64,000 bases of DNA from Cryobacterium psychrotolerans (GTDB lineage: Bacteria; Actinomycetota; Actinomycetes; Actinomycetales; Microbacteriaceae), in NCBI RefSeq assembly GCF_900101115.1, contig NZ_FNFU01000001.1:248001-312000 (forward strand). Reading direction: 5' to 3'. Of the stretch, positions 1-64,000 are shown piece by piece. The notes under the pieces were generated by a model. It searched no databases and was not told the DNA's origin. It saw only the letters and a list, made by a program, of their open reading frames with translations. The position numbers were made by a program, and so were the translations under genes. Positions within the stretch are counted from its first letter, which is position 1. The number at the start of each line of letters is the position of its first letter.

Positions 1-630
1 CTCACCCTGCGTTCGCTCCTTGCCGACGGGGCCCTGGGCACGGTTCGACGGTTCGAGTCACGGTTCGAATGGTGGAAGCCCGAACAGGCCAAATCGTGGA
101 AGGCCACGGCAACGGCGGCCGAGGGTGGCGGCGTGCTCTACGACCTGGGCGCGCACCTCATCGACCAGGCCATGCTGCTGTTCGGCCCCGTCGACGATGT
201 CTATGCCGAAGTTCTCACCCGGCGCACGGGAGGCGCCGCCGACGACGACACGTTCGTCGCCCTGCACCACGGCTCCGGCGTGCACTCACACCTGTGGATG
301 AACGGCATGGCCGCGCAGGTCGGGCCGCGGTTCCACGTGCTCGGCTCCACGGCCGGCTATACCAAGTGGGGTCTGGACGGGCAGGAGGTCGCGCTGAAGG
401 CGGGGGCACTGCCCACCGACGACGGCTTCGGCCTCGACGCCGAAGCGACCTGGGGCGTGCTCGGGCGCGACGGCGACCTCGCCCGGGTTCCGACCGAGCG
501 CGGCAGCTACGCGTCGTTCTACGCGGGGCTGGCCGACGCGATGCTCCGGGGAGCGCCGGTGCCGGTCAAGCCCCGCGACGCCCTGCACGTCATCGATGTG
601 ATCGAACGGGTTCACCGCCTGGCCGGCTGA
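1..630 (+). CDS. Gfo/Idh/MocA family oxidoreductase, C-terminal part (start lies before the window)
   Basis: The reading frame is open from base 1 to a TGA at 628-630, leaving 209 visible residues. The segment with AEGGGVLYDLGAHLIDQ matches the region of this NAD(P)-dependent sugar or polyol dehydrogenase family that carries the catalytic-domain motif GG.l.D.G.H..D. The rest is the beta-sheet substrate and dimerisation domain, with VGPRFHVLGSTAGYTKWG and a closing ALHVIDVIERVHRLAG helix, which is the usual C-terminus. The Rossmann domain must lie upstream. Substrate cannot be told from this part. An internal ATG at 133 exists but falls within the conserved domain, so it is not a true start. 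No partner gene is visible in the window. Confidence 0.85.
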   Translation, partial: LTLRSLLADGALGTVRRFESRFEWWKPEQAKSWKATATAAEGGGVLYDLGAHLIDQAMLLFGPVDDVYAEVLTRRTGGAADDDTFVALHHGSGVHSHLWMNGMAAQVGPRFHVLGSTAGYTKWGLDGQEVALKAGALPTDDGFGLDAEATWGVLGRDGDLARVPTERGSYASFYAGLADAMLRGAPVPVKPRDALHVIDVIERVHRLAG

Positions 631-688
631 TCAGGCCGGCTGATCAGGCCAGGGGTGTCGGCCGTTCCAGCCGGACAGGCGGTCGGCG

Positions 689-1210
689 TCAGCTGCCGGA
701 TTCGGTGTCGGCCGTGTCGTCCACGTCGTCGGTGTCGTCGTCGTGCCCGGGACCGTGCCCGGGACCGTGCCCGGGACCGTGCCCGGTTTCGGTGCTCGTG
801 ATGGTGAACGACTTGTCCAGCTTCAGGGTCGCCCGGGTCCCGTCGGACTGGATGATGTGGGCCTCGTAGGCGGCGCCCTCGGCGTCGTTCTCCACCCGCT
901 GGATCTCGGCATCCGGGTATTTCGCGGTGACTGCGGCGGTCACCCTGGCGGCCGTGTCGCCGGTGAGCAGAGCCTCGGCCGTGCCGTCCCGGCCGAGGTG
1001 GTCGCCGGCGCTTTCGTCGCGCTCGGGCCCGGTGCCGTCATGGTGGCCGGGGCCGTAGTCGGAGCGGTCGTCCGGCGCAGCCGTCGACGTGTCGTTCGGG
1101 GTGTCCGTGGCCGCGGACGCCGACGAGAGGGCTGTCGCGCCGATCGCACCGCCCAGCAGCATGGCGCCCGCGATCGAGGCGCCGATTGCGGTCTTCTGTC
1201 TCTTATTCAT
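689..1210 (-). CDS. Secreted PepSY-like protein with Gly-His-Gly-Pro repeat tail
   Basis: The 173-residue product begins with a signal peptide (MNKRQKTAIGASIAGAMLLG, cleavage probably after ALSSASA), then an acidic linker rich in Asp, His and Gly. Residues about 80-140 read TAARVTAAVTAKYPDAEIQRVE and ..EGAAYEAHI..DGTRATLKLD, which resembles a PepSY fold (small extracellular inhibitor or regulatory domain). The C-terminus holds GHGP repeats followed by an Asp-rich stretch (DDDTDDVDDTADTE). Those repeats and the acidic tail suggest divalent metal binding, but that is inference. A good Shine-Dalgarno (GGAGGAG) precedes the ATG at 1210. It stands alone between two unrelated genes. The repeat is encoded by a 12-bp direct repeat at 743-786. 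Confidence 0.8.
   Translation of the reverse strand: MNKRQKTAIGASIAGAMLLGGAIGATALSSASAATDTPNDTSTAAPDDRSDYGPGHHDGTGPERDESAGDHLGRDGTAEALLTGDTAARVTAAVTAKYPDAEIQRVENDAEGAAYEAHIIQSDGTRATLKLDKSFTITSTETGHGPGHGPGHGPGHDDDTDDVDDTADTESGS
743..786. repeat. 12-bp tandem repeat inside the PepSY-like gene
   Basis: Three perfect units of gtgcccgggacc plus eight bases of a fourth. On the minus strand they encode the Gly-His-Gly-Pro repeats of the secreted protein. Each unit is rich in ccc/ggg and can self-pair, so slippage and copy-number variation between strains would be expected. Confidence 0.85.
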
Positions 1211-1369
1211 CTGGTGTCTCCTCCGTCAGCGGCCTCGAGGATTCGGGGCGCGCACTCTGTCGTGACTCCACCGTGCAGGGACCGGCTATCGACGACGTAT
1301 GACGAGCCTGAAAGACGGCTGGGTATCGGTGAGTGAGCCCGGAAACCGCCGGCCGGGCATCCGCAACCG

Positions 1370-2281
1370 TCAGGCCACCGTCACGGCCAGGGGCGCATTC
1401 TCGTCTGCGGTCCATTCGTTGAGGGAGCCGTCGAAGATGGCGACGTCGCCGTGCCCGGCCAGGGTCAGCGCGAGGGCGCTCGCCGCGGCGGCGATCCCCG
1501 CGCCGCAGTAGGTGACGACCCGGCCGCCGGACGCGGCAGCGGGGGCGACGCGAGCCGTCAGCTCGTCGCCGCGGAGGAACGCGTTCGTGGCCCGGTCAAC
1601 GAGGCGGCCGGCGGGGAGGCTCACGCTGCCCGGGATGTGGCCCCGGCGCGGGCGCGCGCCGGCCTCGCCCGAGAACTCGGCGGCCGGGAGCGAGCAGACG
1701 AGGGACGCATCCGTGTCGCCGGCCAGGACCGACTCGACGAACGCCTTATCGACCCACAGCTCGGGGCGCACAACGGCCTCGAAGCGGCGCCCGGCCCGTG
1801 CGGCCACGTGGCCGGTTCGGGTGGGGCGCAGCTCCGCCTTCCACTTAGTGAGGCCGCCGTCGAGCACCGAGACGTTGTCGTAGCCGAACGAGCGGAACAG
1901 CCACCAGATCCGCGACGCCCACTGGCCGACCGAGCCGTCGTAGACGATGACCCTCGTGTGGTTGTCGATGCCGACGGATGCCGCGGCACGCTCGAACTGC
2001 TCGGCGCTCGGGCGGGCGAAGTCGAAGCCGCCGTCGGGGTCGGAGAAGACGTCGAGCAGGTTCGCGAAGATCGCGCCGGGCAGGTGGCCGACGACGAGGT
2101 ACTGGTCGTAGCCGCTCAGCCAGCGCTGCCCGCCGCCGGGCGCGGAGACCTGCAGGACCGTCGCGTCGAGCACCACGAGGTCTTCGGCCCCCTGGTGGTC
2201 GGTGAGCCACTGGGTGGAGACGAGGAGCGAGGACGTAGCGGGGGAGGGGAAGGCTGGGGAGGGACGAACTGGCGAGGACAT
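1370..2281 (-). CDS. Two-domain sulfurtransferase (thiosulfate or 3-mercaptopyruvate type)
   Basis: The 303-residue protein has two rhodanese domains. The N-terminal one is inactive and carries the GHLPGAIFANL and VIVYDGSVGQWASRIWWLFR motifs. The C-terminal one has RRGHIPGSVSLP and the active loop VVTYCGAGIAAA, with the catalytic Cys. The loop resembles the mercaptopyruvate form (CGSGVTA) more than the thiosulfate form (CRKGVT), so 3-mercaptopyruvate is the more likely donor, though this is not decisive. It would transfer sulfane sulfur to cyanide or thiols in the cytoplasm. The ATG at 2281 has TAGCGT exactly six bases upstream and no Shine-Dalgarno, so the mRNA is probably leaderless. Confidence 0.9.
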   Translation of the reverse strand: MSSPVRPSPAFPSPATSSLLVSTQWLTDHQGAEDLVVLDATVLQVSAPGGGQRWLSGYDQYLVVGHLPGAIFANLLDVFSDPDGGFDFARPSAEQFERAAASVGIDNHTRVIVYDGSVGQWASRIWWLFRSFGYDNVSVLDGGLTKWKAELRPTRTGHVAARAGRRFEAVVRPELWVDKAFVESVLAGDTDASLVCSLPAAEFSGEAGARPRRGHIPGSVSLPAGRLVDRATNAFLRGDELTARVAPAAASGGRVVTYCGAGIAAAASALALTLAGHGDVAIFDGSLNEWTADENAPLAVTVA

Positions 2282-2287
2282 GCGGCA

Positions 2288-2293
2288 ACGCTA
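2288..2293 (-). promoter_or_regulatory. -10 element (TAGCGT) of the sulfurtransferase, leaderless type
   Basis: The hexamer ends six bases before the ATG at 2281, which places the transcription start at or next to the start codon. No clear -35 is seen. Confidence 0.55.
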
Positions 2294-2366
2294 GCCGGGC
2301 GGCCCGGCCGCCGCCCGGTCGGCCGCAACAGGAGGTAACGCGTGGCGCGTCCCGCCGTGGGCCGCG

Positions 2367-2870
2367 CTACCGCTGGGCCTTCCAGTCGAGATTGATGATC
2401 TGCTTGATGTAGATGCTCTCGCCCAGCCCCGGCACGGACGGGTTCATCTTCAGCATCATCTGCACCGGCACGTTGAACCGCTGCGCGATGTCGAAGAACG
2501 AATCGCCCTCGACGACCGTGTAGGTGAGGAGGGCCCCGCCCCCGGATGCCGTCGTCGTCCCGCGGGCTCCCGGCGTGGAGCCGAGGTCCTGGGCGGGGCC
2601 CTGGGGCAGGGGCTTCGGCTCGGCGTTGGGCGTCAGCGTGGGCACCTGCGGATTCGGCACGAGCGGGGCCTCGGCGACGGGCGTCGGCGTCGGGGTCGCG
2701 GTCGGAGTCGGAGTGGGCGTGGGCTCGGGGGTCGGGGTGACCGTCGCCGTGACCGTCACGACCGGCGCCGGTGCGGCGGCGCATCCGGCCAGGGCGAGCA
2801 GCAGGACCGCGGCGGCCGCCGCGATGGTCGCCCCGGTCGTGGCGCGGCGCAGGAATGTCTGGCTGGTGAT
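2367..2870 (-). CDS. LysM-domain lipoprotein with Thr-Pro-rich linker; start codon uncertain
   Basis: The frame encodes a lipoprotein signal peptide with an LRR n-region, an alanine-leucine core and a LALAGC lipobox at about 2781-2798. A Thr-Pro linker (TPTPEPTPTPTPTATPTPTP), a Pro/Gly-rich spacer and one C-terminal LysM repeat follow (YTVVEGDSFFDIAQRFNVP...). It should be a membrane-anchored, peptidoglycan-binding surface protein. The linker looks like a target for the protein mannosyltransferase encoded at 9480-11030. No ATG, GTG or TTG exists in frame between the upstream TAA (2916-2918) and the GTG at 2759, which lies behind the lipobox. ATC at 2868-2870, after a G-rich stretch, gives the best signal peptide, so the start given here is a proposal. 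Confidence 0.65.
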   Translation of the reverse strand: MTSQTFLRRATTGATIAAAAAVLLLALAGCAAAPAPVVTVTATVTPTPEPTPTPTPTATPTPTPVAEAPLVPNPQVPTLTPNAEPKPLPQGPAQDLGSTPGARGTTTASGGGALLTYTVVEGDSFFDIAQRFNVPVQMMLKMNPSVPGLGESIYIKQIINLDWKAQR

Positions 2871-2936
2871 TGTGGCCCCCCCGGGATACCTCTCGACTGA
2901 GAGCGCCCGCGCGCTTTAGCGCGCCGACGTCCCGCC

Positions 2937-2942
2937 AGTCTA
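2937..2942 (-). promoter_or_regulatory. Probable -10 element (TAGACT) for the LysM lipoprotein
   Basis: TAGACT on the minus strand would give a leader of about 60 bases that contains a GC hairpin (gcgcgc-ttta-gcgcgc, 2909-2924). Assigned by sequence only. Confidence 0.4.
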
Positions 2943-3028
2943 GGCCGCGCCGTCCCGCCGGCGTCCGCCCCAGTCCGCCCCAGTTGGGGGCGCCGGCACG
3001 GCGCGCGTCACGTTCACGCCCGGTGTGT

Positions 3029-3104
3029 GCGCCGAGTTTCACAGTTCCGGTCGAGTTCACCGGGTGCGCGGGGCGAACTCGACCGCAAGAGTCAAATTCG
3101 GCGC
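3029..3104. repeat. Intergenic palindrome, family C copy 1 (imperfect)
   Basis: Arms 3029-3058 and 3075-3104 pair over 30 bp with several mismatches in the middle. The outer gcgccga and the inner ggtcgagttc cores are intact. It lies 10 bases behind the sdaA stop codon. It shares its cores with the copies at 28015-28092 and 55865-55938. It is the most decayed member of the family and has no uridine tract. Confidence 0.75.
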
Positions 3105-3114
3105 GGAGGGGCGG

Positions 3115-4500
3115 TCAGCACTCGATGACGTTGACCGCGAGTCCGCCTTCGCTGGTCTCCTTGTACTTGGTCATCATGTCGAGTCCGGTCTGGCGCATGG
3201 TTTCGATCACCGTGTCGAGCGAGACGAGGTGCGTGCCGTCGCCGTGCAGCGCGAGGCGTGCGGCCGACACCGCCGTCGACGACGCGATCGCGTTGCGTTC
3301 GATGCAGGGAACCTGCACGAGGCCGCCGACCGGGTCGCAGGTGAGCCCCAGGTGGTGCTCCATGGCGATCTCTGCCGCGTTCTCGACCTGGCGGGTGGTG
3401 CCGCCGAGCACGGCGCACAGGGCGCCGGCGGCCATGGCGCAGGCGGAGCCGACCTCGGCCTGGCAGCCGCCCTCCGCGCCGGAGATCGAGGCGTTGGCCT
3501 TGACCAGCGAACCGATGGCGACGGCCGTGAGCAGGTAGCGACGGATGCCCTCGGCGTCGGCCCCCGGAACGAATTTCAGGTAGTAGTGGCCGACGGCGGG
3601 GATGATGCCGGCCGCGCCGTTGGTGGGGGCCGTGACGACGCGGCCGCCGGCGGCGTTCTCCTCGTTGACGGCGAGCGCGAAGGCGTGCAGCCACTCGGTC
3701 GAGGTGTCGCGATCGCGCAGGGGGAGGCTGTCATATTCCTCCAGGCGCATACGAACCTTGGCGGCCCGCCGTTTCACGCCGAGACCGCCGGGGAGCGTGC
3801 CGTCGCCCGCCAGTCCGGCCTCGACGCAGGTGTGCATGGCGTCCCAGATCGCGTCGAGTCCGGCGTCGAGCCCCTCGGCGCCGTGGATGGCTTCCTCGTT
3901 GGCGCGGGCCACGTCGCAGATGCCGATGTCGTGCGTGTCGCAGAGGGCGAGCAGTTCGTCGCTCGACGCGTAGGGCAGGGGCTGCGCCACGGTCGCCGGG
4001 GGGCGGATGGGGTCGCCGTCGCGGCGGATGAAGCCGCCGCCGATCGAGTAGTACGTCTCCTCGAACAGGGGCTGGGCATCCGATTCGCCCCACGCCCGGA
4101 TGGTCAGAGCATTGGGGTGGCCGGGCAGCCGGGTGCGCGGCTCGAAGGTCACGTCGCTCTTGCTGATCGGGATCTCTCGGGTGCCGCGCAGGCGCAGGGT
4201 GGCGCCGTCCTGCAGTTTCGACCAGGCGAATCGCACGTCGTCGGGATCGCAGCTTTCGGGCCGGAAGCCGGCGAGCCCGGCCAGGACGGCGTCGGGCGTG
4301 CCGTGGCCGAGACCGGTGGCGCCGAGCGAGCCGTAGAGCGAGCAGGTGATCCGTCGCACCTCCGGCAGGTGCCCGCTCGCGGCGAGGTTGTCGGCAAACG
4401 TGAGGGCGGCCCTCATCGGGCCAACCGTGTGGGAACTGGATGGACCGATGCCGATGGAGAAAAGGTCGAGAGCCGAGACGTACGCTGTCACGCCCCCCAT
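3115..4500 (-). CDS. sdaA: L-serine ammonia-lyase, iron-sulfur type, single chain
   Basis: Deaminates L-serine to pyruvate and ammonia in the cytoplasm. The N-terminal beta domain shows SIGIGPSSSHTVGPMRAA. The C-terminal alpha domain shows VTAPTNGAAGIIPAV, GGCQAEVGSACAMAAGALC and LTCDPVGGLVQVPCIERN, whose cysteines ligate the 4Fe-4S cluster. Length (461 residues) fits the fused bacterial enzyme. I chose the ATG at 4500 (MGGVTAYVSALDLF), because homologues start close to the SALDLF segment. An in-frame ATG at 4521 would add seven residues. Family C and family A palindromes bound it on both sides. Serine catabolism fits with the other amino-acid genes here (metY, ilvA), but no operon is formed. 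Confidence 0.93.
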   Translation of the reverse strand: MGGVTAYVSALDLFSIGIGPSSSHTVGPMRAALTFADNLAASGHLPEVRRITCSLYGSLGATGLGHGTPDAVLAGLAGFRPESCDPDDVRFAWSKLQDGATLRLRGTREIPISKSDVTFEPRTRLPGHPNALTIRAWGESDAQPLFEETYYSIGGGFIRRDGDPIRPPATVAQPLPYASSDELLALCDTHDIGICDVARANEEAIHGAEGLDAGLDAIWDAMHTCVEAGLAGDGTLPGGLGVKRRAAKVRMRLEEYDSLPLRDRDTSTEWLHAFALAVNEENAAGGRVVTAPTNGAAGIIPAVGHYYLKFVPGADAEGIRRYLLTAVAIGSLVKANASISGAEGGCQAEVGSACAMAAGALCAVLGGTTRQVENAAEIAMEHHLGLTCDPVGGLVQVPCIERNAIASSTAVSAARLALHGDGTHLVSLDTVIETMRQTGLDMMTKYKETSEGGLAVNVIEC

Positions 4501-4558
4501 GTTACGGGGACTGTCGTGCATAAATCGTGCGCGGATCGCGTGTTCTCGCCCCGTTCCT

Positions 4559-4625
4559 CCCCGCGAAACCGCAGTTGTGCGCGTTATTCCGCCGATATAA
4601 CGCGCACAACTGCGGTTTCGCGGGG
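4559..4625. repeat. Intergenic palindrome, family A copy 1 (perfect 29-bp arms)
   Basis: Arms 4559-4587 and 4597-4625 are perfect inverted copies around a 9-base loop. The arm starts ccccgcgaaaccgcag and ends gcgcgttat. It begins 12 bases behind the stop codon of the CoA-binding protein gene (minus strand). The 35 bases 4549-4583 recur exactly at 35726-35760. No T-run follows on either strand, so it is not a textbook terminator, although a terminator or 3'-end role is likely. Confidence 0.9.
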
Positions 4626-4636
4626 GTGGGGACGGG

Positions 4637-5275
4637 TTAGCGGATGGTCTTGCGGGCGGTGATCTGGCCGGTGTCGAAGCCGAGCAGGTGCAGCCCTCCG
4701 TTGAAGCGGGCGTGCTCGATCTTGATGCACCGGTCCATCACGACCGTGAGCCCCTTCGATTCGCCGTACTCCGCGGCATCCTGGTTCCAGATGCCCAGCT
4801 GCACCCAGACCGTCGGCGCGCGGATGGCGAGCACGTCGTCGATGACCGACGGGATGTCGCTGCCGCGCCGGAAGACCACGACGATGTCGGGCACCTCGGG
4901 CAGGGAGGGGAGGTCGGGATAGGCCTTCTGGCCGAGGATCGTGTCGGCGTTGGGGTTCACGAAGTAGACACGGTAGTCGCTCGACTGCCGCAGGTAGGTG
5001 CCGACGAAGTAGCTCGAGCGGGCCGGGTTCGGCGACGCCCCGACGATGGCGACGGATTTCGCCGCGCGCAGGATCTTCAGCCGCGCCTTCGCGTCGGGCC
5101 CGATCCAGGTGCGCTGCGAGTGCAGCAGCTTCGCCAGCGGCGAGCCGGCCGGCACGTCACAGCTCAGGCCGTTGGCCAACTGCACGGTCTCGGTGACGGC
5201 GGGCGCGGCATCCGTCGCCGGGGCGGCTGCCGCCGTGTCCGTGTCGGTGACGGTGCCGGTCGTGTCGGTGCTCAT
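4637..5275 (-). CDS. CoA-binding (succinyl-CoA synthetase alpha-like) protein
   Basis: A 212-residue protein with an N-terminal Ala/Thr-rich tail, then a Rossmann CoA-binding domain: KSVAIVGASPNPARSSYFVG, VYFVNPNADTILGQKAYPDL, and VWVQLGIWNQDAAEYGESKG. This is the YccU-like CoA_binding_2 family, whose function is poorly known. Its ATG overlaps the metY stop as ATGA (5272-5275), so the two are translationally coupled. This pairing suggests a role near sulfur amino-acid metabolism. The first 40 residues (TVTDTDTAAAAPATDAAPAV) are low complexity and probably unstructured. Confidence 0.85.
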   Translation of the reverse strand: MSTDTTGTVTDTDTAAAAPATDAAPAVTETVQLANGLSCDVPAGSPLAKLLHSQRTWIGPDAKARLKILRAAKSVAIVGASPNPARSSYFVGTYLRQSSDYRVYFVNPNADTILGQKAYPDLPSLPEVPDIVVVFRRGSDIPSVIDDVLAIRAPTVWVQLGIWNQDAAEYGESKGLTVVMDRCIKIEHARFNGGLHLLGFDTGQITARKTIR

Positions 5276-6567
5276 TTGCTTCCTCCCACGGCCTGCGCGA
5301 GGGCCTGGTCCAGATCGTAGATGATGTCGTCGACGTCTTCGATGCCCACGCTGATCCGCACCCCGCCGGGCTGCACGCCCGCGTCGGCGAGCTGCTGCTC
5401 GCTCAGCTGCGCGTGCGTGGTGGAGGCCGGATGAATCACGAGCGTTTTCGCGTCGCCGATGTTGGCGAGGTGGCTGGCCAGGTTCACCGAGTCGATGAAC
5501 GTGCGGCCGGCGTCCCGGCCGCCCTTCACGCCAAAGCTGAACACGGAGCCGGGACCCTTGGGCAGGTACTTGAGTCCGCGCTCGTAGTGCGGGTGGCTCG
5601 GCAGTCCGGCCCAGTTGACGTGGTCGACCCGCGGGTCGGCATCCAGCCATTCGGCGACCGTGCGGGCGTTGTCGACGTGCGCCTGCATGCGGAACGGCAG
5701 CGTCTCGACGCCCTGGGCGAGCAGGAACGCGGAGTGCGGGGCGAGGCTCGGCCCGATGTCGCGCAGCTGCTCGGCGCGGAGGCGGGTGAGGAACGCGTAT
5801 TCGCCGAAGTTGCCCGACCACTGCAGGCCGCCGTAGCTGGGCACCGGGTCGCCGAACAGGGGGTATTTATCGCTGTGCCAGTGGAACCGGCCGCTCTCGA
5901 CGACGACGCCGCCGAGGGTGGTGCCGTGCCCGCCGAGGAACTTGGTCGCCGAGTGGATGACGATGTCGGCTCCCCACTCGAACGGTCGGGTCAGGTAGGG
6001 CGTCGCGATCGTCGAGTCGATGATCAGCGGGATGCCTGCGGCATGGGCTACCTCGGCGAGCCCCTCGATGTCGGCGACCTCGCCGGACGGGTTCGCGACG
6101 GTCTCGGCGAAGATCAGCTTCGTCTTGTCGGTGATCGCGGCCGCGTAGTCGGCCGGGTCAGCGCCCTGCACGAACGTCGTGTCGATGCCGAAGCGGCGCA
6201 GCGTCACGTCGAGCTGGGTGATCGAGCCGCCGTACAGGTTCGCGCTCGAGACGATGTGGTCGCCGGAACCGGCGAGGCTCGCGAAGGTGATGTACTGCGC
6301 GGACAGGCCGCTCGCGGTGGCGACGGCGCCGAGGCCGCCCTCCAGGCTCGCGATGCGTTCCTCGAACGCGGCGACGGTGGGATTGGCCAGGCGCGAGTAG
6401 ATGTTGCCGTACTTCTGCAGGGCGAAGCGGGCCGCGGCATCCGCGGTGTCGTCGAACACGAACGCGCTCGTCTGGTAGATCGGCAGCGCGCGGGCGCCGG
6501 TCACCGCATCGGGGATGTTCCCGGCGTGGATTGCCCTGGTCTTGAAGCCGTACTCGCGATCTGCCAT
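5272..6567 (-). CDS. metY: O-acetylhomoserine aminocarboxypropyltransferase (homocysteine synthase)
   Basis: A 431-residue PLP enzyme of the Cys/Met metabolism family. It would form homocysteine from O-acetylhomoserine and sulfide. Markers are GFKTRAIHAG at the start, LPIYQTSAFVFDD, RLANPTVAAFEERIASLEGG, and the PLP lysine in SATKFLGGHGTTLGG. The closing segment is GVRISVGIEDVDDIIYDLDQAL. The MetY type is favoured over cystathionine enzymes by length and by FDDTADAAARFAL near the N-terminus. Start at 6567 is supported by TACCGT six bases upstream. It is followed by the CoA-binding gene with an ATGA overlap and is divergent from the FAD oxidase at 6790. Confidence 0.92.
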   Translation of the reverse strand: MADREYGFKTRAIHAGNIPDAVTGARALPIYQTSAFVFDDTADAAARFALQKYGNIYSRLANPTVAAFEERIASLEGGLGAVATASGLSAQYITFASLAGSGDHIVSSANLYGGSITQLDVTLRRFGIDTTFVQGADPADYAAAITDKTKLIFAETVANPSGEVADIEGLAEVAHAAGIPLIIDSTIATPYLTRPFEWGADIVIHSATKFLGGHGTTLGGVVVESGRFHWHSDKYPLFGDPVPSYGGLQWSGNFGEYAFLTRLRAEQLRDIGPSLAPHSAFLLAQGVETLPFRMQAHVDNARTVAEWLDADPRVDHVNWAGLPSHPHYERGLKYLPKGPGSVFSFGVKGGRDAGRTFIDSVNLASHLANIGDAKTLVIHPASTTHAQLSEQQLADAGVQPGGVRISVGIEDVDDIIYDLDQALAQAVGGSK

Positions 6568-6573
6568 GGCCTC

Positions 6574-6579
6574 ACGGTA
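6574..6579 (-). promoter_or_regulatory. -10 element (TACCGT) of metY, leaderless type
   Basis: Six bases (GAGGCC) separate the hexamer from the ATG at 6567. The GAGG inside this spacer could also serve as a weak ribosome-binding site. Confidence 0.5.
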
Positions 6580-6666
6580 CCGAAAGGGGCTGGGGCCGGC
6601 ATGGTGGCGCGTAACAGGGCGCAACGGATGCCGCAGTCGCGCGGGCGGCGCGGGACGTGCGCCGCT

Positions 6667-6709
6667 GCGCGGGAGTTCGGCCACGCGCGAAGCGGCGCAG
6701 CTCCCGCGC
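6667..6709. promoter_or_regulatory. Inverted repeat in the metY / oxidase divergent region
   Basis: gcgcgggag (6667-6675) and ctcccgcgc (6701-6709) form a perfect 9-bp dyad with a 25-base spacer. A third related ctcccgcgcgg follows near 6724. The divergent position is suitable for a regulator, but the GC-rich composition makes chance occurrence possible. Confidence 0.3.
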
Positions 6710-6777
6710 GAGGCGGCGCGCGGCTCCCGCGCGGCTCCGGGCAGGGTGCGCGCAGTGCCCCGCGGCCCGTCATGCGG

Positions 6778-6783
6778 CAGGAT
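6778..6783 (+). promoter_or_regulatory. -10 element (CAGGAT) of the FAD oxidase, leaderless type
   Basis: The hexamer ends six bases before the ATG at 6790. This favours that ATG over the in-frame ATG at 6772. Confidence 0.45.
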
Positions 6784-6789
6784 GTTCCC

Positions 6790-7965
6790 ATGGCGCACGA
6801 AGTGGAAACGGTCGTGATCGGCGGCGGGGCGATGGGCTCGGCGACCGCCTGGCAGCTCGCCCGCCGGGGACGCTCGGTGTTGCTGCTGGAGCGCTTCGAG
6901 CCGGGGCACGCCAACGGGGCCTCACACGGCGCGTCCCGCAATTTCAACACGGCCTACGCCGAACCGACCTATGTCGCGATGCTCGCCGAGGCCCTGCCGC
7001 TCTGGCGCGGCCTCGAGTCCGAGACCGGGTCCCGGCTGCTCGAGCAGGTCGGCATCGTGAACCACGGCCCCAACCCGAGCTTCGATGCCGTCGCCGACGC
7101 GCTGCACGCGGTCGGGCTCGGGGCCGAGTTCCTGGCGCCGGAGGCCGCGGGGGAACGCTGGCCGGGCATCCGTTTCGACGGGCGGGTGCTGCACACCCCC
7201 GATGCCGGCCGGTTGAACGCGGATGCCGCAGTGGCCGCCCTGCAGGCCGCCGCCGTCGCCGCGGGCGCCGAGATCCGTCACGGCACCCGCGCCCTGCGCC
7301 TCGAGGTGCTCGGCGACGACCATGTGCGCGTCACCACCGAGACCGGCGTCGTCGATGCCCGCCGGGCCGTCGTCACGGTCGGCGCCTGGACCACCGGACT
7401 ACTCGCCGGCGTGCTGCCCGTGCCGCGCCTCGTCGTCACGCAGGAGCAGCCCGCGCATTTCGCGCTGCGCGACACCGCGCCGGATGCCGCAGAGCGTGCA
7501 GCCGTGAACTGGCCGGGCTTCAACCACGCGTTCGACCCCGCCGACCCGCGCTACGACCACTGGTATTCGCCGGTCTACGGCATGTACACGCCGGGCCAGG
7601 GAGTCAAGGCCGGCTGGCACGGCGTCGGCCCGGTCACCGATCCGGATGCCCGCAGCTTCACCCCCGAACCGGTGCAGCTGGCCGCGCTGCAGCGGTATGT
7701 GCGCGACTGGCTGCCCGGCGCCGACCCCGACGCGCTCGAGCCGGTCAGCTGCACGTACACGACCACCGCCGACGAGGACTTCGTGCTCGACCGGGTCGGG
7801 CCGGTCGTCGTCGGCGCCGGCTTCAGCGGGCACGGCTTCAAGTTCACCCCGTCGGTCGGGCGGATCCTCGCCGACATCGCCACGGGCGCAGGCCCCGCCC
7901 CGGCCCGATTCGCGCTGTCCCGGCTGCCGAACCCCGGCGCCGGTGGCTGGCTCACCCACCGCTGA
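6790..7965 (+). CDS. FAD-dependent amine oxidase (N-methyltryptophan / sarcosine oxidase type)
   Basis: A 391-residue monomeric DAO-family flavoprotein. The dinucleotide-binding motif VVIGGGAMGSATAWQLARRG is at residues 8-27. ANGASHGASRNFNTAYAEP is the segment that in SolA and monomeric sarcosine oxidase lies near the flavin. The C-terminal GPVVVGAGFSGHGFKFTPSVGRILADI is typical. The usual covalent-flavin cysteine of monomeric sarcosine oxidase (family motif near CxYT) may be the Cys in EPVSCTYTTTADEDF, which fits very well. Likely oxidises a secondary N-methyl amino acid with release of hydrogen peroxide. The exact substrate is unknown. It is divergent from metY. Confidence 0.88.
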   Translation: MAHEVETVVIGGGAMGSATAWQLARRGRSVLLLERFEPGHANGASHGASRNFNTAYAEPTYVAMLAEALPLWRGLESETGSRLLEQVGIVNHGPNPSFDAVADALHAVGLGAEFLAPEAAGERWPGIRFDGRVLHTPDAGRLNADAAVAALQAAAVAAGAEIRHGTRALRLEVLGDDHVRVTTETGVVDARRAVVTVGAWTTGLLAGVLPVPRLVVTQEQPAHFALRDTAPDAAERAAVNWPGFNHAFDPADPRYDHWYSPVYGMYTPGQGVKAGWHGVGPVTDPDARSFTPEPVQLAALQRYVRDWLPGADPDALEPVSCTYTTTADEDFVLDRVGPVVVGAGFSGHGFKFTPSVGRILADIATGAGPAPARFALSRLPNPGAGGWLTHR

Positions 7966-8078
7966 CCCGGCCCGCCCACGCGCGGGATGACAACGGCTTC
8001 CACGTTGAGTTGCGGACAAAGCACCTTCAATTCGCGAATAAAGGTACTTTCTCCGCATCTCAGCCACACTGCTCGATG

Positions 8079-8132
8079 GATGTGGATGTGGATGTGGATG
8101 TGGATGTGGATGTGGGCGTGGGCGTGGGCGTG
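8079..8132. repeat. Hexanucleotide microsatellite (GATGTG)6(GGCGTG)3
   Basis: Six exact GATGTG units (8079-8114) run directly into three GGCGTG units (8115-8132). It lies in the non-coding gap between the convergent oxidase and desaturase genes. The two unit types differ by one base change (A to G) plus one (T to C), so one array probably arose from the other. No gene uses it. Confidence 0.9.
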
Positions 8133-8140
8133 CCAACGAG

Positions 8141-8170
8141 AAAGGCCGCCTCCCCGGAGGGAAACGGCCT
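8141..8170 (-). terminator. Rho-independent-like terminator of the desaturase gene
   Basis: On the minus strand, an outer AGGCCG/CGGCCT stem (8143-8148 with 8165-8170) encloses a CCTCC/GGAGG stem with a two-base loop. The hairpin is followed by TTTCTC. It begins 38 bases behind the desaturase stop codon at 8209. Confidence 0.65.
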
Positions 8171-8208
8171 GACTCGCTCGGGCACCGGGTACGGCGCCGG
8201 ATGCCGTT

Positions 8209-9309
8209 CTAGCGGTGGTGGAACCGGGCGACCATCGGGCAGTCGAACGGGTCGCGTGCCGCCAGGCCGACCTTGTTGAGGTAGCGAATGACGATGCCGT
8301 AGGACTCGAGGATCGACGTCTCCGTGTAGAGGATGTTGTGCGATTCGCAGTATTCCTTGGTGATTTCCTGCGCCTTGCGGAGGTGCGGCCTGGCCATGTT
8401 CGGGAACAGGTGGTGCTCTACCTGGTAGTTGAGCCCGCCCATGAACGTGTCCATGACGGTGCCGCCGCGGATGTTGCGCGAGGTGAGCACCTGGCGACGC
8501 AGGAAGTCGACCTTGCTGTCGTGCGGCAGCATCGGCATGCCCTTGTGGTTGGGCGCGAACGAGGCGCCCATGTACACGCCGAACACGGCCAGCTGCACGC
8601 CGATGAAGGCGAACGCCATGCCGAGCGGCAGGAAGTAGAAGATCACGGCGACGTAGGCCACGATGCGGGTGGTGAGCATCGAGATCTCGAGCCAGCGCTT
8701 GTCGACCTTCTTGCGGCCGAAGACCGTCTTGAAGCCGTGGATGTGCAGGTTGATGCCCTCGAGCATCAGCAGCGGGAAGAACGCGTAACCCTGCTTGCGG
8801 GTGAGGAACGAGGTGATCCAGTTGACCTTCGCGGCGTCTTCCTCGCGGAAGACGATCACGTCCGGATCGATGTCCGGGTCCTTGCCGATCACGTTGGGCT
8901 GCGCGTGGTGGCGGCTGTGCTTGTTCATCCACCAGGCGTAGCTGATGCCGACGAAGAGGTTCGCGAGGATGCGGCCGGCGCGGTCATTCGCGGGGCCGGA
9001 TTCGAACACCTGGCGGTGCGAGGCCTCATGGGCCAGGAACGCGAACTGGGTGAGGATGATGCCGAGCACGCCGGCGATGATCAGCTGGAACCAACTGTCG
9101 CCGAGCAGGACGAAACCGGTGATGGCTCCGCCGAGCGCGACCATGAGGATCGAGAAGACCAGCCAGTAGAAACCGGTGGCCCGCTTCAGCAGCCCGAGGT
9201 TGCGCACGGTGTGCAGCAGCGACGAATACTCGGTGGTGGGGTTCTTCGAATCGCCACCCCGGCGGGTCTTGAGGATGCGCACCGTAGGTGCGGCAATTGC
9301 TTCCGACAT
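8209..9309 (-). CDS. Membrane fatty-acid (acyl-CoA) desaturase
   Basis: A 366-residue di-iron membrane desaturase. The three histidine boxes are HEASH, HSRHH and the late QVEHHLFP, which belong to the acyl-lipid/acyl-CoA desaturase family that contains mycobacterial DesA3-like and front-end-type enzymes. Hydrophobic pairs flank the boxes (GFYWLVFSILMVALGGAITG and so on). It introduces a cis double bond into membrane fatty acids, typically for cold adaptation; the position cannot be deduced. Start at 9309 (MSEAIAAPTV) is chosen over an in-frame ATG 15 codons upstream. A dyad and a -10-like TAGAAT lie upstream. Confidence 0.92.
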   Translation of the reverse strand: MSEAIAAPTVRILKTRRGGDSKNPTTEYSSLLHTVRNLGLLKRATGFYWLVFSILMVALGGAITGFVLLGDSWFQLIIAGVLGIILTQFAFLAHEASHRQVFESGPANDRAGRILANLFVGISYAWWMNKHSRHHAQPNVIGKDPDIDPDVIVFREEDAAKVNWITSFLTRKQGYAFFPLLMLEGINLHIHGFKTVFGRKKVDKRWLEISMLTTRIVAYVAVIFYFLPLGMAFAFIGVQLAVFGVYMGASFAPNHKGMPMLPHDSKVDFLRRQVLTSRNIRGGTVMDTFMGGLNYQVEHHLFPNMARPHLRKAQEITKEYCESHNILYTETSILESYGIVIRYLNKVGLAARDPFDCPMVARFHHR

Positions 9310-9378
9310 AGGGCCTTTGTTTGTTTCTTGACTTCCCAGCCGCGGATTGAGCAATTACTCGCAGAACAGATACCGATC

Positions 9379-9384
9379 ATTCTA
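9379..9384 (-). promoter_or_regulatory. Possible -10 element (TAGAAT) of the desaturase
   Basis: Would give a leader of about 60 bases. There is no good -35 at the expected place (9402-9407 reads ccggtt on the minus strand), so activation by a regulator is possible. Confidence 0.35.
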
Positions 9385-9391
9385 CGCGAGC

Positions 9392-9407
9392 CACCCCCCG
9401 AAACCGG
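9392..9407 (-). terminator. GC hairpin behind the mannosyltransferase gene
   Basis: CCCCCG-AAAC-CGGGGG is a 6-bp hairpin in the gap between the PMT stop (9480) and the desaturase start. No T-run follows. It may end PMT transcription, but the evidence is weak. Confidence 0.3.
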
Positions 9408-9435
9408 GGGAACTCACACTGGATTCCCAGTCGCT

Positions 9436-9455
9436 ATATGCCCGAGGCGGCATAT
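9436..9455. promoter_or_regulatory. Operator-like dyad upstream of the desaturase
   Basis: atatgcc (9436-9442) and ggcatat (9449-9455) form a perfect 7-bp inverted repeat with a 6-base spacer. It is AT-rich at its ends in an otherwise GC-rich genome. It lies about 50 bases upstream of the proposed -10, which would suit a TetR-like or other dimeric regulator. Confidence 0.4.
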
Positions 9456-9479
9456 GTCCCCGTGGAACAGGGGGCAGGA

Positions 9480-11030
9480 TCAGCGCCAGCTCGGGAGCCA
9501 GATATGCAGCTGCCAGAACAGGAACGGGGTCTGCATTCCGGTCCAGAGCGGGTAGAAAAAGGCGCTCACCAGCGCCGCCATGGCGAGGAAGATCACCACG
9601 ACCCGGATGCCCGCCAACCGTCGCCGGGCGGCCCGCTCCTCGTCCGCCACCGGCGCCCCGTCCGAACCGCGCGGCTCGCCCAGCAGCAGCCCGATCACGA
9701 AGGTCAGCCCGAGGATCAGGTACGGCTCGAACGCGATCGTGTAGAACTGGAAAACCGTGCGGTTCAGGTACATCAGCCAGGGCAGGTACCCGGCGGCCAG
9801 GCCGGTCAGGATGAGGCCGACCCGCCACTGCCGGTACCGGGCCAGCCGGTAGACCAGGTAGAACGCGGCAAGGGTCGCCGCCCACCAGATGATCGGATTG
9901 CCGATTCCCGTGATCGCCTCGGCGCAGCTGGTGAACCCGCAGCCGTTCTCGCCGACGGACGACGAACGGAAGTACATGCTCGTCGGCCGGATCATGAACA
10001 GCCAGGTGAGCGGGTTCGCCTGGTAGGGATGGGGCGTTTCGACATTCACGTGGTAGCCGTACGCGGCCACCTGGTAATGCCAGAAGCTCTGCAGGGGGAG
10101 CGGCACCCACGAGAACGCGCCCGTCCACGCCGCCCCCGCGGTTTCCGCCCAGTCCCGGTAGTAGCCGCCCCGGGTGACGAACCAGCCGGTCCAGGATGCG
10201 AGGAACGTGGCGGCCGCGACCGGGACCAGCAGCAGGAAATTCGCCGGGGCCTGCTTGAGCAGGGCCGCGCTCAGCCAGAACGGCACCCCGGCCGGGCGGC
10301 GGGCGAGGGCGTCGACGACCACGACGTAGACGCCGAATGCGGCGAGGAAGTAGAAGCCCGACCACTTGACCGAGCTGGTCAGGCCGAACGCGAGGCCGGC
10401 GGCGAGCAGCCACGGCCGCCACCACAGCGTCGGGCCCCACGCCGGTTCGACGCCGGCGTCCCGGCGCCGGGCCAGCGAGGCTGCCAGCCGGGCCGCGTGC
10501 CAGTCCCGGTCGAGCAACACCGCGCCGAAGCCGAGCAGCGCGAAGAACATCACCGAGTTGTCCAGCAGGGCGACCCGCGACATCACGATCGCGTGCCCGT
10601 CGATGGCGAGGAGGAACCCGGCGATCAGCATCAGCACGGTGGAGCCGAAGAGCCGGCGGGCGATCAGCATCAGCACGGCGACCGCGAGCACGCCGATCAG
10701 GGCGGTCACGATGCGCCAGCCCCAGCTGCTGTCGGCGCCCCAGAAGGCCATGCCGAGGGCGATCAGCCATTTGCCCAGCGGCGGATGCACGACGAAGGAC
10801 GGATCCGAGAGGAAGATGTTCGCCTGCCCGGCGGCGAAGAGGGCGTCGGCCTTGTCCGGCCAGGTCGACTCGTAGCCGTTGTTGAACAGCGTCCAGGCAT
10901 CCTTCACGTAGAAGGTCTCGTCGAAGACGAGCTCGCGAGGGTGTCCCAGGTTCCAGAGTCGCAGGATAGCCGCCAGAACGAGGACGGCGAGGGGCCCGGC
11001 CCAGCGGAACCAGCGGCTAGTAGCGAGCAC
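9480..11030 (-). CDS. pmt: Protein O-mannosyltransferase (dolichyl-phosphate-mannose-type, GT39)
   Basis: A 516-residue polytopic membrane enzyme that transfers mannose from polyprenyl-phosphate-mannose to Ser/Thr of secreted proteins. Motifs: the catalytic acidic pair in RELVFDETFYVKD on the first external loop, HPPLGKWLIALGM, and IDGHAIVMSRVALLDNSVMFF. About eleven hydrophobic segments follow, ending in LFWQLHIWLPSW. Start is GTG at 11030, supported by TACGAT exactly six bases upstream; no ATG is in frame nearby. It is divergent from rsmI with 55 bases between, an arrangement often seen in actinobacteria. Possible targets in this window are the Thr-Pro linkers of the proteins at 2367, 42347 and 46302. 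Confidence 0.92.
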   Translation of the reverse strand: MLATSRWFRWAGPLAVLVLAAILRLWNLGHPRELVFDETFYVKDAWTLFNNGYESTWPDKADALFAAGQANIFLSDPSFVVHPPLGKWLIALGMAFWGADSSWGWRIVTALIGVLAVAVLMLIARRLFGSTVLMLIAGFLLAIDGHAIVMSRVALLDNSVMFFALLGFGAVLLDRDWHAARLAASLARRRDAGVEPAWGPTLWWRPWLLAAGLAFGLTSSVKWSGFYFLAAFGVYVVVVDALARRPAGVPFWLSAALLKQAPANFLLLVPVAAATFLASWTGWFVTRGGYYRDWAETAGAAWTGAFSWVPLPLQSFWHYQVAAYGYHVNVETPHPYQANPLTWLFMIRPTSMYFRSSSVGENGCGFTSCAEAITGIGNPIIWWAATLAAFYLVYRLARYRQWRVGLILTGLAAGYLPWLMYLNRTVFQFYTIAFEPYLILGLTFVIGLLLGEPRGSDGAPVADEERAARRRLAGIRVVVIFLAMAALVSAFFYPLWTGMQTPFLFWQLHIWLPSWR

Positions 11031-11036
11031 CTGACC

Positions 11037-11042
11037 ATCGTA
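11037..11042 (-). promoter_or_regulatory. -10 element (TACGAT) of the mannosyltransferase, leaderless type
   Basis: Six bases (GGTCAG) separate the hexamer from the GTG at 11030. This spacing decides the start codon. Confidence 0.5.
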
Positions 11043-11073
11043 GTGATCGGCCGCACGGGTGACCGGAGGCTGA

Positions 11074-11079
11074 GAGAAT
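11074..11079 (+). promoter_or_regulatory. -10 element (GAGAAT) of rsmI, leaderless type
   Basis: Six bases (GGGACC) lie between the hexamer and the ATG at 11086. The two divergent -10 elements are 31 bases apart, so the two promoters must share or overlap their upstream parts. Confidence 0.5.
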
Positions 11080-11085
11080 GGGACC

Positions 11086-11949
11086 ATGATCATCCTCGCC
11101 GCCACGCCCATCGGAAACCTCGGGGACGTGACCACGCGCCTGGTCGAGGCCCTCAGTACCACGACGGTCATCGCGTCGGAGGACACCCGGGTCACCGTGC
11201 ACCTGCTCAAGGCGCTCGGCATCGAGAACCGGCCGAAGCTGATCAGCCTGCACGACCACAACGAGCGCGGCAAGGCGGCCGAACTCGTCGAGCTCGCCCG
11301 GGACACCGACATCCTCGTGCTCAGCGACGCGGGGATGCCCACCGTGTCCGATCCCGGCTTCCACCTGGTGGATGCCGCGGCCCAGGCCGGCGTCACCGTC
11401 ACGGCCCTGCCCGGTCCCTCCGCCGTGCTCACCGCCCTGGCCGTCTCCGGCCTGCCCACCGACCGGTTCACCTTCGAGGGGTTCCTGCCTCGCAAACACG
11501 GCGAACGCGTCGGAGCCCTGCGCGAACTCGCCGCCGAGCGGCGTACCATGGTGTTCTTCGAGTCGGCGAAGCGGCTGGCCGCGTCGCTGACCGACCTCCA
11601 GGCCACGCTCGGCGCCGATCGCCGCGTCGTCGTCTGCCGCGAGCTCACCAAGTTCTTCGAAGAGGTCAAGCGGGGAACCGCCGCCGAGCTCGCCGAGTGG
11701 GCGGCGGCGGGCGTCAAGGGCGAAATCTGCATCGTCGTCGCGGGCGCCCCGGCCCGGGTCCTCGACCTGGAGACCGGCGTGGCCGAGGTCCACGCCCTGG
11801 TCGCGGCCGGCGCCCGGCTCAAGGATGCCGCCGCCGACGTGTCCGCGGCATCCGGCCTGGGCAAGCGCGACCTGTACGAGGCGGCGCTCACCCGGAAGAC
11901 CCCCGCGCCCTCCCGCAACGCGGAATACCCGACCCTCCCCAACCGTTAA
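11086..11949 (+). CDS. rsmI: 16S rRNA (cytidine(1402)-2'-O)-methyltransferase
   Basis: A 287-residue tetrapyrrole-methylase-fold enzyme that 2'-O-methylates C1402 of 16S rRNA in the decoding centre. Seen: the N-terminus IILAATPIGNLGDVTTRLVEAL, IASEDTRVTVHLLKALGI, LVLSDAGMPTVSDPG, GPSAVLTALAVSGLPTDRFTFEGFLP, and the E-R-C..RELTKFFEE motif. The C-terminal segment ..GKRDLYEAAL is the small domain of the family. No Shine-Dalgarno is present. It is the only member of its transcription unit unless the oxidoreductase 34 bases downstream is co-transcribed. Confidence 0.95.
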   Translation: MIILAATPIGNLGDVTTRLVEALSTTTVIASEDTRVTVHLLKALGIENRPKLISLHDHNERGKAAELVELARDTDILVLSDAGMPTVSDPGFHLVDAAAQAGVTVTALPGPSAVLTALAVSGLPTDRFTFEGFLPRKHGERVGALRELAAERRTMVFFESAKRLAASLTDLQATLGADRRVVVCRELTKFFEEVKRGTAAELAEWAAAGVKGEICIVVAGAPARVLDLETGVAEVHALVAAGARLKDAAADVSAASGLGKRDLYEAALTRKTPAPSRNAEYPTLPNR

Positions 11950-11983
11950 CACTGCTAAGAAACAGCTAATGGGGTGAGGGTCA

Positions 11984-13090
11984 GTGGCGCACGAACACAG
12001 TGATAGTGATGCCGGGGAAGACGTTGCCGAGGCCCGATCCGTGAGATTTTCCCGCTACGGCGGACCGGAGGTTCTGGACGTTGTCCGGACCGACGTCCCC
12101 GTGCCGGGTGCCGGCGAAGTGGTGGTCGGGGTTGTAGCAGCGGGGCTCAATCCCGTGGAGACCAGCATTCGGGAAGGCCGCTTGCAGACGAAGTGGCCCG
12201 CTAGGTTTCCTGCGGGGCAGGGAAGCGACTTCGCCGGCCTGATCGCCGGCGTCGGCCCTCACCCCGAAGTCGCACAGGACCGGGCCGGAGCAGGCCCGCG
12301 CTGGCGGGTCGGCGATGCCGTGCTCGGGCACACCGTCCGCGGGGCACAGGCCAGTTTTGTCCGGGTGCCCGTGGCCGCCATCATCCCCAAGCCCGAACGG
12401 CTCTCCTGGGAGGTGGCCGGCAGCCTGTACACGGCGGCGGTCACCGCCTGGCACGCCGTGCAGGCGGCGAACCCGCAGCCGGGCTCCACCGTGCTCGTGC
12501 ACGCCGCTGCCGGGGGCGTGGGCGGGATCGCCGCCCAACTCGCGAAGCTCCGCGGCGCGACCGTGATCGGCACGGCCAGCCCGGAAAGCTTCGACCATCT
12601 CCGGCAGCTGGGCGTCATCCCGGTGCAGTACGGCCCGGGCCTCGAGGAGCGACTGGCCCGGATCGCGCCGGACGGTGTCGACGCCGAGCTCGACCACCGC
12701 GGCTACGACGCGATCGCTACCGTCGACTCGGCCAACGAGGACGACATGGCCGTGCTGGCGAAAGTCGCCGACCTGGTCGCGGACCGGCAGGTCGTCGTCC
12801 CGGTGGCCGCGATCTACCCCTTCGACGAGGTGCAGGATGCCTACCGCGAACTGGAGATCGGCCATGCCCACGGCAAGATCGTGCTCAGCCTGCACCCGGT
12901 GGGCTACCCGCACCAGAAGGTTCACGGCATCGATGTGAGGGAGAGCGAGGCGACCAGGGACCGCCCCGACCGGGAGCCGGCGCCGCCGGCCCACGAGGTG
13001 CTCCCGCCGGTCTTCGGGCACCCGCATCACCAGGGCCATCCCCCGGATCGCTCCGTCCCGACGGACCCCGATCGGGATCTCGCGGAGTAA
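11984..13090 (+). CDS. Zinc-independent quinone oxidoreductase (MDR superfamily), atypical
   Basis: A 368-residue NADP-dependent oxidoreductase. The catalytic domain has RYGGPEVLDVV, AAGLNPVETSIREG and GSDFAGLIAGVG. The nucleotide domain has STVLVHAAAGGVGGIAAQLAKLRGATVIGTAS. It ends AYRELEIGHAHGKIVLSL, where family members usually stop. Two oddities appear. The stretch from VDAELDHRG to YDAIATVDS is shorter than in relatives, as if about 35 residues of the Rossmann domain were missing. A further 55-residue tail rich in Pro, His and Asp follows the normal end. Start is GTG at 11984. Activity is uncertain because of the shortened domain. Confidence 0.75.
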   Translation: MAHEHSDSDAGEDVAEARSVRFSRYGGPEVLDVVRTDVPVPGAGEVVVGVVAAGLNPVETSIREGRLQTKWPARFPAGQGSDFAGLIAGVGPHPEVAQDRAGAGPRWRVGDAVLGHTVRGAQASFVRVPVAAIIPKPERLSWEVAGSLYTAAVTAWHAVQAANPQPGSTVLVHAAAGGVGGIAAQLAKLRGATVIGTASPESFDHLRQLGVIPVQYGPGLEERLARIAPDGVDAELDHRGYDAIATVDSANEDDMAVLAKVADLVADRQVVVPVAAIYPFDEVQDAYRELEIGHAHGKIVLSLHPVGYPHQKVHGIDVRESEATRDRPDREPAPPAHEVLPPVFGHPHHQGHPPDRSVPTDPDRDLAE

Positions 13091-13118
13091 CACGCCCGGC
13101 GGCATCCGCTGCTCCCCG

Positions 13119-13124
13119 TAGGAT
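13119..13124 (+). promoter_or_regulatory. -10 element (TAGGAT) of metG, leaderless type
   Basis: TAGGAT, then GTCAGC, then the ATG at 13131. A clean example of the six-base spacing. Confidence 0.6.
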
Positions 13125-13130
13125 GTCAGC

Positions 13131-14693
13131 ATGTCCGACGGCTCTTCCTTTTACATCACCACGCCCATTTTCTACGTGAATGATGTCCCACACATCGGAC
13201 ACGCGTACACGGAAGTGGCCGCCGATGTGCTCGCGCGCTGGCACCGCCAGTCCGGTGACGACACCTGGCTGCTCACCGGCACCGACGAGCACGGGCAGAA
13301 AATCCTGCGCACCGCAACGGCTAACGGCGTCACGCCCAAGGCCTGGGCGGACCGCCTCGTGGAAACAGCCTGGAAGCCGTTGCTGAAGACCGTGGACATC
13401 GCCAACGACGATTTCATCCGCACCACGGACGTGCGCCACGAGGTGAACGCGCAGAAGTTCCTGCAGCACCTCTTCGACGCCGGACACATCTATACCGGCG
13501 AGTACGAGGGCTACTACTGCGTCGGCTGCGAGGAGTACAAGCAGCCCAGCGACCTGGTCGACGGCACCGGCGAGTTCGCCGGTCAGCCGGTGTGCGCCAT
13601 CCACTCGAAGCCGGTCGAACTGCTGCACGAGAAGAACTACTTCTTCCGGATGAGCACCTTCACCCAGCCGCTGCTCGACCTGTACGAGAGCAACCCGAAC
13701 TTCGTGCAGCCCGAATCCGCGCGCAACGAGGTCATCTCCTTCGTCAAGCAGGGCCTCTCCGACCTGTCGATCTCCCGTTCCAGCTTCGACTGGGGCATCA
13801 AGGTGCCGTGGGACGAGAGCCACGTCGTCTACGTCTGGTTCGACGCGCTGCTGAACTACATCACCGCCGTCGGCTACGGCCAGGACGACGAGGAGTTCGC
13901 CCGCCGCTGGCCAGCCACGCACGTCGTGGGCAAGGACATCCTCCGCTTCCACGCCGTCATCTGGCCGGCCATGCTGCTCGCCGCCGGACTCCCCGTGCCC
14001 ACCCAGGTCTTCGGCCACGGCTGGCTGCTCGTGGGCGGCGAGAAGATGAGCAAGTCCAAGCTCACCGGCATCGCGCCGAGCCAGATCACCGAAACCTTCG
14101 GCTCGGACGCGTTCCGCTACTACTTCATGCGCGCCATCAGCTTCGGACAGGACGGCTCCTTCTCCTGGGAGGACCTCTCCGCCCGGTACCAGTCGGAACT
14201 GGCCAACGGATTCGGCAACCTCGCCTCCCGGGTGATCGCCATGGTCGTGCGCTACTGCGACGGAGAGATCCCCACGGCCGGCGAGTTCAGCCAGGCCGAC
14301 GAGCTGATCCGCGGCACCGAGCGGCGGGCGACGGCCGCCGCGATGGGGGCCATCGACCGGCTCGCCATCCACGAGGCCATCGCCGCGGTCTGGGAACTCG
14401 TCGACGAGCTCAACGGATACATCACCAGCCAGGAACCGTGGGCCCTCGCCAAGGACCCCGCCCAGCGGGACCGGCTCGACGCCGTGCTCTTCACCGCCGT
14501 TCGAGGCCTCGGCACCCTGGCCGTGCTGCTCTCGCCGGTCGTGCCGCAGGCCACCGCGAAGCTCTGGACCGCCCTCGGCGGCGACGGCGAGGTCGCGGAC
14601 CAGCGCATCGACCAGGCCTGGGAGTGGACCGGCGGCACCCACGTGTCTGCGCTCGAGGCACTCTTCCCGCGCATCGAGGCCACGGTTGGCTAA
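13131..14693 (+). CDS. metG: Methionyl-tRNA synthetase
   Basis: Charges tRNA-Met. The 520-residue class I enzyme shows the HIGH-type signature HIGHAYTEVAADVLARW and the GEKMSKSKLTGIAP loop. A zinc knuckle is formed by YYCVGCEEY and the partner PVCAIHSKP, which is the CxxC/CxxH form. The C-terminal anticodon-binding domain ends with LEALFPRIE. There is no extra tRNA-binding (EMAP) domain. The start has no Shine-Dalgarno but a -10 hexamer six bases upstream. It is followed by tatD (8-base overlap) and rsmA, the common actinobacterial order, so these three are one operon. Confidence 0.97.
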   Translation: MSDGSSFYITTPIFYVNDVPHIGHAYTEVAADVLARWHRQSGDDTWLLTGTDEHGQKILRTATANGVTPKAWADRLVETAWKPLLKTVDIANDDFIRTTDVRHEVNAQKFLQHLFDAGHIYTGEYEGYYCVGCEEYKQPSDLVDGTGEFAGQPVCAIHSKPVELLHEKNYFFRMSTFTQPLLDLYESNPNFVQPESARNEVISFVKQGLSDLSISRSSFDWGIKVPWDESHVVYVWFDALLNYITAVGYGQDDEEFARRWPATHVVGKDILRFHAVIWPAMLLAAGLPVPTQVFGHGWLLVGGEKMSKSKLTGIAPSQITETFGSDAFRYYFMRAISFGQDGSFSWEDLSARYQSELANGFGNLASRVIAMVVRYCDGEIPTAGEFSQADELIRGTERRATAAAMGAIDRLAIHEAIAAVWELVDELNGYITSQEPWALAKDPAQRDRLDAVLFTAVRGLGTLAVLLSPVVPQATAKLWTALGGDGEVADQRIDQAWEWTGGTHVSALEALFPRIEATVG

Positions 14694-15639
14694 CGCCGAT
14701 CCGGCCGCCCATGTGCGCCGGCGCGAGCAGACGAAGGGGCGCGACCTGAGCTACCCGCCGCTGCCCGAGCCGCTCGTCGTGGGCGTCTACGACAACCACA
14801 CCCACCTCGAAATCGCCGACGGCGAGAACTCGATCGACTTCAGGGAACACCTCGACCGGGCTTCCAGCGTCGGCGTGCGCGGCGTCATCCAGGTCGGCGG
14901 CGACCTGGAAACCTCGCGCTGGTCGGCCGAGACGGCGCTGCACGAACCGCGGATGCTCGCCGCCGTCGCCATCCACCCGAACGAGACCCCCGCCTACGAT
15001 GCCGCCGGCACGCTCGACGACGCGATCGCCGAAATCGACGAACTGGCATCCCGCCCCCGCGTCGTGGCGGTCGGCGAGACCGGGCTGGACTTCTTCCGCA
15101 CCGGCCCCGAGGGCCGTGCGGCGCAATACCGCTCGTTCGAGGCCCACATCGAAATCGCGAAGCGGCACAACCTGGCGCTGCAGATCCACGACCGCGACGC
15201 CCACGCCGAGGTCATCGCGACCCTGCTGCGGGTCGGCGCCCCCGAACGCACCGTCTTCCACTGCTTCTCCGGCGACGCCGAGATGGCACGCATCTGCACC
15301 GAGAACGGCTGGTACATGTCCTTCGCCGGCACGGTCACCTTCAAGAGCGCGGGCGACCTGCGCGAGGCGCTCGCGGTCGCGCCCCGCCAGCTCCTGCTCG
15401 CCGAGACGGATGCCCCGTTCCTCACCCCCGAACCCTTCCGAGGCCGCCCGAACGCCCCCTACCTGCTGCCGCACACGCTGCGCGCGATGGCCGCCCACCT
15501 CGAAACCGATGTCTCCCTGCTCGCCGCCCAAATCGCCTCCAACACCGAACTGGTCTACGGACGCTGGGATGCCGAACCGGTGACCGCGCCGCATGACCTC
15601 CCGCGCGGCGACGCCGGCCCCGTCGGCGGACTCGCATGA
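14686..15639 (+). CDS. tatD: TatD family metal-dependent hydrolase (DNase)
   Basis: A 317-residue TIM-barrel amidohydrolase-like protein with two-metal site residues: DNHTHLE, VAVGETGLDFF, LQIHDRDAH, VFHCFSGD and LLAETDAPFLTP. The family has Mg-dependent 3'-5' exonuclease or endonuclease activity. A 30-residue N-terminal extension precedes the barrel. Start TTG at 14686 lies within the end of metG and gives an 8-base overlap. The stop overlaps the ATG of rsmA (15636-15639). This is the conserved metG-tatD-rsmA arrangement. Confidence 0.92.
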   Translation: MANADPAAHVRRREQTKGRDLSYPPLPEPLVVGVYDNHTHLEIADGENSIDFREHLDRASSVGVRGVIQVGGDLETSRWSAETALHEPRMLAAVAIHPNETPAYDAAGTLDDAIAEIDELASRPRVVAVGETGLDFFRTGPEGRAAQYRSFEAHIEIAKRHNLALQIHDRDAHAEVIATLLRVGAPERTVFHCFSGDAEMARICTENGWYMSFAGTVTFKSAGDLREALAVAPRQLLLAETDAPFLTPEPFRGRPNAPYLLPHTLRAMAAHLETDVSLLAAQIASNTELVYGRWDAEPVTAPHDLPRGDAGPVGGLA

Positions 15640-16715
15640 GCGAGCCCCGGCACGGCTTGCCGGCCGGAGACGAGCCGGAAACCCGTCCGGAACCCGGGCG
15701 GGAGGGCGGCCACGGGCGCCACGTCGCCCAGCCGGAGCCCGCGTCCGCTGAGCCCGCGTCCGCTGAGCCCGCGTCTGCTGAGCCCGCGTCCGCTGAGCCC
15801 GCGTCTGCTGAGCCCGCGTCCGCTGAGCCCGCGTCTGCTGAGTCCGAGACCACGCAGCCCGCGCCCGCCGGTCCGCCGGCCCGGACGCTGCTCGGCCCGT
15901 CCGAGATCCGCGACCTCGCCGAGATGCTCGGCGTGAACCCGACCAAGAAGCTCGGCCAGAACTTCGTCATCGACGGCAACACCGTGCGCCGGATCGTCAA
16001 GGTCGCCGGTATCACAGCCGACGACACCGTCGTCGAGGTCGGCCCGGGGCTGGGCTCGCTCACCCTCGGGCTGCTCGAAACCGGCGCCCGCGTGGTCGCC
16101 GTCGAGATCGACGCCCGACTGGCCGAGCAGCTTCCCCTCACGGTCGAACTGATGCAGCCGGGCTCGCCGCTCACGGTCATCCGGGACGACGCGATGCGCA
16201 TCCTGGCCATCCCCGGCGAACCGACCCGGCTCGTCGCGAACCTGCCCTACAACGTCTCCGTGCCCGTGCTGCTGCACCTGCTCGAGCACTTCCCGTCCAT
16301 CCGGGCCGGCCTGGTCATGGTGCAGGCCGAGGTCGGCGAACGCCTCGCCGCCCCGCCCGGGTCCAAGGTCTACGGCAGCCCCAGCGTCAAGGCCGCCTGG
16401 TACGGCGCGTTCCGCACCGCCGGCAAGGTGAGCCGCCAGGTGTTCTGGCCGGTCCCGAACGTGGACTCGATCCTCGTCGCGTTCGAACGCCGGGACGAAC
16501 CGCTGGAGTCCGAAAAGCTGCGCCTGGCCACCTTCGCCCTCGTCGACGCCGCGTTCCAGCAGCGGCGCAAGATGCTGCGCCAGTCCCTCTCCGTCCGGTT
16601 CGGCGACTCGGCGACGGCCTCGCAGCGGATCACCGCGGCCGGCATCGACCCGACCGCGCGCGGCGAGCAGCTGACCGTGAACGACTTCCTCGCGATCGCC
16701 CGCGCGACGCCCTAG
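15636..16715 (+). CDS. rsmA: 16S rRNA (adenine(1518)-N6/adenine(1519)-N6)-dimethyltransferase with repetitive N-terminus
   Basis: Dimethylates A1518 and A1519 of 16S rRNA (KsgA). The SAM-binding motif VVEVGPGLGSLT, the acidic VAVEIDARL and the catalytic NLPYN motif are present. The C-terminal domain has FWPVPNVDSILVAF and QQRRKMLRQSL. The catalytic domain starts near residue 80 (EIRDLAEMLGV). It is preceded by an unusual low-complexity extension of seven EPASA repeats encoded by 15-bp units at 15735-15839. The start ATG overlaps the tatD stop as ATGA. The stop codon TAG (16713-16715) doubles as the first half of the next gene's -10 hexamer. Confidence 0.95.
   Translation: MSEPRHGLPAGDEPETRPEPGREGGHGRHVAQPEPASAEPASAEPASAEPASAEPASAEPASAEPASAESETTQPAPAGPPARTLLGPSEIRDLAEMLGVNPTKKLGQNFVIDGNTVRRIVKVAGITADDTVVEVGPGLGSLTLGLLETGARVVAVEIDARLAEQLPLTVELMQPGSPLTVIRDDAMRILAIPGEPTRLVANLPYNVSVPVLLHLLEHFPSIRAGLVMVQAEVGERLAAPPGSKVYGSPSVKAAWYGAFRTAGKVSRQVFWPVPNVDSILVAFERRDEPLESEKLRLATFALVDAAFQQRRKMLRQSLSVRFGDSATASQRITAAGIDPTARGEQLTVNDFLAIARATP
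15735..15839. repeat. 15-bp tandem repeat encoding (EPASA)7 in rsmA
   Basis: Seven units gagcccgcgtcYgct. The serine codon reads tcc, tcc, tct, tcc, tct, tcc, tct. From unit 2 onward this alternates strictly, so the recent growth unit was probably a 30-bp dimer. Confidence 0.95.
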
Positions 16716-16718
16716 TCT
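16713..16718 (+). promoter_or_regulatory. -10 element (TAGTCT) of the DUF4287 gene, fused to the rsmA stop codon
   Basis: The TAG stop of rsmA is the first half of the hexamer. GGGGCC then separates it from the ATG at 16725. Confidence 0.5.
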
Positions 16719-16724
16719 GGGGCC

Positions 16725-17324
16725 ATGTCCGACAGCCCCGACCGCCCCGACAGCCCTGACAGCCCCGACCGCCCCGGCGGCGTCGCGGCCTCCGGGATGA
16801 GCGACGAGGCGATGGCGGCCGCCACCGGCAAGGCCGGGGCCGACTGGTTCGAACTGCTCGACGCGGCCGGGGCCGCCGAGTGGACGCATCCGCAGATCGC
16901 CCGCTGGCTGCGCGACGAGCAGGGCGTTCCCGGCTGGTGGAGCCAGGCGGTGACCGTCGGCTTCGAACAGGCGCGGGGCCGGCGGGCGCCCGGGCAGCGC
17001 GCCGACGGCACCTTCGAGGTGAGCGCGTCGAGGACGTTCCCGCTCGAGCAGGAGGCCGCCCTCGACGCCGTCATCGGTGCGGTGAGCGCGAGCCTCGGCC
17101 GGCCGGCGAGCGAGAGCCGCGCCGCGCGCTACCAGACCGCCCGGTGGGCGCTGCCGCAGAACGTGTCCCTGCTGGCCACGACCAATCCCACGAACGCGGG
17201 CCGGACATCCGTTTCCCTGACTCACCAGCGACTCGCGGATGCCGCGGCGCTCGCCCCGGCGAAGGCGACGATGCAGCAGTGGCTGGCCACCGCCTCGTCG
17301 GGAGCCGCGCGCGGGCTGGGCTAG
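16725..17324 (+). CDS. DUF4287 domain protein with SRPBCC-like C-terminal half
   Basis: A 199-residue cytoplasmic protein. Residues 1-22 are a Ser-Pro-Asp-Arg repeat (SPDRPDSPDSPDRPGG). Residues 25-90 match DUF4287 (TGKAGADWFELLDAAGA, THPQIARWLRDEQGVPGWWSQAVTVGFEQARG). The second half (FEVSASRTFPLEQE...) looks like a START/SRPBCC fold as found in proteins that couple these two domains. The biochemical function is unknown. It lies between rsmA and ispE with its own -10-like hexamer. The stop codon TAG again begins the -10 hexamer of ispE. Confidence 0.8.
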   Translation: MSDSPDRPDSPDSPDRPGGVAASGMSDEAMAAATGKAGADWFELLDAAGAAEWTHPQIARWLRDEQGVPGWWSQAVTVGFEQARGRRAPGQRADGTFEVSASRTFPLEQEAALDAVIGAVSASLGRPASESRAARYQTARWALPQNVSLLATTNPTNAGRTSVSLTHQRLADAAALAPAKATMQQWLATASSGAARGLG

Positions 17325-17327
17325 GTT
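17322..17327 (+). promoter_or_regulatory. -10 element (TAGGTT) of ispE, fused to the upstream stop codon
   Basis: The hexamer starts with the TAG stop of the DUF4287 gene and ends six bases (AGGAGC) before the ATG at 17334. AGGAG is also a usable Shine-Dalgarno at short spacing, so either mode is possible. Confidence 0.45.
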
Positions 17328-17333
17328 AGGAGC

Positions 17334-18269
17334 ATGAGCATCGCGGGGGCATCCCAGGTCGTGCACGCGAGAGCGCCGGGCAAGATCAATGTCTTCCTCA
17401 AGGTCGGCAAGGTCATGGAAGACGGATACCACGACGTCGCCACCGCCTACCAGTCGGTCTCGCTCTATGAAGACGTACGCGCCTATCCTGCCGACGACTT
17501 CTCGGTCGAATTCAACGGACCGATCGACACCTCGGGCCTTGCCACCGACGGCACCAACCTGGCGATCAAGGCGGCCCGCCTGCTCGCTCGCAAGACGGGT
17601 TTCCGCGGGGGAGTGCGCCTGGAGATCGAGAAGCACGTCCCGATCGCCGGCGGCATGGGCGGCGGATCGGCAGACGCCGCCGCAACCCTCCTCGCCTGCG
17701 ACGCGCTCTGGGGCACCGAGCTGACGAAAGAGGAGCTGCTCGCCCTCGCCGCCAAGCTCGGGGCCGATGTTCCCTTCGCGTTCACCGGCGGCACCGCCAT
17801 CGGCACCGGCCGCGGCGACCAGCTCAGCCCGGCCCTGGCCAAGGGGCACTTCCAGTGGGTGCTCGCCCTCGCGGAATTCGGCATGTCGACACCCGGCGTC
17901 TACAGCGAACTCGACCGCCACCGGGACCGCCACGCGCAGGACATCTTTCCCGCCGAACACCAGCCCACCGTCGATGCGAACGTGCTTCAGGCGCTGCGGG
18001 CCGGCGACCCGCGGATGCTCGCCGAGTCCCTCCACAGCGACCTGCAGGCGCCCGCCCTGCACCTCGCGCCCGGCCTCGGCAAGGTCCTCGAGCTCGGCGA
18101 GGCGAACGGCGCCCTCGCCGGGATCATCTCCGGCTCCGGCCCGACCGTCGCCTTCCTCGTCGCGGATTCCGACAGCGCGCTTGAACTCCAGGTGGCGCTG
18201 AGCGCCTCCCGCCTGAACGTCGTGCGGGCAACCGGCCCCGTGCACGGCGCCCGCCTCGTCCACGACTGA
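17334..18269 (+). CDS. ispE: 4-diphosphocytidyl-2-C-methyl-D-erythritol kinase
   Basis: Phosphorylates CDP-methylerythritol in the non-mevalonate isoprenoid pathway. A 311-residue GHMP kinase: N-terminal [13 protein letters not shown], the ATP loop [20 protein letters not shown], and C-terminal [17 protein letters not shown]. Its place behind rsmA is conserved in actinobacteria. A family A palindrome begins three bases behind the stop codon. Confidence 0.96.
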
Positions 18270-18272
18270 CTC

Positions 18273-18337
18273 CCCGCGAAACCGCAATTGTGCGCGTTAT
18301 TCGCGGGTTTTAGCGCGCACAACTGCGGTTTCGCGGG
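18273..18337. repeat. Intergenic palindrome, family A copy 2
   Basis: Arms 18273-18299 and 18311-18337 pair over 27 bp with one mismatch (18287 with 18323) and one G-T pair. It starts three bases behind the ispE stop and ends 43 bases before the ABC-F start. Confidence 0.88.
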
Positions 18338-18379
18338 AGGGAGAAGCTCTCAGGCAGGGCCGGTAAGATTGAATCACTT

Positions 18380-20185
<1,806 letters not shown>

Positions 20186-20244
20186 TTTCGCACGTCCTGT
20201 GACGGCGTGTGTCGTGGGCGACCACGCCAAGCAGGATCCTTCGT

Positions 20245-20250
20245 TAGCGT
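20245..20250 (+). promoter_or_regulatory. -10 element (TAGCGT) of the metQNI transcript
   Basis: Six bases (AGAAGA) separate it from a GTG at 20257 that begins a 35-codon ORF. By the pattern seen elsewhere in this window, transcription should begin at or beside that GTG, giving metQ a leader of about 104 bases. Confidence 0.45.
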
Positions 20251-20256
20251 AGAAGA

Positions 20257-20329
20257 GTGCCCAGCGACGTCGCGGCACAGCCCCCCACCGTTTTGCCTCG
20301 TGGTTTCGCTGTGCCCGCATTCGCCGGGC
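20257..20329 (+). promoter_or_regulatory. Mutually exclusive hairpins in the metQ leader
   Basis: ggcacagc (20274-20281) pairs perfectly with gctgtgcc (20308-20315), with an inner ccac/gtgg stem. The same ggcac can instead pair with gtgcc at 20257-20261. A third stem gcccg/cgggc (20313-20317 with 20325-20329) competes with the second. This is a switch-like layout. I see no SAM-I or SAM-IV riboswitch signature. Confidence 0.4.
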
Positions 20330-20364
20330 TCCTGCACACTCAGCGAAGGGGATACATAACGTGA
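20257..20364 (+). CDS. Putative 35-residue leader peptide upstream of metQ
   Basis: GTG at 20257 follows TAGCGT plus six bases. The ORF runs 35 codons and its TGA (20362-20364) overlaps the metQ GTG (20361-20363), so ribosomes finishing it would sit on the metQ start. The predicted peptide is Pro- and Ala-rich, begins VPSDVAAQPPTVLPRG and ends LLHTQRRGYIT. It has no Met or Cys after the initiator, so it is not a classic attenuator for methionine. No homology is recognised; it may only be a coupling ORF. Confidence 0.4.
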   Translation: MPSDVAAQPPTVLPRGFAVPAFAGLLHTQRRGYIT

Positions 20365-21245
20365 AGAAGACATTGCTGGCCGCCCTGGCGGTCCTGCCGC
20401 TTACCGCACTGCTGGCCGGCTGCGCCGGAGGGGCCGGGAACGCGGGCTCCGCGGACGACGTCGTCACCATCGGCGTCGTCGGGGCGAGCGACCCGTACTG
20501 GGCCGACTACAAGCAGGCCGCCGCCGACGAGGGCATCGAGGTCGACATCGTCGACTTCGCCGACTACCCGCAGCCGAACCCGGCGCTGACCGAGGGCGAG
20601 ATCGACCTCAACCAGTTCCAGCACATCGTCTATCTCGCCGACTACAACGTGTCGACCAAGCAGGACCTCGCGCCGATCGGTGCCACGGCCATCTTCCCGC
20701 TCGGCCTCTACTCGACCAGGGTGAAGAACGTCGACGGGATCAAGAAGGGCGACACCGTCGCCGTTCCGAACGACCCCAGCAATCTCTCCCGCGCCCTGCT
20801 CGTGCTGCAGTCGGCGAAGCTGATCGTGCTGACGGGCGGCGGCAGCATCTTCTCCACCCTCGATGACATCGACACGAAGAAGTCGAAGGTCTCCGTGAAG
20901 GCGCTGGATGCGTCCCTCACCGCGACCTCGCTGCCGGATGTCGCCGCGGCGGTCATCAACAACGACTTCGTAGAGAAGGCCGGGCTGAAGTTCTCGGACG
21001 CCATCGCCAAGGATGACCCCACCGACCCCAACGCGCTGCCGTACGTGAACGTCTTCGCGGCCCGCGCCGAGGACAAGGACAACAAGACCTACAAGAAGCT
21101 CGTCGAGATCTTCCAGGAGAGCAAAAAGGTCCAGGCCGGCGTCCTGGCGGTCTCCGGGGGCAGCGCCGAAATGGTGACGACCCCGGTGAGCGAGCTGGAG
21201 AAGTCGCTCAGCACGGTCGAGAACGACACCGCCGCCCAGAAATAG
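20361..21245 (+). CDS. metQ: Methionine ABC transporter, substrate-binding lipoprotein
   Basis: A 294-residue lipoprotein with signal peptide and lipobox LLAGC (first residues MKKTLLAALAVLPLTALLAGC). The mature part is the NlpA/MetQ fold: VTIGVVGASDPYWADYKQAAADEGI, YPQPNPALTEGEIDLNQFQH, and AIFPLGLYSTRVKNVD. It captures methionine outside the membrane and hands it to MetI. Start is GTG at 20361 with AAGGGG eight bases upstream. It is the first gene of metQNI, a gene order less common than metNIQ. The small leader ORF stops within its start codon. Confidence 0.93.
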   Translation: MKKTLLAALAVLPLTALLAGCAGGAGNAGSADDVVTIGVVGASDPYWADYKQAAADEGIEVDIVDFADYPQPNPALTEGEIDLNQFQHIVYLADYNVSTKQDLAPIGATAIFPLGLYSTRVKNVDGIKKGDTVAVPNDPSNLSRALLVLQSAKLIVLTGGGSIFSTLDDIDTKKSKVSVKALDASLTATSLPDVAAAVINNDFVEKAGLKFSDAIAKDDPTDPNALPYVNVFAARAEDKDNKTYKKLVEIFQESKKVQAGVLAVSGGSAEMVTTPVSELEKSLSTVENDTAAQK

Positions 21246-21281
21246 CACCGCCAGCGCGAGGTCGTGAGTAAGGAATCCGTT

Positions 21282-22325
21282 ATGCCCGTCGTCAGTTTGC
21301 GTGACGTGTCCAAGGTCTACCCGGCCACCACGAAAACGGGCGACCCCGTGATCGCGATCGACGGCGTCAGCCTCGATGTGGAGGCCGGCGACGTCTACGG
21401 CATCATCGGCTACTCCGGGGCCGGCAAGAGCACCCTGGTGCGCCTGGTCAACGCGCTCGAGCGCTCCACCGGCGGCGAGATCCTGATCGACGGACAGGAC
21501 ATCGCCGGCCTGCCGGAGCGCAGACTCCGCGAGGTGCGCCTCGGGATCGGGATGATCTTCCAGCAGTTCAACCTGTTCAACTCCCGCACCGTGGCCGGCA
21601 ACATCGCCTACCCGCTCGAGGTTGCCGGCCGGCCCCGCGCGGAACGTGCGGCGCGGGTCGCGGAACTGCTCGACTTCGTCGGCCTGGCCGACAAGGCCCG
21701 TGCCTACCCCGACCAGCTCTCCGGCGGCCAGAAGCAGCGGGTCGGGATCGCCCGGGCGCTCGCCACCCAGCCGAGCATCCTGCTCGCGGACGAGGCCACC
21801 AGCGCCCTCGACCCGGAGACCACCCACGAGGTGCTCACGCTCCTCAAGCGGGTCAACCGGGAGTTCGGCGTCACCATCATCGTGATCACCCACGAGATGG
21901 ACGTCATCCAGACCATCGCCACCAAGGTCGCCGTGATGGACCAGGGACGCGTCATCGAGCGCGGTGACGTGTTCGACGTCTTCTCGAACCCGCAGCACGC
22001 GGCATCCGCCCGTTTCGTCGGCACCGTCGTCAAGGGCGTGCCGTCGCCCGGTGAACTGGCCGTGCTGCGCGAGCGGCACGTGGGCCGGATCGTCACGCTG
22101 TCGTTCCGCGACGCGGGCGTCGACCAGCAGGCGGTGTTCGGCGAGTTCGCCCGCGCCGGGGTGGCCTTCGAGGTCATCTACGGCGGCATCAATGAGATCC
22201 AGGGCCGTTCGTTCGGGCACCTGACGCTGAGCCTGGCCGCGGATCACCTGACGGAGGCCGACGCGGTGATCGACGACGTGCTCGACCGGGTGCGGCAACT
22301 GACGACCGTCACGGAGGTGCGCTGA
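21282..22325 (+). CDS. metN: Methionine ABC transporter, ATP-binding protein
   Basis: A 347-residue ATPase: Walker A GYSGAGKSTLVRLVNAL, Q-loop FQQFNLFNSRTV, signature LSGGQKQRVGIARAL, Walker B ILLADEATSALDP and the switch histidine in VITHEMDV. The C-terminal NIL (ACT-like) domain, from about residue 265, binds methionine and causes trans-inhibition when the cell is replete. I chose the ATG at 21282 because AAGGA lies seven bases upstream. A GTG at 21264 in the same frame has its GAGG only two bases away. Its stop overlaps the metI start by one base. Confidence 0.94.
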   Translation: MPVVSLRDVSKVYPATTKTGDPVIAIDGVSLDVEAGDVYGIIGYSGAGKSTLVRLVNALERSTGGEILIDGQDIAGLPERRLREVRLGIGMIFQQFNLFNSRTVAGNIAYPLEVAGRPRAERAARVAELLDFVGLADKARAYPDQLSGGQKQRVGIARALATQPSILLADEATSALDPETTHEVLTLLKRVNREFGVTIIVITHEMDVIQTIATKVAVMDQGRVIERGDVFDVFSNPQHAASARFVGTVVKGVPSPGELAVLRERHVGRIVTLSFRDAGVDQQAVFGEFARAGVAFEVIYGGINEIQGRSFGHLTLSLAADHLTEADAVIDDVLDRVRQLTTVTEVR

Positions 22326-22984
22326 TGGATTCGCTGATCGACCTGACGCCCGAGCTGTGGACGGCGGCCGGCGAGACCCTCTACATCGTCGGTCTCACCC
22401 TCTTTTTCGGCGGACTCGGCGGACTCCTGGTCGGGCTCGGGCTCTACCTGAGCCGCGCCGGCAACATCCTCGAGAACCGCGCGGTGTTCACGGTGCTGAA
22501 CCTGCTGGTGAACTTCATCCGCCCGATCCCGTTCATCATCTTCCTGGCCGCGGCCCAGCCGCTGGCCCGAATGGTGGTCGGAACCGGCATCGGCAACCCC
22601 GCGATCATCTTCACGATCTCGCTCGCGGCATCCTTCGCCATGGGACGCATCGTCGAGCAGAACCTGCTCACGGTCTCGCCCGGCGTGATCGACGCGGCGC
22701 GCTCGGTGGGGGCCGGGCCGATCCGGATCATCTTCACCGTGCTGCTGCCCGAGGCGCTCGGCCCGCTGATCCTCGGCTTCACGTTCATCTTCGTGGCCCT
22801 CGTCGACATGTCCGCGGTCGCCGGCTACGTCGGCGGCGGCGGCCTCGGAAACTTCGCGCTGCTCTACGGCTACCGGCAGTTCAACCCGGTCGTCACCTGG
22901 GCGGCCGTGCTGCTGATCATCGTGCTCGTGCAGCTCGTGCAGTTTCTCGGCAACTCCCTGGCCCGCAAGGCTCTCCGCCGCTAA
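22325..22984 (+). CDS. metI: Methionine ABC transporter, permease
   Basis: A 219-residue inner-membrane permease with about five transmembrane segments. The coupling motif SVGAGPIRIIFTVLLPEALGPLI corresponds to the EAA loop. The NPAIIFTISLAASFAMGRIVEQNL and VALVDMSAVAGYVGGGGLG segments are typical of MetI. The gene follows metN as TGATG. A family B palindrome lies between this gene and the convergent marR-type regulator. Confidence 0.95.
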   Translation: MDSLIDLTPELWTAAGETLYIVGLTLFFGGLGGLLVGLGLYLSRAGNILENRAVFTVLNLLVNFIRPIPFIIFLAAAQPLARMVVGTGIGNPAIIFTISLAASFAMGRIVEQNLLTVSPGVIDAARSVGAGPIRIIFTVLLPEALGPLILGFTFIFVALVDMSAVAGYVGGGGLGNFALLYGYRQFNPVVTWAAVLLIIVLVQLVQFLGNSLARKALRR

Positions 22985-23000
22985 TCCCGCCGCCCCCCTC

Positions 23001-23063
23001 CGCCGAACTGTGAGTTTGGCACCTTCCCGGGCCCCACGAAGGTGCCAAACTCACGGTTCGGCG
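23001..23063. repeat. Intergenic palindrome, family B copy 1
   Basis: Arms 23001-23026 and 23038-23063 pair over 26 bp with a single G-T pair. The arm starts cgccgaactgtgagtttggc. It lies in the convergent junction of metI and the MarR-type gene. Confidence 0.9.
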
Positions 23064-23098
23064 AGGGTCTCGACGGGGTCGGCCGCCGGGAGGGCGCC

Positions 23099-23590
23099 TC
23101 AGTCGAAGTCGAGGCTGAGTTTGCGCAGCAGCCCGGCGAGGCGTTCCTGGTCGCCGGGGGAGAGCGTGTCGAGCAGTTCCGCCTCGGCGTCGACGAGGCG
23201 GGTGATCGCGGCATCCACCCGGATGAGCCCGGCCGGCGTCATCCCGACGAGCACGCCGCGGCCGTCGTTCGGGTCGGTGCGCCGGGTGACCAGGCCGCGG
23301 TCGACGAGCCGGTCGATCCGGTTCGTCATCGTTCCGCTGGAGACGAGCGTCTGCTGCAACAGCGACTTCGGGCTGAGCACGTAGGGCTCCCCGGCACGGC
23401 GGAGGGCCGAGAGCACGTCGAATTCCCACGACTCGAGCTCGGAGCGGGAGAACGCCGTGCGGCGGGCGCGGTCCAGGTGCTTGGAGAGCCGGGCGACCCG
23501 GGAGAGCACCTGGAGGGGCGCGAAATCGAGGTCGGGCCGTTCGCGCAGCCAGGCGTCCACGATCCGGTCGACTTCGTCATTCGCAGGCAT
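23099..23590 (-). CDS. MarR family transcriptional regulator
   Basis: A 163-residue winged-helix regulator. LSRVARLSKHLDRARRTAF is the dimerisation helix, and SPKSLLQQTLVSSGTMTNRIDRLVDRGLVTR is the recognition helix followed by the wing DPNDGRGVLVGMTPAG. The TRRTDPNDGRG wing is the classic MarR signature. Target genes and ligand are unknown. The neighbours (metI convergent, tRNA-Gln divergent) give no clear clue. GATAAT is six bases upstream of the ATG, with GGAGGG in the spacer. Confidence 0.9.
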   Translation of the reverse strand: MPANDEVDRIVDAWLRERPDLDFAPLQVLSRVARLSKHLDRARRTAFSRSELESWEFDVLSALRRAGEPYVLSPKSLLQQTLVSSGTMTNRIDRLVDRGLVTRRTDPNDGRGVLVGMTPAGLIRVDAAITRLVDAEAELLDTLSPGDQERLAGLLRKLSLDFD

Positions 23591-23596
23591 CCCTCC

Positions 23597-23602
23597 ATTA
23601 TC
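23597..23602 (-). promoter_or_regulatory. -10 element (GATAAT) of the MarR-type gene
   Basis: Ends six bases before the ATG at 23590. The spacer GGAGGG is also a possible ribosome-binding site, which would be unusable if transcription starts at the ATG. Confidence 0.5.
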
Positions 23603-23671
23603 CGGCCGCGGCGCCGGGCGACGCGCACATCTGGCAGACTTGACTGCGATGCCCGGCGCCGGTCGGTGCAT

Positions 23672-23743
23672 TCCGCCGTGGTGTAATGGCAGCACGACAG
23701 CCTTTGGAGCTGTTAGGTCCAGGTTCGAGTCCTGGCGGCGGAG
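23672..23743 (+). tRNA. tRNA-Gln (anticodon UUG)
   Basis: All arms fold: acceptor tccgccg (23672-23678) with cggcgga (23736-23742), anticodon stem acagc/gctgt with loop ctttgga, T-stem ccagg/cctgg with loop ttcgagt, and discriminator G at 23743. The loop centre TTG gives anticodon UUG for glutamine. CCA is not encoded. It is the only tRNA-Gln in the window and lies 53 bases before glmU. Confidence 0.96.
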
Positions 23744-23795
23744 CGGTTCGATCCACTGATCGAAGACCGTTCTCGAGACGACCAAGGGGCAACAC

Positions 23796-25220
23796 ATGAC
23801 CGATAATCGACTCGCCGTAATCGTCCTGGCCGCGGGCCAGGGCGCGCGAATGAAATCCAGCCTGCCGAAACTCCTGCACCCGCTTGCCGGGATGCCCGTG
23901 ATCAGCCACGTGCTGGCCACGGCGAAGGCCCTGGGCGCCGCGCACCTCGTCACCGTCGTGCGCCACGAACGCGACCGCCTCGTCCAGGTCATCACCGAAG
24001 AGCTGCCCGAGAGCCTCGTCGTCGACCAGGACGACATCCCCGGCACCGGCCGAGCGGTCGAACAGGCCGTCGAGGTTCTCCCCGCCGATTTCGAGGGTGA
24101 CGTGCTCGTCATCAACGGCGACGTGCCGCTGCTCGACGCCGACACGCTGGCCGCCTTCATCGGCGCGCACCGCGCGAGCGCCGCCGCCGCCACCGTGCTT
24201 TCGGCGGTCCCGGATGACGCCACCGGCTACGGCCGGATCATCCGCTCCGAACGTGGCGACTTCGACCGCATCGTCGAGCAGAAGGACGCCAGCGCCGAGG
24301 AACTCGCCGTCGACGAGATCAACGCGGGCGTCTACCTGTTCGGCCTGGCCGCTCTCCGCGAGCAGCTCGCGCTGCTCACCACCGAGAATGTGCAGGGCGA
24401 GAAGTACCTCACCGACGTGATCGGCCTGCTCCGGGGCGCCGGCTCCGACGTGAGCGCCGTCGCCGTCGCCGAGGCCTGGCTCGTCGCCGGCATCAACGAC
24501 CGCGCACAGCTGAGCGAGGCCGCGCTGAAGCTCAACGCGCTGATCGTGCGGGGCTGGCAGCTCGCCGGCGTGACCGTGCAGGACCCCGCCACCACCTGGA
24601 TCGACATGAAGGCCACGCTGGCACCGGATGTCACGATCCTGCCCGGCACGCAGATCGAGGGCGAGACCTCCGTCGCGACCGGCGCCGTGGTCGGGCCGGA
24701 CACCACCCTCCGCGACTGCGAAGTGGGCGAGAACGCGGTGGTGAAGCGCACCGACGCGACCCAGGCGGTCATCGGCGCCGGGGCATCCGTCGGCCCCTTC
24801 TCCTACCTGCGACCGGGAACCGTGCTCGGCGCGGACGGCAAGATCGGCGCGTACGTCGAGACGAAGAACGCGACCATCGGCGCGGGCAGCAAGGTGCCCC
24901 ACCTCAGCTACGTCGGCGACGCCACGGTCGGCGTCGGCTCGAACATCGGAGCCGGCACGATCTTCGCCAACTACGACGGCGTGAACAAGCACCGCTCCGA
25001 AATCGGGTCGCACGTGCGGACCGGGTCGCACAACGTGTTCGTCGCGCCGATTAGGATTGGTGACGGAGCGTACACGGGGGCCGGAACTGTCGTCCGCAAG
25101 GACGTTGCGGCCGGGTCCCTGGCCATCAGCGTGGCTCCGCAGCGCAACATGGACGGCTGGGTTCAGGCCAACCGTCCGGGAACCGACGCGGCGCAGGCCG
25201 CGGAAACGAGCGGAGACTAA
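23796..25220 (+). CDS. glmU: Bifunctional UDP-GlcNAc pyrophosphorylase / glucosamine-1-phosphate acetyltransferase
   Basis: Makes UDP-GlcNAc for peptidoglycan. The 474-residue protein has the N-terminal uridyltransferase (VIVLAAGQGARMKSSLPKLL, INGDVPLLDADT). The C-terminal left-handed beta-helix of hexapeptide repeats acetylates glucosamine-1-phosphate (IGAYVETKNATIGAGSKVPH, GAGTIFANYDGVNKH). The ATG at 23796 follows CAAGGGG with fair spacing. prs follows with no gap, so the two are one unit, as is common in actinobacteria. Confidence 0.97.
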   Translation: MTDNRLAVIVLAAGQGARMKSSLPKLLHPLAGMPVISHVLATAKALGAAHLVTVVRHERDRLVQVITEELPESLVVDQDDIPGTGRAVEQAVEVLPADFEGDVLVINGDVPLLDADTLAAFIGAHRASAAAATVLSAVPDDATGYGRIIRSERGDFDRIVEQKDASAEELAVDEINAGVYLFGLAALREQLALLTTENVQGEKYLTDVIGLLRGAGSDVSAVAVAEAWLVAGINDRAQLSEAALKLNALIVRGWQLAGVTVQDPATTWIDMKATLAPDVTILPGTQIEGETSVATGAVVGPDTTLRDCEVGENAVVKRTDATQAVIGAGASVGPFSYLRPGTVLGADGKIGAYVETKNATIGAGSKVPHLSYVGDATVGVGSNIGAGTIFANYDGVNKHRSEIGSHVRTGSHNVFVAPIRIGDGAYTGAGTVVRKDVAAGSLAISVAPQRNMDGWVQANRPGTDAAQAAETSGD

Positions 25221-26198
25221 GTGCCCGGAATCACAGCCAAAGGCGAGAAGAAACTGGTCCTGGTTTCGGGGCGCGCGCACCCTCAACTCGCGCTTGACAT
25301 CGCCAAAGAGCTGGGTTCGGAGCTCGTGCACACGGATGCGCGCACCTTCGCCAACGGTGAGATCTACGCGCGGTTCGACGAGAGCGTTCGCGGAAGCGAC
25401 GCGTTCGTCATCCAGTCGCACACCGCGCCGATCAACGAATGGCTGATGGAACAGCTGATCATGGTCGACGCGCTCAAGCGGGCCTCGGCCAAGCGGATCA
25501 CCGTGGTCGCGCCGTTCTACCCTTACTCGCGCCAGGACAAGAAGGGTCGCGGCCGCGAGCCGATCTCGGCCCGCCTCGTCGCCGACCTGTTCAAGGTCGC
25601 CGGCGCCGACCGGATCATGTCGGTCGACCTGCACGCCGCGCAGATCCAGGGCTTCTTCGACGGCCCGGTCGACCACCTGTTCGCCATGCCGGTGCTGCTC
25701 GAACACTTCCGTGAGAAGCTCGACCCGTCCACGCTCACCGTCGTCTCGCCCGACATGGGCCGCGTGCGCGTGGCCGACATCTGGAGCGACAAGCTCGGTG
25801 CGCCGCTGGCCATCATTCACAAGCGCCGCGACCCGCTGGTGCCCAACCGCGTGTCCGTGCACGAAATCGTCGGCCAGGTCGAGGGGCGCGTCTGCCTGAT
25901 CGTCGACGACATGATCGACACCGGACGCACCATCGCGCAGGCCGCCGAGGCGCTGCGGGAAGCCGGAGCGATCGGCGTTGTCGTCGCCGCCACGCACGCG
26001 GTGTTCAGCCACCCGGCCATCGAGATGCTGCAGAACTCGGCGATCTCCGCGGTCGTCGTCACCGACACCCTGCCGGTTCCGGAAGACAAGCGCTTCCCGA
26101 CGCTGACGGTGCTGCCGATCGCACCGCTGCTGGCGCGCGCCATCCACGAGGTCTTCGACGAAGGCTCCGTCACCTCGCTCTTCGAGGGCGCGGCCTAA
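25221..26198 (+). CDS. prs: Ribose-phosphate pyrophosphokinase
   Basis: Makes PRPP from ribose-5-phosphate and ATP for purine, pyrimidine, His and Trp synthesis. The 325-residue protein has SGRAHPQLALDIAKELG, FPYSRQDKKGRGREPI-like YSRQDKKGRGREPISARLVAD, the HAAQIQGFFDGPVDHL loop and the PRPP-binding CLIVDDMIDTGRTIAQAA. Start is GTG at 25221, immediately behind the glmU TAA; CGGAGA supplies the ribosome-binding site. A family B palindrome lies behind it. Confidence 0.97.
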   Translation: MPGITAKGEKKLVLVSGRAHPQLALDIAKELGSELVHTDARTFANGEIYARFDESVRGSDAFVIQSHTAPINEWLMEQLIMVDALKRASAKRITVVAPFYPYSRQDKKGRGREPISARLVADLFKVAGADRIMSVDLHAAQIQGFFDGPVDHLFAMPVLLEHFREKLDPSTLTVVSPDMGRVRVADIWSDKLGAPLAIIHKRRDPLVPNRVSVHEIVGQVEGRVCLIVDDMIDTGRTIAQAAEALREAGAIGVVVAATHAVFSHPAIEMLQNSAISAVVVTDTLPVPEDKRFPTLTVLPIAPLLARAIHEVFDEGSVTSLFEGAA

Positions 26199-26214
26199 AC
26201 GCTCCCCGTCCTCC

Positions 26215-26277
26215 CGCCGAACTGTGAGTTCGGCACCTTCCCGAGCCCGACCAAGGTGCCAAACTCACAGTTCGGCG
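26215..26277. repeat. Intergenic palindrome, family B copy 2
   Basis: Arms 26215-26239 and 26253-26277 pair over 25 bp with one mismatch. It fills the convergent junction of prs and the small membrane protein gene. Confidence 0.9.
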
Positions 26278-26314
26278 AAGATTCGGGGCGGGCTCGGCGC
26301 GTGCCGGGGCGGGC

Positions 26315-26653
26315 CTAGGGGGCTGCCGGGATGAGGCCGAGCGGCTCCACGAAGGTCTCGCGTTCGTTCGCGTCGACGGCGTAGCACTGCCAGCCGAAAC
26401 CGCCGGCGCCGGCGAACTCGAAGCGGGCCACGGATGATTCGGCGAACGGGTGGTACCGGTCGACCGACGCCAGGCAGGCGTTGGTGGCCGTCGAGCCGGC
26501 GACCTGCAGCGTGGTGAGGATGCCGGGCACGACGAGAGACACGAGGCCCAGCACCACCACGATCCGCATCATCGTCAGGGTACGGCGGCTGCGCAGCGGG
26601 CGCGAGGCGTCGTGCGGCTCGTAGCCGGCGAGTTCGGGGATCTCATTGCTCAT
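26315..26653 (-). CDS. Small membrane protein with extracytoplasmic domain, unknown function
   Basis: A 112-residue protein. A cytoplasmic segment of about 25 residues (MSNEIPELAGYEPHDASRPL) is followed by one transmembrane helix (RIVVVLGLVSLVVPGILTTL). An external domain of about 65 residues then holds two cysteines, one in ATNACLASVDRYHPF and one in GWQCYAVD, that could form a disulfide. I do not recognise a family. The ATG at 26653 has GGAG nine bases upstream. The in-frame ATG at 26659 has it at only three. Divergent from the APC permease. Confidence 0.75.
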   Translation of the reverse strand: MSNEIPELAGYEPHDASRPLRSRRTLTMMRIVVVLGLVSLVVPGILTTLQVAGSTATNACLASVDRYHPFAESSVARFEFAGAGGFGWQCYAVDANERETFVEPLGLIPAAP

Positions 26654-26734
26654 GGTCATAGGCTCCGGTCCCAGTATCCCAGATGCCGGATGCCGCCTTG
26701 CTGTGTGCGTCGCCGGCAGCTCACCCGTGCTGGT

Positions 26735-26740
26735 TAGGGT
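26735..26740 (+). promoter_or_regulatory. -10 element (TAGGGT) of the APC permease, leaderless type
   Basis: Six bases (GGTGTC) before the ATG at 26747; no Shine-Dalgarno is present. Confidence 0.55.
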
Positions 26741-26746
26741 GGTGTC

Positions 26747-27982
26747 ATGACCACGCTGGAGCGCCACCTCGGGCTCGGGCGCGCGATCATCGTCGGCCTG
26801 GCCGCGATGATCGGCGCCGGCGTCTTCTACGTCTGGGCGCCGGCCGCGGCGGCCGCCGGAACGGGCCTCCTGATCGGGCTTGTCATCGCCGGGGTCATCG
26901 CCTCGCTCAACGCCCTCAGCTCCGCGCAGCTCGCGATGGCCTACCCGGTGTCGGGCGGCGCGTACGCCTTCGGCCGCGCCACCCTCGGCCCCTGGTGGGG
27001 GTTCGCGGCCGGCTGGCTTTTCCTCGCCGGCAAGACCGCCTCGGCCGGAGCGATCGCCCTCATCGCCGGCAGCTACCTCTGGCCCGAACAGTCCCGCACC
27101 GTCGCGGTGGCAGCGGTGGTCGTGCTCTGCGCCGTGAACATGGCGGGCATCCGGACCACGGCCGGAGTGAGCGCCGCGATCGTGTTCACCGTGCTCGGCG
27201 GCCTGCTCGTCGTCTTCGCGGCGATCGGCTTCGGCGGCAGCCTGTCCGGGGCGAGCCTGGACCTGTCGACGATGACGGATGCCGGCTGGTACGGCATCCT
27301 GCAATCGGCCGGCCTGCTCTTCTTCTGCTTCGCCGGGTACGCCCGGATGGCGACGCTCGGCGAAGAGGTGCGGGCCCCCCGGCACACCCTGCCGCGGGCG
27401 ATCATCACCGCGCTGGGCATCACGCTGGTGATCTACGCAGTCATCGGGGTGCTCTGCGTGACCATCCTCGGCCCGGCCGTCCTCGCGACGTCCGCCTCGC
27501 CGCTGGCGGACGTGCTCGGCGGCGACGAGCCCTGGACCGGCCTCGCCCGCGTGGTGGCCGCGATCGCCTGCCTCGGCTCTCTGGTCGGGATCCTCGCCGG
27601 TCTCAGCCGAACCGGGCTGGCGATGGCCAGGGAGCGCGACCTGCCCGGCCCGCTCAGCCGGATCTCCGAGCGCACGCACGCGCCCATTCTGGCCGAGGCA
27701 ACCTTCGGGCTGGCCGCGATCGCCGGCATCCTGCTGCTGGACCCGGCGCGACTGGTCGGCTTCTCGGCCTGCGCCGTGCTCGTCTACTACGCGATCGCGC
27801 ACCTGAGCGCGCTCCGGCAGCGCCCCGCGGACCGCTGGCTGCCCCGGGTGATCCAATACGCGGGGGTGGCCGGATGCCTGCTGCTCGCGGTCACGCTCCC
27901 GTGGCAGGGCGTGCTCGCCGCGGCCGCCTGGCTCGCCGTCGGCCTGTTCGCCCGAGCCGTCCGCCTCGCCCGCGCCCGCTGA
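26747..27982 (+). CDS. APC family amino-acid permease
   Basis: A 411-residue polytopic transporter. The helix 1 motif LGRAIIVGLAAMIGAGVFYVWA carries the GAGVF signature for the unwound substrate site. AYPVSGGAYAFGRATLGPWW and ETRAP-like GEEVRAPRHTLPRAIITALG are also typical. About eleven or twelve transmembrane segments are visible, fewer at the C-terminus than in the largest members. It probably exchanges or imports a neutral or cationic amino acid by proton coupling; substrate unknown. The 78-bp palindrome lies behind it. Confidence 0.88.
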   Translation: MTTLERHLGLGRAIIVGLAAMIGAGVFYVWAPAAAAAGTGLLIGLVIAGVIASLNALSSAQLAMAYPVSGGAYAFGRATLGPWWGFAAGWLFLAGKTASAGAIALIAGSYLWPEQSRTVAVAAVVVLCAVNMAGIRTTAGVSAAIVFTVLGGLLVVFAAIGFGGSLSGASLDLSTMTDAGWYGILQSAGLLFFCFAGYARMATLGEEVRAPRHTLPRAIITALGITLVIYAVIGVLCVTILGPAVLATSASPLADVLGGDEPWTGLARVVAAIACLGSLVGILAGLSRTGLAMARERDLPGPLSRISERTHAPILAEATFGLAAIAGILLLDPARLVGFSACAVLVYYAIAHLSALRQRPADRWLPRVIQYAGVAGCLLLAVTLPWQGVLAAAAWLAVGLFARAVRLARAR

Positions 27983-28014
27983 CCCGCCCCGCCGCCCGGT
28001 TCCGTCCGGTTCCG

Positions 28015-28092
28015 TCCGCCGAGCTTGCCACTTCCGGTCGAGTTTGCCTGGCGCGCCAGGCAAACTCGACCGGAAGTGGCAAGCTCGGCGGA
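28015..28092. repeat. Perfect 78-bp palindrome without spacer, family C copy 2
   Basis: Bases 28015-28053 are exactly the reverse complement of 28054-28092, with the centre ggcg|cgcc. It stands in the convergent junction of the APC permease (stop 27982) and gnd (stop 28113). Each arm contains the cores gccgagcttgcc and ttccggtcgagtttgcc. No loop is available, so as RNA it would fold with a forced small loop. As DNA it could form a cruciform. Confidence 0.97.
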
Positions 28093-28112
28093 AACGCGAG
28101 GGCGGGAGGCGC

Positions 28113-29564
28113 CTAGTGCGAGGAACCCGCCGACTCGACCTCGGAGCGGTCGCCCGACCACAGGGTGTGGAACGTGCCCGGCCGGTCGACGCGCTTGTAG
28201 GTGTGCGCGCCGAAGAAGTCCCGCTGGCCCTGCACGAGGGCGGCCGGCAGGCGCTCACTGGCGAGCGAGTCGAAGTAGCTCAACGCCGAGGCGAACCCGG
28301 GAACCGGGATGCCCGACAGCGCGGCGGTCGAGACGATCCGGCGCCAGGCGGCCTCACCGTCGGCGACGGCCTTGGCGAAGTACGGGTCGACGAGCAGCGT
28401 CGGGATCGACGGGTCGTTCGCGTAGGCATCCACGATGCGGTTGAGGAACTGGGCCCGAATGATGCAGCCGCCGCGCCAGATCGTGGCGATGGCGCCCTTA
28501 TCGACGTTCCAGCCGTACTTCTCGGCGCCGGCGATGATGGCGTCGAAGCCCTGGGCGTAGGCGACGACCTTGGAGGCGTAGAGCGCCTGGCGCACGTCGT
28601 CCTGGAAGGTGTGGCCGACGACGGCGATCTCCGGACGGGCGTCGACGATCGCGCGGAACGGGACCCGCTGCTCCGGGTGGCTCGACACGGCGCGGGCGAA
28701 GACCGCCTCGGCGATCCCGCCGACCGGCACGCCCAGGTCGAGCGCGTTCTGCACGGTCCAGACTCCGGTGCCCTTCGAGCCGGCCTCGTCGAGCACGATG
28801 TCGACGAACGGCTTGCCAGTCGCAGCATCGACCTGGCGGAGCACCTCGGCGGTGATCTCGATCAGGTAGCTCTCGAGGTCGCCCGAGTTCCACTCCGTGA
28901 ACACGTCGGCGATGGCGGCGGGGGAGTGCCCGCCCACCTTGCGGAGCAGGTCGTAGGCCTCGGCGATGAGCTGCATGTCGGCGTATTCGATGCCGTTGTG
29001 GATCATCTTGACGAAGTGGCCGGCGCCATCCGTGCCCACGTGGGTGACGCAGGGCACGCCGTCGACGACGGCGGCGATCGATTCGAGGATCGGGCCGAGG
29101 GTCTTGTACGCCTCCACCGATCCGCCGGGCATGATGCTCGGGCCCTTGAGGGCGCCCTCTTCGCCGCCGGAGATGCCGGCGCCGACGAAGTTCACGCCGG
29201 TCGCGCTGACGGCCTTCTCCCGGCGGATGGTGTCGTGGAAGTCGGCGTTGCCGCCGTCGACGATGATGTCGCCGGGCTCGAACAGGGCGGTCAGCGCTTC
29301 GATCACGGCATCCGTGCCCCGGCCGGCCTGGACCATGATGATCGCCGTGCGCGGCTTCTGCAGCGAGGCGACGAAGTCTTCAATCGTTTCGGATGCCACG
29401 AAGCCGGCCTCGGGGTGCTCCCCGGTCAGCAGGCGGGTGCGTTCGGGGGAGCGGTTGTACACCGCGACGGTGTTGCCCTCCCGGCTGGCGAGGTTGCGGG
29501 CGAGGTTCGAGCCCATCACCGCCAGTCCGACGACGCCGATGTTTGCGGTTGAAGTTTCAGACAT
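28113..29564 (-). CDS. gnd: 6-phosphogluconate dehydrogenase (decarboxylating)
   Basis: Oxidises 6-phosphogluconate to ribulose-5-phosphate with CO2 release in the pentose phosphate pathway. The 483-residue length is the long, homodimeric form. NADP-binding GVVGLAVMGSNLARNLA, VQAGRGTDAVIEAL, the substrate motif ISGGEEGALKGPSIMPGG, and KMIHNGIEYADMQLIAEAY with the catalytic Lys are present. AGGAG lies six bases before the ATG at 29564, so this gene has a normal leader. It is divergent from rplY with 274 bases between. Confidence 0.97.
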   Translation of the reverse strand: MSETSTANIGVVGLAVMGSNLARNLASREGNTVAVYNRSPERTRLLTGEHPEAGFVASETIEDFVASLQKPRTAIIMVQAGRGTDAVIEALTALFEPGDIIVDGGNADFHDTIRREKAVSATGVNFVGAGISGGEEGALKGPSIMPGGSVEAYKTLGPILESIAAVVDGVPCVTHVGTDGAGHFVKMIHNGIEYADMQLIAEAYDLLRKVGGHSPAAIADVFTEWNSGDLESYLIEITAEVLRQVDAATGKPFVDIVLDEAGSKGTGVWTVQNALDLGVPVGGIAEAVFARAVSSHPEQRVPFRAIVDARPEIAVVGHTFQDDVRQALYASKVVAYAQGFDAIIAGAEKYGWNVDKGAIATIWRGGCIIRAQFLNRIVDAYANDPSIPTLLVDPYFAKAVADGEAAWRRIVSTAALSGIPVPGFASALSYFDSLASERLPAALVQGQRDFFGAHTYKRVDRPGTFHTLWSGDRSEVESAGSSH

Positions 29565-29664
29565 GAGGTCTCCTGGGCTGGTGTGGGGGGACCCGTCAAG
29601 CCTACTGACTGCGCCGACGGCGTGACCCGTGATGACAAGGCGGCGCCCGGCCCCCGCACCCTGC

Positions 29665-29670
29665 TAGACT
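29665..29670 (+). promoter_or_regulatory. Probable -10 element (TAGACT) of rplY
   Basis: It implies a leader of about 160 bases before the rplY ATG, long for this genome. A small ORF with its own ribosome-binding site lies within it. Confidence 0.45.
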
Positions 29671-29700
29671 GGGCAGCTGAACTTCGGCGAGGGATTTCGC

Positions 29701-29733
29701 ATGTCCGGGCAACCGGGCGGGCGGCATCCGTAA
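29701..29733 (+). CDS. Possible 10-residue leader peptide upstream of rplY
   Basis: ATG at 29701 is preceded by GAGGGA with a six-base spacer. It encodes MSGQPGGRHP and ends with TAA. It lies in the long rplY leader. Very short, so chance is a real possibility. Confidence 0.25.
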   Translation: MSGQPGGRHP

Positions 29734-29838
29734 TCGACGCGGCGGACGAGACCTACGGCCTTTCCTCACGCGCTATGCGTTCGAGTTGAACCAGTACACA
29801 CACAATCTGGGCTGTAGAGGTCCGCAAGGAGTAACACC

Positions 29839-30504
29839 ATGGCGAAAGAATCCACCACCGACAACAAGGTCGTAGCCGAGCTGCGCGAAAGCTTCGGCAA
29901 GGGCGCTGCCCGCAAGCTGCGGGTTCTCGGCAAGATCCCCGCCGTCATCTACGGCCACGGCACCACCCCGGTGCACGTTTCCCTTCCCGCGCACCACATC
30001 GCGCTGATCCTGCGCCGCGCCAACGCCATCCTCGAGCTGGACATCAACGGCAAGAGCCAGCTGACCCTGGTCAAGGACGTGCAGAAGGACCCGGTACGCC
30101 AGATCATCGAGCACCTCGACCTGATCGTCGTCCGCAAGGGCGAGAAGGTCCAGGTTGACGTGCCCGTGCACCTCGACGGTGAGTCGTTCCCCGGCACCAT
30201 CGCCGACTTCGACACCCACTCCCTGCTGCTCGAGGTCGAAGCCACGCACATCCCGCAGAACGTCGTCGTCTCGATCGAGGGCCTCGAAGAGGGCGCGCAG
30301 ATCCACGCCAAGGACGTTGCACTGCCCAAGGGCGCGACGCTCATCTCCGACCCCGACATGCTCGTCGTGTACGTGCACACCCCGCGTGGCACCGACGAGG
30401 GCATCGAGGCAGCGGATGCCGCAGCCGCCGAAATCGCCGAGGAAGAGCACGAAGCCGCGGCCGCCGAGTCCGAGGCCGGCGAGTCCACCGAGTCCGCCGA
30501 ATAA
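29839..30504 (+). CDS. rplY: Large ribosomal subunit protein bL25 (CTC form)
   Basis: Binds 5S rRNA. The 221-residue protein is the long two-domain CTC type. The N-terminal L25 domain has LRESFGKGAARKLRVLGKIPAVIYGHG. The C-terminal TL5-like domain has VPVHLDGESFPGTIADFDTH and VEATHIPQNVVVSIEGLEEG. An acidic Ala/Glu-rich tail follows (AAAEIAEEEHEAAAAESEAG). AAGGAG with good spacing precedes the ATG. pth follows 35 bases downstream and is probably co-transcribed. Confidence 0.96.
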   Translation: MAKESTTDNKVVAELRESFGKGAARKLRVLGKIPAVIYGHGTTPVHVSLPAHHIALILRRANAILELDINGKSQLTLVKDVQKDPVRQIIEHLDLIVVRKGEKVQVDVPVHLDGESFPGTIADFDTHSLLLEVEATHIPQNVVVSIEGLEEGAQIHAKDVALPKGATLISDPDMLVVYVHTPRGTDEGIEAADAAAAEIAEEEHEAAAAESEAGESTESAE

Positions 30505-30539
30505 TTCTCGACTGGATTCGCCGAAGGCGGAGGACTTCC

Positions 30540-31121
30540 CTGGACGCGAATCTCTGGCTCGTAGTCGGGCTCGGTAACCCCGGGCCCGGCTACGCCGGCA
30601 ACAGGCACAACGTCGGCCAGATGGTTTTGGCCGAGCTCGCCAACCGCATGGCGGCGAACTTCAAGACCCACCGCACGAATTCGGCCGTCGCCGAAGGTCG
30701 CAGCTTCCCGGGCGGGCCGGGGCTCGTCCTGGCCAAGCCGAACACGTTCATGAACGTGTCCGGCGGGCCGGTCGCGGCGCTGCTGCGCTTCTACTCGCTC
30801 GAGCCGTCGCGGCTGATCGTCGTGCACGACGACCTCGACATCCCGTACGACACCGTCAAGCTCAAGCTCGGCGGCGGCCACGGCGGCCACAATGGCCTGC
30901 GCGACATCATCGCCGCCACCGGCACCAACGACTTCATCCGGGTGCGGGTCGGCATCGGGCGTCCCCCCGGCCGGCAGCCCTCGGCCGACTTCGTGCTCAA
31001 GGACTTCTCGTCCACCGAGCGGGCCGCGCTGCCCAACCTGTTGTCGGATGCCGCCGACGCGGTCGAACTCATCGCCTCCGACGGCCTCGTCGCCGCACAG
31101 CTCAAGTTCCACACCGCCTAA
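30540..31121 (+). CDS. pth: Peptidyl-tRNA hydrolase, probably with a CTG start codon
   Basis: Recycles peptidyl-tRNA from stalled ribosomes. NLWLVVGLGNPGPGYAGNRHNVGQMVL carries the N-terminal Asn and the catalytic His, and further motifs are LAKPNTFMNVSGGPVAALL and VVHDDLDIPYDTVKLKLGGGHGGHNGLRDI. The conserved protein must begin near base 30543, but no ATG, GTG or TTG is in frame there; the first ATG (30621) would delete the active site. CTG at 30540 is preceded by GGCGGAGGA six bases upstream, so CTG initiation is the best reading and gives 193 residues. Follows rplY. Confidence 0.9.
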   Translation: MDANLWLVVGLGNPGPGYAGNRHNVGQMVLAELANRMAANFKTHRTNSAVAEGRSFPGGPGLVLAKPNTFMNVSGGPVAALLRFYSLEPSRLIVVHDDLDIPYDTVKLKLGGGHGGHNGLRDIIAATGTNDFIRVRVGIGRPPGRQPSADFVLKDFSSTERAALPNLLSDAADAVELIASDGLVAAQLKFHTA

Positions 31122-31135
31122 AGGCGCCACCCCCT

Positions 31136-31200
31136 CCGCCGAACTGTGAGTTTGGCACCTTCGCCGGGCGCGGGAAGGTGCCAAACTCACAGTTCGGCGG
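31136..31200. repeat. Intergenic palindrome, family B copy 3 (perfect 27-bp arms)
   Basis: Arms 31136-31162 and 31174-31200 are perfect inverted copies with an 11-base loop. It starts 14 bases behind the pth stop and ends 38 bases before the mfd -10 hexamer, so it separates two transcription units that run the same way. Confidence 0.93.
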
Positions 31201-31238
31201 GCTGCGTCGGCGTTCGGCGGGCTCCCACGTGGCTCAGA

Positions 31239-31244
31239 TAGACT
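31239..31244 (+). promoter_or_regulatory. -10 element (TAGACT) of mfd, leaderless type
   Basis: Six bases (TGCCTC) before the GTG at 31251; no ribosome-binding site is visible. Confidence 0.6.
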
Positions 31245-31250
31245 TGCCTC

Positions 31251-34200
31251 GTGATCCTTTCGGGCTTAATCGCAGCGCTTTCGCGCGCCTCCACCTTCGA
31301 TAACGCCCTCGTTTACGCGAACCGGGACGCCGATTTCTCGCTCGCCGAGGGCCTCCGGGCGCCCCTGCTGGCCGGCCTGATGGACCGCCGCCCGGCCGAG
31401 GACCGTGCCCTGCTCGTGATCACGGCGACCGGCCGCGAATCGGAGGCGCTCCGCGAGAACCTCGCCTGCTTCGATTCCGAGGCCGAGATCATCGACTTCC
31501 CGGCCTGGGAAACGCTCCCGCACGAGCGGCTCAGCCCGAGCGCCGAAATCGTCGGCAGGCGCCTCTATGCCCTCCGCCGGATGCGCGACTGGGAAGAGGC
31601 CGACCCGTCCACACGCCGCCCGCTCATCGTCGTCGCCTCGGTGCGCGCGGCCCTGCAGCCCGTCTCCGACAACCTCACCGACTACGACCCGATCGAGCTC
31701 ACCGTGGGTGCGCGCGGCCACGACCTGGCGGCGATCGCCCTCGGTCTCGTCGACGTCGCCTACTCCCGGGTGGACATGGTCACCCGGCGCGGCGAGTTCG
31801 CCGTGCGCGGCGGCATCCTCGACGTCTTCCCGCCGATCGCGCCGCACCCGTACCGGATCGAGTTCTTTGGCGACGAGGTCGAGCAGATCCGGGCGTTCTC
31901 GGTTGCCGACCAGCGTTCCCTGCCCGAACCGGTCGCCTCGGTCAGCCTTCCGCCGAGCCGCGAAATGCTGCTCAGCCCCGCCGTGCGCCAGCGTGCCCGC
32001 GAAATGCAGCACGAGTTCCCGAGCCTGGCCGGCATGCTGGCGAAGATCGCCGAGGGCATCCCGGTCGACGGGATGGAAAGCCTCGCCCCGGCCCTCGTCG
32101 ACCGGCTCGTGCCGATGACGCACTACCTGCCCGGCGCCACCGCGATCGCCGTCATCTCGCCGGAGCGGGTCGCGTCGCGCGCCATCAGCCTGGGCGAAAC
32201 GAACCGCGAGTTCCTCTCCGCGGCCTGGAGCGCCGCCACCGCCGGCGCCGAGGCGCCGATCGACCTCGAGTCGGGCGAGTTCCTCACCCTCGGCGCCCTC
32301 CGCGACTCCGTCAAATTCAGCGCGCCCGGCGCCCCGGCATCCCGCCACGCGTGGTGGACGTTGAGTTCGTTCCAGGCCGCCCCCACCGATGAGGTCGTGC
32401 TCCCGGAGCACCGGGAGCTGGATGACCTGCTCACGGTGCGCCTCGATGCCCAGGCCGTGCCGAGCTTCCAGGGCAACGTCGATGGCGCCGTGGGCCACCT
32501 CGCCGAGCGGCTGAAGGACGGCTGGACCGTGGCCGTCGTCGCCCAGGGCGCCGGGCTGGTCGAACGCGCCGCCGACGTGCTGGCCGAACACGAGCTCCCC
32601 GCCCGGATCGTCACCGAGTTCCCGGCGAACCCCGAGCCCGGCATCGCCTACCTGCTCAAGGCATCCGTCGACCACGGTTTCGAGCTCCCCGAAACGAAGC
32701 TCACCCTGGTCAGCGAGTCGGAGTTCTACGGCCGCACGGTCGGCTACGACGCCCGACAGGTCAAGAAGCTCGCCAGCCGCCGGAAGAACGTCGTCGATCC
32801 GCTGCAGCTGAAGACCGGCGACCACGTCGTGCACCAGACGCACGGCATCGGCCGGTTCCTCGAGCTCACCCAGCGCGAGGTGTCCAGCGGCGGCCGCAAC
32901 CCGGTGAAAACCAAGCGCGAGTACCTCGTGCTCGAATACGCCCCGTCCAAGCGCGGGCACCCCGGAGACAAGCTGTTCGTGCCCACCGACCAGCTCGACC
33001 TGGTCACCCGCTACGTCGGCGGAGAGGCCCCGGCGCTGAGCAAGATGGGCGGCAGCGACTGGTCGGCGGCCAAGACCAAGGCGCGCCGGGCCGTGCGCGA
33101 CATCGCCGTCGAACTCGTCAAGCTCTATTCGGCACGGATGGCCAGCAAGGGCCACGCCTTCGGGCCGGACACGCCCTGGCAGCGCGAACTCGAGGAGTCG
33201 TTCCCGTTCGCGGAGACGCCCGACCAGCTCACCACGATCGACGAGGTCAAGGCCGACATGGAGCGGCCGATCCCGATGGACCGGCTGCTCTCCGGCGACG
33301 TCGGCTTCGGCAAGACCGAGGTGGCCGTGCGGGCCGCGTTCAAGGCGATCCAGGACGGCAAACAGGTCGCGATGCTCGTGCCGACGACGTTGCTTGTGCG
33401 CCAGCACATGGAGACCTTCCAGGAACGATTCGCTGGTTTCCCGATCCACCTGCGCGCCCTCTCGAGGTTCCAGACCGAGAAGGAATCGAAGGAGACGATT
33501 GCCGGGATGCTGGACGGCACCGTCGACCTCGTGATCGGCACGCACCGGCTGCTGTCCGAGTCGATCGTCTTCAAGGACCTCGGTCTCGTGATCATCGACG
33601 AGGAGCAGCGCTTCGGGGTGGAGCACAAGGACGCCCTGAAAAAACTCAAGACGAACGTGGACATCCTTGCGATGAGCGCCACGCCGATCCCGCGCACGCT
33701 CGAGATGGCGGTCACCGGCATCCGGGAGATGTCGACCCTGGCCACCCCGCCCGAGGACCGGCACCCCATCCTCACCTTCGTCGGGCCGCACTCGGACCGC
33801 CAGGTCGCCGCGGCCATCCGCCGGGAGCTGCTGCGCGAGGGCCAGATCTTCGTCGTGCACAACCGGGTGTCGAGCATCAACCGGGTCGCCGCCCACCTGT
33901 CCGAACTCGTGCCGGAGGCGCGGATCGCCGTCGCCCACGGCCAGCTGCCGGAGGCCCAGCTCGAGCAGGTCGTCGTGGACTTCTGGGAGCGCAAGTTCGA
34001 CGTGCTCGTCTCGACCACGATCATCGAAACCGGCCTCGACATCGCCAACGCCAACACGATCATCATCGACCGCGCCGACAAGTTCGGCCTGAGCCAGCTG
34101 CACCAGCTGCGCGGACGGGTCGGCCGTGGGCGCGAGCGGGCCTACGCCTACTTCCTCTACGACGAGAACAAGCCGCTCACCGAGATCGCCCACGACCGGC

Positions 34201-35000
34201 TGTCCACGATCGCGGCGAACAACGAGCTCGGCGCCGGCATGCAGGTGGCGCTCAAGGACCTCGAGATCCGCGGCGCGGGCAACCTGCTCGGCGGCGAGCA
34301 GGCCGGCCACATCGCCGGGGTCGGCTTCGACCTGTACCTGCGGATGATCGGTGAGGCCGTGAGCACGTTCCGCGGCGACGTCGCCGAGGGGCAGACCGAA
34401 TTGCGACTGGAGCTGCCCGTCGACGCGCACATCCCCGAGGACTACGTGGACAGCGAGCGGCTGCGCCTCGAGGCCTACCAGAAGCTCTCGACCGCCAGTT
34501 CGCCGACGGCGGCGAAGGAACAGATCGACCTCGTGCTGGAGGAGCTCACCGACCGCTACGGCGAACCGCCGCTGCCCGTGCAGAACCTCATCGCGGTGTC
34601 GCGACTGCGCTGGCTGGCCCAGCAGATCGGGCTCAGCGAGGTCGTGGCGATGGGCTCGAACCTGCGCGTCGCCCCGGCCGAGCTGCCCGATTCGATCCAG
34701 GTGCGCCTGCAACGGATGTACCCCGGCTCGCGTTACTTCACCCAGAACGGTTCGCTCACGGTGCCGATGCCCCGCGTCAGCGTCGGAATGGGAGCGGAGG
34801 AGCCGCTCGAGGACTCGGCGCTGATCGAGTGGGCCGGCAGCCTGCTGGCCACGATCTTCCCCGTTCAGGCCGCCGAGGCATCCGCGAAGGGTGCCGACAA
34901 GGCCGCCGACAAGGGTGCCGACAAGGCCGCCGACAAGGCTGCAGCGGACAAGGCGGCCGCCAACCCGACGCTCAAGACCAACCCCCGGAGGCCTTCATGA
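31251..35000 (+). CDS. mfd: Transcription-repair coupling factor
   Basis: Removes RNA polymerase stalled at DNA lesions and recruits UvrAB. The 1249-residue protein has the UvrB-homology module at residues 1-330, and the RNA-polymerase-interacting and hinge region near TGDHVVHQTHGIGRFLEL. The RecG-like translocase has GDVGFGKTEVAVRAAFKA, IIDEEQRFGVEHK, MSATPIPRTLEMA and LRGRVGRGRERAYAY. The TRCF C-terminal domain follows. The last 40 residues are an unusual Ala-Lys-Asp tail encoded by a tandem repeat (34888-34935). Start GTG. The stop overlaps the mazG ATG as ATGA. Confidence 0.97.
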   Translation: MILSGLIAALSRASTFDNALVYANRDADFSLAEGLRAPLLAGLMDRRPAEDRALLVITATGRESEALRENLACFDSEAEIIDFPAWETLPHERLSPSAEIVGRRLYALRRMRDWEEADPSTRRPLIVVASVRAALQPVSDNLTDYDPIELTVGARGHDLAAIALGLVDVAYSRVDMVTRRGEFAVRGGILDVFPPIAPHPYRIEFFGDEVEQIRAFSVADQRSLPEPVASVSLPPSREMLLSPAVRQRAREMQHEFPSLAGMLAKIAEGIPVDGMESLAPALVDRLVPMTHYLPGATAIAVISPERVASRAISLGETNREFLSAAWSAATAGAEAPIDLESGEFLTLGALRDSVKFSAPGAPASRHAWWTLSSFQAAPTDEVVLPEHRELDDLLTVRLDAQAVPSFQGNVDGAVGHLAERLKDGWTVAVVAQGAGLVERAADVLAEHELPARIVTEFPANPEPGIAYLLKASVDHGFELPETKLTLVSESEFYGRTVGYDARQVKKLASRRKNVVDPLQLKTGDHVVHQTHGIGRFLELTQREVSSGGRNPVKTKREYLVLEYAPSKRGHPGDKLFVPTDQLDLVTRYVGGEAPALSKMGGSDWSAAKTKARRAVRDIAVELVKLYSARMASKGHAFGPDTPWQRELEESFPFAETPDQLTTIDEVKADMERPIPMDRLLSGDVGFGKTEVAVRAAFKAIQDGKQVAMLVPTTLLVRQHMETFQERFAGFPIHLRALSRFQTEKESKETIAGMLDGTVDLVIGTHRLLSESIVFKDLGLVIIDEEQRFGVEHKDALKKLKTNVDILAMSATPIPRTLEMAVTGIREMSTLATPPEDRHPILTFVGPHSDRQVAAAIRRELLREGQIFVVHNRVSSINRVAAHLSELVPEARIAVAHGQLPEAQLEQVVVDFWERKFDVLVSTTIIETGLDIANANTIIIDRADKFGLSQLHQLRGRVGRGRERAYAYFLYDENKPLTEIAHDRLSTIAANNELGAGMQVALKDLEIRGAGNLLGGEQAGHIAGVGFDLYLRMIGEAVSTFRGDVAEGQTELRLELPVDAHIPEDYVDSERLRLEAYQKLSTASSPTAAKEQIDLVLEELTDRYGEPPLPVQNLIAVSRLRWLAQQIGLSEVVAMGSNLRVAPAELPDSIQVRLQRMYPGSRYFTQNGSLTVPMPRVSVGMGAEEPLEDSALIEWAGSLLATIFPVQAAEASAKGADKAADKGADKAADKAAADKAAANPTLKTNPRRPS
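34888..34935. repeat. 24-bp tandem duplication in the mfd 3' end
   Basis: Two near-identical 24-bp units (aagggtgccgacaaggccgc and the next four bases) encode the AKGADKAADKGADKAADKAA tail. A further partial unit follows. Confidence 0.8.
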
Positions 35001-35725
35001 CCAACCCAGACGTCCAGCCGGACGCGGACCAGCCGAGCCAACTCGACCTCCTGATCGAGACGGTCGCGCGGCTCCGCGCGCCGGGCGGCTGCCCGTGGGA
35101 CGCCGACCAGACCCACGAATCCCTGGTGCAGTACCTCGTCGAGGAGAGCCACGAACTCATCGACGCGATCGAGGCCGGCGGCCGCGAGGAGATGATCGAA
35201 GAGCTCGGCGACGTGCTCTACCAGGTGATCTTCCACGCCGACATCGCGGCGCAGACCCGCGGTGAGGACTTCGATATCCAGGACGTCGCCGCGCACATGA
35301 ACGCCAAAATGGTCGGGCGGCATCCGCACGTCTTCGGCGACCTGGTGCTCGACACGGCCGACGACGTCGTGGCGGCCTGGGACGACTTCAAGGCCGCGGA
35401 GAAACCGCACCGCACGAGCGTGCTCGACGGGATACCGCAGGGCATGCCCGCGCTCGCGCTGGCGGACAAGGTGCTCGGCCGCGCGCAGAAGATCGGCCTG
35501 CTCGAGGCGGATGGCGGTTCACCGCTGGCGATCTCGAGCGAAGACGAACTGGGCCCGATCCTGCTCGCCATCGTCTCCGCGGCCAAGGCCCAGGGACTCG
35601 ACTCCGAGCGGGCGCTCCGCAGCGCACTCCGCGACCTGCAGGACGAGATCCGCGCCGCCGAGGCCGAGCAAGCCGAGCTCGGCGCCGATTCCGCCGACGC
35701 CGGCATCATCGGCTTCCCGACCTAG
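34997..35725 (+). CDS. mazG: MazG family nucleoside triphosphate pyrophosphohydrolase
   Basis: A 242-residue all-alpha NTP pyrophosphohydrolase that clears non-canonical or excess NTPs. The metal-binding motifs are EESHELIDAI and EELGDVLYQVIFHA, and LRAPGGCPWDADQTHESL is the conserved N-terminus. One full MazG domain is present with a degenerate second half, shorter than the E. coli protein. ATGA overlap with mfd places it in the mfd transcript. A family A palindrome begins at the base after its stop codon. Confidence 0.94.
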   Translation: MTNPDVQPDADQPSQLDLLIETVARLRAPGGCPWDADQTHESLVQYLVEESHELIDAIEAGGREEMIEELGDVLYQVIFHADIAAQTRGEDFDIQDVAAHMNAKMVGRHPHVFGDLVLDTADDVVAAWDDFKAAEKPHRTSVLDGIPQGMPALALADKVLGRAQKIGLLEADGGSPLAISSEDELGPILLAIVSAAKAQGLDSERALRSALRDLQDEIRAAEAEQAELGADSADAGIIGFPT

Positions 35726-35824
35726 CCCCGTTCCTCCCCGCGAAACCGCAGTTGTGCGCGAAATAGCGCCCTCATAACGAGCACAAGTGCGTTTTCGCGG
35801 GGGGAGTCGCGGGGAGGAACGGGG
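35726..35824. repeat. Intergenic palindrome, family A copy 3, with alternative right arms
   Basis: Outer arms 35726-35742 and 35808-35824 are a perfect 17-bp pair. The left sequence 35736-35750 can instead pair with 35788-35802 (one mismatch). The element exactly fills the gap between mazG (stop at 35725) and the convergent permease (stop codon from 35827), so both stop codons border it. Confidence 0.9.
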
Positions 35825-35826
35825 GG

Positions 35827-36930
35827 TCAGGCGACCCGGCGGCCCGTCGGGAGGCGGCGCGCGGGGGTGATCGTGCGGCGCCAGGCCCAGAGCAGCGCCC
35901 CGACGGCCAGGGCCAGGTGGATGCCCAGCCCGACGAACCAGGACGGCACCGCGCCGTCGTAGGTCTCGCGCGGCGTCGGGGGCTGTTCTTCGGCGGTGAC
36001 GTCGTATTCGCCCGTCGAATCGCACCACGGCGACTCGGTCTGCAGGTCGGGCGCGGCCTGCGCCTGGCGCACCGAGACCGCGATCCAGCCGAACAGGTCC
36101 TGGGGGTTGCCGGCGGCGTCGAAAACGCCGGGGGACGCATCCGCCAGGACGACGTAGGGGTTCGCGGCGAGCACCCACCAGTAGTAGTCGAAGCGGGGGA
36201 CTTCCCTCGTGGTCGTCGGGTCGGGGCACTCGCTGCTCGCCGGGGACGTCGTGGCCTCTGACCGGGTGGCCGTGCCGAGCAGGGCGAACGAGATCAGCGT
36301 GCCGACGCTCAGCGCGGCGACGATCAGGTAGGTGACGACGATCGAGAACAGCGGGCGGGTGACGATGCCGGAGAGCCCGACGCCGACTGCGGCGATGACT
36401 CCGAGCTCGACGGCGAGTACGAGCACGGAGACGGCAATCGTGCCGAGCGAGACCTCGCCGAGGGCGACCGCGAAGAGCAGGAACGGAACCGCGGCCGCGA
36501 GGAAGGCGAGCGCCGTGATCCAGGCCGCGACGAACTTGCCGAGCACGAGTTGGCCCGTGCTGATCAGGGTGACCTGGGTCGTGGCGAGCGTGCCGATGTC
36601 GCGGTCGCCGTTGATGGCGTTGCCGCTCAGCGCGGGCGAGACGAGCGTGCCGAGCAGCAGCACGAAGAGGATGACGGTCGAGAAGACTCCGCCGCCGCCG
36701 GTCTCCCAGGCGGTCGTCGAGAGCCAGAGCAGGATCGTGACCGCCGCGACGAGGAGCATGAAGATGCCGAGCAGCACGTACCAGGCGACTCCGCGCACGC
36801 GCTGGCGCAGCTCGAGCGTGACGATGAGCCAGATTCCGGCGACGACGTCGCGCACTCGTCCGCGGCCGGAAGCGCCACCGGCAGCGGGGCCCGGTGTCGG
36901 GCGGGGTGCGTCGGTGAGTGTGCGGCTCAT
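35827..36930 (-). CDS. ABC-2 type transporter permease
   Basis: A 367-residue membrane protein with six or more transmembrane segments (VAWYVLLGIFMLLVAAVTIL and so on). SALSGNAINGDRDIGTLATTQVT, with the conserved ExxxGT-like cytoplasmic motif replaced by DRDIGTLATTQ, identifies the ABC-2 exporter family. A long external loop (about residues 215-300) contains two Cys. It pairs with the ATPase whose stop overlaps this start (ATGA), so the pair forms an exporter. The substrate is unknown. The location opposite ferritin might suggest metal-related export, but this is speculation. Confidence 0.85.
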   Translation of the reverse strand: MSRTLTDAPRPTPGPAAGGASGRGRVRDVVAGIWLIVTLELRQRVRGVAWYVLLGIFMLLVAAVTILLWLSTTAWETGGGGVFSTVILFVLLLGTLVSPALSGNAINGDRDIGTLATTQVTLISTGQLVLGKFVAAWITALAFLAAAVPFLLFAVALGEVSLGTIAVSVLVLAVELGVIAAVGVGLSGIVTRPLFSIVVTYLIVAALSVGTLISFALLGTATRSEATTSPASSECPDPTTTREVPRFDYYWWVLAANPYVVLADASPGVFDAAGNPQDLFGWIAVSVRQAQAAPDLQTESPWCDSTGEYDVTAEEQPPTPRETYDGAVPSWFVGLGIHLALAVGALLWAWRRTITPARRLPTGRRVA

Positions 36931-37913
36931 GCGGATGCCCCGTCCTGGAGCGCCGGTCGATTGAGGCCCTCGAACGTGTGCTCGAGATCGCCCACCGCCG
37001 GGCCGAAGGCGGTCACCGGCACTCCCGCGGTGACGAGCCGGGCCAGCAGCTCGGCCGCGGCGGCCTCGCTCGAGACCTGCACGAGCGTGCCGAGGTGGTC
37101 CGTGTCGGCGGCGGCTCCGGCGGCTCGGAGGGCGCCGCCCAGCGCGTTCGGGTCGAGCGAACGGATCCGCCAGGACCGGGCGCCGGCGCCGGCTTGGGCG
37201 ATGCGCTCGGCGCTGGCCGTGACGCCGTCGGCGAGGTACACCGCGGCATCCGCCATTTCGTCGAGTTCGGCGAGCACGTGGCTGGAGACGAGGATGGCCG
37301 TTCCCTCGCCGGCGAGACGCCGCACGAGTTCGCGGAGCGCCACCCGGGCGGCCGGGTCGAGGCCGGATGCCGGTTCGTCGAGCAGCAGCACGGAGGGGGA
37401 GTGCACGAGGGCGCGGGCCAGGCTCAGCCGCTGCTTCTGCCCACGGCTGAGCACGCGGGACGGCCGGTCGGCGAGGGCCTCCAAACCGGTCAGGCCGATC
37501 AGCTCGGTCGCGCGCGCGGCAGCGGCGGGCCGCGTCATCCGGTACATCCGCCCGGTCACCTCGAGGGAGGCGCGCACGCTCAGGCTGGGCCAGGAGCCGA
37601 GCACGTCGGGCATCCAGCCCATCGCGGCGCGCACGGCCTGCGGGTCGGTCACCGGGTCGTGGCCGGCGATCGTGATGGTTCCGGTGTCGGGGGCGAGCAG
37701 GCTGGCGAGCATGAGCAGCAGCGTCGTCTTGCCGGCGCCGTTGGGCCCGATCAGGGCGGTCACCGAGCCCGGTGGCACGGTGAGAGTGGCGTCCCGCACC
37801 GCGTGCACGCTGCCGAACGAGCGGCTCACCCCCGTGACCGATATTCCCTGCGGTGCACTGTGCTCCAGGTGTGCGTGCCCCATGTGTGCGTGCCCCATGT
37901 GTGCCTGCTCCAT
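36927..37913 (-). CDS. ABC exporter ATPase with histidine-rich N-terminus
   Basis: A 328-residue ATPase: Walker A LIGPNGAGKTTLLLML, signature VLSRGQKQRLSLARAL (SRGQ instead of SGGQ), Walker B VLLLDEPASGLDP and H-loop VSSHVLAEL. A C-terminal regulatory segment of about 80 residues follows. The first 20 residues, MEQAHMGHAHMGHAHLEHSA, hold six His and four Met and look like a metal-binding tail. The tail is encoded by a 15-bp repeat at about 37868-37900. GGAGGGGG precedes the ATG. It forms an operon with the permease at 35827 and is divergent from ferritin with 82 bases between. Confidence 0.88.
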   Translation of the reverse strand: MEQAHMGHAHMGHAHLEHSAPQGISVTGVSRSFGSVHAVRDATLTVPPGSVTALIGPNGAGKTTLLLMLASLLAPDTGTITIAGHDPVTDPQAVRAAMGWMPDVLGSWPSLSVRASLEVTGRMYRMTRPAAAARATELIGLTGLEALADRPSRVLSRGQKQRLSLARALVHSPSVLLLDEPASGLDPAARVALRELVRRLAGEGTAILVSSHVLAELDEMADAAVYLADGVTASAERIAQAGAGARSWRIRSLDPNALGGALRAAGAAADTDHLGTLVQVSSEAAAAELLARLVTAGVPVTAFGPAVGDLEHTFEGLNRPALQDGASA

Positions 37914-37983
37914 CGTTGCCCCCTCCGGCTGTGCCCGAAGTCTAGGGGGATGTCGCGCGGTAGCGGGGGATGCCGGGGGCCGG

Positions 37984-37989
37984 TACCGT
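37984..37989 (+). promoter_or_regulatory. -10 element (TACCGT) of the ferritin gene, leaderless type
   Basis: Six bases (CGAACC) before the ATG at 37996. Confidence 0.5.
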
Positions 37990-37995
37990 CGAACC

Positions 37996-38529
37996 ATGAG
38001 CGAGACTTCCTTCAACGAACTTCTGTCCACCCAGATCGGCAACGAGTTTGCCGCGTCGCAGCAGTACATCGCGATCGCGGTGTGGTTCGACAACGAGGAC
38101 CTGCCTCAGCTGGCCGCGCACTTCTACCGCCAGTCGATCGAAGAGCGCAACCACGCCATGATGCTCGTGCAGTACCGCCTGGACCGCGACCTCGGCGTCG
38201 AGATCCCCGGCATCCCGGCCGTGCGCAATTCCTTCGCCAACGCGGTCGAGCCGATCGCGCTGGCCCTGGCCCAGGAGAGGCAGGTGACGAGCCAGATCGA
38301 GGCACTGTTCCGGGCGGCCCGGGCCGACGGTGACGCCCTCGGCGAGCAGGCGATGCTGTGGTTCCTCAAGGAGCAGGTCGAGGAGATCGCCTCGATGTCG
38401 ACCCTGTTGACGATCGCGCAGCGCGCCGGCGACAACCTCTTCGACATCGAGAACTACATCGCCCGCGAGACAGTCGGCTCGGCCGCCGTCGAAGCGGACG
38501 CCCCCGGATCCGCCGGCGGCGCCCTCTAA
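37996..38529 (+). CDS. Ferritin (non-haem iron storage)
   Basis: A 177-residue four-helix-bundle ferritin. Ferroxidase ligands are seen in NEFAASQQYIAIAVWFDNED (first Glu) and QSIEERNHAMMLVQY (ExxH), with later ligands in EQVEEIASM. The F-type (ftn) is favoured over bacterioferritin because no haem-ligand Met is evident in the usual place. It stores iron as ferric mineral in a 24-mer. Behind it lies a family A palindrome. It is divergent from the His-rich ABC ATPase, and the short intergenic space could hold a shared iron or redox control site, though I see no clear Fur or IdeR box. Confidence 0.93.
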   Translation: MSETSFNELLSTQIGNEFAASQQYIAIAVWFDNEDLPQLAAHFYRQSIEERNHAMMLVQYRLDRDLGVEIPGIPAVRNSFANAVEPIALALAQERQVTSQIEALFRAARADGDALGEQAMLWFLKEQVEEIASMSTLLTIAQRAGDNLFDIENYIARETVGSAAVEADAPGSAGGAL

Positions 38530-38540
38530 CCCCTCCGCAC

Positions 38541-38607
38541 CCCCGCGAAACTGCAGTTGTGCGCGCTAAAACGCGTTCATAACGCGCACGAGTGCGTTTT
38601 CGCGGGG
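38541..38607. repeat. Intergenic palindrome, family A copy 4 (imperfect)
   Basis: The arms pair around a centre near 38574, with ccccgcgaaa against ttttcgcgggg intact at the ends and several mismatches inside. The loop ctaaaacgcgttcataac resembles that of the copy at 52641-52705. It starts 12 bases behind the ferritin stop codon. Confidence 0.82.
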
Positions 38608-38625
38608 AGGGGGAGGGCGACCTGA

Positions 38626-38631
38626 CAGAAT
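38626..38631 (+). promoter_or_regulatory. -10 element (CAGAAT) of hisS, leaderless type
   Basis: Seven bases before the ATG at 38639. The spacer is G-rich (CGGGGGT) and might act as a ribosome-binding site instead. Confidence 0.45.
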
Positions 38632-38638
38632 CGGGGGT

Positions 38639-39901
38639 ATGGCTTCCTCCGTTAATCCTCCGCGCGGCATGCGCGATTTCCTCCCTCGGGAGAAGGCCGC
38701 CCGCGAGCACGCGCTGGGCGTGATCCGGCAGAGCTTCGCCGCCCACGGGTTCGACGAGATCGAAACCCCGGTGATGGAGGACTCCGCCCTGCTGCACTCG
38801 GGGCTGGGCGGCGACAACGAGAAGCTCGCCTTCGCCGTGCTGAAGCGGGGCCTCGGGCCGGCGGATGCCGCGGCCGCCGCCGCCTCGGGCGACCTGCTCG
38901 CCCTGGCCGACCTCGGCCTCCGCTTCGACCTCACCGTGCCGCTGGCCCGGTTCTACGCGACCCACCGCGCCGAACTGCCCGCCGTGTTCCGGGCGATCCA
39001 GATCGCCCCGGTCTGGCGCGCCGAACGCCCGCAGAAGGGCCGCTACCGCCAGTTCGTGCAGTGCGACATCGACATCATCGGCGAGGCCGGCCCGCTGGCC
39101 GAGATCGAGTTGATCACGGCCACGGCAGCGGCCCTCGACGCCCTCGGCCTGGCCGGCTGCTCGGTGCGCATCAACGACCGCCGCATCCTCACCACGCTGC
39201 TCGGGCACTGGGGCGTGCCGCCCGAGCGGAACGAGCGCGCCCTGATCACCATCGACAAGCTCGACAAGATCGGCGTCGACGGCGTCGTGGCCGAACTCGC
39301 CGGCCTGGGCCTCGCAACCGAGGGCATCGCCGACACCCTGCGCGCCATCGGCTCGGCCGGCTGGGACCTCACCGAAGCCGATGGCGCCCCAGCGCCCGCC
39401 TGGCTCGACGCCGCAGCCTACGCCGACCTGCGTGCGCTCCGGGCCGCCCTCCCGGGAGTCGAAATCGTCTTCGACCCGACCCTCGTGCGCGGGATGGGCT
39501 ACTACACCGGCACCATCTTCGAGATCGCCCACCCCGACCTGGGCTATTCGCTCGGCGGCGGCGGCCGCTACGACGGCATGATCGGCCGCTTCCTCGGCAC
39601 GGATGTCCCCGCCTGCGGTTTCTCGATCGGCTTCGAACGCATCGTCGACCTGCTCGGCGCCGACGAGGCATCCGCCGCGAACGCCGTCGTGCTCGTGCAC
39701 GAGAAGGACGCCGACCCGGCGCGGCTGGTCGCTCTGAAGTCCGCCCTCGTCGAGGGCGGGCTGCGCGTTCGCCTCGAGCGGCGCACGAAGAACCTCAAGG
39801 CGCTGCTCGACCGGGCGGGCGAGGCCGGCTACAGCCGGTTCGCGTTCGTCACAGCCGAGACCGTCGACGCCTCATCGCTCGACTTCAAATCCCTCGCTTA
39901 G
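38639..39901 (+). CDS. hisS: Histidyl-tRNA synthetase
   Basis: A 420-residue class II synthetase that charges tRNA-His. Motif 1 region SSVNPPRGMRDFLPREKAAR, motif 2 VWRAERPQKGRYRQFVQCDID and the HisA/B signatures LVRGMGYYTGTIFEI and SLGGGGRYDGMIG are present. The C-terminal anticodon-binding domain starts near AVVLVHEKDADPAR. An insertion of Ala-rich residues (ADAAAAAASGD) at about residue 78 is seen. The end (DFKSLA) is close to family norm. Confidence 0.96.
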   Translation: MASSVNPPRGMRDFLPREKAAREHALGVIRQSFAAHGFDEIETPVMEDSALLHSGLGGDNEKLAFAVLKRGLGPADAAAAAASGDLLALADLGLRFDLTVPLARFYATHRAELPAVFRAIQIAPVWRAERPQKGRYRQFVQCDIDIIGEAGPLAEIELITATAAALDALGLAGCSVRINDRRILTTLLGHWGVPPERNERALITIDKLDKIGVDGVVAELAGLGLATEGIADTLRAIGSAGWDLTEADGAPAPAWLDAAAYADLRALRAALPGVEIVFDPTLVRGMGYYTGTIFEIAHPDLGYSLGGGGRYDGMIGRFLGTDVPACGFSIGFERIVDLLGADEASAANAVVLVHEKDADPARLVALKSALVEGGLRVRLERRTKNLKALLDRAGEAGYSRFAFVTAETVDASSLDFKSLA

Positions 39902-39912
39902 GGCGCATTCAC

Positions 39913-41259
<1,347 letters not shown>

Positions 41260-41346
41260 TTCGACCGGGGCTCGGGGCGCGTGGGTCAGCCCGCCGCTTC
41301 GAGCCCCGTTTCGGTTTGATTGCACGCCCAGCGAAAGGAGGTGCCC

Positions 41347-41823
41347 GTGGAGAGGACCCGTACCCCGCGGCAGCCCGCCGCCGGCCGGGCGGACACGCCC
41401 GTGGGCGGCTGGATCCGCGGCATCCGCAACTCGGGGTTCTCCTTGGTGATGATGGGGATCCTCGTGCTCGCCGTCGTCGTGCTCGCCCCGAGCCTGCGCA
41501 CCTACGGGGAACAGCGCCAGGAGATCGACCGGCTGAAGGCGGCCGTCACCGATCAGCAGGACACCGTCGACCACCTGAAGTCGGAACGCGAGCGCTGGAA
41601 CGACCGCACGTTCATCACGACCCAGGCCCGCGAGCGGCTCTCCTACGTACTGCCCGGCGACATCAGCTTCCTCGTGATCAATGACCTGAAGCTCCCGGTG
41701 ACCGGCCGGGGCGGCGACACGCCTGTCAGCACCGACATCCAATCGACCGACGTCGACTGGCTCACATCCGTCTTCGCTTCGGTCATGACCGCAGGCCTGG
41801 CGCCGGAGGAGGCATCCCCATGA
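41347..41823 (+). CDS. FtsB/DivIC-like septum formation protein
   Basis: A 158-residue bitopic protein. A basic cytoplasmic tail precedes one transmembrane helix (FSLVMMGILVLAVVVLAPSL). An external coiled coil follows (YGEQRQEIDRLKAAVTDQQDTVDHLKSERERW) with the DivIC/FtsB motif DRTFITTQARERLSYVLPGD. It should be part of the division complex with FtsL and FtsQ. Start is GTG at 41347, placed by AAAGGAGG five bases upstream. Its end overlaps the DUF501 start by four bases. Confidence 0.88.
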   Translation: MERTRTPRQPAAGRADTPVGGWIRGIRNSGFSLVMMGILVLAVVVLAPSLRTYGEQRQEIDRLKAAVTDQQDTVDHLKSERERWNDRTFITTQARERLSYVLPGDISFLVINDLKLPVTGRGGDTPVSTDIQSTDVDWLTSVFASVMTAGLAPEEASP

Positions 41824-42350
41824 CCAGACCCCCCTTCGGGCCCGTGACGGCGGAGGACATTGCCACCGTCTCCGCGCAGCTGGGCCGCCCGGCCCGGGAC
41901 GTCGTCGGCATTGCCGCGCGCTGCGTTTGCGGCGCCCCGACCGTCGTGGCAACCGCGCCCCGGCTGGGCGACGGCACGCCGTTCCCCACCCTCTACTACC
42001 TGTGCCACCCGGCGGCGACGGCGGCCGTCTCATTCCTCGAGGCCACCCAGGTGATGAACGAGTACAACGAGCTGCTCGCCGAAGACGACGAGGTGCGCGC
42101 CCGCTACCAGGCGGCGCACGAGAGCTTCCTCGCCGACCGTGAATCCCTCGGGTCCGTTCCGGAGATCGCCGGGATTTCCTCCGGCGGCATGCCCACCCGG
42201 GTCAAGTGCCTGCACGCCCTCGTCGCGCACTCGCTGGCCGCGGGGCCCGGCGTCAACCCCATCGGCGACCTCGCCCTGGCACGCTCGGCCTGGACGCCCA
42301 GCGTGTGCGAATGCCTCGACTACAGCGCACAGGGCCCGGCGGGGGCATGA
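41820..42350 (+). CDS. DUF501 domain protein
   Basis: A 176-residue soluble protein of unknown function that follows eno and the DivIC-like gene across actinobacteria. Conserved cysteines are clustered in pairs: ARCVCGAPTVV, YYLCHPAAT, VKCLHALVAHSLA and SVCECLDY. The spacing suggests a metal or iron-sulfur site, which is inference. GINPIGD-like GVNPIGDLALARSAW near the end is the family hallmark. ATGA overlaps exist at both ends, so translation is coupled with the genes on either side. Confidence 0.9.
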   Translation: MTRPPFGPVTAEDIATVSAQLGRPARDVVGIAARCVCGAPTVVATAPRLGDGTPFPTLYYLCHPAATAAVSFLEATQVMNEYNELLAEDDEVRARYQAAHESFLADRESLGSVPEIAGISSGGMPTRVKCLHALVAHSLAAGPGVNPIGDLALARSAWTPSVCECLDYSAQGPAGA

Positions 42351-43627
42351 GCAGCGCCTGGCGCCGACTGGGCGCCGGCGTCGCCGTTGGCCTCGCCGTC
42401 GCCGGGCTGGGACTCGCCCCGGTGCTCGTCGATTCGACGCCCGCGCGCGCCGACCAGGTTCGCGACCTGGAGTACTGGCTGAACGACTACGGCTTCACCC
42501 AGGCCTGGGCCACCAGCAAGGGCGCCGGGGTCAAGGTCGCCATCATCGACACCGGCGTCGCCGGCGGCGTGGCGGACCTGGCCGGCGCGGTCGTGGGCGG
42601 CACGGATGTCTCGGGCCTCGGCACGCCGAACGGCCAGACTCCCGTGGGCGAGGGCAGCGAACACGGCACCCTCGTCGCCTCGCTGCTCGCGGGCCGGGGG
42701 ACCGGCACCGACGCGGGCATCATCGGCGTGGCCCCGGAGGCATCGATCCTGAGCGTTTCGCTCGCGTTCGGCTCGAGCGGCGCCACGGTGAGCAACGACG
42801 ACCAGATTGCCGAGGGCATCCGCTGGGCCGTCGACAACGGTGCCTCCGTGATCAACATGTCGCTGACCCGGAACACGCTCGACTGGCCGGAGAGCTGGGA
42901 CTCGGCGTTCCTGTATGCCTTCGAGCACGACGTCGTTGTCGTGGCCGCCGCCGGCAACCGTGGCAGCGGTACAACCGAGGTCGGGGCTCCGGCGACGATC
43001 CCCGGCGTGCTCGCGGTCGCCGGGGTGAACCGCAATAAGACGGCGAGCTTCGACGCCTCCTCGCAGGGCATCACCATCTCGGTTGCCGCGCCCAGCGAGA
43101 AGCTGGTGGGCGCCGTGCCGGCGGGCGGCTATGTGCAGTGGAGCGGGACGAGCGCCGCGGCGCCCATCGTCTCCGGCCTGGTCGCACTCGTACGCTCCGC
43201 CTACCCGGAGCTCGACGCCGCCGGGGTCATGAACCGCATCATCGCGACGGCGGATCCGAACGGCCGCGAGGTCCCGAGCCCGATCTACGGCAACGGACTG
43301 ATCAACGCGGCCGCGGCGGTCACGGCAACCGTCCCCGCCGCCGCGGGGCCGACGCCGACCGCCCTCCTCAAGGACTGGATCCACCTGCACCGGCGCGCCG
43401 ACACCACGCCGACGCCGACGCCCACTCCGACCGCGGCAGCGCCGATCCAGCCGAGGGAAGATCCCTCCCTGCCCCCGTGGAACAAGGCCGCGGTCTGGCT
43501 GCCGAACCAGCACACTCTGACCTATGTCAGCATCCCGCTCGCCGTCCTCCTGGGGTTTGGTATTCTAGTAACGCTGTTCGGCACAGGGGCCACTCGGCAT
43601 TTCAGGCGGATTCGACGCGAGTCGTAG
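42347..43627 (+). CDS. Membrane-anchored subtilisin-like serine protease (mycosin-like)
   Basis: A 426-residue S8 protease: signal peptide to about residue 35 (VGLAVAGLGLAPVLVDSTPARA), catalytic Asp in VAIIDTGVAGG, His in SEHGTLVASLLAG and Ser in WSGTSAAAPIVSGLVALV. The oxyanion Asn is in VVAAAGNRGSGT. A Thr-Pro linker (TPTPTPTPTAAAP) then leads to one C-terminal transmembrane helix (YVSIPLAVLLGFGILVTLF) with a basic cytoplasmic tail. The architecture equals that of mycosins of type VII secretion, but no ESX genes are nearby. The linker could be mannosylated. Confidence 0.92.
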   Translation: MSSAWRRLGAGVAVGLAVAGLGLAPVLVDSTPARADQVRDLEYWLNDYGFTQAWATSKGAGVKVAIIDTGVAGGVADLAGAVVGGTDVSGLGTPNGQTPVGEGSEHGTLVASLLAGRGTGTDAGIIGVAPEASILSVSLAFGSSGATVSNDDQIAEGIRWAVDNGASVINMSLTRNTLDWPESWDSAFLYAFEHDVVVVAAAGNRGSGTTEVGAPATIPGVLAVAGVNRNKTASFDASSQGITISVAAPSEKLVGAVPAGGYVQWSGTSAAAPIVSGLVALVRSAYPELDAAGVMNRIIATADPNGREVPSPIYGNGLINAAAAVTATVPAAAGPTPTALLKDWIHLHRRADTTPTPTPTPTAAAPIQPREDPSLPPWNKAAVWLPNQHTLTYVSIPLAVLLGFGILVTLFGTGATRHFRRIRRES

Positions 43628-43667
43628 GTTTTCGCACATCCAGGATTATGTAGGAGGCCTTTTCATC

Positions 43668-45137
43668 GTGCCCAGAATTCTCATCGTCGGTGGCGGCTAC
43701 GCCGGGTTTTACACCGCATGGAAGCTTGAGAAGTGGCTGCGTGCCGGCGAGGCAGAGGTCACCGTCGTTGACCCGCTCCCGTACATGACGTACCAGCCGT
43801 TCCTCCCCGAGGTCGCGGCCGGCTCGATCGAGCCCCGCCACTCCGTGGTCGCACACCGCCGTCACCTCAAGAAGACGACCGTGATCACGGCCAAGGTCAC
43901 CAACGTGAACCACGCAACGAAGTCAGCGACGATCACCCCGGCGGTCGGTGAGCCGTGGGAGTTCGAGTACGACCACGTGGTCGTGACCGCCGGCGCCGTG
44001 TCGCGCACCTTCCCGATCCCGGGTGTCGCCGACCAGGCGATCGGCCTCAAGACGATCGAAGAGGCCGTCGCCATCCGCGACCGCGTGCTCACTAACTTCG
44101 ACAAGGCGGCGCAGCTGCCCGCCGGGCCCGAGCGCGACCGCTTGCTCACCTTCGTCGTCATCGGCGGCGGTTTCGCCGGCATCGAGGTCTTCGCCGAGCT
44201 GCGTTCGTTTGCCAGCTCGCTGCTCAAGTCGTACCCGCAGATCAGCTTCGAGGAGACGCACTTCCACCTGATCGAGGCGATGGGCCGGATCATGCCCGAG
44301 GTCTCCCTGGAGACCAGCCACTGGGTGATCAAGAACCTGTCCCAGCGCGGCGCGGAGATCCACCTGGACACCCAGCTCACCTCCGCCGTCGGCGGCAAGA
44401 TCGAACTGTCCACCGGGGAGAGCTTCGAAACCGACCTGATCGTCTGGACCGCCGGAGTGATGGCCAACCCGGCCATCGTGCGCCACACGGACCTTCCGAT
44501 CGAGGAACGCGGCCGCCTGCAGGTGCGCACCGACCTGCGCGTCGGCACCGAGGACGTCATCATCGAGGGCGCCTGGGGCGCCGGCGACGTCAGCGCGGTC
44601 CCCGACCTCAGTGGTGGGGGAGTCGGCGGCTTCTGCGTGCCCAACGCCCAGCACGCCGTGCGCCAGGGCAAGCTGCTGGCGAAGAACCTCGTCGCCACCA
44701 TCCGCGGCGAGGGCACCAAGGAATACCTGCACAAGAACTTGGGCGCCGTCGCCGGTCTCGGCATCGGCCACGGTGTCTTCCAGTCGGGCAACCTTGCGAT
44801 CAAGGGCCTGCCGGCCTGGTTCGCCCACCGCGGCTACCACGGCCTCGCGATGCCGAGCTGGGAGCGCAAGATCCGCGTCGTCTGGGGCTGGGTGAACAAC
44901 TTCTTCCTCGGCCGCGACATCGTCTCGCTGAGCGCCGTGCAGGACCCCCGCGCGGTCTTCGAAGAGTACGCCGCTCGTCCGAAGCCGCCGGCCGCCGCAG
45001 CACCCGCCGCGGCACCCGCCGTCGAAGCCAAGGCCCCGCGCGCGCCTCGCAAGGTCGCAGCGAAGGCAGCTCCGAAGAAGGATGCCGCCCAGACCGTCGC
45101 GGACAAGCGCGAGGCGGCGGCCGTCTCTGCCAAGTAA
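43668..45137 (+). CDS. ndh: Type II NADH dehydrogenase
   Basis: A non-proton-pumping NADH:menaquinone oxidoreductase on the inner face of the membrane. The 489-residue protein has the FAD motif ILIVGGGYAGFYTAWKLEK and NADH motif LTFVVIGGGFAGIEVFAEL. Further markers are YMTYQPFLPEVAAGSIEPRH, WGAGDVSAVPD, and the amphipathic membrane-binding segment near WERKIRVVWGWVNNFFLGRD. The last 50 residues form an Ala/Lys/Pro tail of low complexity. AGGAGG precedes the GTG start. The strong hairpin at 45168-45201 follows. Confidence 0.95.
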   Translation: MPRILIVGGGYAGFYTAWKLEKWLRAGEAEVTVVDPLPYMTYQPFLPEVAAGSIEPRHSVVAHRRHLKKTTVITAKVTNVNHATKSATITPAVGEPWEFEYDHVVVTAGAVSRTFPIPGVADQAIGLKTIEEAVAIRDRVLTNFDKAAQLPAGPERDRLLTFVVIGGGFAGIEVFAELRSFASSLLKSYPQISFEETHFHLIEAMGRIMPEVSLETSHWVIKNLSQRGAEIHLDTQLTSAVGGKIELSTGESFETDLIVWTAGVMANPAIVRHTDLPIEERGRLQVRTDLRVGTEDVIIEGAWGAGDVSAVPDLSGGGVGGFCVPNAQHAVRQGKLLAKNLVATIRGEGTKEYLHKNLGAVAGLGIGHGVFQSGNLAIKGLPAWFAHRGYHGLAMPSWERKIRVVWGWVNNFFLGRDIVSLSAVQDPRAVFEEYAARPKPPAAAAPAAAPAVEAKAPRAPRKVAAKAAPKKDAAQTVADKREAAAVSAK

Positions 45138-45167
45138 GGTTCCGGGCCTGCCGAGAGGCAGGGTCAC

Positions 45168-45201
45168 CAGAAGGGTCGGTGCGTGAGCGCCGACCCTTCT
45201 G
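45168..45201 (+). terminator. Hairpin terminator behind ndh
   Basis: cagaagggtcgg (45168-45179) pairs perfectly over 12 bp with ccgacccttctg (45190-45201), with a 10-base loop. It starts 30 bases behind the ndh stop. No T-run follows. It is not related to the palindrome families A-C. Confidence 0.7.
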
Positions 45202-45240
45202 CGTACCCCCGGCGAGTGCGCCCCGTCCGCGCGCACCCCC

Positions 45241-45246
45241 TACGCT
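45241..45246 (+). promoter_or_regulatory. Possible -10 element (TACGCT) of the tRNA-Leu gene
   Basis: Lies 26 bases before the mature tRNA 5' end, giving a short 5' trailer to be removed by RNase P. Confidence 0.35.
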
Positions 45247-45272
45247 TGAGACGTCCGAGATCACTCGAACGC

Positions 45273-45346
45273 GCCCCCGTAGCCCAATCGGCAGAGGCAG
45301 ACGACTTAAAATCGTCACAGTCTGGGTTCGAGTCCCAGCGGGGGCA
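45273..45346 (+). tRNA. tRNA-Leu (anticodon UAA) with a short variable loop
   Basis: Acceptor gcccccg (45273-45279) pairs with cgggggc (45339-45345), discriminator A. Anticodon stem gacga/tcgtc encloses loop cttaaaa, giving anticodon UAA for leucine. T-stem ctggg/cccag has loop ttcgagt. The variable region is only five bases (acagt), while leucine tRNAs normally have a long variable arm. CCA is not encoded. The gene ends eight bases before the convergent ppx-type stop. Confidence 0.93.
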
Positions 45347-45353
45347 CACGGTG

Positions 45354-46277
45354 TCAGCCGAGGCGGTCCAGGTAGCGCAGGATGATCCCCTCGCGCAGCG
45401 CCCACGGCGACACCTCGAGCTCGTCCACGCCGAACGCGGCCATGGCCTCGCCGAGCACGATGCCGCCGGCGACGATCTGGAAGGTGCGGTCGGCCGTGAT
45501 GCCGGGCAGCGCCGGCCGGGCCTCGGCGGGGATCCGGGCCAGCCGCGGCACCCAGTTGGCGAGCTGCGAGCGGGTGAGGAGCATCCGTTCGCCGGCGCCG
45601 GACCCCGACACCGTGCCGGCCAGCCGCGCGAGGGAGCGGATCGTCTTCGACGAACCGACAACGTGGTGGGGTGCGGGCCGTCCGGCAAAGCCCGCGACGG
45701 CATCCGCGAGCACGGCGGCAGCATGCTCGCGCAGCGCCTTGACCTGGTCCGGCAGCGGCGGGTCGTTATGCAGGAAGGCGATGGTGGAGCGGCCTGCACC
45801 GATGGGCAGCGAGATTGCCGACCGCGGGTACTCGTCCGCCCCTGAGGCGATTTCGAGCGAACCCCCGCCGATGTCGAAGAGCAGGATCTCCCGGGCCGAC
45901 CAGCCGTACCACCGCCGCACCGCGAGGAAGGTGAGGCGGGCTTCGTCCTCGCCCGACAGAACCTGCAGCGCGACCCCGGTCTCCCGCTCGACCCGGGCGA
46001 GCAGCTCGGGCCCGTTGGTGGCCTCGCGGAGCGCCGAGGTCGCAAAGGGAAGCAGCTCGTCGATGCCGTGGGTGCGGGCGACCTCGGCGGCGTTCCGAAC
46101 GGCGGAGAGCACGGCGGCGACGCCCTCGTCGGTGATCGCGCCCTCCGGCGTGAGGTAGCGCATCAACCGCAGAACGGCCTTCTCCGAGGCCATCGGCACG
46201 GGAGGGGCACCGGCCCGGGCGTCGACAACGAGCAGATGGACGGTATTGGAACCGACGTCGAGGACTCCCAGGCGCAC
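45354..46277 (-). CDS. Ppx/GppA family exopolyphosphatase / pentaphosphate phosphatase
   Basis: A 307-residue ASKHA-fold phosphatase: N-terminal LGVLDVGSNTVHLLVVDA, second motif ILLFDIGGGSLEIASG and HHVVGSSKTIRSLARL. The length (about 310) matches the short actinobacterial Ppx type, which hydrolyses polyphosphate or pppGpp. The start is GTG at 46277, supported by TAAGGT six bases upstream. The gene is convergent with tRNA-Leu, with only seven bases between. It lies upstream of nothing else on its strand. Confidence 0.92.
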   Translation of the reverse strand: MRLGVLDVGSNTVHLLVVDARAGAPPVPMASEKAVLRLMRYLTPEGAITDEGVAAVLSAVRNAAEVARTHGIDELLPFATSALREATNGPELLARVERETGVALQVLSGEDEARLTFLAVRRWYGWSAREILLFDIGGGSLEIASGADEYPRSAISLPIGAGRSTIAFLHNDPPLPDQVKALREHAAAVLADAVAGFAGRPAPHHVVGSSKTIRSLARLAGTVSGSGAGERMLLTRSQLANWVPRLARIPAEARPALPGITADRTFQIVAGGIVLGEAMAAFGVDELEVSPWALREGIILRYLDRLG

Positions 46278-46283
46278 CTTTCG

Positions 46284-46289
46284 ACCTTA
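46284..46289 (-). promoter_or_regulatory. -10 element (TAAGGT) of the Ppx/GppA gene, leaderless type
   Basis: Six bases (CGAAAG) before the GTG at 46277. Confidence 0.5.
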
Positions 46290-46301
46290 GCGGCCCGGCG
46301 G

Positions 46302-48467
46302 TCAGCGGAGCGCGGGCACCACGAATCGCTGCCAGGCCCAGGCTCCGACGCAGAGTGCGGCGAAGACCGCCACGGCGGCCCAGAGGAACGTCACCGTGCC
46401 GTCGCTGTACCAGTTGGCGACCACGGGGGAGAGCACCGCGAAGAAGAACGTGTTGGCGAGCACGGTCAGGCCCGCCCAGATCGGCGGGGACCAGGCCAGG
46501 ATCCTGCGCCCGCTCGTGCTGCCGAGGGGGACCAGCACGAGCACGACCGACCCGATGGCGGCGAGCACCACGGCATTCAAGGTCTCGGCCGCCAGCGCAC
46601 CGACGAAGCCGGTGGCGCCGGGCAGCGCGCCCAGGGCCAGCCAGGCGAGCACGGCGAGCAGGATCAGGCTGCCCGCACGCACCGCGGCCAGTTGCCCGCG
46701 CCGGTGCGCCGGGGCGCCGTCGGCGACCGCGACGCTGCCGAGCAGGCCGAAGACGAGGGCGGGCTCGATCTCGAACACCCGCGAGGCCAGCGCGGCCACG
46801 CCGACCAGGAGCAGGTAGCGAGGCAGGAAGGTGGCCGAGGCCGGGGTGTGCAGCACCCGTGAACTCCACCAGAGCGGAACGAGCGTTCCCGCCGCGTTCA
46901 CGACGACGAGGCCGATGACGACGGCCACCAGGAGGCGCAGGTAGGCGGGCCGGTCGGTCACCGGGCCGGAGAGCATGATGAGGGTTGCCGCGGCGAGCAG
47001 GGCCGCGCCGCCCAGGAGCCATCGGTTGAGGCGCACGGCCGGGGCCACCTCGAATTCCTCTCCGGCCCGGTTGCGGCCGGTCAGGGGCATCCGGTGCCAG
47101 AGCGGACGCCCGTCCCGCGAGCGAGAAATGGTGCCGGCCAGCAGGCGCGCGGGCATCGCGACGAGCACCAGGGCCCCGAGCGCCCAGAGCACGGCCTGGA
47201 GCCACGGGAACGGACCCGCCGACCCGGGAGGGGCCACCGCGCTCGTGAACGCGGTGGCGTCATCCCAGTCCCCGGTCGTGCCTCCGGTCCCCCTGCCCGG
47301 GCCGTGGGCTTCGGGGGCCGTCGTGGGGGGCAGCGGCGTCGCTTCGGCGGTTGCCTGCGGGGGGACCGGGGCGGCGGGGGTGGCCGGCGCCGCGGTGGGG
47401 CCGGCGGTGGACGGCTTCGGGTTGGAGGCCGGGCGCGGCCCGTAGGCGACCCTGATCGGTGAGCTGCCGGGGCCGACGTTGCCGGCGGCATCCTGCTGAA
47501 CCGCGGTCACCGAGTACGAACCGGCGGCGACACCGCCCCCCGAGCAGCGCCACGCGCCCGTCTGCACGGTGGCGCTGCAGACCGAGTAGGCGCCGGCGAA
47601 GACGGTCACTCGGGCGCCGGTTTCCCCGGTGCCCGAGTAGTCGGCGCCGCCGAGCGGCACCCGGTCGCCACTGGTGGGGGCGCTGATCAGGGGAGCGGTG
47701 GGAGCGTCGACGTCGAAGAAGACGTTGACCGGTTCGCTCGCGTTCGAGGACGACGGTGAGCTGTAGCCCGTGGACTGGCTGGCGGCCACCTGCCTGTCGC
47801 CGCCCTGCAGCGGCCCGGTGAACAGGCAGACCCAGTCGCCGGCGTCATCGACGGTGGAGACGCACTGCCCGCCTCCGGACAGCCGGGCGGTGACGGATGC
47901 TCCGGGGTAGCCGGTTCCGCGCACCATGCCGTTGGAGGAGTCCTGCCCGCGGGCGCCGCCGGAGACCGTGGGCTCCCCGAGCACGGCCACCGTGATCTCG
48001 TCCCACAGGTCCGGTTCGCCGGCGACAACGACGCGGAGGGCGATGGACGGGCCGTTGGGCAGCGGAATGCCGGTGCACGCCCACTCGGTGCCGCCGTCGT
48101 CCGGGACGAAGCACAGGGGATCCCCGCCTGCCGGGTCGAGGACCTGCACGTCCTGCCCCGCGCTGCGGGTGCCGGCCAGGCTCGTGTTGGAGCTGCCCAC
48201 GAAGACCCCGTCGGACGGGCTCGTGATCGCGGGTGCGCCCGCCCGCGCCGCGACCGGCGTCGGGGTCGGCGTCGGGGTCGACGTCGCCGGGGGAACCAGT
48301 TCTTCCGCGAGCGCGGCGCCGGGGGTGCCGGCCAGGCTCGCGAGCACGACCAGGGTGGCGCCGAGAACGCCGATACAGGGGTGCGAAACGCGCCGCGGTG
48401 GGTGCGCGGTTGCCCGCCCTGCCCGGCCCGCGACTCGTGGCGCTTCGAACCGCCTCGTTCTGCTCAC
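46302..48467 (-). CDS. Large membrane protein with Ig-like repeats and eight or more transmembrane helices
   Basis: A 721-residue protein of unknown function. A signal peptide (CIGVLGATLVVLASLAGTPGA) leads to a Thr-Pro linker (TPTPTPTPVAARA). Three related Ig-like modules follow, with recurring patterns: EWACTGIPLPNGPS, DDAGDWVCLFTGPL, TVQTGAWRCSGGGV. Each has a Cys pair. A Pro/Thr/Ala linker of about 70 residues precedes a membrane domain with about eight helices. The layout resembles large surface proteins with an adhesin-like head. Start GTG at 48467 fits a promoter at 48490-48518; in-frame ATG 48491 overlaps that promoter's -10. It may be co-transcribed with nothing else. Confidence 0.75.
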   Translation of the reverse strand: MSRTRRFEAPRVAGRAGRATAHPPRRVSHPCIGVLGATLVVLASLAGTPGAALAEELVPPATSTPTPTPTPVAARAGAPAITSPSDGVFVGSSNTSLAGTRSAGQDVQVLDPAGGDPLCFVPDDGGTEWACTGIPLPNGPSIALRVVVAGEPDLWDEITVAVLGEPTVSGGARGQDSSNGMVRGTGYPGASVTARLSGGGQCVSTVDDAGDWVCLFTGPLQGGDRQVAASQSTGYSSPSSSNASEPVNVFFDVDAPTAPLISAPTSGDRVPLGGADYSGTGETGARVTVFAGAYSVCSATVQTGAWRCSGGGVAAGSYSVTAVQQDAAGNVGPGSSPIRVAYGPRPASNPKPSTAGPTAAPATPAAPVPPQATAEATPLPPTTAPEAHGPGRGTGGTTGDWDDATAFTSAVAPPGSAGPFPWLQAVLWALGALVLVAMPARLLAGTISRSRDGRPLWHRMPLTGRNRAGEEFEVAPAVRLNRWLLGGAALLAAATLIMLSGPVTDRPAYLRLLVAVVIGLVVVNAAGTLVPLWWSSRVLHTPASATFLPRYLLLVGVAALASRVFEIEPALVFGLLGSVAVADGAPAHRRGQLAAVRAGSLILLAVLAWLALGALPGATGFVGALAAETLNAVVLAAIGSVVLVLVPLGSTSGRRILAWSPPIWAGLTVLANTFFFAVLSPVVANWYSDGTVTFLWAAVAVFAALCVGAWAWQRFVVPALR

Positions 48468-48489
48468 AGTCCCCCGACCCTCAACCCCC

Positions 48490-48518
48490 ATTTCAGGGGG
48501 ACGGCGAGGCAAAGTCAA
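48490..48518 (-). promoter_or_regulatory. Promoter (-35 TTGACT, -10 TGAAAT, 17-bp spacer) of the Ig-like membrane protein
   Basis: TTGACT at 48518-48513 and TGAAAT at 48495-48490 on the minus strand are separated by 17 bp, the best -35/-10 pair in the window. The transcription start would be near 48483, giving a short leader before the GTG at 48467. Confidence 0.6.
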
Positions 48519-48618
48519 CCCCCCGCACCCGCAGGACGAGACACTGCGTCACATTCGTTATCAGCCCGGCGCAATCATCCGGATTCGGTGCCTGTCGCGG
48601 GAGCCCTGCTCGCCGAAG

Positions 48619-48624
48619 TAGAGT
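48619..48624 (+). promoter_or_regulatory. -10 element (TAGAGT) of the PLP / oxidase / glycosidase operon
   Basis: Seven bases before the GTG at 48632. Confidence 0.45.
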
Positions 48625-48631
48625 CGGTGCG

Positions 48632-49870
48632 GTGAGGGAAATCGATCTGTCCCGGCGGCCGGATGCCGCCCCCTGGCTGACCCCGGAGGCGTACTGGCCG
48701 CACCTCACCGCCGCGACCTCGGAGCGGGACGCCCCCGTCGCGGCCCTGCACCTGGACGCGCTCCGCCACAACGCGCACCAGCTGCTGGCTCGCGCGGCCG
48801 GGACCCCGATTCGCGTCGCCACGAAGTCGATCAGGGTGCGCAGCGTGATCGACGCCGTCCTGGCCCTGCCGGGGTTTCGCGGGGTGCTCGCCTACACGCT
48901 GGCCGAGTCGCTGTGGCTGGCCGAGACCGCCGACGACATCCTCGTCGGGTACCCCACCGCGGACCGGTCGGGCATCGAGCGGCTGGGGCGCTCGCCGGAG
49001 CTGGCCGCGCGGGTGACCCTCATGGTCGACTCGATCGCCCACCTCGACTTCATCGATTCGGTGCTCCCCGCGGGAAGCCGCGCCCCGATCCGGGTCTGCC
49101 TCGAGCTCGACTCGGCGTGGGATGTCCCCGTCTTCGGCCATGTCGGCGTGCGGCGGTCGCCGGTGCACACCGCGGAGGATGCCCGCGCCCTGGCGATCGC
49201 CATCGTCGCCCGTCCGGGCTTCCGGCTCGTCGGGATGATGGGCTACGAGGCCCAGATCGCCGGCATCCGTGACCGCCCGGCCGGGCAGCCCGCCCGGGGC
49301 GCGGTCAACCGCTTCGTCCGACGCCGTTCGATCTCGGAACTCGCCGAGCGGCGGGGCGCGGCCGTCGCGGCCGTGCGCCGGATCGCCGAGCTTGAATTCG
49401 TCAACGGCGGGGGCACCGGGTCGATCGAGAGCACCCGCGCGGACGCATCCGTTACCGAGCTCGCGGCCGGAAGCGGCCTGTTCGGCGGGCACCTGTTCGA
49501 CGGGTATTCGAGTTTCCAGCCGGCGCCGGCGGCGGCCTTCGCCCTGTCGGTCGTGCGGAAGGCCGCCCCGGACACGGCCGTGCTGCTCGGCGGCGGCTGG
49601 ATCGGCTCCGGCCCGCCCGGCAGGGACCGTCTCCCGCTCCCGGTGTGGCCGGACGGGCTCCGCCTCCTGCCGCTCGAAATGGCCGGCGAGGTACAGACGC
49701 CCGTCGCCGGGCGCGGGGCCGAGGGGCTCTCGGTGGGGGACCGGGTCTGGCTGCGCCACGCCAAATCCGGGGAACTGAGCGAGCACGTCAACGAATTCGC
49801 GCTCGTGCACGACGGCCGGGTCGTCGACGTCCTGCCCACCTACCGCGGCGAGGGGAAAGCGTTCCTGTGA
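48632..49870 (+). CDS. PLP-dependent amino acid deaminase/aldolase (alanine racemase fold)
   Basis: A 412-residue protein with an alanine racemase-like N-terminal barrel, where the PLP lysine is in IRVATKSIRVRSVI. The remaining part resembles D-serine dehydratase and D-threonine aldolase: EFVNGGGTGSIEST and GSGLFGGHLFDGYSSFQPAPA. The C-terminal HAKSGELSEHVNEFALVHDG and LPTYRGEGKAFL would supply the metal site. It probably cleaves or deaminates a D-beta-hydroxy amino acid; substrate unknown. It is first of three genes joined by stop/start overlaps (GTGA, then TTGA). Confidence 0.85.
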   Translation: MREIDLSRRPDAAPWLTPEAYWPHLTAATSERDAPVAALHLDALRHNAHQLLARAAGTPIRVATKSIRVRSVIDAVLALPGFRGVLAYTLAESLWLAETADDILVGYPTADRSGIERLGRSPELAARVTLMVDSIAHLDFIDSVLPAGSRAPIRVCLELDSAWDVPVFGHVGVRRSPVHTAEDARALAIAIVARPGFRLVGMMGYEAQIAGIRDRPAGQPARGAVNRFVRRRSISELAERRGAAVAAVRRIAELEFVNGGGTGSIESTRADASVTELAAGSGLFGGHLFDGYSSFQPAPAAAFALSVVRKAAPDTAVLLGGGWIGSGPPGRDRLPLPVWPDGLRLLPLEMAGEVQTPVAGRGAEGLSVGDRVWLRHAKSGELSEHVNEFALVHDGRVVDVLPTYRGEGKAFL

Positions 49871-51180
49871 GCGCCAGCGGAGCGCTCTGGCGCAACTGGG
49901 CCCGCACCGAGGCCGTGCGCCCCCGGCGGGTCGAACGACCGGGCTCCGCCGGCGCCGTGCAGCGCGCGGTGATCGCCGCGGGCAACGCCGGCCTGCGGAT
50001 CAAGGCGGTCGGGGCCGGGCACAGCTTCAGCGGGATCGCCCTCGCACCCGATGTGCAGCTGGACCTGCACGAGGTCAGCGGGGTCATCCGCGTCGACCGC
50101 GCGGCCCGCCAGGTCACCGTGGCCGCCGGTACCCCGCTGCACCGGCTGGAGCGCCTGTTCGCACCGTACGGGCTGGCCCTGGCGAACATGGGCGACATCG
50201 ACCGGCAGAGCATCTCCGGCGCCATCTCCACCGGCACCCACGGCACCGGCTCCGCCCTGGGCGGCCTCGCCTCCCAGGTCGTCGCGCTCACCCTGGTCAC
50301 CGGTGACGGCTCCCTGCTGACGGTGAGCGGCACCGAGAACGCCGACCTCCTGCCGGCCGCGGCCCTGGGCCTCGGGGCGCTGGGCATCATCGTCGACGTC
50401 ACCCTCCAGTGCGTTCCGGGCTTCCTCCTGCACGCGGTCGAGAACACCGAGCCGCTGGAGGGCGTGCTGGAGAGCTACCTCGAGCGCAGCCGGACGGCCG
50501 ACCACTTCGAGTTCTTCTGGTTTCCGCACACCGGGAGCGCGCTGACGAGAACGAACACGCGGATGCCGCTCGGGGCGGTCCGCGAGCCGCGCGGCCGGGT
50601 CTCGCGCTGGATCGACGACGAACTGCTCGCCAACGGCGCCTACCGCGGCATCTGCGCCCTCGGGGCGCTCCAGCCGGCGCTGGTTCCCGGTTTCAACCGG
50701 CTGGCCGAGAGACTCTCCGGCCGGCGCGAGTACACGGATGTCTCGACCCGTGTGTTCGTGACCAACCGCACCGTGCGCTTCCGCGAGATGGAGTACGCGC
50801 TGCCGCTGGACCTCGTCCCGGGCGCGCTGGCCGAGGTCCGCGCCCTGATCGAGCGCCGCGGCTGGCGGATCTCCTTCCCGATCGAGGTGCGCTCGGCCGC
50901 CGCCGACGACCTGTGGCTCTCGACCGCGGCCGGACGGGAAACCGGGTACATCGCCGTGCACCGGTACTACCGGGAGAACCACACCGAGTATTTCCGGGCG
51001 GTGGAGGAGATCATGCGAGCGCACGGCGGGCGCCCGCACTGGGGCAAGATCCACTACACCGACGCCGATGCTCTCCGCCAGGCCTACCCGCGCTTTGACG
51101 ACTTCCTCCGGGTTCGTGACAGGCTCGACCCGGAGCGCCGCTTCAGCAACCCCTACCTGGAAAGAGTCCTCGGCCGTTGA
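49867..51180 (+). CDS. FAD-linked sugar-1,4-lactone oxidase (D-arabinono-/L-gulono-lactone oxidase family)
   Basis: A 437-residue VAO-family flavoprotein. The N-terminal FAD domain has AVGAGHSFSGIALAPDVQLDL and GDIDRQSISGAISTGTHGTG. The C-terminal ALO domain has the HWGKIHY motif and ends DRLDPERRFSNPYLERVLG, typical of aldonolactone oxidoreductases. The His in AGHSFSG occupies the place where other members bind FAD covalently. It would oxidise an aldono-lactone or an alditol. The start GTG overlaps the previous stop. The substrate may be produced by the GH1 enzyme encoded next, but that is inference. Confidence 0.87.
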   Translation: MSASGALWRNWARTEAVRPRRVERPGSAGAVQRAVIAAGNAGLRIKAVGAGHSFSGIALAPDVQLDLHEVSGVIRVDRAARQVTVAAGTPLHRLERLFAPYGLALANMGDIDRQSISGAISTGTHGTGSALGGLASQVVALTLVTGDGSLLTVSGTENADLLPAAALGLGALGIIVDVTLQCVPGFLLHAVENTEPLEGVLESYLERSRTADHFEFFWFPHTGSALTRTNTRMPLGAVREPRGRVSRWIDDELLANGAYRGICALGALQPALVPGFNRLAERLSGRREYTDVSTRVFVTNRTVRFREMEYALPLDLVPGALAEVRALIERRGWRISFPIEVRSAAADDLWLSTAAGRETGYIAVHRYYRENHTEYFRAVEEIMRAHGGRPHWGKIHYTDADALRQAYPRFDDFLRVRDRLDPERRFSNPYLERVLGR

Positions 51181-52625
51181 GCACGAAGAAGTTGAACAGC
51201 AACACGCCCACCGCACGCGCCTGGCAGCACCGGGCCGGCGAACTCGGCTCCGGCCTGCCGGACGGCTTCATCGTCGGCACATCGACCTCCGGCTTCCAGG
51301 TCGAGGGCGGCGCCAGGGACGGAGGCCGCCACGAGTCGGCCTGGGACGCTTTCACGACCCAGCCCGGGCGCATCCTGGACGGCTCGAACGCCTCGGTGTC
51401 GGCCAACCACTTCCACCGGCAGGCCGAGGACGTGACGCTCCTGCGCGAACTCGGCGTGGACGCCTACCGTTTCTCCTTCGCCTGGCCCCGGCTGCAGCCG
51501 GACGGGCGCGGGGGACTGAGCCAGAGCGGATTCGCCTTCTACGACCGGCTGCTCGACGGGCTCCTCCGCGCGGGCATCAGCCCGATGGCGACGCTCTTCC
51601 ACTGGGACACCCCGCTCGAGCTCCGCGGCGGCTGGCTGAACCGCGACACCGCCCAGCGCTTCGGCGACTATGCGCACGCGGTCGGCGAGGCCTTCGGGGA
51701 CCGCATCGACGACTGGGTGACGCTCAACGAGCCCGCGACGGTGACCCTGGGCGGCTACGCGCTCGGCACCCAGGCGCCCGGCGAACGGATGCTCTTCGGC
51801 GCGCTGCCCGTGGCGCACCACCTGCTCCTCGCGCACGGCCTCGCCGTGCAGGGCCTCCGTGCCGCCGACGTGCGCGGCCGGATCGGGATCGCCAACGTGC
51901 ATTCATTGGTGCAACCGGCCGGCGACCGGGAGGCCGACGCGGTCTTCTCGGAGCTGGTCGACGTGCTGCACAACCGGATCTTCGCCGACCCGGTGCTGCT
52001 CGGCCGGTACCCGCAGCCGCCGGAGCAGTTCACCACCGAACTCCGCGCCCTGATCGAGGTGGACGACGCGGACCTCCGCACCATCCACCAGCCGCTGGAC
52101 TTCTACGGGCTGAACTACCGCGGGCCCTCCCGCGTCGCGGCGGGACGGGGAGCCTCCACGACCGCCGACGGGCAGCCCTCGGCGGCGGCCCACCTGCCCT
52201 TCCACCTCGAGCCGCTCCGGGAGTACCCGGCGACCGGCTCCGGGCATTCGATCGCCCCCGAATATCTCGGACTGAGTCTCGCTCAGCTTCGCGACCGGTA
52301 CGGGGACGCCCTGCCCCCGGTCTGGATCACCGAGGGCGGCGCCGGCTTCCCCGACACCGTCGACGAGCGCGGCGCGGTGCACGACCCGGTCCGGATCGAC
52401 TACCTCGCCGAGCACCTCACGGCCGCGGTGGACGCCGTCCGGCCCGGCGGCATCGCGGAGGGCGTCCGGCTGCGCGGCTACATGATCCGGTCGCTGCTGG
52501 ACGGATTCGAGTGGGAGGCCGGCTACACCCAGCGCTACGGCCTCGTGCACGTCGACTTCCCCACCCAGAACCGCACCCCCAAGTCCTCCTACCGCTGGCT
52601 GCAGCGCGTCCTCTCCGCCCGCTAA
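51177..52625 (+). CDS. GH1 family beta-glucosidase-like glycosidase
   Basis: A 482-residue family 1 glycoside hydrolase: TSTSGFQVEGGARDGGRHES, AYRFSFAWPRLQP and FHWDTPLELRGGW. The acid/base Glu is in WVTLNEPATVTLGGYALG. The nucleophile Glu is in VWITEGGAGF, where the usual Asn of the I/VTENG motif is replaced by Gly. DGFEWEAGYTQRYGLVHVDF is the usual aglycone-site end. No signal peptide, so it acts in the cytoplasm. Start is TTG at 51177, overlapping the previous stop as TTGA. Third gene of the operon; a family A palindrome closes it. Confidence 0.92.
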   Translation: MSTKKLNSNTPTARAWQHRAGELGSGLPDGFIVGTSTSGFQVEGGARDGGRHESAWDAFTTQPGRILDGSNASVSANHFHRQAEDVTLLRELGVDAYRFSFAWPRLQPDGRGGLSQSGFAFYDRLLDGLLRAGISPMATLFHWDTPLELRGGWLNRDTAQRFGDYAHAVGEAFGDRIDDWVTLNEPATVTLGGYALGTQAPGERMLFGALPVAHHLLLAHGLAVQGLRAADVRGRIGIANVHSLVQPAGDREADAVFSELVDVLHNRIFADPVLLGRYPQPPEQFTTELRALIEVDDADLRTIHQPLDFYGLNYRGPSRVAAGRGASTTADGQPSAAAHLPFHLEPLREYPATGSGHSIAPEYLGLSLAQLRDRYGDALPPVWITEGGAGFPDTVDERGAVHDPVRIDYLAEHLTAAVDAVRPGGIAEGVRLRGYMIRSLLDGFEWEAGYTQRYGLVHVDFPTQNRTPKSSYRWLQRVLSAR

Positions 52626-52640
52626 CCCCGCCCACTTCTC

Positions 52641-52705
52641 CCCGCGAAACCGCAGTTGTGCGCGCTAAAACGCCCTGATAACGCGCACAAGTGCGGTTTC
52701 GCGGG
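52641..52705. repeat. Intergenic palindrome, family A copy 5
   Basis: Arms 52641-52664 and 52682-52705 pair with one mismatch. It lies in the convergent junction of the GH1 gene (stop 52625) and the ABC permease, whose stop codon (52706-52708) it directly touches. The loop ctaaaacgccctgataa resembles those at 38541 and 35726. Confidence 0.9.
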
Positions 52706-53440
52706 CTAGGGGGTGCGGCGGCGGAGCGTGATTGAGCCGATGACGACCGCGGCGACGATCCAGGCGCCGATGACGAGGAGCTCCGCGGTGACGTACGCCG
52801 CGTCCTCGGAGTCGGTGGCGACGGCCCGGAGCGCGTCGATGGCGTGCGAGAGCGGCAGCCAGTCGCTGATCTCCTCCAGGCCCGCGGGCAGCTGGTCGCG
52901 CGGCAGGAAGATGCCGCCGAGCAGGATCTGCGGGAACACGAACGCCGGCATGAACTGCACGACCTGGAATTCGGTGCGGGCGAACGCGCTGGCCAGCAGG
53001 CCGAGCGTCGTGCCGAGCACGGCATCGGCGACGGCCACGGACAGAAGAAGCCAGACCGATCCCTCGATCTCGAGCCCGTAGACCCAGACCGAGAGCCCGA
53101 CCGCGATGGACGACTGCAGCACGGCGAGCAGGCCGAACGCCAGCGTGTAGCCGAGGATCAGGTCGGCCTTGCCGAGCGGCATCGACAGCATCCGTTCGAG
53201 CGTGCCCGTGCGCCGCTCCCGCAGGGTGGTGATGCTCGTGACCACGAACATGACCACGAAGGGGAACAGCGCGAGCATCGCCGGCCCGATGGTGGAGAAG
53301 ACCGTCGTGTCCGAGAAGATCCAGGCCACCAGCCCGATCAGCAGGCTGGGCACGACGAGCAGCAGCGCGATGGTCCGCGGGTCGTGGCGAATCTGAGCGA
53401 GCACGCGACCGGCGGTGGCGAGTGTGCGCAGCGGGGTCAC
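52706..53440 (-). CDS. ABC-2 type transporter permease
   Basis: A 244-residue membrane protein with six transmembrane segments. The first cytoplasmic segment QIRHDPRTIALLLVVPSLLIG and the conserved ITTLRERRTGTLERMLSMPLGKADLILGY (ABC-2 ExxxGT signature) are clear. The late motif FVFPQILLGGIFLPRDQLPAGLEEISDWLPLSHAIDALR is typical of NodJ/DrrB-like exporters. Start GTG at 53440 overlaps the ATPase stop, so the two are translated together. The substrate is unknown; drug or lipid export is common for this class. Confidence 0.9.
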   Translation of the reverse strand: MTPLRTLATAGRVLAQIRHDPRTIALLLVVPSLLIGLVAWIFSDTTVFSTIGPAMLALFPFVVMFVVTSITTLRERRTGTLERMLSMPLGKADLILGYTLAFGLLAVLQSSIAVGLSVWVYGLEIEGSVWLLLSVAVADAVLGTTLGLLASAFARTEFQVVQFMPAFVFPQILLGGIFLPRDQLPAGLEEISDWLPLSHAIDALRAVATDSEDAAYVTAELLVIGAWIVAAVVIGSITLRRRTP

Positions 53441-54183
53441 GAGGCCGCCTCATCGGGCGCGGCCGGATGCTCCGCAATCAGAGCAAGGAACGCCGCCTCG
53501 ATGTCGGCGGTGCCGGTGGCGGCGAGCAGCCCCTGCGGGGTGTCGTCGGCGAGGACCTCGCCGTGGCGCATCAGCAGCAGACGGTCGCAGCGCGCCGCCT
53601 CGTCCATGACGTGACTCGAGACGAGCAGGCTCGTTCCGGCCGCCGCGAGGCGGTGGAACAGCCCCCACAGTTCGACCCGGAGCACGGGGTCGAGCCCGAC
53701 CGTCGGCTCGTCGAGCACGAGGAGCTCGGGCGAGCCGAGGAGGGCGCCGGCCAGGGACACGCGGCTGCGCTGGCCGCCGGAGAGCGACCCGGCCAGCTGC
53801 CCGGCATTGCTGCCGAGGTCGGTGGCCTCGATCACCCGGTCGACGTCGCCCCGGGGCACGCCCAGCACGGCCCGGAAGTAGGCCAGGTTCTGCCGCACGG
53901 TCAGGTCATCGTAGATGCTCGCATCCTGGGTGACATAGCCGACCCGGCGGCGGAGCGACGCGGTGCCGGCCGGTTCGCCGAGCACGGTAACCTCGCCCGA
54001 CTGCACGATCTGCACCCCGACGATCGAGCGCATGAGCGTGGTTTTGCCGCAGCCGCTCGGGCCGATCAGGCCCATCACGATGCCCCGCGGCACGGTCAGG
54101 CTCAGGCAGTGCAGCACCGGATGCCTGCCCCTCCTCGCGTGCAGGTCCCGCACCACCACGGCGGGAGCTTCGTTGTTCACCAT
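53437..54183 (-). CDS. ABC exporter ATP-binding protein
   Basis: A 248-residue ATPase of the DrrA-like class: Walker A GLIGPSGCGKTTLMRSIVG, Q-loop YVTQDASIYDDLTVRQNL, signature GSLSGGQRSRVSLAGAL, Walker B LLVLDEPTVGLDP and switch region VSSHVMDEAARCDRLL. It partners the permease at 52706 (GTGA overlap). AATAAT lies six bases upstream of the ATG at 54183. The next in-frame codons are MVNNEAPAVVVRDLHARRGR. The exported molecule is unknown. The unit is divergent from lemA. Confidence 0.92.
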   Translation of the reverse strand: MVNNEAPAVVVRDLHARRGRHPVLHCLSLTVPRGIVMGLIGPSGCGKTTLMRSIVGVQIVQSGEVTVLGEPAGTASLRRRVGYVTQDASIYDDLTVRQNLAYFRAVLGVPRGDVDRVIEATDLGSNAGQLAGSLSGGQRSRVSLAGALLGSPELLVLDEPTVGLDPVLRVELWGLFHRLAAAGTSLLVSSHVMDEAARCDRLLLMRHGEVLADDTPQGLLAATGTADIEAAFLALIAEHPAAPDEAAS

Positions 54184-54189
54184 GACTGC

Positions 54190-54195
54190 ATTATT
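54190..54195 (-). promoter_or_regulatory. -10 element (AATAAT) of the ABC exporter, leaderless type
   Basis: Six bases (GCAGTC) before the ATG at 54183. Confidence 0.5.
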
Positions 54196-54348
54196 CGCCG
54201 GTCAGGGGCGAAAGTCATCCATTTGCCGACGGTTGGCTTGGAGTGTCATGGGAACCGGGTGGGAGCACGGGGGGCGCGGATATGATGAATTCGAATACTG
54301 CAATCACGCCGCATAAGCTCAAGCCGCCTAAGTTCAAGGAGTCGTGCC

Positions 54349-54915
54349 ATGGAATGGCTCATCCCGGTCCTCATCGTTGTTGGACTCGTCGTCATCGTGG
54401 GAATCTACCTCTGGGTCACCTACAACTCGCTCGTCACCCTCAAGGTGCGCGTCGACGAGGCGTGGAGCGACATCACCGTGCAGATGAAGCGTCGCGCCGA
54501 CCTGATCCCGAACCTGATCGAAACGGTCAAGGGCTACGCCGCACACGAGAAGACGGTCTTCGAGAACGTCACCAGGGCCCGCGCCGAATCGCTCTCCGCC
54601 CAGGGGCCGGCCGAGCTGGCCGCGGCCGAGAACCACATGCAGCAAGCCCTCCGCAGCATCTTCGCCGTCGCCGAGGCCTACCCGCAGCTGCAGGCCAGCC
54701 AGAACTACCTCCAGCTCCAGGCCGAGCTCGTCGACACCGAGGACAAGATCCAGGCCTCGCGCCGGTTCTACAACGGCGGCGTGCGCGAGCTGAATACGAA
54801 GATCAAGGTCTTCCCGAACAACCTCATCGCACGCAACCTCGGCTTCACCGAGCGTGACTTCTTCGAGGTGTCCGACTCCGCAGCCATTGCGGAGCCGCCC
54901 CGCGTGCAGTTCTAA
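54349..54915 (+). CDS. lemA: LemA family protein
   Basis: A 188-residue membrane-anchored, helical protein. One N-terminal transmembrane helix (LIPVLIVVGLVVIVGIYLWV) is followed by the LemA helical bundle: YNSLVTLKVRVDEAWSDI, KRRADLIPNLIETVKGYAAHE, QASQNYLQLQAELVDTEDKI and RRFYNGGVRELNTKIKVFPNNL. Function is unknown. It is usually linked to an M48 protease, as here, with only 12 bases between. AAGGAG precedes the ATG. Confidence 0.95.
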   Translation: MEWLIPVLIVVGLVVIVGIYLWVTYNSLVTLKVRVDEAWSDITVQMKRRADLIPNLIETVKGYAAHEKTVFENVTRARAESLSAQGPAELAAAENHMQQALRSIFAVAEAYPQLQASQNYLQLQAELVDTEDKIQASRRFYNGGVRELNTKIKVFPNNLIARNLGFTERDFFEVSDSAAIAEPPRVQF

Positions 54916-54927
54916 CGGCGAGCGGCA

Positions 54928-55815
54928 ATGTATAGCGCGATCGCCAGGAACAAACGCAACACCGTTTTCATCATCATCCTGTTCCTGGTCATGATTGCCG
55001 GGCTCGGCTGGCTGGCGAACTACGTGTACAGCCCGCCCGGAAGCTACGGCATCCTGGTCATGACGCTCGTCGTGGCGATCGGGTACGCCGTCGTGCAGTA
55101 CTTCATGGCCGGCCGCCAGGCCGCGGCGATGAGCGGCGGCGTGAAGATCCACAGCAAGGCGGAGCATCCGCGCCTGTGGAACATCGTCGAGAACCTGTCG
55201 ATCACCACGGGCACGCCGATGCCCGAGATCTACGTGATCAGCGACCCTGCCCCGAACGCGTTCGCGACCGGGCGCGACCCCGAGCACGCGATCGTGGCCG
55301 CCACCACCGGGCTGCTCGAGATCATGGATGACTCGGAGCTCGAGGGCGTGATGGCCCACGAACTCGGGCACGTGCAGAACTACGACATCCGGGTCTCGAT
55401 GATCGTCTTCGGCCTCGTCGTTGCCGTCGGGTTCATCTCGGACATGATGCTCCGGATGGCGTTCTTCGGGCGCAGCGACCGCAACAACGGCAACCCGATC
55501 GTGCTCGTCTTCGGCCTCGCCGCCATGATCGTGGCGCCGCTCGTGGCGAGCATGGTGCAGATGGCCGTGTCGAGGCAGCGCGAGTACCTGGCCGATGCCA
55601 CCAGCGCGATGACCACCCGCCACCCGGATGCCCTCGCCCGGGCGCTCGAGAAGCTCGAGGCGTACGGGCGGCCGCTGCAACGCCAGAACACGTCGATGGC
55701 GCACCTGTGGATCGCCGACCCGCTGAAGCCGGGCCTGATGGCGAAGCTGTTCAGCACGCACCCGCCGATCGCCGAGCGCGTGGAGCGCCTGCACACGATG
55801 GGCCGCACCTTCTAG
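54928..55815 (+). CDS. htpX: M48 family membrane metalloprotease (HtpX-like)
   Basis: A 295-residue integral membrane zinc protease. Two N-terminal helices (TVFIIILFLVMIAGLGWLAN and the next) precede the catalytic motif GVMAHELGHVQNYDIRVSM. A second helix pair (FGLVVAVGFISDMMLR and IVLVFGLAAMIVAPLVASMVQ) follows. The third zinc ligand is in SRQREYLADATSAMTTRHP. It would degrade misfolded membrane proteins. It is in an operon with lemA. The predicted C-terminus STHPPIAERVERLHTMG is typical. A region with two palindromes follows. Confidence 0.94.
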   Translation: MYSAIARNKRNTVFIIILFLVMIAGLGWLANYVYSPPGSYGILVMTLVVAIGYAVVQYFMAGRQAAAMSGGVKIHSKAEHPRLWNIVENLSITTGTPMPEIYVISDPAPNAFATGRDPEHAIVAATTGLLEIMDDSELEGVMAHELGHVQNYDIRVSMIVFGLVVAVGFISDMMLRMAFFGRSDRNNGNPIVLVFGLAAMIVAPLVASMVQMAVSRQREYLADATSAMTTRHPDALARALEKLEAYGRPLQRQNTSMAHLWIADPLKPGLMAKLFSTHPPIAERVERLHTMGRTF

Positions 55816-55864
55816 CCGATCCGCCCCGATGGTCGATCCTGTCGCGGCCTGGCGCAGTTCGGCG

Positions 55865-55938
55865 CGCCGAGCTCGCCTGTTCCGGTCGAGTTCGCCAGGC
55901 ACACCAGGCGAACTCGACCGGAAGTGTCCAGGTCGGCG
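55865..55938. repeat. Intergenic palindrome, family C copy 3
   Basis: Arms 55865-55896 and 55907-55938 pair over 32 bp. The inner 17 bp (ttccggtcgagttcgcc) are perfect, while the outer half has several mismatches. It is 49 bases behind the htpX stop. Confidence 0.85.
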
Positions 55939-56254
55939 AACGGATGCCGTCACCACGCCGAGAATCGCCGATTACGCCGAGATGACCCGGTATAGCGGCG
56001 ACACTCGGCGCAAACGGCGACACTCGCGGCCGCATCCGCCTGCCCGGCCGCACCAGGCTGCCACCGCAGCGCAGACCGATTGGACGGGGATCTCCAGGCT
56101 CGATCCCCGGCCGCCCGGCCGCCCGCGGTGGTGCTGCGCCGCTGTGCCACCCGCGCAGCGGCGCACTGCCCGCGCGACGCGATCTCGACTAGCTCGATCA
56201 CCGGACACGGACAATCTCCTGGAGGTCGAGACCCGCCTTCTGCCTTCCACCTTC

Positions 56255-56316
56255 CGCCGAACTGTGAGTTTGGCACCTTCGTGGGCCCACGAAGGTGCCA
56301 AACTCACAGTTCGGCG
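56255..56316. repeat. Perfect 62-bp palindrome without spacer, family B copy 4
   Basis: Bases 56255-56285 are exactly the reverse complement of 56286-56316, with the centre gtggg|cccac. It differs from the other family B copies in that the loop itself has become part of the palindrome. It lies 29 bases behind the stop codon of the AlkZ-like gene (minus strand). Confidence 0.97.
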
Positions 56317-56345
56317 AACCGTCCGGTGGTCGAGATCGTCGAGGG

Positions 56346-57551
56346 CTAGCGGAGTTCGGCGGCCAGCCCGGGCGCCAGCGTGCCGCGCCGCACGACCTCG
56401 ATCTCGCCGAGCCCCTGCCAGCGCGCCGCGTCCCGGAGCACCCCGGCCAGGCGCGCGGCCGTGTCGGCCGGCGCGCCCTCCTCGGCCCAGGCCGCCTGCA
56501 CGCGCAGCACACCGGCCTGGCGGTCGTTCTTCAGGTCGACCCGGCCGACGATGGTGTCGCCGAGCAGCACGGGCAACGAGTAGTACCCGAAGATGCGTTT
56601 CGGCTCCGGTGTGTAGATCTCGATCCGGTAGTGGAAGTCGAACAGGCGCAGGGCGCGCGGGCGCTTCCAGACGACCGGGTCGAACGGCGAGAGCACGGCC
56701 GCGGCGTCCATGCTGCGGGGCAGCCGCGCGTCCCGGTGCAGCCAGGCGGCGATGGGTTTTCCGGCCCGCGTCCAGCCGGGGACCTCGACCGGGATCAGCT
56801 CGCCCGCGTCTTCGAGCTCGCGGATCGCGGCCAGGGTCGGCGGGGTCTTCAACCGGAAGTAGTCCGCGAAGTCCCTGGCCGTGCCGATGCCGTGCGCGCG
56901 CGCTGACCGGCTCACCAGCTCGCGGTGCGCGTCGTGGCGGCTCACCTCCCGCCCGAGCAGCGCATCCGGGAACACCTGCTCCGGCAGGCCGTAGATGCGC
57001 TCGAAACGCTCGCGGCCGGCGCTCACCACATCGCCCCAGCGGAACAGGGTTTCGAGCCCCGTCTTCACGTCCGACCAGCCCCACCAGGGCCCGCTGCGCT
57101 TGTTGGCGTCGTGCTCGATCGCGCTCGCCCGCATGGGACCGTTCTCGGCCAGTTCAGCCAGCAGCCAGACGAGCATCGGACGGTTGGCCGCCGACCAGGC
57201 CTCCGGTGTGCGCGCCGAGAGGTCGCGGTAGGCCTGCATGCGCCACCGGAACAGCGGCCACGACTCGAGCGGCAGGAACGACGCCTCGTGCGCCCAGTAC
57301 TCGGTGAACCGCGCCTCGCGCCCGGTCGTCAGCCGGTCCAGTTGCTTCTTGTCGTAGACGCCCAGCCGGCTGAACGCGGGCAGGTAGTGGCTGCGCTCGA
57401 ACACGTTGACCGAGTCGATCTGGAGCAGGCCGAGCCGGTTCACGAGCGCGTCCAGCTGACGGATGCCGGGCGCCTCGCCCGGCGCACGGCCGAAGCCCTG
57501 CGCCGCCAGCGCGATGCGGCGAGCAAGGGCGGGGGCGACTGACTGAGGCAT
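56346..57551 (-). CDS. AlkZ/YcaQ-like DNA glycosylase (HTH_42 family)
   Basis: A 401-residue winged-helix protein of the family that includes the interstrand-crosslink glycosylases AlkZ and YcaQ. The catalytic Q-x-D motif is present as QID in LNRLGLLQIDSVNVFERSHY. YWAHEASFLPLESWPLFRWRM and AVLSPFDPVVWKRPRALRLFDFHYRIEIYTPEPKR are typical of the family. It probably unhooks bulky or crosslinked N7-alkylated bases and contributes to resistance or repair. The ATG at 57551 has TACGCT seven bases upstream. It is divergent from the ABC importer operon. Confidence 0.9.
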   Translation of the reverse strand: MPQSVAPALARRIALAAQGFGRAPGEAPGIRQLDALVNRLGLLQIDSVNVFERSHYLPAFSRLGVYDKKQLDRLTTGREARFTEYWAHEASFLPLESWPLFRWRMQAYRDLSARTPEAWSAANRPMLVWLLAELAENGPMRASAIEHDANKRSGPWWGWSDVKTGLETLFRWGDVVSAGRERFERIYGLPEQVFPDALLGREVSRHDAHRELVSRSARAHGIGTARDFADYFRLKTPPTLAAIRELEDAGELIPVEVPGWTRAGKPIAAWLHRDARLPRSMDAAAVLSPFDPVVWKRPRALRLFDFHYRIEIYTPEPKRIFGYYSLPVLLGDTIVGRVDLKNDRQAGVLRVQAAWAEEGAPADTAARLAGVLRDAARWQGLGEIEVVRRGTLAPGLAAELR

Positions 57552-57558
57552 CGATTCG

Positions 57559-57564
57559 AGCGTA
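57559..57564 (-). promoter_or_regulatory. -10 element (TACGCT) of the AlkZ-like gene, leaderless type
   Basis: Seven bases before the ATG at 57551. Confidence 0.45.
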
Positions 57565-57628
57565 GTGCCGCCGCCGGACGTTCACTGCCCGTTCAGGTGG
57601 CTCCGCCCGTCCCGTCGCCCGGCGTCCG

Positions 57629-57645
57629 TATGGTCACCCGTGACC
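57629..57645 (+). promoter_or_regulatory. -10-like TATGGT overlapping an operator-like dyad upstream of the ABC importer
   Basis: GGTCAC-CC-GTGACC (57632-57645) is a perfect 6-bp dyad with a 2-base spacer. TATGGT (57629-57634) overlaps it. A further GGTCAC half-site is at about 57691, just upstream of the GTG. This is what a repressor site of the operon would look like. Confidence 0.45.
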
Positions 57646-57709
57646 GCATTCCGGCACTCAACAGTTCGCCCACCGGCGGGCGGCCGGGCGCGGTCACGAC
57701 GGAGGATAC

Positions 57710-58840
57710 GTGTTCACCACGCGCACCATGATCGCCGGGATCGCCGCCACCGCGGCACTCGCTCTCACCCTCACGGGCTGCTCGGCAGGCGCAGCGCCCG
57801 CCGCCGGCGGCGTCGACGCGGCCACCGCGACGAGCCTGGCCGCGTTCGGCGACCTGGCCGGCCTGGAGAAGGCAGCCAGGGCCGAAGGCGCGCTGAACGT
57901 CATCGCCCTGCCCCGCGACTGGGCCAACTACGGCGCCGTGCTCGACAGGTTCGCCGAGAAGTACCCGGAGATCACCCTCACCGAGGCGTCCCCGGACGGT
58001 TCGAGCGCCGAGGAAATCCAGGCGGCGGACAACCTCAAGGGCCAGGACACCGCGCCGGACGTCTTCGACCTCGGCCTGCCCGTCGCGCTCTCGAGCACGG
58101 ATCGCTTCGCGCCGTACAAGGTCGCAACCTGGGCGGACATTCCGGATGCCCTCAAGGAATCGAACGGCCTCTATACCGGCGACTACGGCGGATACATGGC
58201 CGTCGGTTACGACCCCGCGGAGGTCCCCGCGCCCACGCAGCTGAGCGACCTCCTCGGCTCGAAATACAAGGGCAAGGTGGCAATCAACGGCGACCCGACC
58301 CAGGCCGGCGCCGCCTTCGCCGCGGTCGGGATGGCCAGCGTGCAGAACGACGGATCCGTAGACGACTTCCAGCCGGGCATCGACTTCTTCGAGAAGCTCA
58401 ATCGGAGCGGGAACTTCCTCAAGGTCGACCCCACGCCCGCCACCATCGCCTCGGGCGAGACGCCCGTCGTGCTCGACTGGGACTACCTCAACGTCGGCTA
58501 CGGCAAGACGCTGGCGGGCCAGCGCGACTGGAAGGTCGTGGTCTTCCCCGGCACCGGCTACGCCGGCTACTACAACCAGGCCGTGAGCAAGGATGCCCCG
58601 CACCCGGCCGCCGCACGCCTGTGGCAGGAGTTCCTCTACAGCGACGAGGCGCAGAACCTGTGGCTCGCCGGGGGAGCCCGCCCCGTACGCGCCGAGGCGA
58701 TGGCTTCGGCCGGAACCATCGACGCGGCGCTGTTCGACGCGCTCCCGAAGGCACCGGAGACGACGGTCGTCCCGTCCGGCAAGCAGAGCGAAACCGCCGC
58801 GAAGCTGCTCGGCGAGAGCTGGGCGGCCGCTGTCCAGTAG
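57710..58840 (+). CDS. ABC transporter substrate-binding lipoprotein (polyamine / iron / phosphonate type)
   Basis: A 376-residue lipoprotein with signal peptide and lipobox LTLTGC. The mature protein is a type II periplasmic-binding fold: GALNVIALPRDWANYGAVLDRFAEKYPEI, DVFDLGLPVALSSTDRFAPYKV and GKVAINGDPTQAGAAFAAVGM. Such proteins serve spermidine/putrescine, Fe3+, thiamine or 2-aminoethylphosphonate importers; the residues seen do not decide between them. Start is GTG at 57710 with GGAGG six bases upstream. It is first of a five-gene overlapping run with two permeases, an ATPase and the AI-2E-type protein. Its end overlaps the next gene. Confidence 0.9.
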   Translation: MFTTRTMIAGIAATAALALTLTGCSAGAAPAAGGVDAATATSLAAFGDLAGLEKAARAEGALNVIALPRDWANYGAVLDRFAEKYPEITLTEASPDGSSAEEIQAADNLKGQDTAPDVFDLGLPVALSSTDRFAPYKVATWADIPDALKESNGLYTGDYGGYMAVGYDPAEVPAPTQLSDLLGSKYKGKVAINGDPTQAGAAFAAVGMASVQNDGSVDDFQPGIDFFEKLNRSGNFLKVDPTPATIASGETPVVLDWDYLNVGYGKTLAGQRDWKVVVFPGTGYAGYYNQAVSKDAPHPAAARLWQEFLYSDEAQNLWLAGGARPVRAEAMASAGTIDAALFDALPKAPETTVVPSGKQSETAAKLLGESWAAAVQ

Positions 58841-59690
58841 GGTCCGTGGAACGGCGGCAGCCTGGGGGCTGCTGCCGTTCGCGGTGTATGTGCTGCTGTT
58901 CCTCGCCGTGCCCACCATCATCGCCGTCGGCACGGGCTTCGTCGACGAATCGGGTTCCTTCACCTGGCACACGGTGGCGGCGCTGGGCAGTCCGGAAGTG
59001 CTGACCACGTTCGCCAATTCATTCTGGCTGTCGGCGCTGACCGCGGTGGTCGGCGCCCTGGTCGGCGGCCTGGCCTGCTACGCGCTGCTCGGCGCCCGGC
59101 CCGACGGGGCCCTCCGTTCCGCGGTCGACTCGCTCAGCGGAGTGCTCGCCCAATTCGGCGGCGTCATGCTCGCGTTCGCGTTCGTCGCGACCATCGGCAT
59201 CCAGGGCATGGTGACCCTGTTCCTGCGCGACGTCTTCGGTCTCGACATCTTCGAAGACGGCGTCTGGATCTACGCGATGCCCGGCCTGGTGCTGCCCTAC
59301 CTGTACTTCCAGGTGCCCCTGATGATCATCACCTTCATGCCGGCGCTCGAGTCGCTGAAACCGGCCTGGGCCGAGGCGAACGCCACCCTCGGCGGCACGG
59401 CGGCGAGCTACTGGCTGCGCATCGCCTTCCCGGTGCTGGCGCCGTCGTTCTTCGGCAGCCTGTTGCTTTTGTTCGCGAACGCGTTCTCGTCGTACGCCAC
59501 CGCCGCGGCGCTGATCAGCCAGGGGTCGCAGATCGCGCCCCTGCAGATCCGCGCGGCGCTCACCAGCGAAACCATGCTCGGACAGGAGAACCTGGCCGGG
59601 GCACTGGCGCTGGGGATGATTTTGGTGATGGCCGTCGTCATGCTCGGCTACTCGGCGCTGGCGTCCCGGGCCGCGAGGTGGCAGCGATGA
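58830..59690 (+). CDS. ABC transporter permease 1, probably with CTG start
   Basis: A 286-residue permease with six transmembrane segments and the coupling motif EANATLGGTAASYWLRIAFPVLAPS (EAA loop). The conserved start of helix 1 (AAWGLLPFAVYVLLFLAVPTII) requires initiation near base 58830-58850. No ATG, GTG or TTG is in frame there. CTG at 58830 gives (M)SSRVRGTAAAWGLLPF and an 11-base overlap with the binding-protein gene. A GTG at about 58881 would remove the first half of helix 1. The start is therefore a proposal. Works with permease 2 and the ATPase at 60532. Confidence 0.85.
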   Translation: MSSRVRGTAAAWGLLPFAVYVLLFLAVPTIIAVGTGFVDESGSFTWHTVAALGSPEVLTTFANSFWLSALTAVVGALVGGLACYALLGARPDGALRSAVDSLSGVLAQFGGVMLAFAFVATIGIQGMVTLFLRDVFGLDIFEDGVWIYAMPGLVLPYLYFQVPLMIITFMPALESLKPAWAEANATLGGTAASYWLRIAFPVLAPSFFGSLLLLFANAFSSYATAAALISQGSQIAPLQIRAALTSETMLGQENLAGALALGMILVMAVVMLGYSALASRAARWQR

Positions 59691-60535
59691 GCGCAGGCCT
59701 CCGCAGCGGCGGAGTCGCGCACGCGCCCGCTCGGGGCATCCGGATTGCCATCCTCGGTGTCATCGGGCTGCTCTTCGCGGTGCCGATCGTTGCCATGGTC
59801 GAGTTCACCCTGCGCAAGGGACTGGGCGGAGGCCACGACTTTTCGCGCTGGATCACCCTGTTCCAGAGTGGGTTCACCGGCCAGTACCGCCCCCTGCTCG
59901 TCGCCGCCGGCAACTCGGTCGCCCTGGCGATCGGCACCGTCCTGATCGTGCTCCTGCTGCTCGTTCCGACCATGATCCTGATCCAGCTGCGGTTCCCCCG
60001 GTTGCGCCGGCCCATGGAAGTCATCTGCATCCTGCCCGTCAGCATCCCGGCGATCGTCCTGGTCGTCGGCCTCGCCCCGGTGTATTCGATGGTTGCTAGG
60101 CTCTTCGGCAGCGGCGTCTGGACCCTGACCTTCGCGTACGGCGTCACCGTTCTGCCCTACGCCTACCGGGCGATCCAGTCCAACCTGGATGCCGTCGACG
60201 CGCGCACGCTCAGCGAGGCCGCCCGCTCGCTCGGGGCGGGCTGGGGAACCGTGCTCCTGCGGGTGCTGCTGCCGGGCCTGCGCCGCGGCATCCTCGCCGG
60301 GGCGTTCATCTCGGTCGCGGTCGTGCTCGGCGAGTTCACCATCGCGTCGCTGCTGAACCGGGTCAACCTGCAGACCGCGCTCGTGGTCGTGAGCAAGAGC
60401 GACCCGTACACGGCCGTCATCGTGTCCCTCCTCGCCCTCGCGTTCGCCTTCCTGCTGCTGCTGACCATCGGCCGGCTCGGTGCGGCGCGCACGCGTTCCC
60501 CGCGGCCGCGTTCCCTCTCGAAAGGCTTGTCATGA
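59687..60535 (+). CDS. ABC transporter permease 2
   Basis: A 282-residue membrane permease with six transmembrane helices. IRIAILGVIGLLFAVPIVAMV is helix 1, and the EAA loop is LSEAARSLGAGWGTVLLRVLLPGLRRG with the conserved Gly. It is the PotC/PhnV/ThiP-like partner of permease 1. The ATG at 59687 overlaps the previous stop as ATGA; an in-frame ATG at 59678 is less likely. Its end overlaps the ATPase start by four bases. Confidence 0.92.
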   Translation: MSAGLRSGGVAHAPARGIRIAILGVIGLLFAVPIVAMVEFTLRKGLGGGHDFSRWITLFQSGFTGQYRPLLVAAGNSVALAIGTVLIVLLLLVPTMILIQLRFPRLRRPMEVICILPVSIPAIVLVVGLAPVYSMVARLFGSGVWTLTFAYGVTVLPYAYRAIQSNLDAVDARTLSEAARSLGAGWGTVLLRVLLPGLRRGILAGAFISVAVVLGEFTIASLLNRVNLQTALVVVSKSDPYTAVIVSLLALAFAFLLLLTIGRLGAARTRSPRPRSLSKGLS

Positions 60536-61599
60536 CCCAGGCACACTCAGGCGCCGGCCCCGGCGCCGTCGTCGAATTCCGCGGCGTGGTCAAGGAGTTC
60601 GCCGGGCACCGGGCGCTGGCCGGCTTCGACCTCACCCTGCGGGCCGGAGAATTCGTGGCCCTGCTCGGCCCGAGCGGCAGCGGGAAAACCACGGCCCTCC
60701 GTGTGCTCGCCGGGCTCGAATCGACGGATGCCGGCAGCATTCTGCTGAACGGAGCCGACGTCTCGAGGCTGCCGGCGAGCAGACGCGACATGGGGATGGT
60801 GTTCCAGGCATACTCGCTCTTTCCGCACCTCAGCGCCGGCGAAAACGTGGAGTTCGGTTTGCGCATGCGCAAGGTGAGTCCGGAGGAGCGTCGGAGCCGC
60901 GCTCGTGCCGCTCTGGCCCTCGTCGAGCTGGACGCCCACCACGACCGGTACGCCCACCAGCTGTCCGGGGGGCAGCAGCAGCGCGTTGCGCTGGCCAGGG
61001 CCCTCGTCACGCAGCCGCGCGTCCTGCTGCTCGACGAGCCGCTTTCGGCCCTGGACGCCCGGGTGCGTGTGCAGTTGCGCGAGGAGATCCGGCGGATCCA
61101 GACCGACCTCGGCATCACCACCCTGTTCGTCACCCACGACCAGGATGAGGCCCTGGCCGTGGCGGACCGGGTCGCGGTCATGCGGGCCGGCAGCATCGAG
61201 CAGATCGGTACGCCGGAGGACCTCTACGCCCGGCCGGTCTCCCCGTTCGTGGCCGATTTCGTCGGTCTGAACAATCGCGTGGCCGGCGTCGTGCGGCACG
61301 GGTTCGCTCAGGTGCACGGAACGGCGCTGCCCCTGGTCGACCCGTCACAGGCGGACGGAGGCGTGCAGGTCTTCGTGCGCCCCGAAGACGTCGAATTTGC
61401 CGCCGCAGGGGTCGCAGGGGTGGTCACCTCGTCCAGCTTCCTCGGGTCGCTCAGGCGCACGGGGGTGCGTTTGGAGGACGGCACGACCCTGGTCACCCAG
61501 CACAGCGTGCGCCTGAATCCTGCCCTCGGCGCGCGGGTGCACCTCGCCTTCACCGGTGCGCCGGTAACGGTCGAGACCAGTCCTAGACTGGGTGAGTGA
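60532..61599 (+). CDS. ABC transporter ATP-binding protein (PotA/FbpC-like)
   Basis: A 355-residue importer ATPase: Walker A LLGPSGSGKTTALRVLAG, Q-loop MVFQAYSLFPHLSAGENVEFGL, signature LSGGQQQRVALARALV, Walker B VLLLDEPLSALDARVR and switch His FVTHDQDEALAVADRVAV. A C-terminal OB/TOBE domain follows (VRPEDVEFAAAGVAG...). It energises the two permeases upstream. A TAGACT hexamer inside its 3' end may serve as promoter for the next gene. Confidence 0.94.
   Translation: MTQAHSGAGPGAVVEFRGVVKEFAGHRALAGFDLTLRAGEFVALLGPSGSGKTTALRVLAGLESTDAGSILLNGADVSRLPASRRDMGMVFQAYSLFPHLSAGENVEFGLRMRKVSPEERRSRARAALALVELDAHHDRYAHQLSGGQQQRVALARALVTQPRVLLLDEPLSALDARVRVQLREEIRRIQTDLGITTLFVTHDQDEALAVADRVAVMRAGSIEQIGTPEDLYARPVSPFVADFVGLNNRVAGVVRHGFAQVHGTALPLVDPSQADGGVQVFVRPEDVEFAAAGVAGVVTSSSFLGSLRRTGVRLEDGTTLVTQHSVRLNPALGARVHLAFTGAPVTVETSPRLGE
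61584..61589 (+). promoter_or_regulatory. Internal -10 element (TAGACT) for the AI-2E-type gene
   Basis: Within the ABC ATPase coding sequence; six bases (GGGTGA) before the GTG at 61596. It would allow the last two genes to be expressed without the importer. Confidence 0.45.
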
Positions 61600-62843
61600 A
61601 GGAACCCACGGACAAGCCAGGCCTCGGTGGACTCTTCCGCGGCCGCGTTCGACGCGCTCCCGCCGACCTGCCCCGGCACGTGCCGAGGCACGAGCACAAC
61701 GGCGTGGACGAGAACATTCCCCCCGGCATCCGGCTCGCAGGGGCGTGGTCGTGGCGCCTGCTGGCCATCGCGGGAGCGGCCGCCGTCCTCATCTTCCTGA
61801 TCATCCAGCTGCGGCTCATCGTCATCCCGCTGCTGGTCGCCGTGCTGGTCTCGGCCCTCCTGGTTCCGTTCGTGTCCTTCCTGGTCCGCCACCGGTGGCC
61901 GAGGGGCCTCTCCGTCGCGCTCGCCCTGCTGGGCACCCTGGCGGTCGTCGGGGGACTCATCGCACTCGCGGCCTCGCAGATCGCCGCCGGGTCCTCTGAC
62001 CTGACCCAGAGGTTCGAGGCGTCGGTCGAGAAGCTGAAGGCCGCGCTGCTCGCGTCGCCGCTGCAGCTCACCGAGAGCCAGCTCAACGACTACCTCGACC
62101 AGGCGAATCAGGCAATCCAGTCCGACAGCCAGGTCTTCATCACCGGCGCGTTGTCCGTGGGGTCCTCGGTCGGGCATCTCGTTGCGGGGTTCCTGTTGGC
62201 CCTGTTCAGCCTGCTGTTCATCCTGATCGACGGGAAGGGCATCTGGGACTGGATCGTGCGGATCTTCCCCCGCCGTGCCCGCGCCGCCGTCGACGGGGCC
62301 GGCATCGCCGGCTGGTCGACCCTGGGCAACTTCGCCAAGGTGCAGATCCTGGTGGCCTCGATCGACGCGGTCGGAATCGGCGTCGGCGCCGCCCTGCTCG
62401 GCGTGCCGTTGGCCGTCCCGATCGGCATCCTCGTCTTCCTCGGCTCGTTCATCCCGATCGTCGGAGCCGTGGCCACCGGAATCGTCGCCGTGATCATCGC
62501 CCTCCTTTTCAACGGCCCCGGCTACGCCCTGGCCATGCTCGGCGTCGTTCTGCTCGTCCAGCAGGTCGAAGGGCATGTGCTGCAGCCCCTGATCATGGGA
62601 ACCGCCGTCAAGGTGCACCCGCTCGCCGTCGTGCTCGCCGTCGGTGCCGGGTCGTTGCTCGCCGGCATCCCGGGCGCACTCTTCGCCGTGCCGGTGGCCG
62701 CGGTGCTCAACGTGATGACCAACTACATTCACAGCGGCGTCTGGCGCGCCGTTCCGCCGCCCGCGGGCGACCTGCTCGGTTCTCCGCTCTGGCAGACGGT
62801 GCCGCGCCGCCCAGGATTCCGCCGAACGGAGAACCCCGAATGA
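61596..62843 (+). CDS. AI-2E family (PerM-type) membrane protein
   Basis: A 415-residue polytopic protein with an Arg-rich cytoplasmic N-terminus and about eight helices. The family signatures are LVSALLVPFVSFLVRHRWPRGLSVALAL, an extracytoplasmic helical region (TQRFEASVEKLKAALLASP), and PIVGAVATGIVAVIIALLF with QQVEGHVLQPLIMG. Members export AI-2 or act as Na+/H+ antiporters; the role here is unknown. The GTG start overlaps the ATPase stop (GTGA). The stop overlaps the ilvA start (ATGA). Confidence 0.92.
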   Translation: MKEPTDKPGLGGLFRGRVRRAPADLPRHVPRHEHNGVDENIPPGIRLAGAWSWRLLAIAGAAAVLIFLIIQLRLIVIPLLVAVLVSALLVPFVSFLVRHRWPRGLSVALALLGTLAVVGGLIALAASQIAAGSSDLTQRFEASVEKLKAALLASPLQLTESQLNDYLDQANQAIQSDSQVFITGALSVGSSVGHLVAGFLLALFSLLFILIDGKGIWDWIVRIFPRRARAAVDGAGIAGWSTLGNFAKVQILVASIDAVGIGVGAALLGVPLAVPIGILVFLGSFIPIVGAVATGIVAVIIALLFNGPGYALAMLGVVLLVQQVEGHVLQPLIMGTAVKVHPLAVVLAVGAGSLLAGIPGALFAVPVAAVLNVMTNYIHSGVWRAVPPPAGDLLGSPLWQTVPRRPGFRRTENPE

Positions 62844-64000
62844 CCAGTGTTTCCCTCGTTGGGCCCAGCCTGGCCGACTTCGAAGCGGCGCGAGCGGTGG
62901 TCGCGCGCGTCGCCGATGTGACGCCGATGGAGAGCTCACGCTACCTTGCGACCATCCTGGGCGCACCGGTGTTCCTCAAGTGCGAGAACCTGCAGCGCAC
63001 CGGATCCTACAAGATCCGCGGCGCGTACAACCGGCTCTCCAAGCTCACCGACGAGGAGAAGGCCCGCGGCGTCGTGGCGGCGTCGGCCGGCAACCACGCC
63101 CAGGGCGTCGCGTTCGCGGCCAGGGAACTGGGCATCAAGGCGACGATCTTCATGCCGGTCGGCGTGGCCCTGCCGAAGCTCCAGGCCACCCGCGACTACG
63201 GCGCCGACGTCATCCTCCGCGGGCACACCGTGTCCGAGCCGCTGATGGCCGCCGCCGCCTACGCCGCCGAGACCGGCGCGATCCTGATCCCGCCCTTCGA
63301 CCACGTGGATGTCGTGACCGGGCAGGGCACCCTCGGCCTCGAGATCCTCGACCAGGTCCCCGATCTTGCCACGATCATCGTCCCCATCGGCGGGGGCGGA
63401 CTCATCTCCGGCGTCGCCAGCGCGCTCAAGCAGCGAGCCGCTCAGGACGGGCGCGTCATCCGCGTCATCGGCGTGCAGGCGGCCAACGCGGCGGCCTACC
63501 CGGCCTCCCTCGAGGCCGGCGAGGCCGTCGAGGTCACCATCCTGCCGACGATCGCCGACGGGATCGCCGTCGCGAGGCCGGGCCTGCTCAACTTCGAGAT
63601 CATCCGCGACGTCGTGGACGAGATCGTCACGGTCAGCGAGGACGACATCGCCCGGGCCCTCCTGGTGCTGATGGAGCGCGCCAAACTGGTGGTCGAACCG
63701 GCCGGGGCCGTCGCGGTGGCGGCCCTCCTCGCCGGCAAGGTCACCGCGTCGGGGCCGACCGTCGCCATCCTCTCCGGAGGCAACATCGACCCGCTTCTCA
63801 TGCAGCGCGTGATCAGCCACGGGCTTGCCGCATCGGGGCGCTACCTCACCCTGCGGATCATGCTGCCCGACCGTCCGGGCCAGCTCGCGCGGATCGCCGA
63901 ACTGCTCGCCGAGGCGCAGGCCAACGTGATCGAAGTGCTGCACACCCGCCATGGCGTGAGCATGCAGCTGAGTGAGGTGGAACTGGACATCAGCGTCGAG
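62840..64000 (+). CDS. ilvA: Threonine ammonia-lyase, 3' end beyond the window
   Basis: 387 codons are open to the window end. The PLP enzyme deaminates threonine to 2-oxobutanoate for isoleucine synthesis or catabolism. Seen: LATILGAPVFLKCENLQRTGSYKIRGAYNRL with the PLP Lys, VAASAGNHAQGVAFAA, IGGGGLISGVASALK and VAILSGGNIDPLL. A single C-terminal ACT domain starts at GRYLTLRIMLPDRPGQLARI. Total length should be about 400 residues, as in the short (TdcB or actinobacterial IlvA) type. ATGA overlap with the AI-2E-type gene. It extends the operon that begins at 57710. Confidence 0.93.
   Translation, partial: MTSVSLVGPSLADFEAARAVVARVADVTPMESSRYLATILGAPVFLKCENLQRTGSYKIRGAYNRLSKLTDEEKARGVVAASAGNHAQGVAFAARELGIKATIFMPVGVALPKLQATRDYGADVILRGHTVSEPLMAAAAYAAETGAILIPPFDHVDVVTGQGTLGLEILDQVPDLATIIVPIGGGGLISGVASALKQRAAQDGRVIRVIGVQAANAAAYPASLEAGEAVEVTILPTIADGIAVARPGLLNFEIIRDVVDEIVTVSEDDIARALLVLMERAKLVVEPAGAVAVAALLAGKVTASGPTVAILSGGNIDPLLMQRVISHGLAASGRYLTLRIMLPDRPGQLARIAELLAEAQANVIEVLHTRHGVSMQLSEVELDISVE

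Follow-up and report, generated by a model that had tools for sequence, protein, structure and literature searches.

REP-like elements are best known from Proteobacteria, where they are found with RAYT enzymes. In the available parts of two accounts (PMC3116915, PMC3733652), REPs and REPINs are dispersed, non-coding, palindromic sequences of many copies, located in both convergent and tandem gaps, with several families per genome, tandem arrays, and some families limited to a species; REPs are 20–40 bp in length. Those tagged with CGTC are said to lack a dedicated transposase and reside mainly in alpha-Proteobacteria, with no mention of Actinobacteria in the portions of the main text available (PMC3733652). 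In bacteria, inverted repeats are also enriched after stop codons (PMC13155455, available part), and template switching is described as a maker of perfect stems (PMC8794818, available part).

The palindrome at positions 28015–28092 of the C. psychrotolerans window (the whole 64,000-nucleotide stretch of DNA that was analysed) belongs to a set of elements that share each of these features of REP and REPIN distribution. They are multi-copy, extragenic and palindromic, with one copy elsewhere lying inside a called gene, but the Cryobacterium elements are 59–78 bp long, and each arm of the type seen here contains two direct copies of a variable word. The RAYT domain (Y1_Tnp, PF01797) was detected in 0 of 57 genomes of the genus, including none in C. 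psychrotolerans, compared with 5 of 14 in the control, and RAYT mobilisation of these elements is thus rejected. In the 8 nt beyond either end of the 74-bp unit, the 31 copies examined have no GTAG tag; CGTC occurs once on the left and never on the right, and GACG occurs three times on the right; the elements also differ from the CGTC-tagged REPs in sequence and layout. Because size, RAYT, end tags and word layout all differ, we describe the elements as REP/REPIN-like in distribution and do not file them as REPs. We found no recognisable description of them in the open-licence PubMed Central literature; in their available parts, the RepRanger paper (PMC12306157) makes no mention of Cryobacterium, and a paper on a Cryobacterium genome (PMC7381226) uses "palindromic" only for CRISPR.

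We consider it probable that 28015–28092 is a REP/REPIN-like element that lacks a RAYT and was made perfect by copying of one arm onto the other, and that it probably acts as a hairpin at gene ends. The elements have many copies, are found mainly after genes, form lineage-limited families at the same gene ends, and in several species have a layout in which CGAG is followed by a four-base word twice in each arm. Repeat family, gene-end placement, turnover between species and repeated word all lay beyond the view of an earlier sequence-only reading of this stretch.

The palindrome and its relatives in C. psychrotolerans

The sequence at 28015–28092 is exactly its own reverse complement, with 39-bp arms and a spacer of zero, and is the longest spacerless palindrome of the window; the second longest, at 56255–56316, has 31-bp arms, and thereafter the arms are only 9 bp. 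The chance expectation for 39-bp arms is about 7e-17 per 64 kb at 70% GC. The earlier description of a perfect, spacer-less 78-bp palindrome between two convergent genes is therefore exact, the neighbours being as follows.

26747..27982, + strand: amino acid permease (PF13520), convergent neighbour
28015..28092, no strand: perfect palindrome, a family A element; 74-bp unit at 28017–28090 plus 2 bp on each side
28113..29564, − strand: 6-phosphogluconate dehydrogenase, gnd (PF00393, PF03446), convergent neighbour

The palindrome lies 20 nt downstream of the gnd stop codon, and the RNA of 28000–28110 folds as a single stem of −97.2 kcal/mol (z −12.4). There are no terminator-like sites within 27900–28200, and the stem has no U-tract after it. 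An Rfam search of 27000–29000 returned six matches, none reaching the gathering score; five are on the palindrome, all of them to miRNA precursors (best 40.3 versus 59), and a match to Actino-ugpB is at 28415–28505 (22.2 versus 42.5). Since every match is under gathering, a known Rfam RNA family for the palindrome is rejected.

The palindrome is not an isolated one, as a 501-bp query around it has 72 matches in the draft C. psychrotolerans genome (3.25 Mb, 45 contigs; both strands counted), with 76–88% identity away from the site itself. A profile search of 310.5 kb of C. psychrotolerans sequence, composed mostly of stretches picked around matches of that query, identifies 31 copies of the 74-bp unit, which constitute family A. 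There are at least five further palindrome families in this genome: B (63 bp), C (65 bp), D (59–61 bp), E (about 72 bp) and F (59–61 bp). The other copies in the window, to which no strand is assigned, are listed here. Of the 57 genus genomes, G006 is the one most closely related by its gnd end (95%); in the 1,999 bases compared it is identical to C. tagatosivorans Sr47.

3030..3103: family A copy, 9 mismatched pairs
4560..4624: family C copy
8005..8062: family D copy
18273..18337: family C copy; G006 has family C at the same place
23001..23063: family B copy; G006 has family B at the same place
26215..26277: family B copy; G006 has family B at the same place
31137..31199: family B copy; G006 has family B at the same place
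35737..35801: family C copy; G006 has family C at the same place
38542..38606: family C copy; G006 has family C at the same place
52641..52705: family C copy
55865..55938: family A copy, 8 mismatched pairs; adjoins the E copy
55959..56026: family E copy, A-like layout; left-arm word TGTC
56255..56316: family B copy; palindrome is perfect, 31-bp arms, no spacer

In the family B copy at 56255–56316 the usual 11-nt loop is replaced by a 10-nt palindromic one. We also note that A and E elements are often neighbours, in the manner of composite REP clusters, both in the window (55865–56026) and in six other stretches (L011, L013, L014, L019, L025 and L027). By eye, 8 of 10 strong E copies are near an A copy, a rate biased by the choice of stretches around A copies, and for this reason an A–E pairing is not claimed.

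Hairpins of at least 50 bp with a score of at least 16 number eight in the 64-kb window and three in 400 kb of other genera (20 other genera of Microbacteriaceae, each represented by a single 20-kb stretch); in three shuffles of the window none is present at score 14. Stretches from two other genera of the family (L129 and L133) contain palindromes of 57–61 bp (arms about 25 nt long, loops about 9–11 nt), which are like families B, D and F in build and unlike them in sequence.

Placement at gene ends and turnover among species

The positions of the elements relative to genes were determined in 464 kb, comprising the window and 20 C. psychrotolerans stretches that were not picked for matches, which avoids the bias of selection for family A; genes were called by a simple custom script. 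Among 46 elements of families A–F, 24 are in convergent gaps, 18 in tandem gaps, three in divergent gaps and one at an edge, with none inside genes. Considering gaps of at least 75 nt, 20 of 38 between convergent genes contain either an A–F element or some other hairpin no shorter than 50 bp; for tandem genes the figure is 18 of 113, and for divergent genes 4 of 54 (Fisher p of 1.6e-6 for convergent against divergent, 2.0e-5 for convergent against tandem, and 0.15 for tandem against divergent). There are exceptions: in the stretches chosen for family A, one A copy falls within a called gene and two others occupy divergent gaps, and in the larger set used for the wobble tests described below, five of 79 A copies are in divergent gaps and six at edges or inside genes. 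Short hairpins of terminator type are sometimes located beside A–F elements (in L016, L019 and L026).

The ends of the gnd genes illustrate the turnover of these families. Of the 30 genus genomes examined, 23 have a hairpin (score of at least 13) within 120 nt of the gnd end, and in 14 of these 23 its edge is 14–20 nt from the end of the gene. These hairpins fall into 14 sequence clusters by an automatic threshold, some of them visibly related, with about ten by eye. The gnd ends of related species mostly carry palindromes of unrelated sequence. Family A is found there in C. psychrotolerans, with weaker A-type elements in G001 (at most 38.0 bits). The G001 elements are three in succession after gnd (L065 1179–1492; 38.0, 30.7 and 14.8 bits), and three other species (L059, L061 and L062) have near-perfect palindromes of 61–71 bp after gnd with a 1-nt loop.

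The permease/gnd gap of G006 contains no A element and no hairpin above the scan threshold; it has inverted ends of 12 bp that match exactly and are 45 nt apart, a kind also seen by eye in L049, L056 and L067. At the six other slots of the window that can be compared with G006, three of family B and three of family C, the family is kept in all six. The exact core of family B is found in only 2 of the 57 genus genomes, with 23 copies in C. psychrotolerans and 24 in G006. The retention at these six slots, the restriction of B to two genomes, and the variety of the gnd-end hairpins together indicate that the palindrome families originate and expand in small clades, and that many gene ends remain occupied meanwhile.

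One G006 A element (L166) is cleanly missing from C. psychrotolerans (L140), with both flanks aligned, and no target-site duplication was recognised at this, the one clean indel. For the other eleven G006 A elements above 45 bits, eight have flanks matching A-bearing C. psychrotolerans stretches and three are unmatched in the sample, a comparison biased towards sharing because the C. psychrotolerans stretches were picked for A. Several arrangements around A copies were seen in addition. Two near-identical direct A copies at C32:48223–53368 (L009 3224–8369) flank a 5-kb malonate-type operon with a MatC-like carrier, a CoA transferase, a carboxyl transferase and, by eye, a GntR-like regulator; at this place G006 has one A copy and the operon is absent. 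About 3.9 kb of C. psychrotolerans sequence adjoins an A copy in L021 (5237–9154) where G006 has about 0.3 kb. In G026, identical A copies are paired 170–181 nt apart (L171 936/1117 and L179 963/1133), like tandem REP units.

Repeated words and the similarity of the arms

In the A-type layout, which is seen in the family A alignment and in other genomes, each arm contains CGAG and CGGTCGAG, and each of these is followed by a four-base word. The words occupy columns 8–11, 27–30, 45–48 and 64–67 of the family A alignment, a spacing of 19, 18 and 19 nt, and in 28015–28092 they are as follows.

28024..28027, + strand: word 1, CTTG, outer left, after CGCCGAG (columns 8–11)
28043..28046, + strand: word 2, TTTG, inner left, after CGGTCGAG (columns 27–30)
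28061..28064, − strand: word 3, TTTG, inner right (columns 45–48)
28080..28083, − strand: word 4, CTTG, outer right (columns 64–67)

The word varies between genomes. In C. psychrotolerans the commonest is TTTG, which fills the four places 8, 15, 15 and 9 times in 27, and the same holds for G006. G026 and G040 most often have TTCG, whereas G008 and G042 have AGTG. The predominance of AGTG is clear for the inner pair only (14 of 16 at both inner places in G008, and 6 and 4 of 6 in G042), the outer words of both genomes being mostly unlike it. Within an element the words agree more than in shuffles, clearly so for the inner pair and less so for the outer words. Among 109 elements from 23 genomes, restricted to inner frames with 22-nt centres, the inner words agree at 3.37 of four positions compared to 2.19 when shuffled over all elements (maximum 2.51 in 2000 shuffles) and 3.06 when the shuffling is confined to each genome (none of 2000 reaching the observed value). 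Outer-left and inner-left words agree at 2.80 positions compared to 1.98 when shuffled, and the within-genome shuffles are lower too (a fraction of at most 0.004 as high). The inner frame is imposed by the query, and its constancy is thus partly query-made; the outer CGAG is not so imposed, and is kept in 56 (left) and 51 (right) of the 109 elements.

The inner frame is found in 27 of the 57 genus genomes, with up to 59 copies. The full frame pattern occurs in one of 396 genomes of the phylum, that of C. psychrotolerans, in a sample without any other Cryobacterium genome and without G355. The inner frame pattern occurs in 77 of 248 genomes of the order, although among the matches listed most are chance-like and in coding DNA. 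There are five inner-frame matches in G134, one of several Microbacteriaceae genomes outside that listing, and five in G355, which is from a different family of the same order. Four of the G355 matches are palindromes that carry TCAG in one or both arms; one G355 element is a perfect 74-bp palindrome with TCAG four times. Family E has a layout like that of family A with a different word, and in the AACTGTTGCCGG family, which follows gnd in seven species, a word is repeated at 19 nt, as judged by eye. A Sphingopyxis match of the genome scan (L044) was dropped, being by eye the coding end of another gene.

The two arms of a copy are no more similar to each other than to the arms of other copies. 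Arms of the same family A copy have 9.9 differences and arms of different copies 9.35, with 0.99 of permutations lower or equal, and in a covariation test of the 31 copies 81.2% of cells are paired, compared to 82.6% in shuffles (496 of 500 as high). Covariation between the arms was thus not found in either test, and the earlier suggestion of active maintenance is not supported as far as pairing is concerned. There is likewise no wobble bias towards one RNA strand, with 63 G-U and 53 A-C pairs on the sense strand (p 0.40) after removal of identical copies and of matches below 40 bits; by family the G-U/A-C counts are 34/33 (A), 3/0 (B), 10/4 (C), 5/9 (D) and 11/7 (E), and a smaller set has 16 of each. 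Pair-by-pair selection of an RNA stem in family A is rejected, as the pairing, permutation and wobble tests are all null. Since neither covariation nor wobble bias is seen, recognition of a DNA motif fits the arms better than RNA stem selection, although a stem of this length may nevertheless function as a hairpin. The proposed hairpin role at gene ends draws no direct support from the wobble tests, because these show no RNA-strand preference.

In all four genomes compared, the two arms of one copy resemble each other slightly less than arms of different copies do (9.9/9.35, 10.22/9.46, 8.74/8.57 and 8.36/7.58), with only C. psychrotolerans near 0.01 one-sided, and there may be selection against perfect arms in A elements. 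The sign reverses when five genomes are pooled because the words differ by species, and the within-genome word shuffles point in the opposite direction because genomes mix subfamilies.

Origin of the elements and of the perfect copy

Over 37 pairs the arms of 28015–28092 have no mismatches, whereas the other 30 C. psychrotolerans A copies have 6–14, which bears out the earlier view that the perfect state needs explaining. The probability of no mismatches is 1.7e-7 as the product of per-pair match rates, with independence assumed. No perfect copy was found among 43 scored A copies (74-nt matches above 45 bits) of five other genus genomes, where the fewest mismatches are three. Because the other A copies are imperfect and the G006 gap is without an A element, either recent arrival or recent perfection of 28015–28092 is likely. 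The recent origin proposed earlier is thus borne out in part by the comparison with relatives called for with it: the G006 gap, which has no A element, is in favour, but the A-type elements at the gnd end of the more distant G001 count against recent arrival. The arm of 28015–28092 differs from copy L008:14588 by two letters in the right arm and seven in the left, and is not clearly of left or of right type (−0.7 bits).

A single arm-copying event would best explain the perfect copy; we infer this from one copy whose ancestor is not seen. Correction of quasipalindromes by template switching likewise rewrites one arm to match the other in one event (PMC8794818, available part), although here the event is deduced for one copy of a dispersed repeat. 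According to the explanation that we favour, A elements would have been spread or recombined around the genome by a factor recognising the element on DNA, and be kept mainly at 3′ ends, where the hairpin could stop transcription from both sides or cap the permease and gnd mRNAs. At this site an ordinary imperfect copy would then have become 28015–28092 when one template switch rewrote one arm from the other.

Several other explanations were considered. The elements could simply be intrinsic terminators that work in both directions and are maintained because selection acts on the RNA hairpin, with the likeness among copies secondary. Like intrinsic terminators they provide stable, G+C-rich hairpins after stop codons and in convergent gaps, and the after-gene placement and convergent bias, the edge 14–20 nt from the gnd end in most genomes with a hairpin, the very stable fold, and the published enrichment of inverted repeats after stop codons (PMC13155455, available part) are all in keeping with this. 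However, 28015–28092 has no U-tract, its stem is much longer than that of a terminator, the 31 A copies show neither covariation nor a G-U excess, and a terminator has no need of words shared across copies; this account is possible but doubtful. Alternatively, the elements could be MITEs, the two 37-bp arms corresponding to the terminal inverted repeats of a transposon that is itself unseen. The whole A element does consist of two inverted arms, there are dozens of copies, presence and absence with aligned flanks is observed, and direct A copies flank the malonate-type operon that G006 lacks at that place. Among the matches listed there is no autonomous parent with A ends. Against a MITE origin, no target-site duplication was recognised at the one clean indel, separate half elements are absent from the matches listed, and no transposase is encoded by the ten genes checked within or alongside A-flanked stretches, making such an origin unlikely.

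Two further explanations concern the perfect copy itself. If new copies always insert perfect and then decay, 28015–28092 would simply be the youngest, which accords with its second-highest score to the family A profile (74.0 versus 74.4 bits) and with the same G006 gap being without an A element. Decaying copies should not, however, have arms as different from each other as from those of other copies, as seen here and also in G006, G026 and G040, and we regard this as distinctly unlikely. The true site could also be an imperfect A copy of which the assembler mirrored one arm, given that the assembly is a draft of 45 contigs and that two G006 contigs meet within the permease/gnd gap, the latter fitting an earlier warning of assembly trouble. 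But a 374-kb C. psychrotolerans contig spans the site with differing flanks, the permease and gnd ends adjoin in G006 too (across the two contigs, by eye), and G355 contains a perfect 74-bp element of the same type. Moreover, 78 bp is shorter than the usual sequencing reads, and an artefact is highly improbable.

We return to the favoured explanation, in which a REP/REPIN-like element is perfected by arm copying, to consider how the palindrome persists. A search for sbcC and sbcD, as suggested with the earlier reading, found SbcD; the start of SbcC is directly after it, although its reading is cut by the end of the locus and is under the family cut-off. Because these adjoin in the C. psychrotolerans genome, the palindrome appears to persist in a host with the SbcCD nuclease. 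As regards the tolerance of palindromes proposed earlier, this same genome contains many elements of the kind. The earlier statement that palindromes of this size are normally unstable is overstated for 78 bp, since in E. coli marked instability concerns clearly longer palindromes.

As to how the families change, we speculate, with low confidence, that each A-type element is an array of several DNA recognition sites, in which the frame is fixed and the four-base word can be exchanged, and that the word is read by a non-RAYT protein acting in trans. Word and protein would change together such that a lineage rewrites its whole set of elements, and perfect palindromes would represent the step at which a changed word is copied from arm to arm.

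An Actinomycetota genus in which RAYTs are undetected in 57 genomes thus has several lineage-limited palindrome families, which occupy about half of the sampled convergent gaps and take one another's place at a given gene end. Through the repeated word there is a direct handle on the factor that would spread the elements, and this factor should vary from species to species in step with the word. The perfect copy at 28015–28092 may represent a natural case of palindrome arms being made alike in a host with SbcCD.
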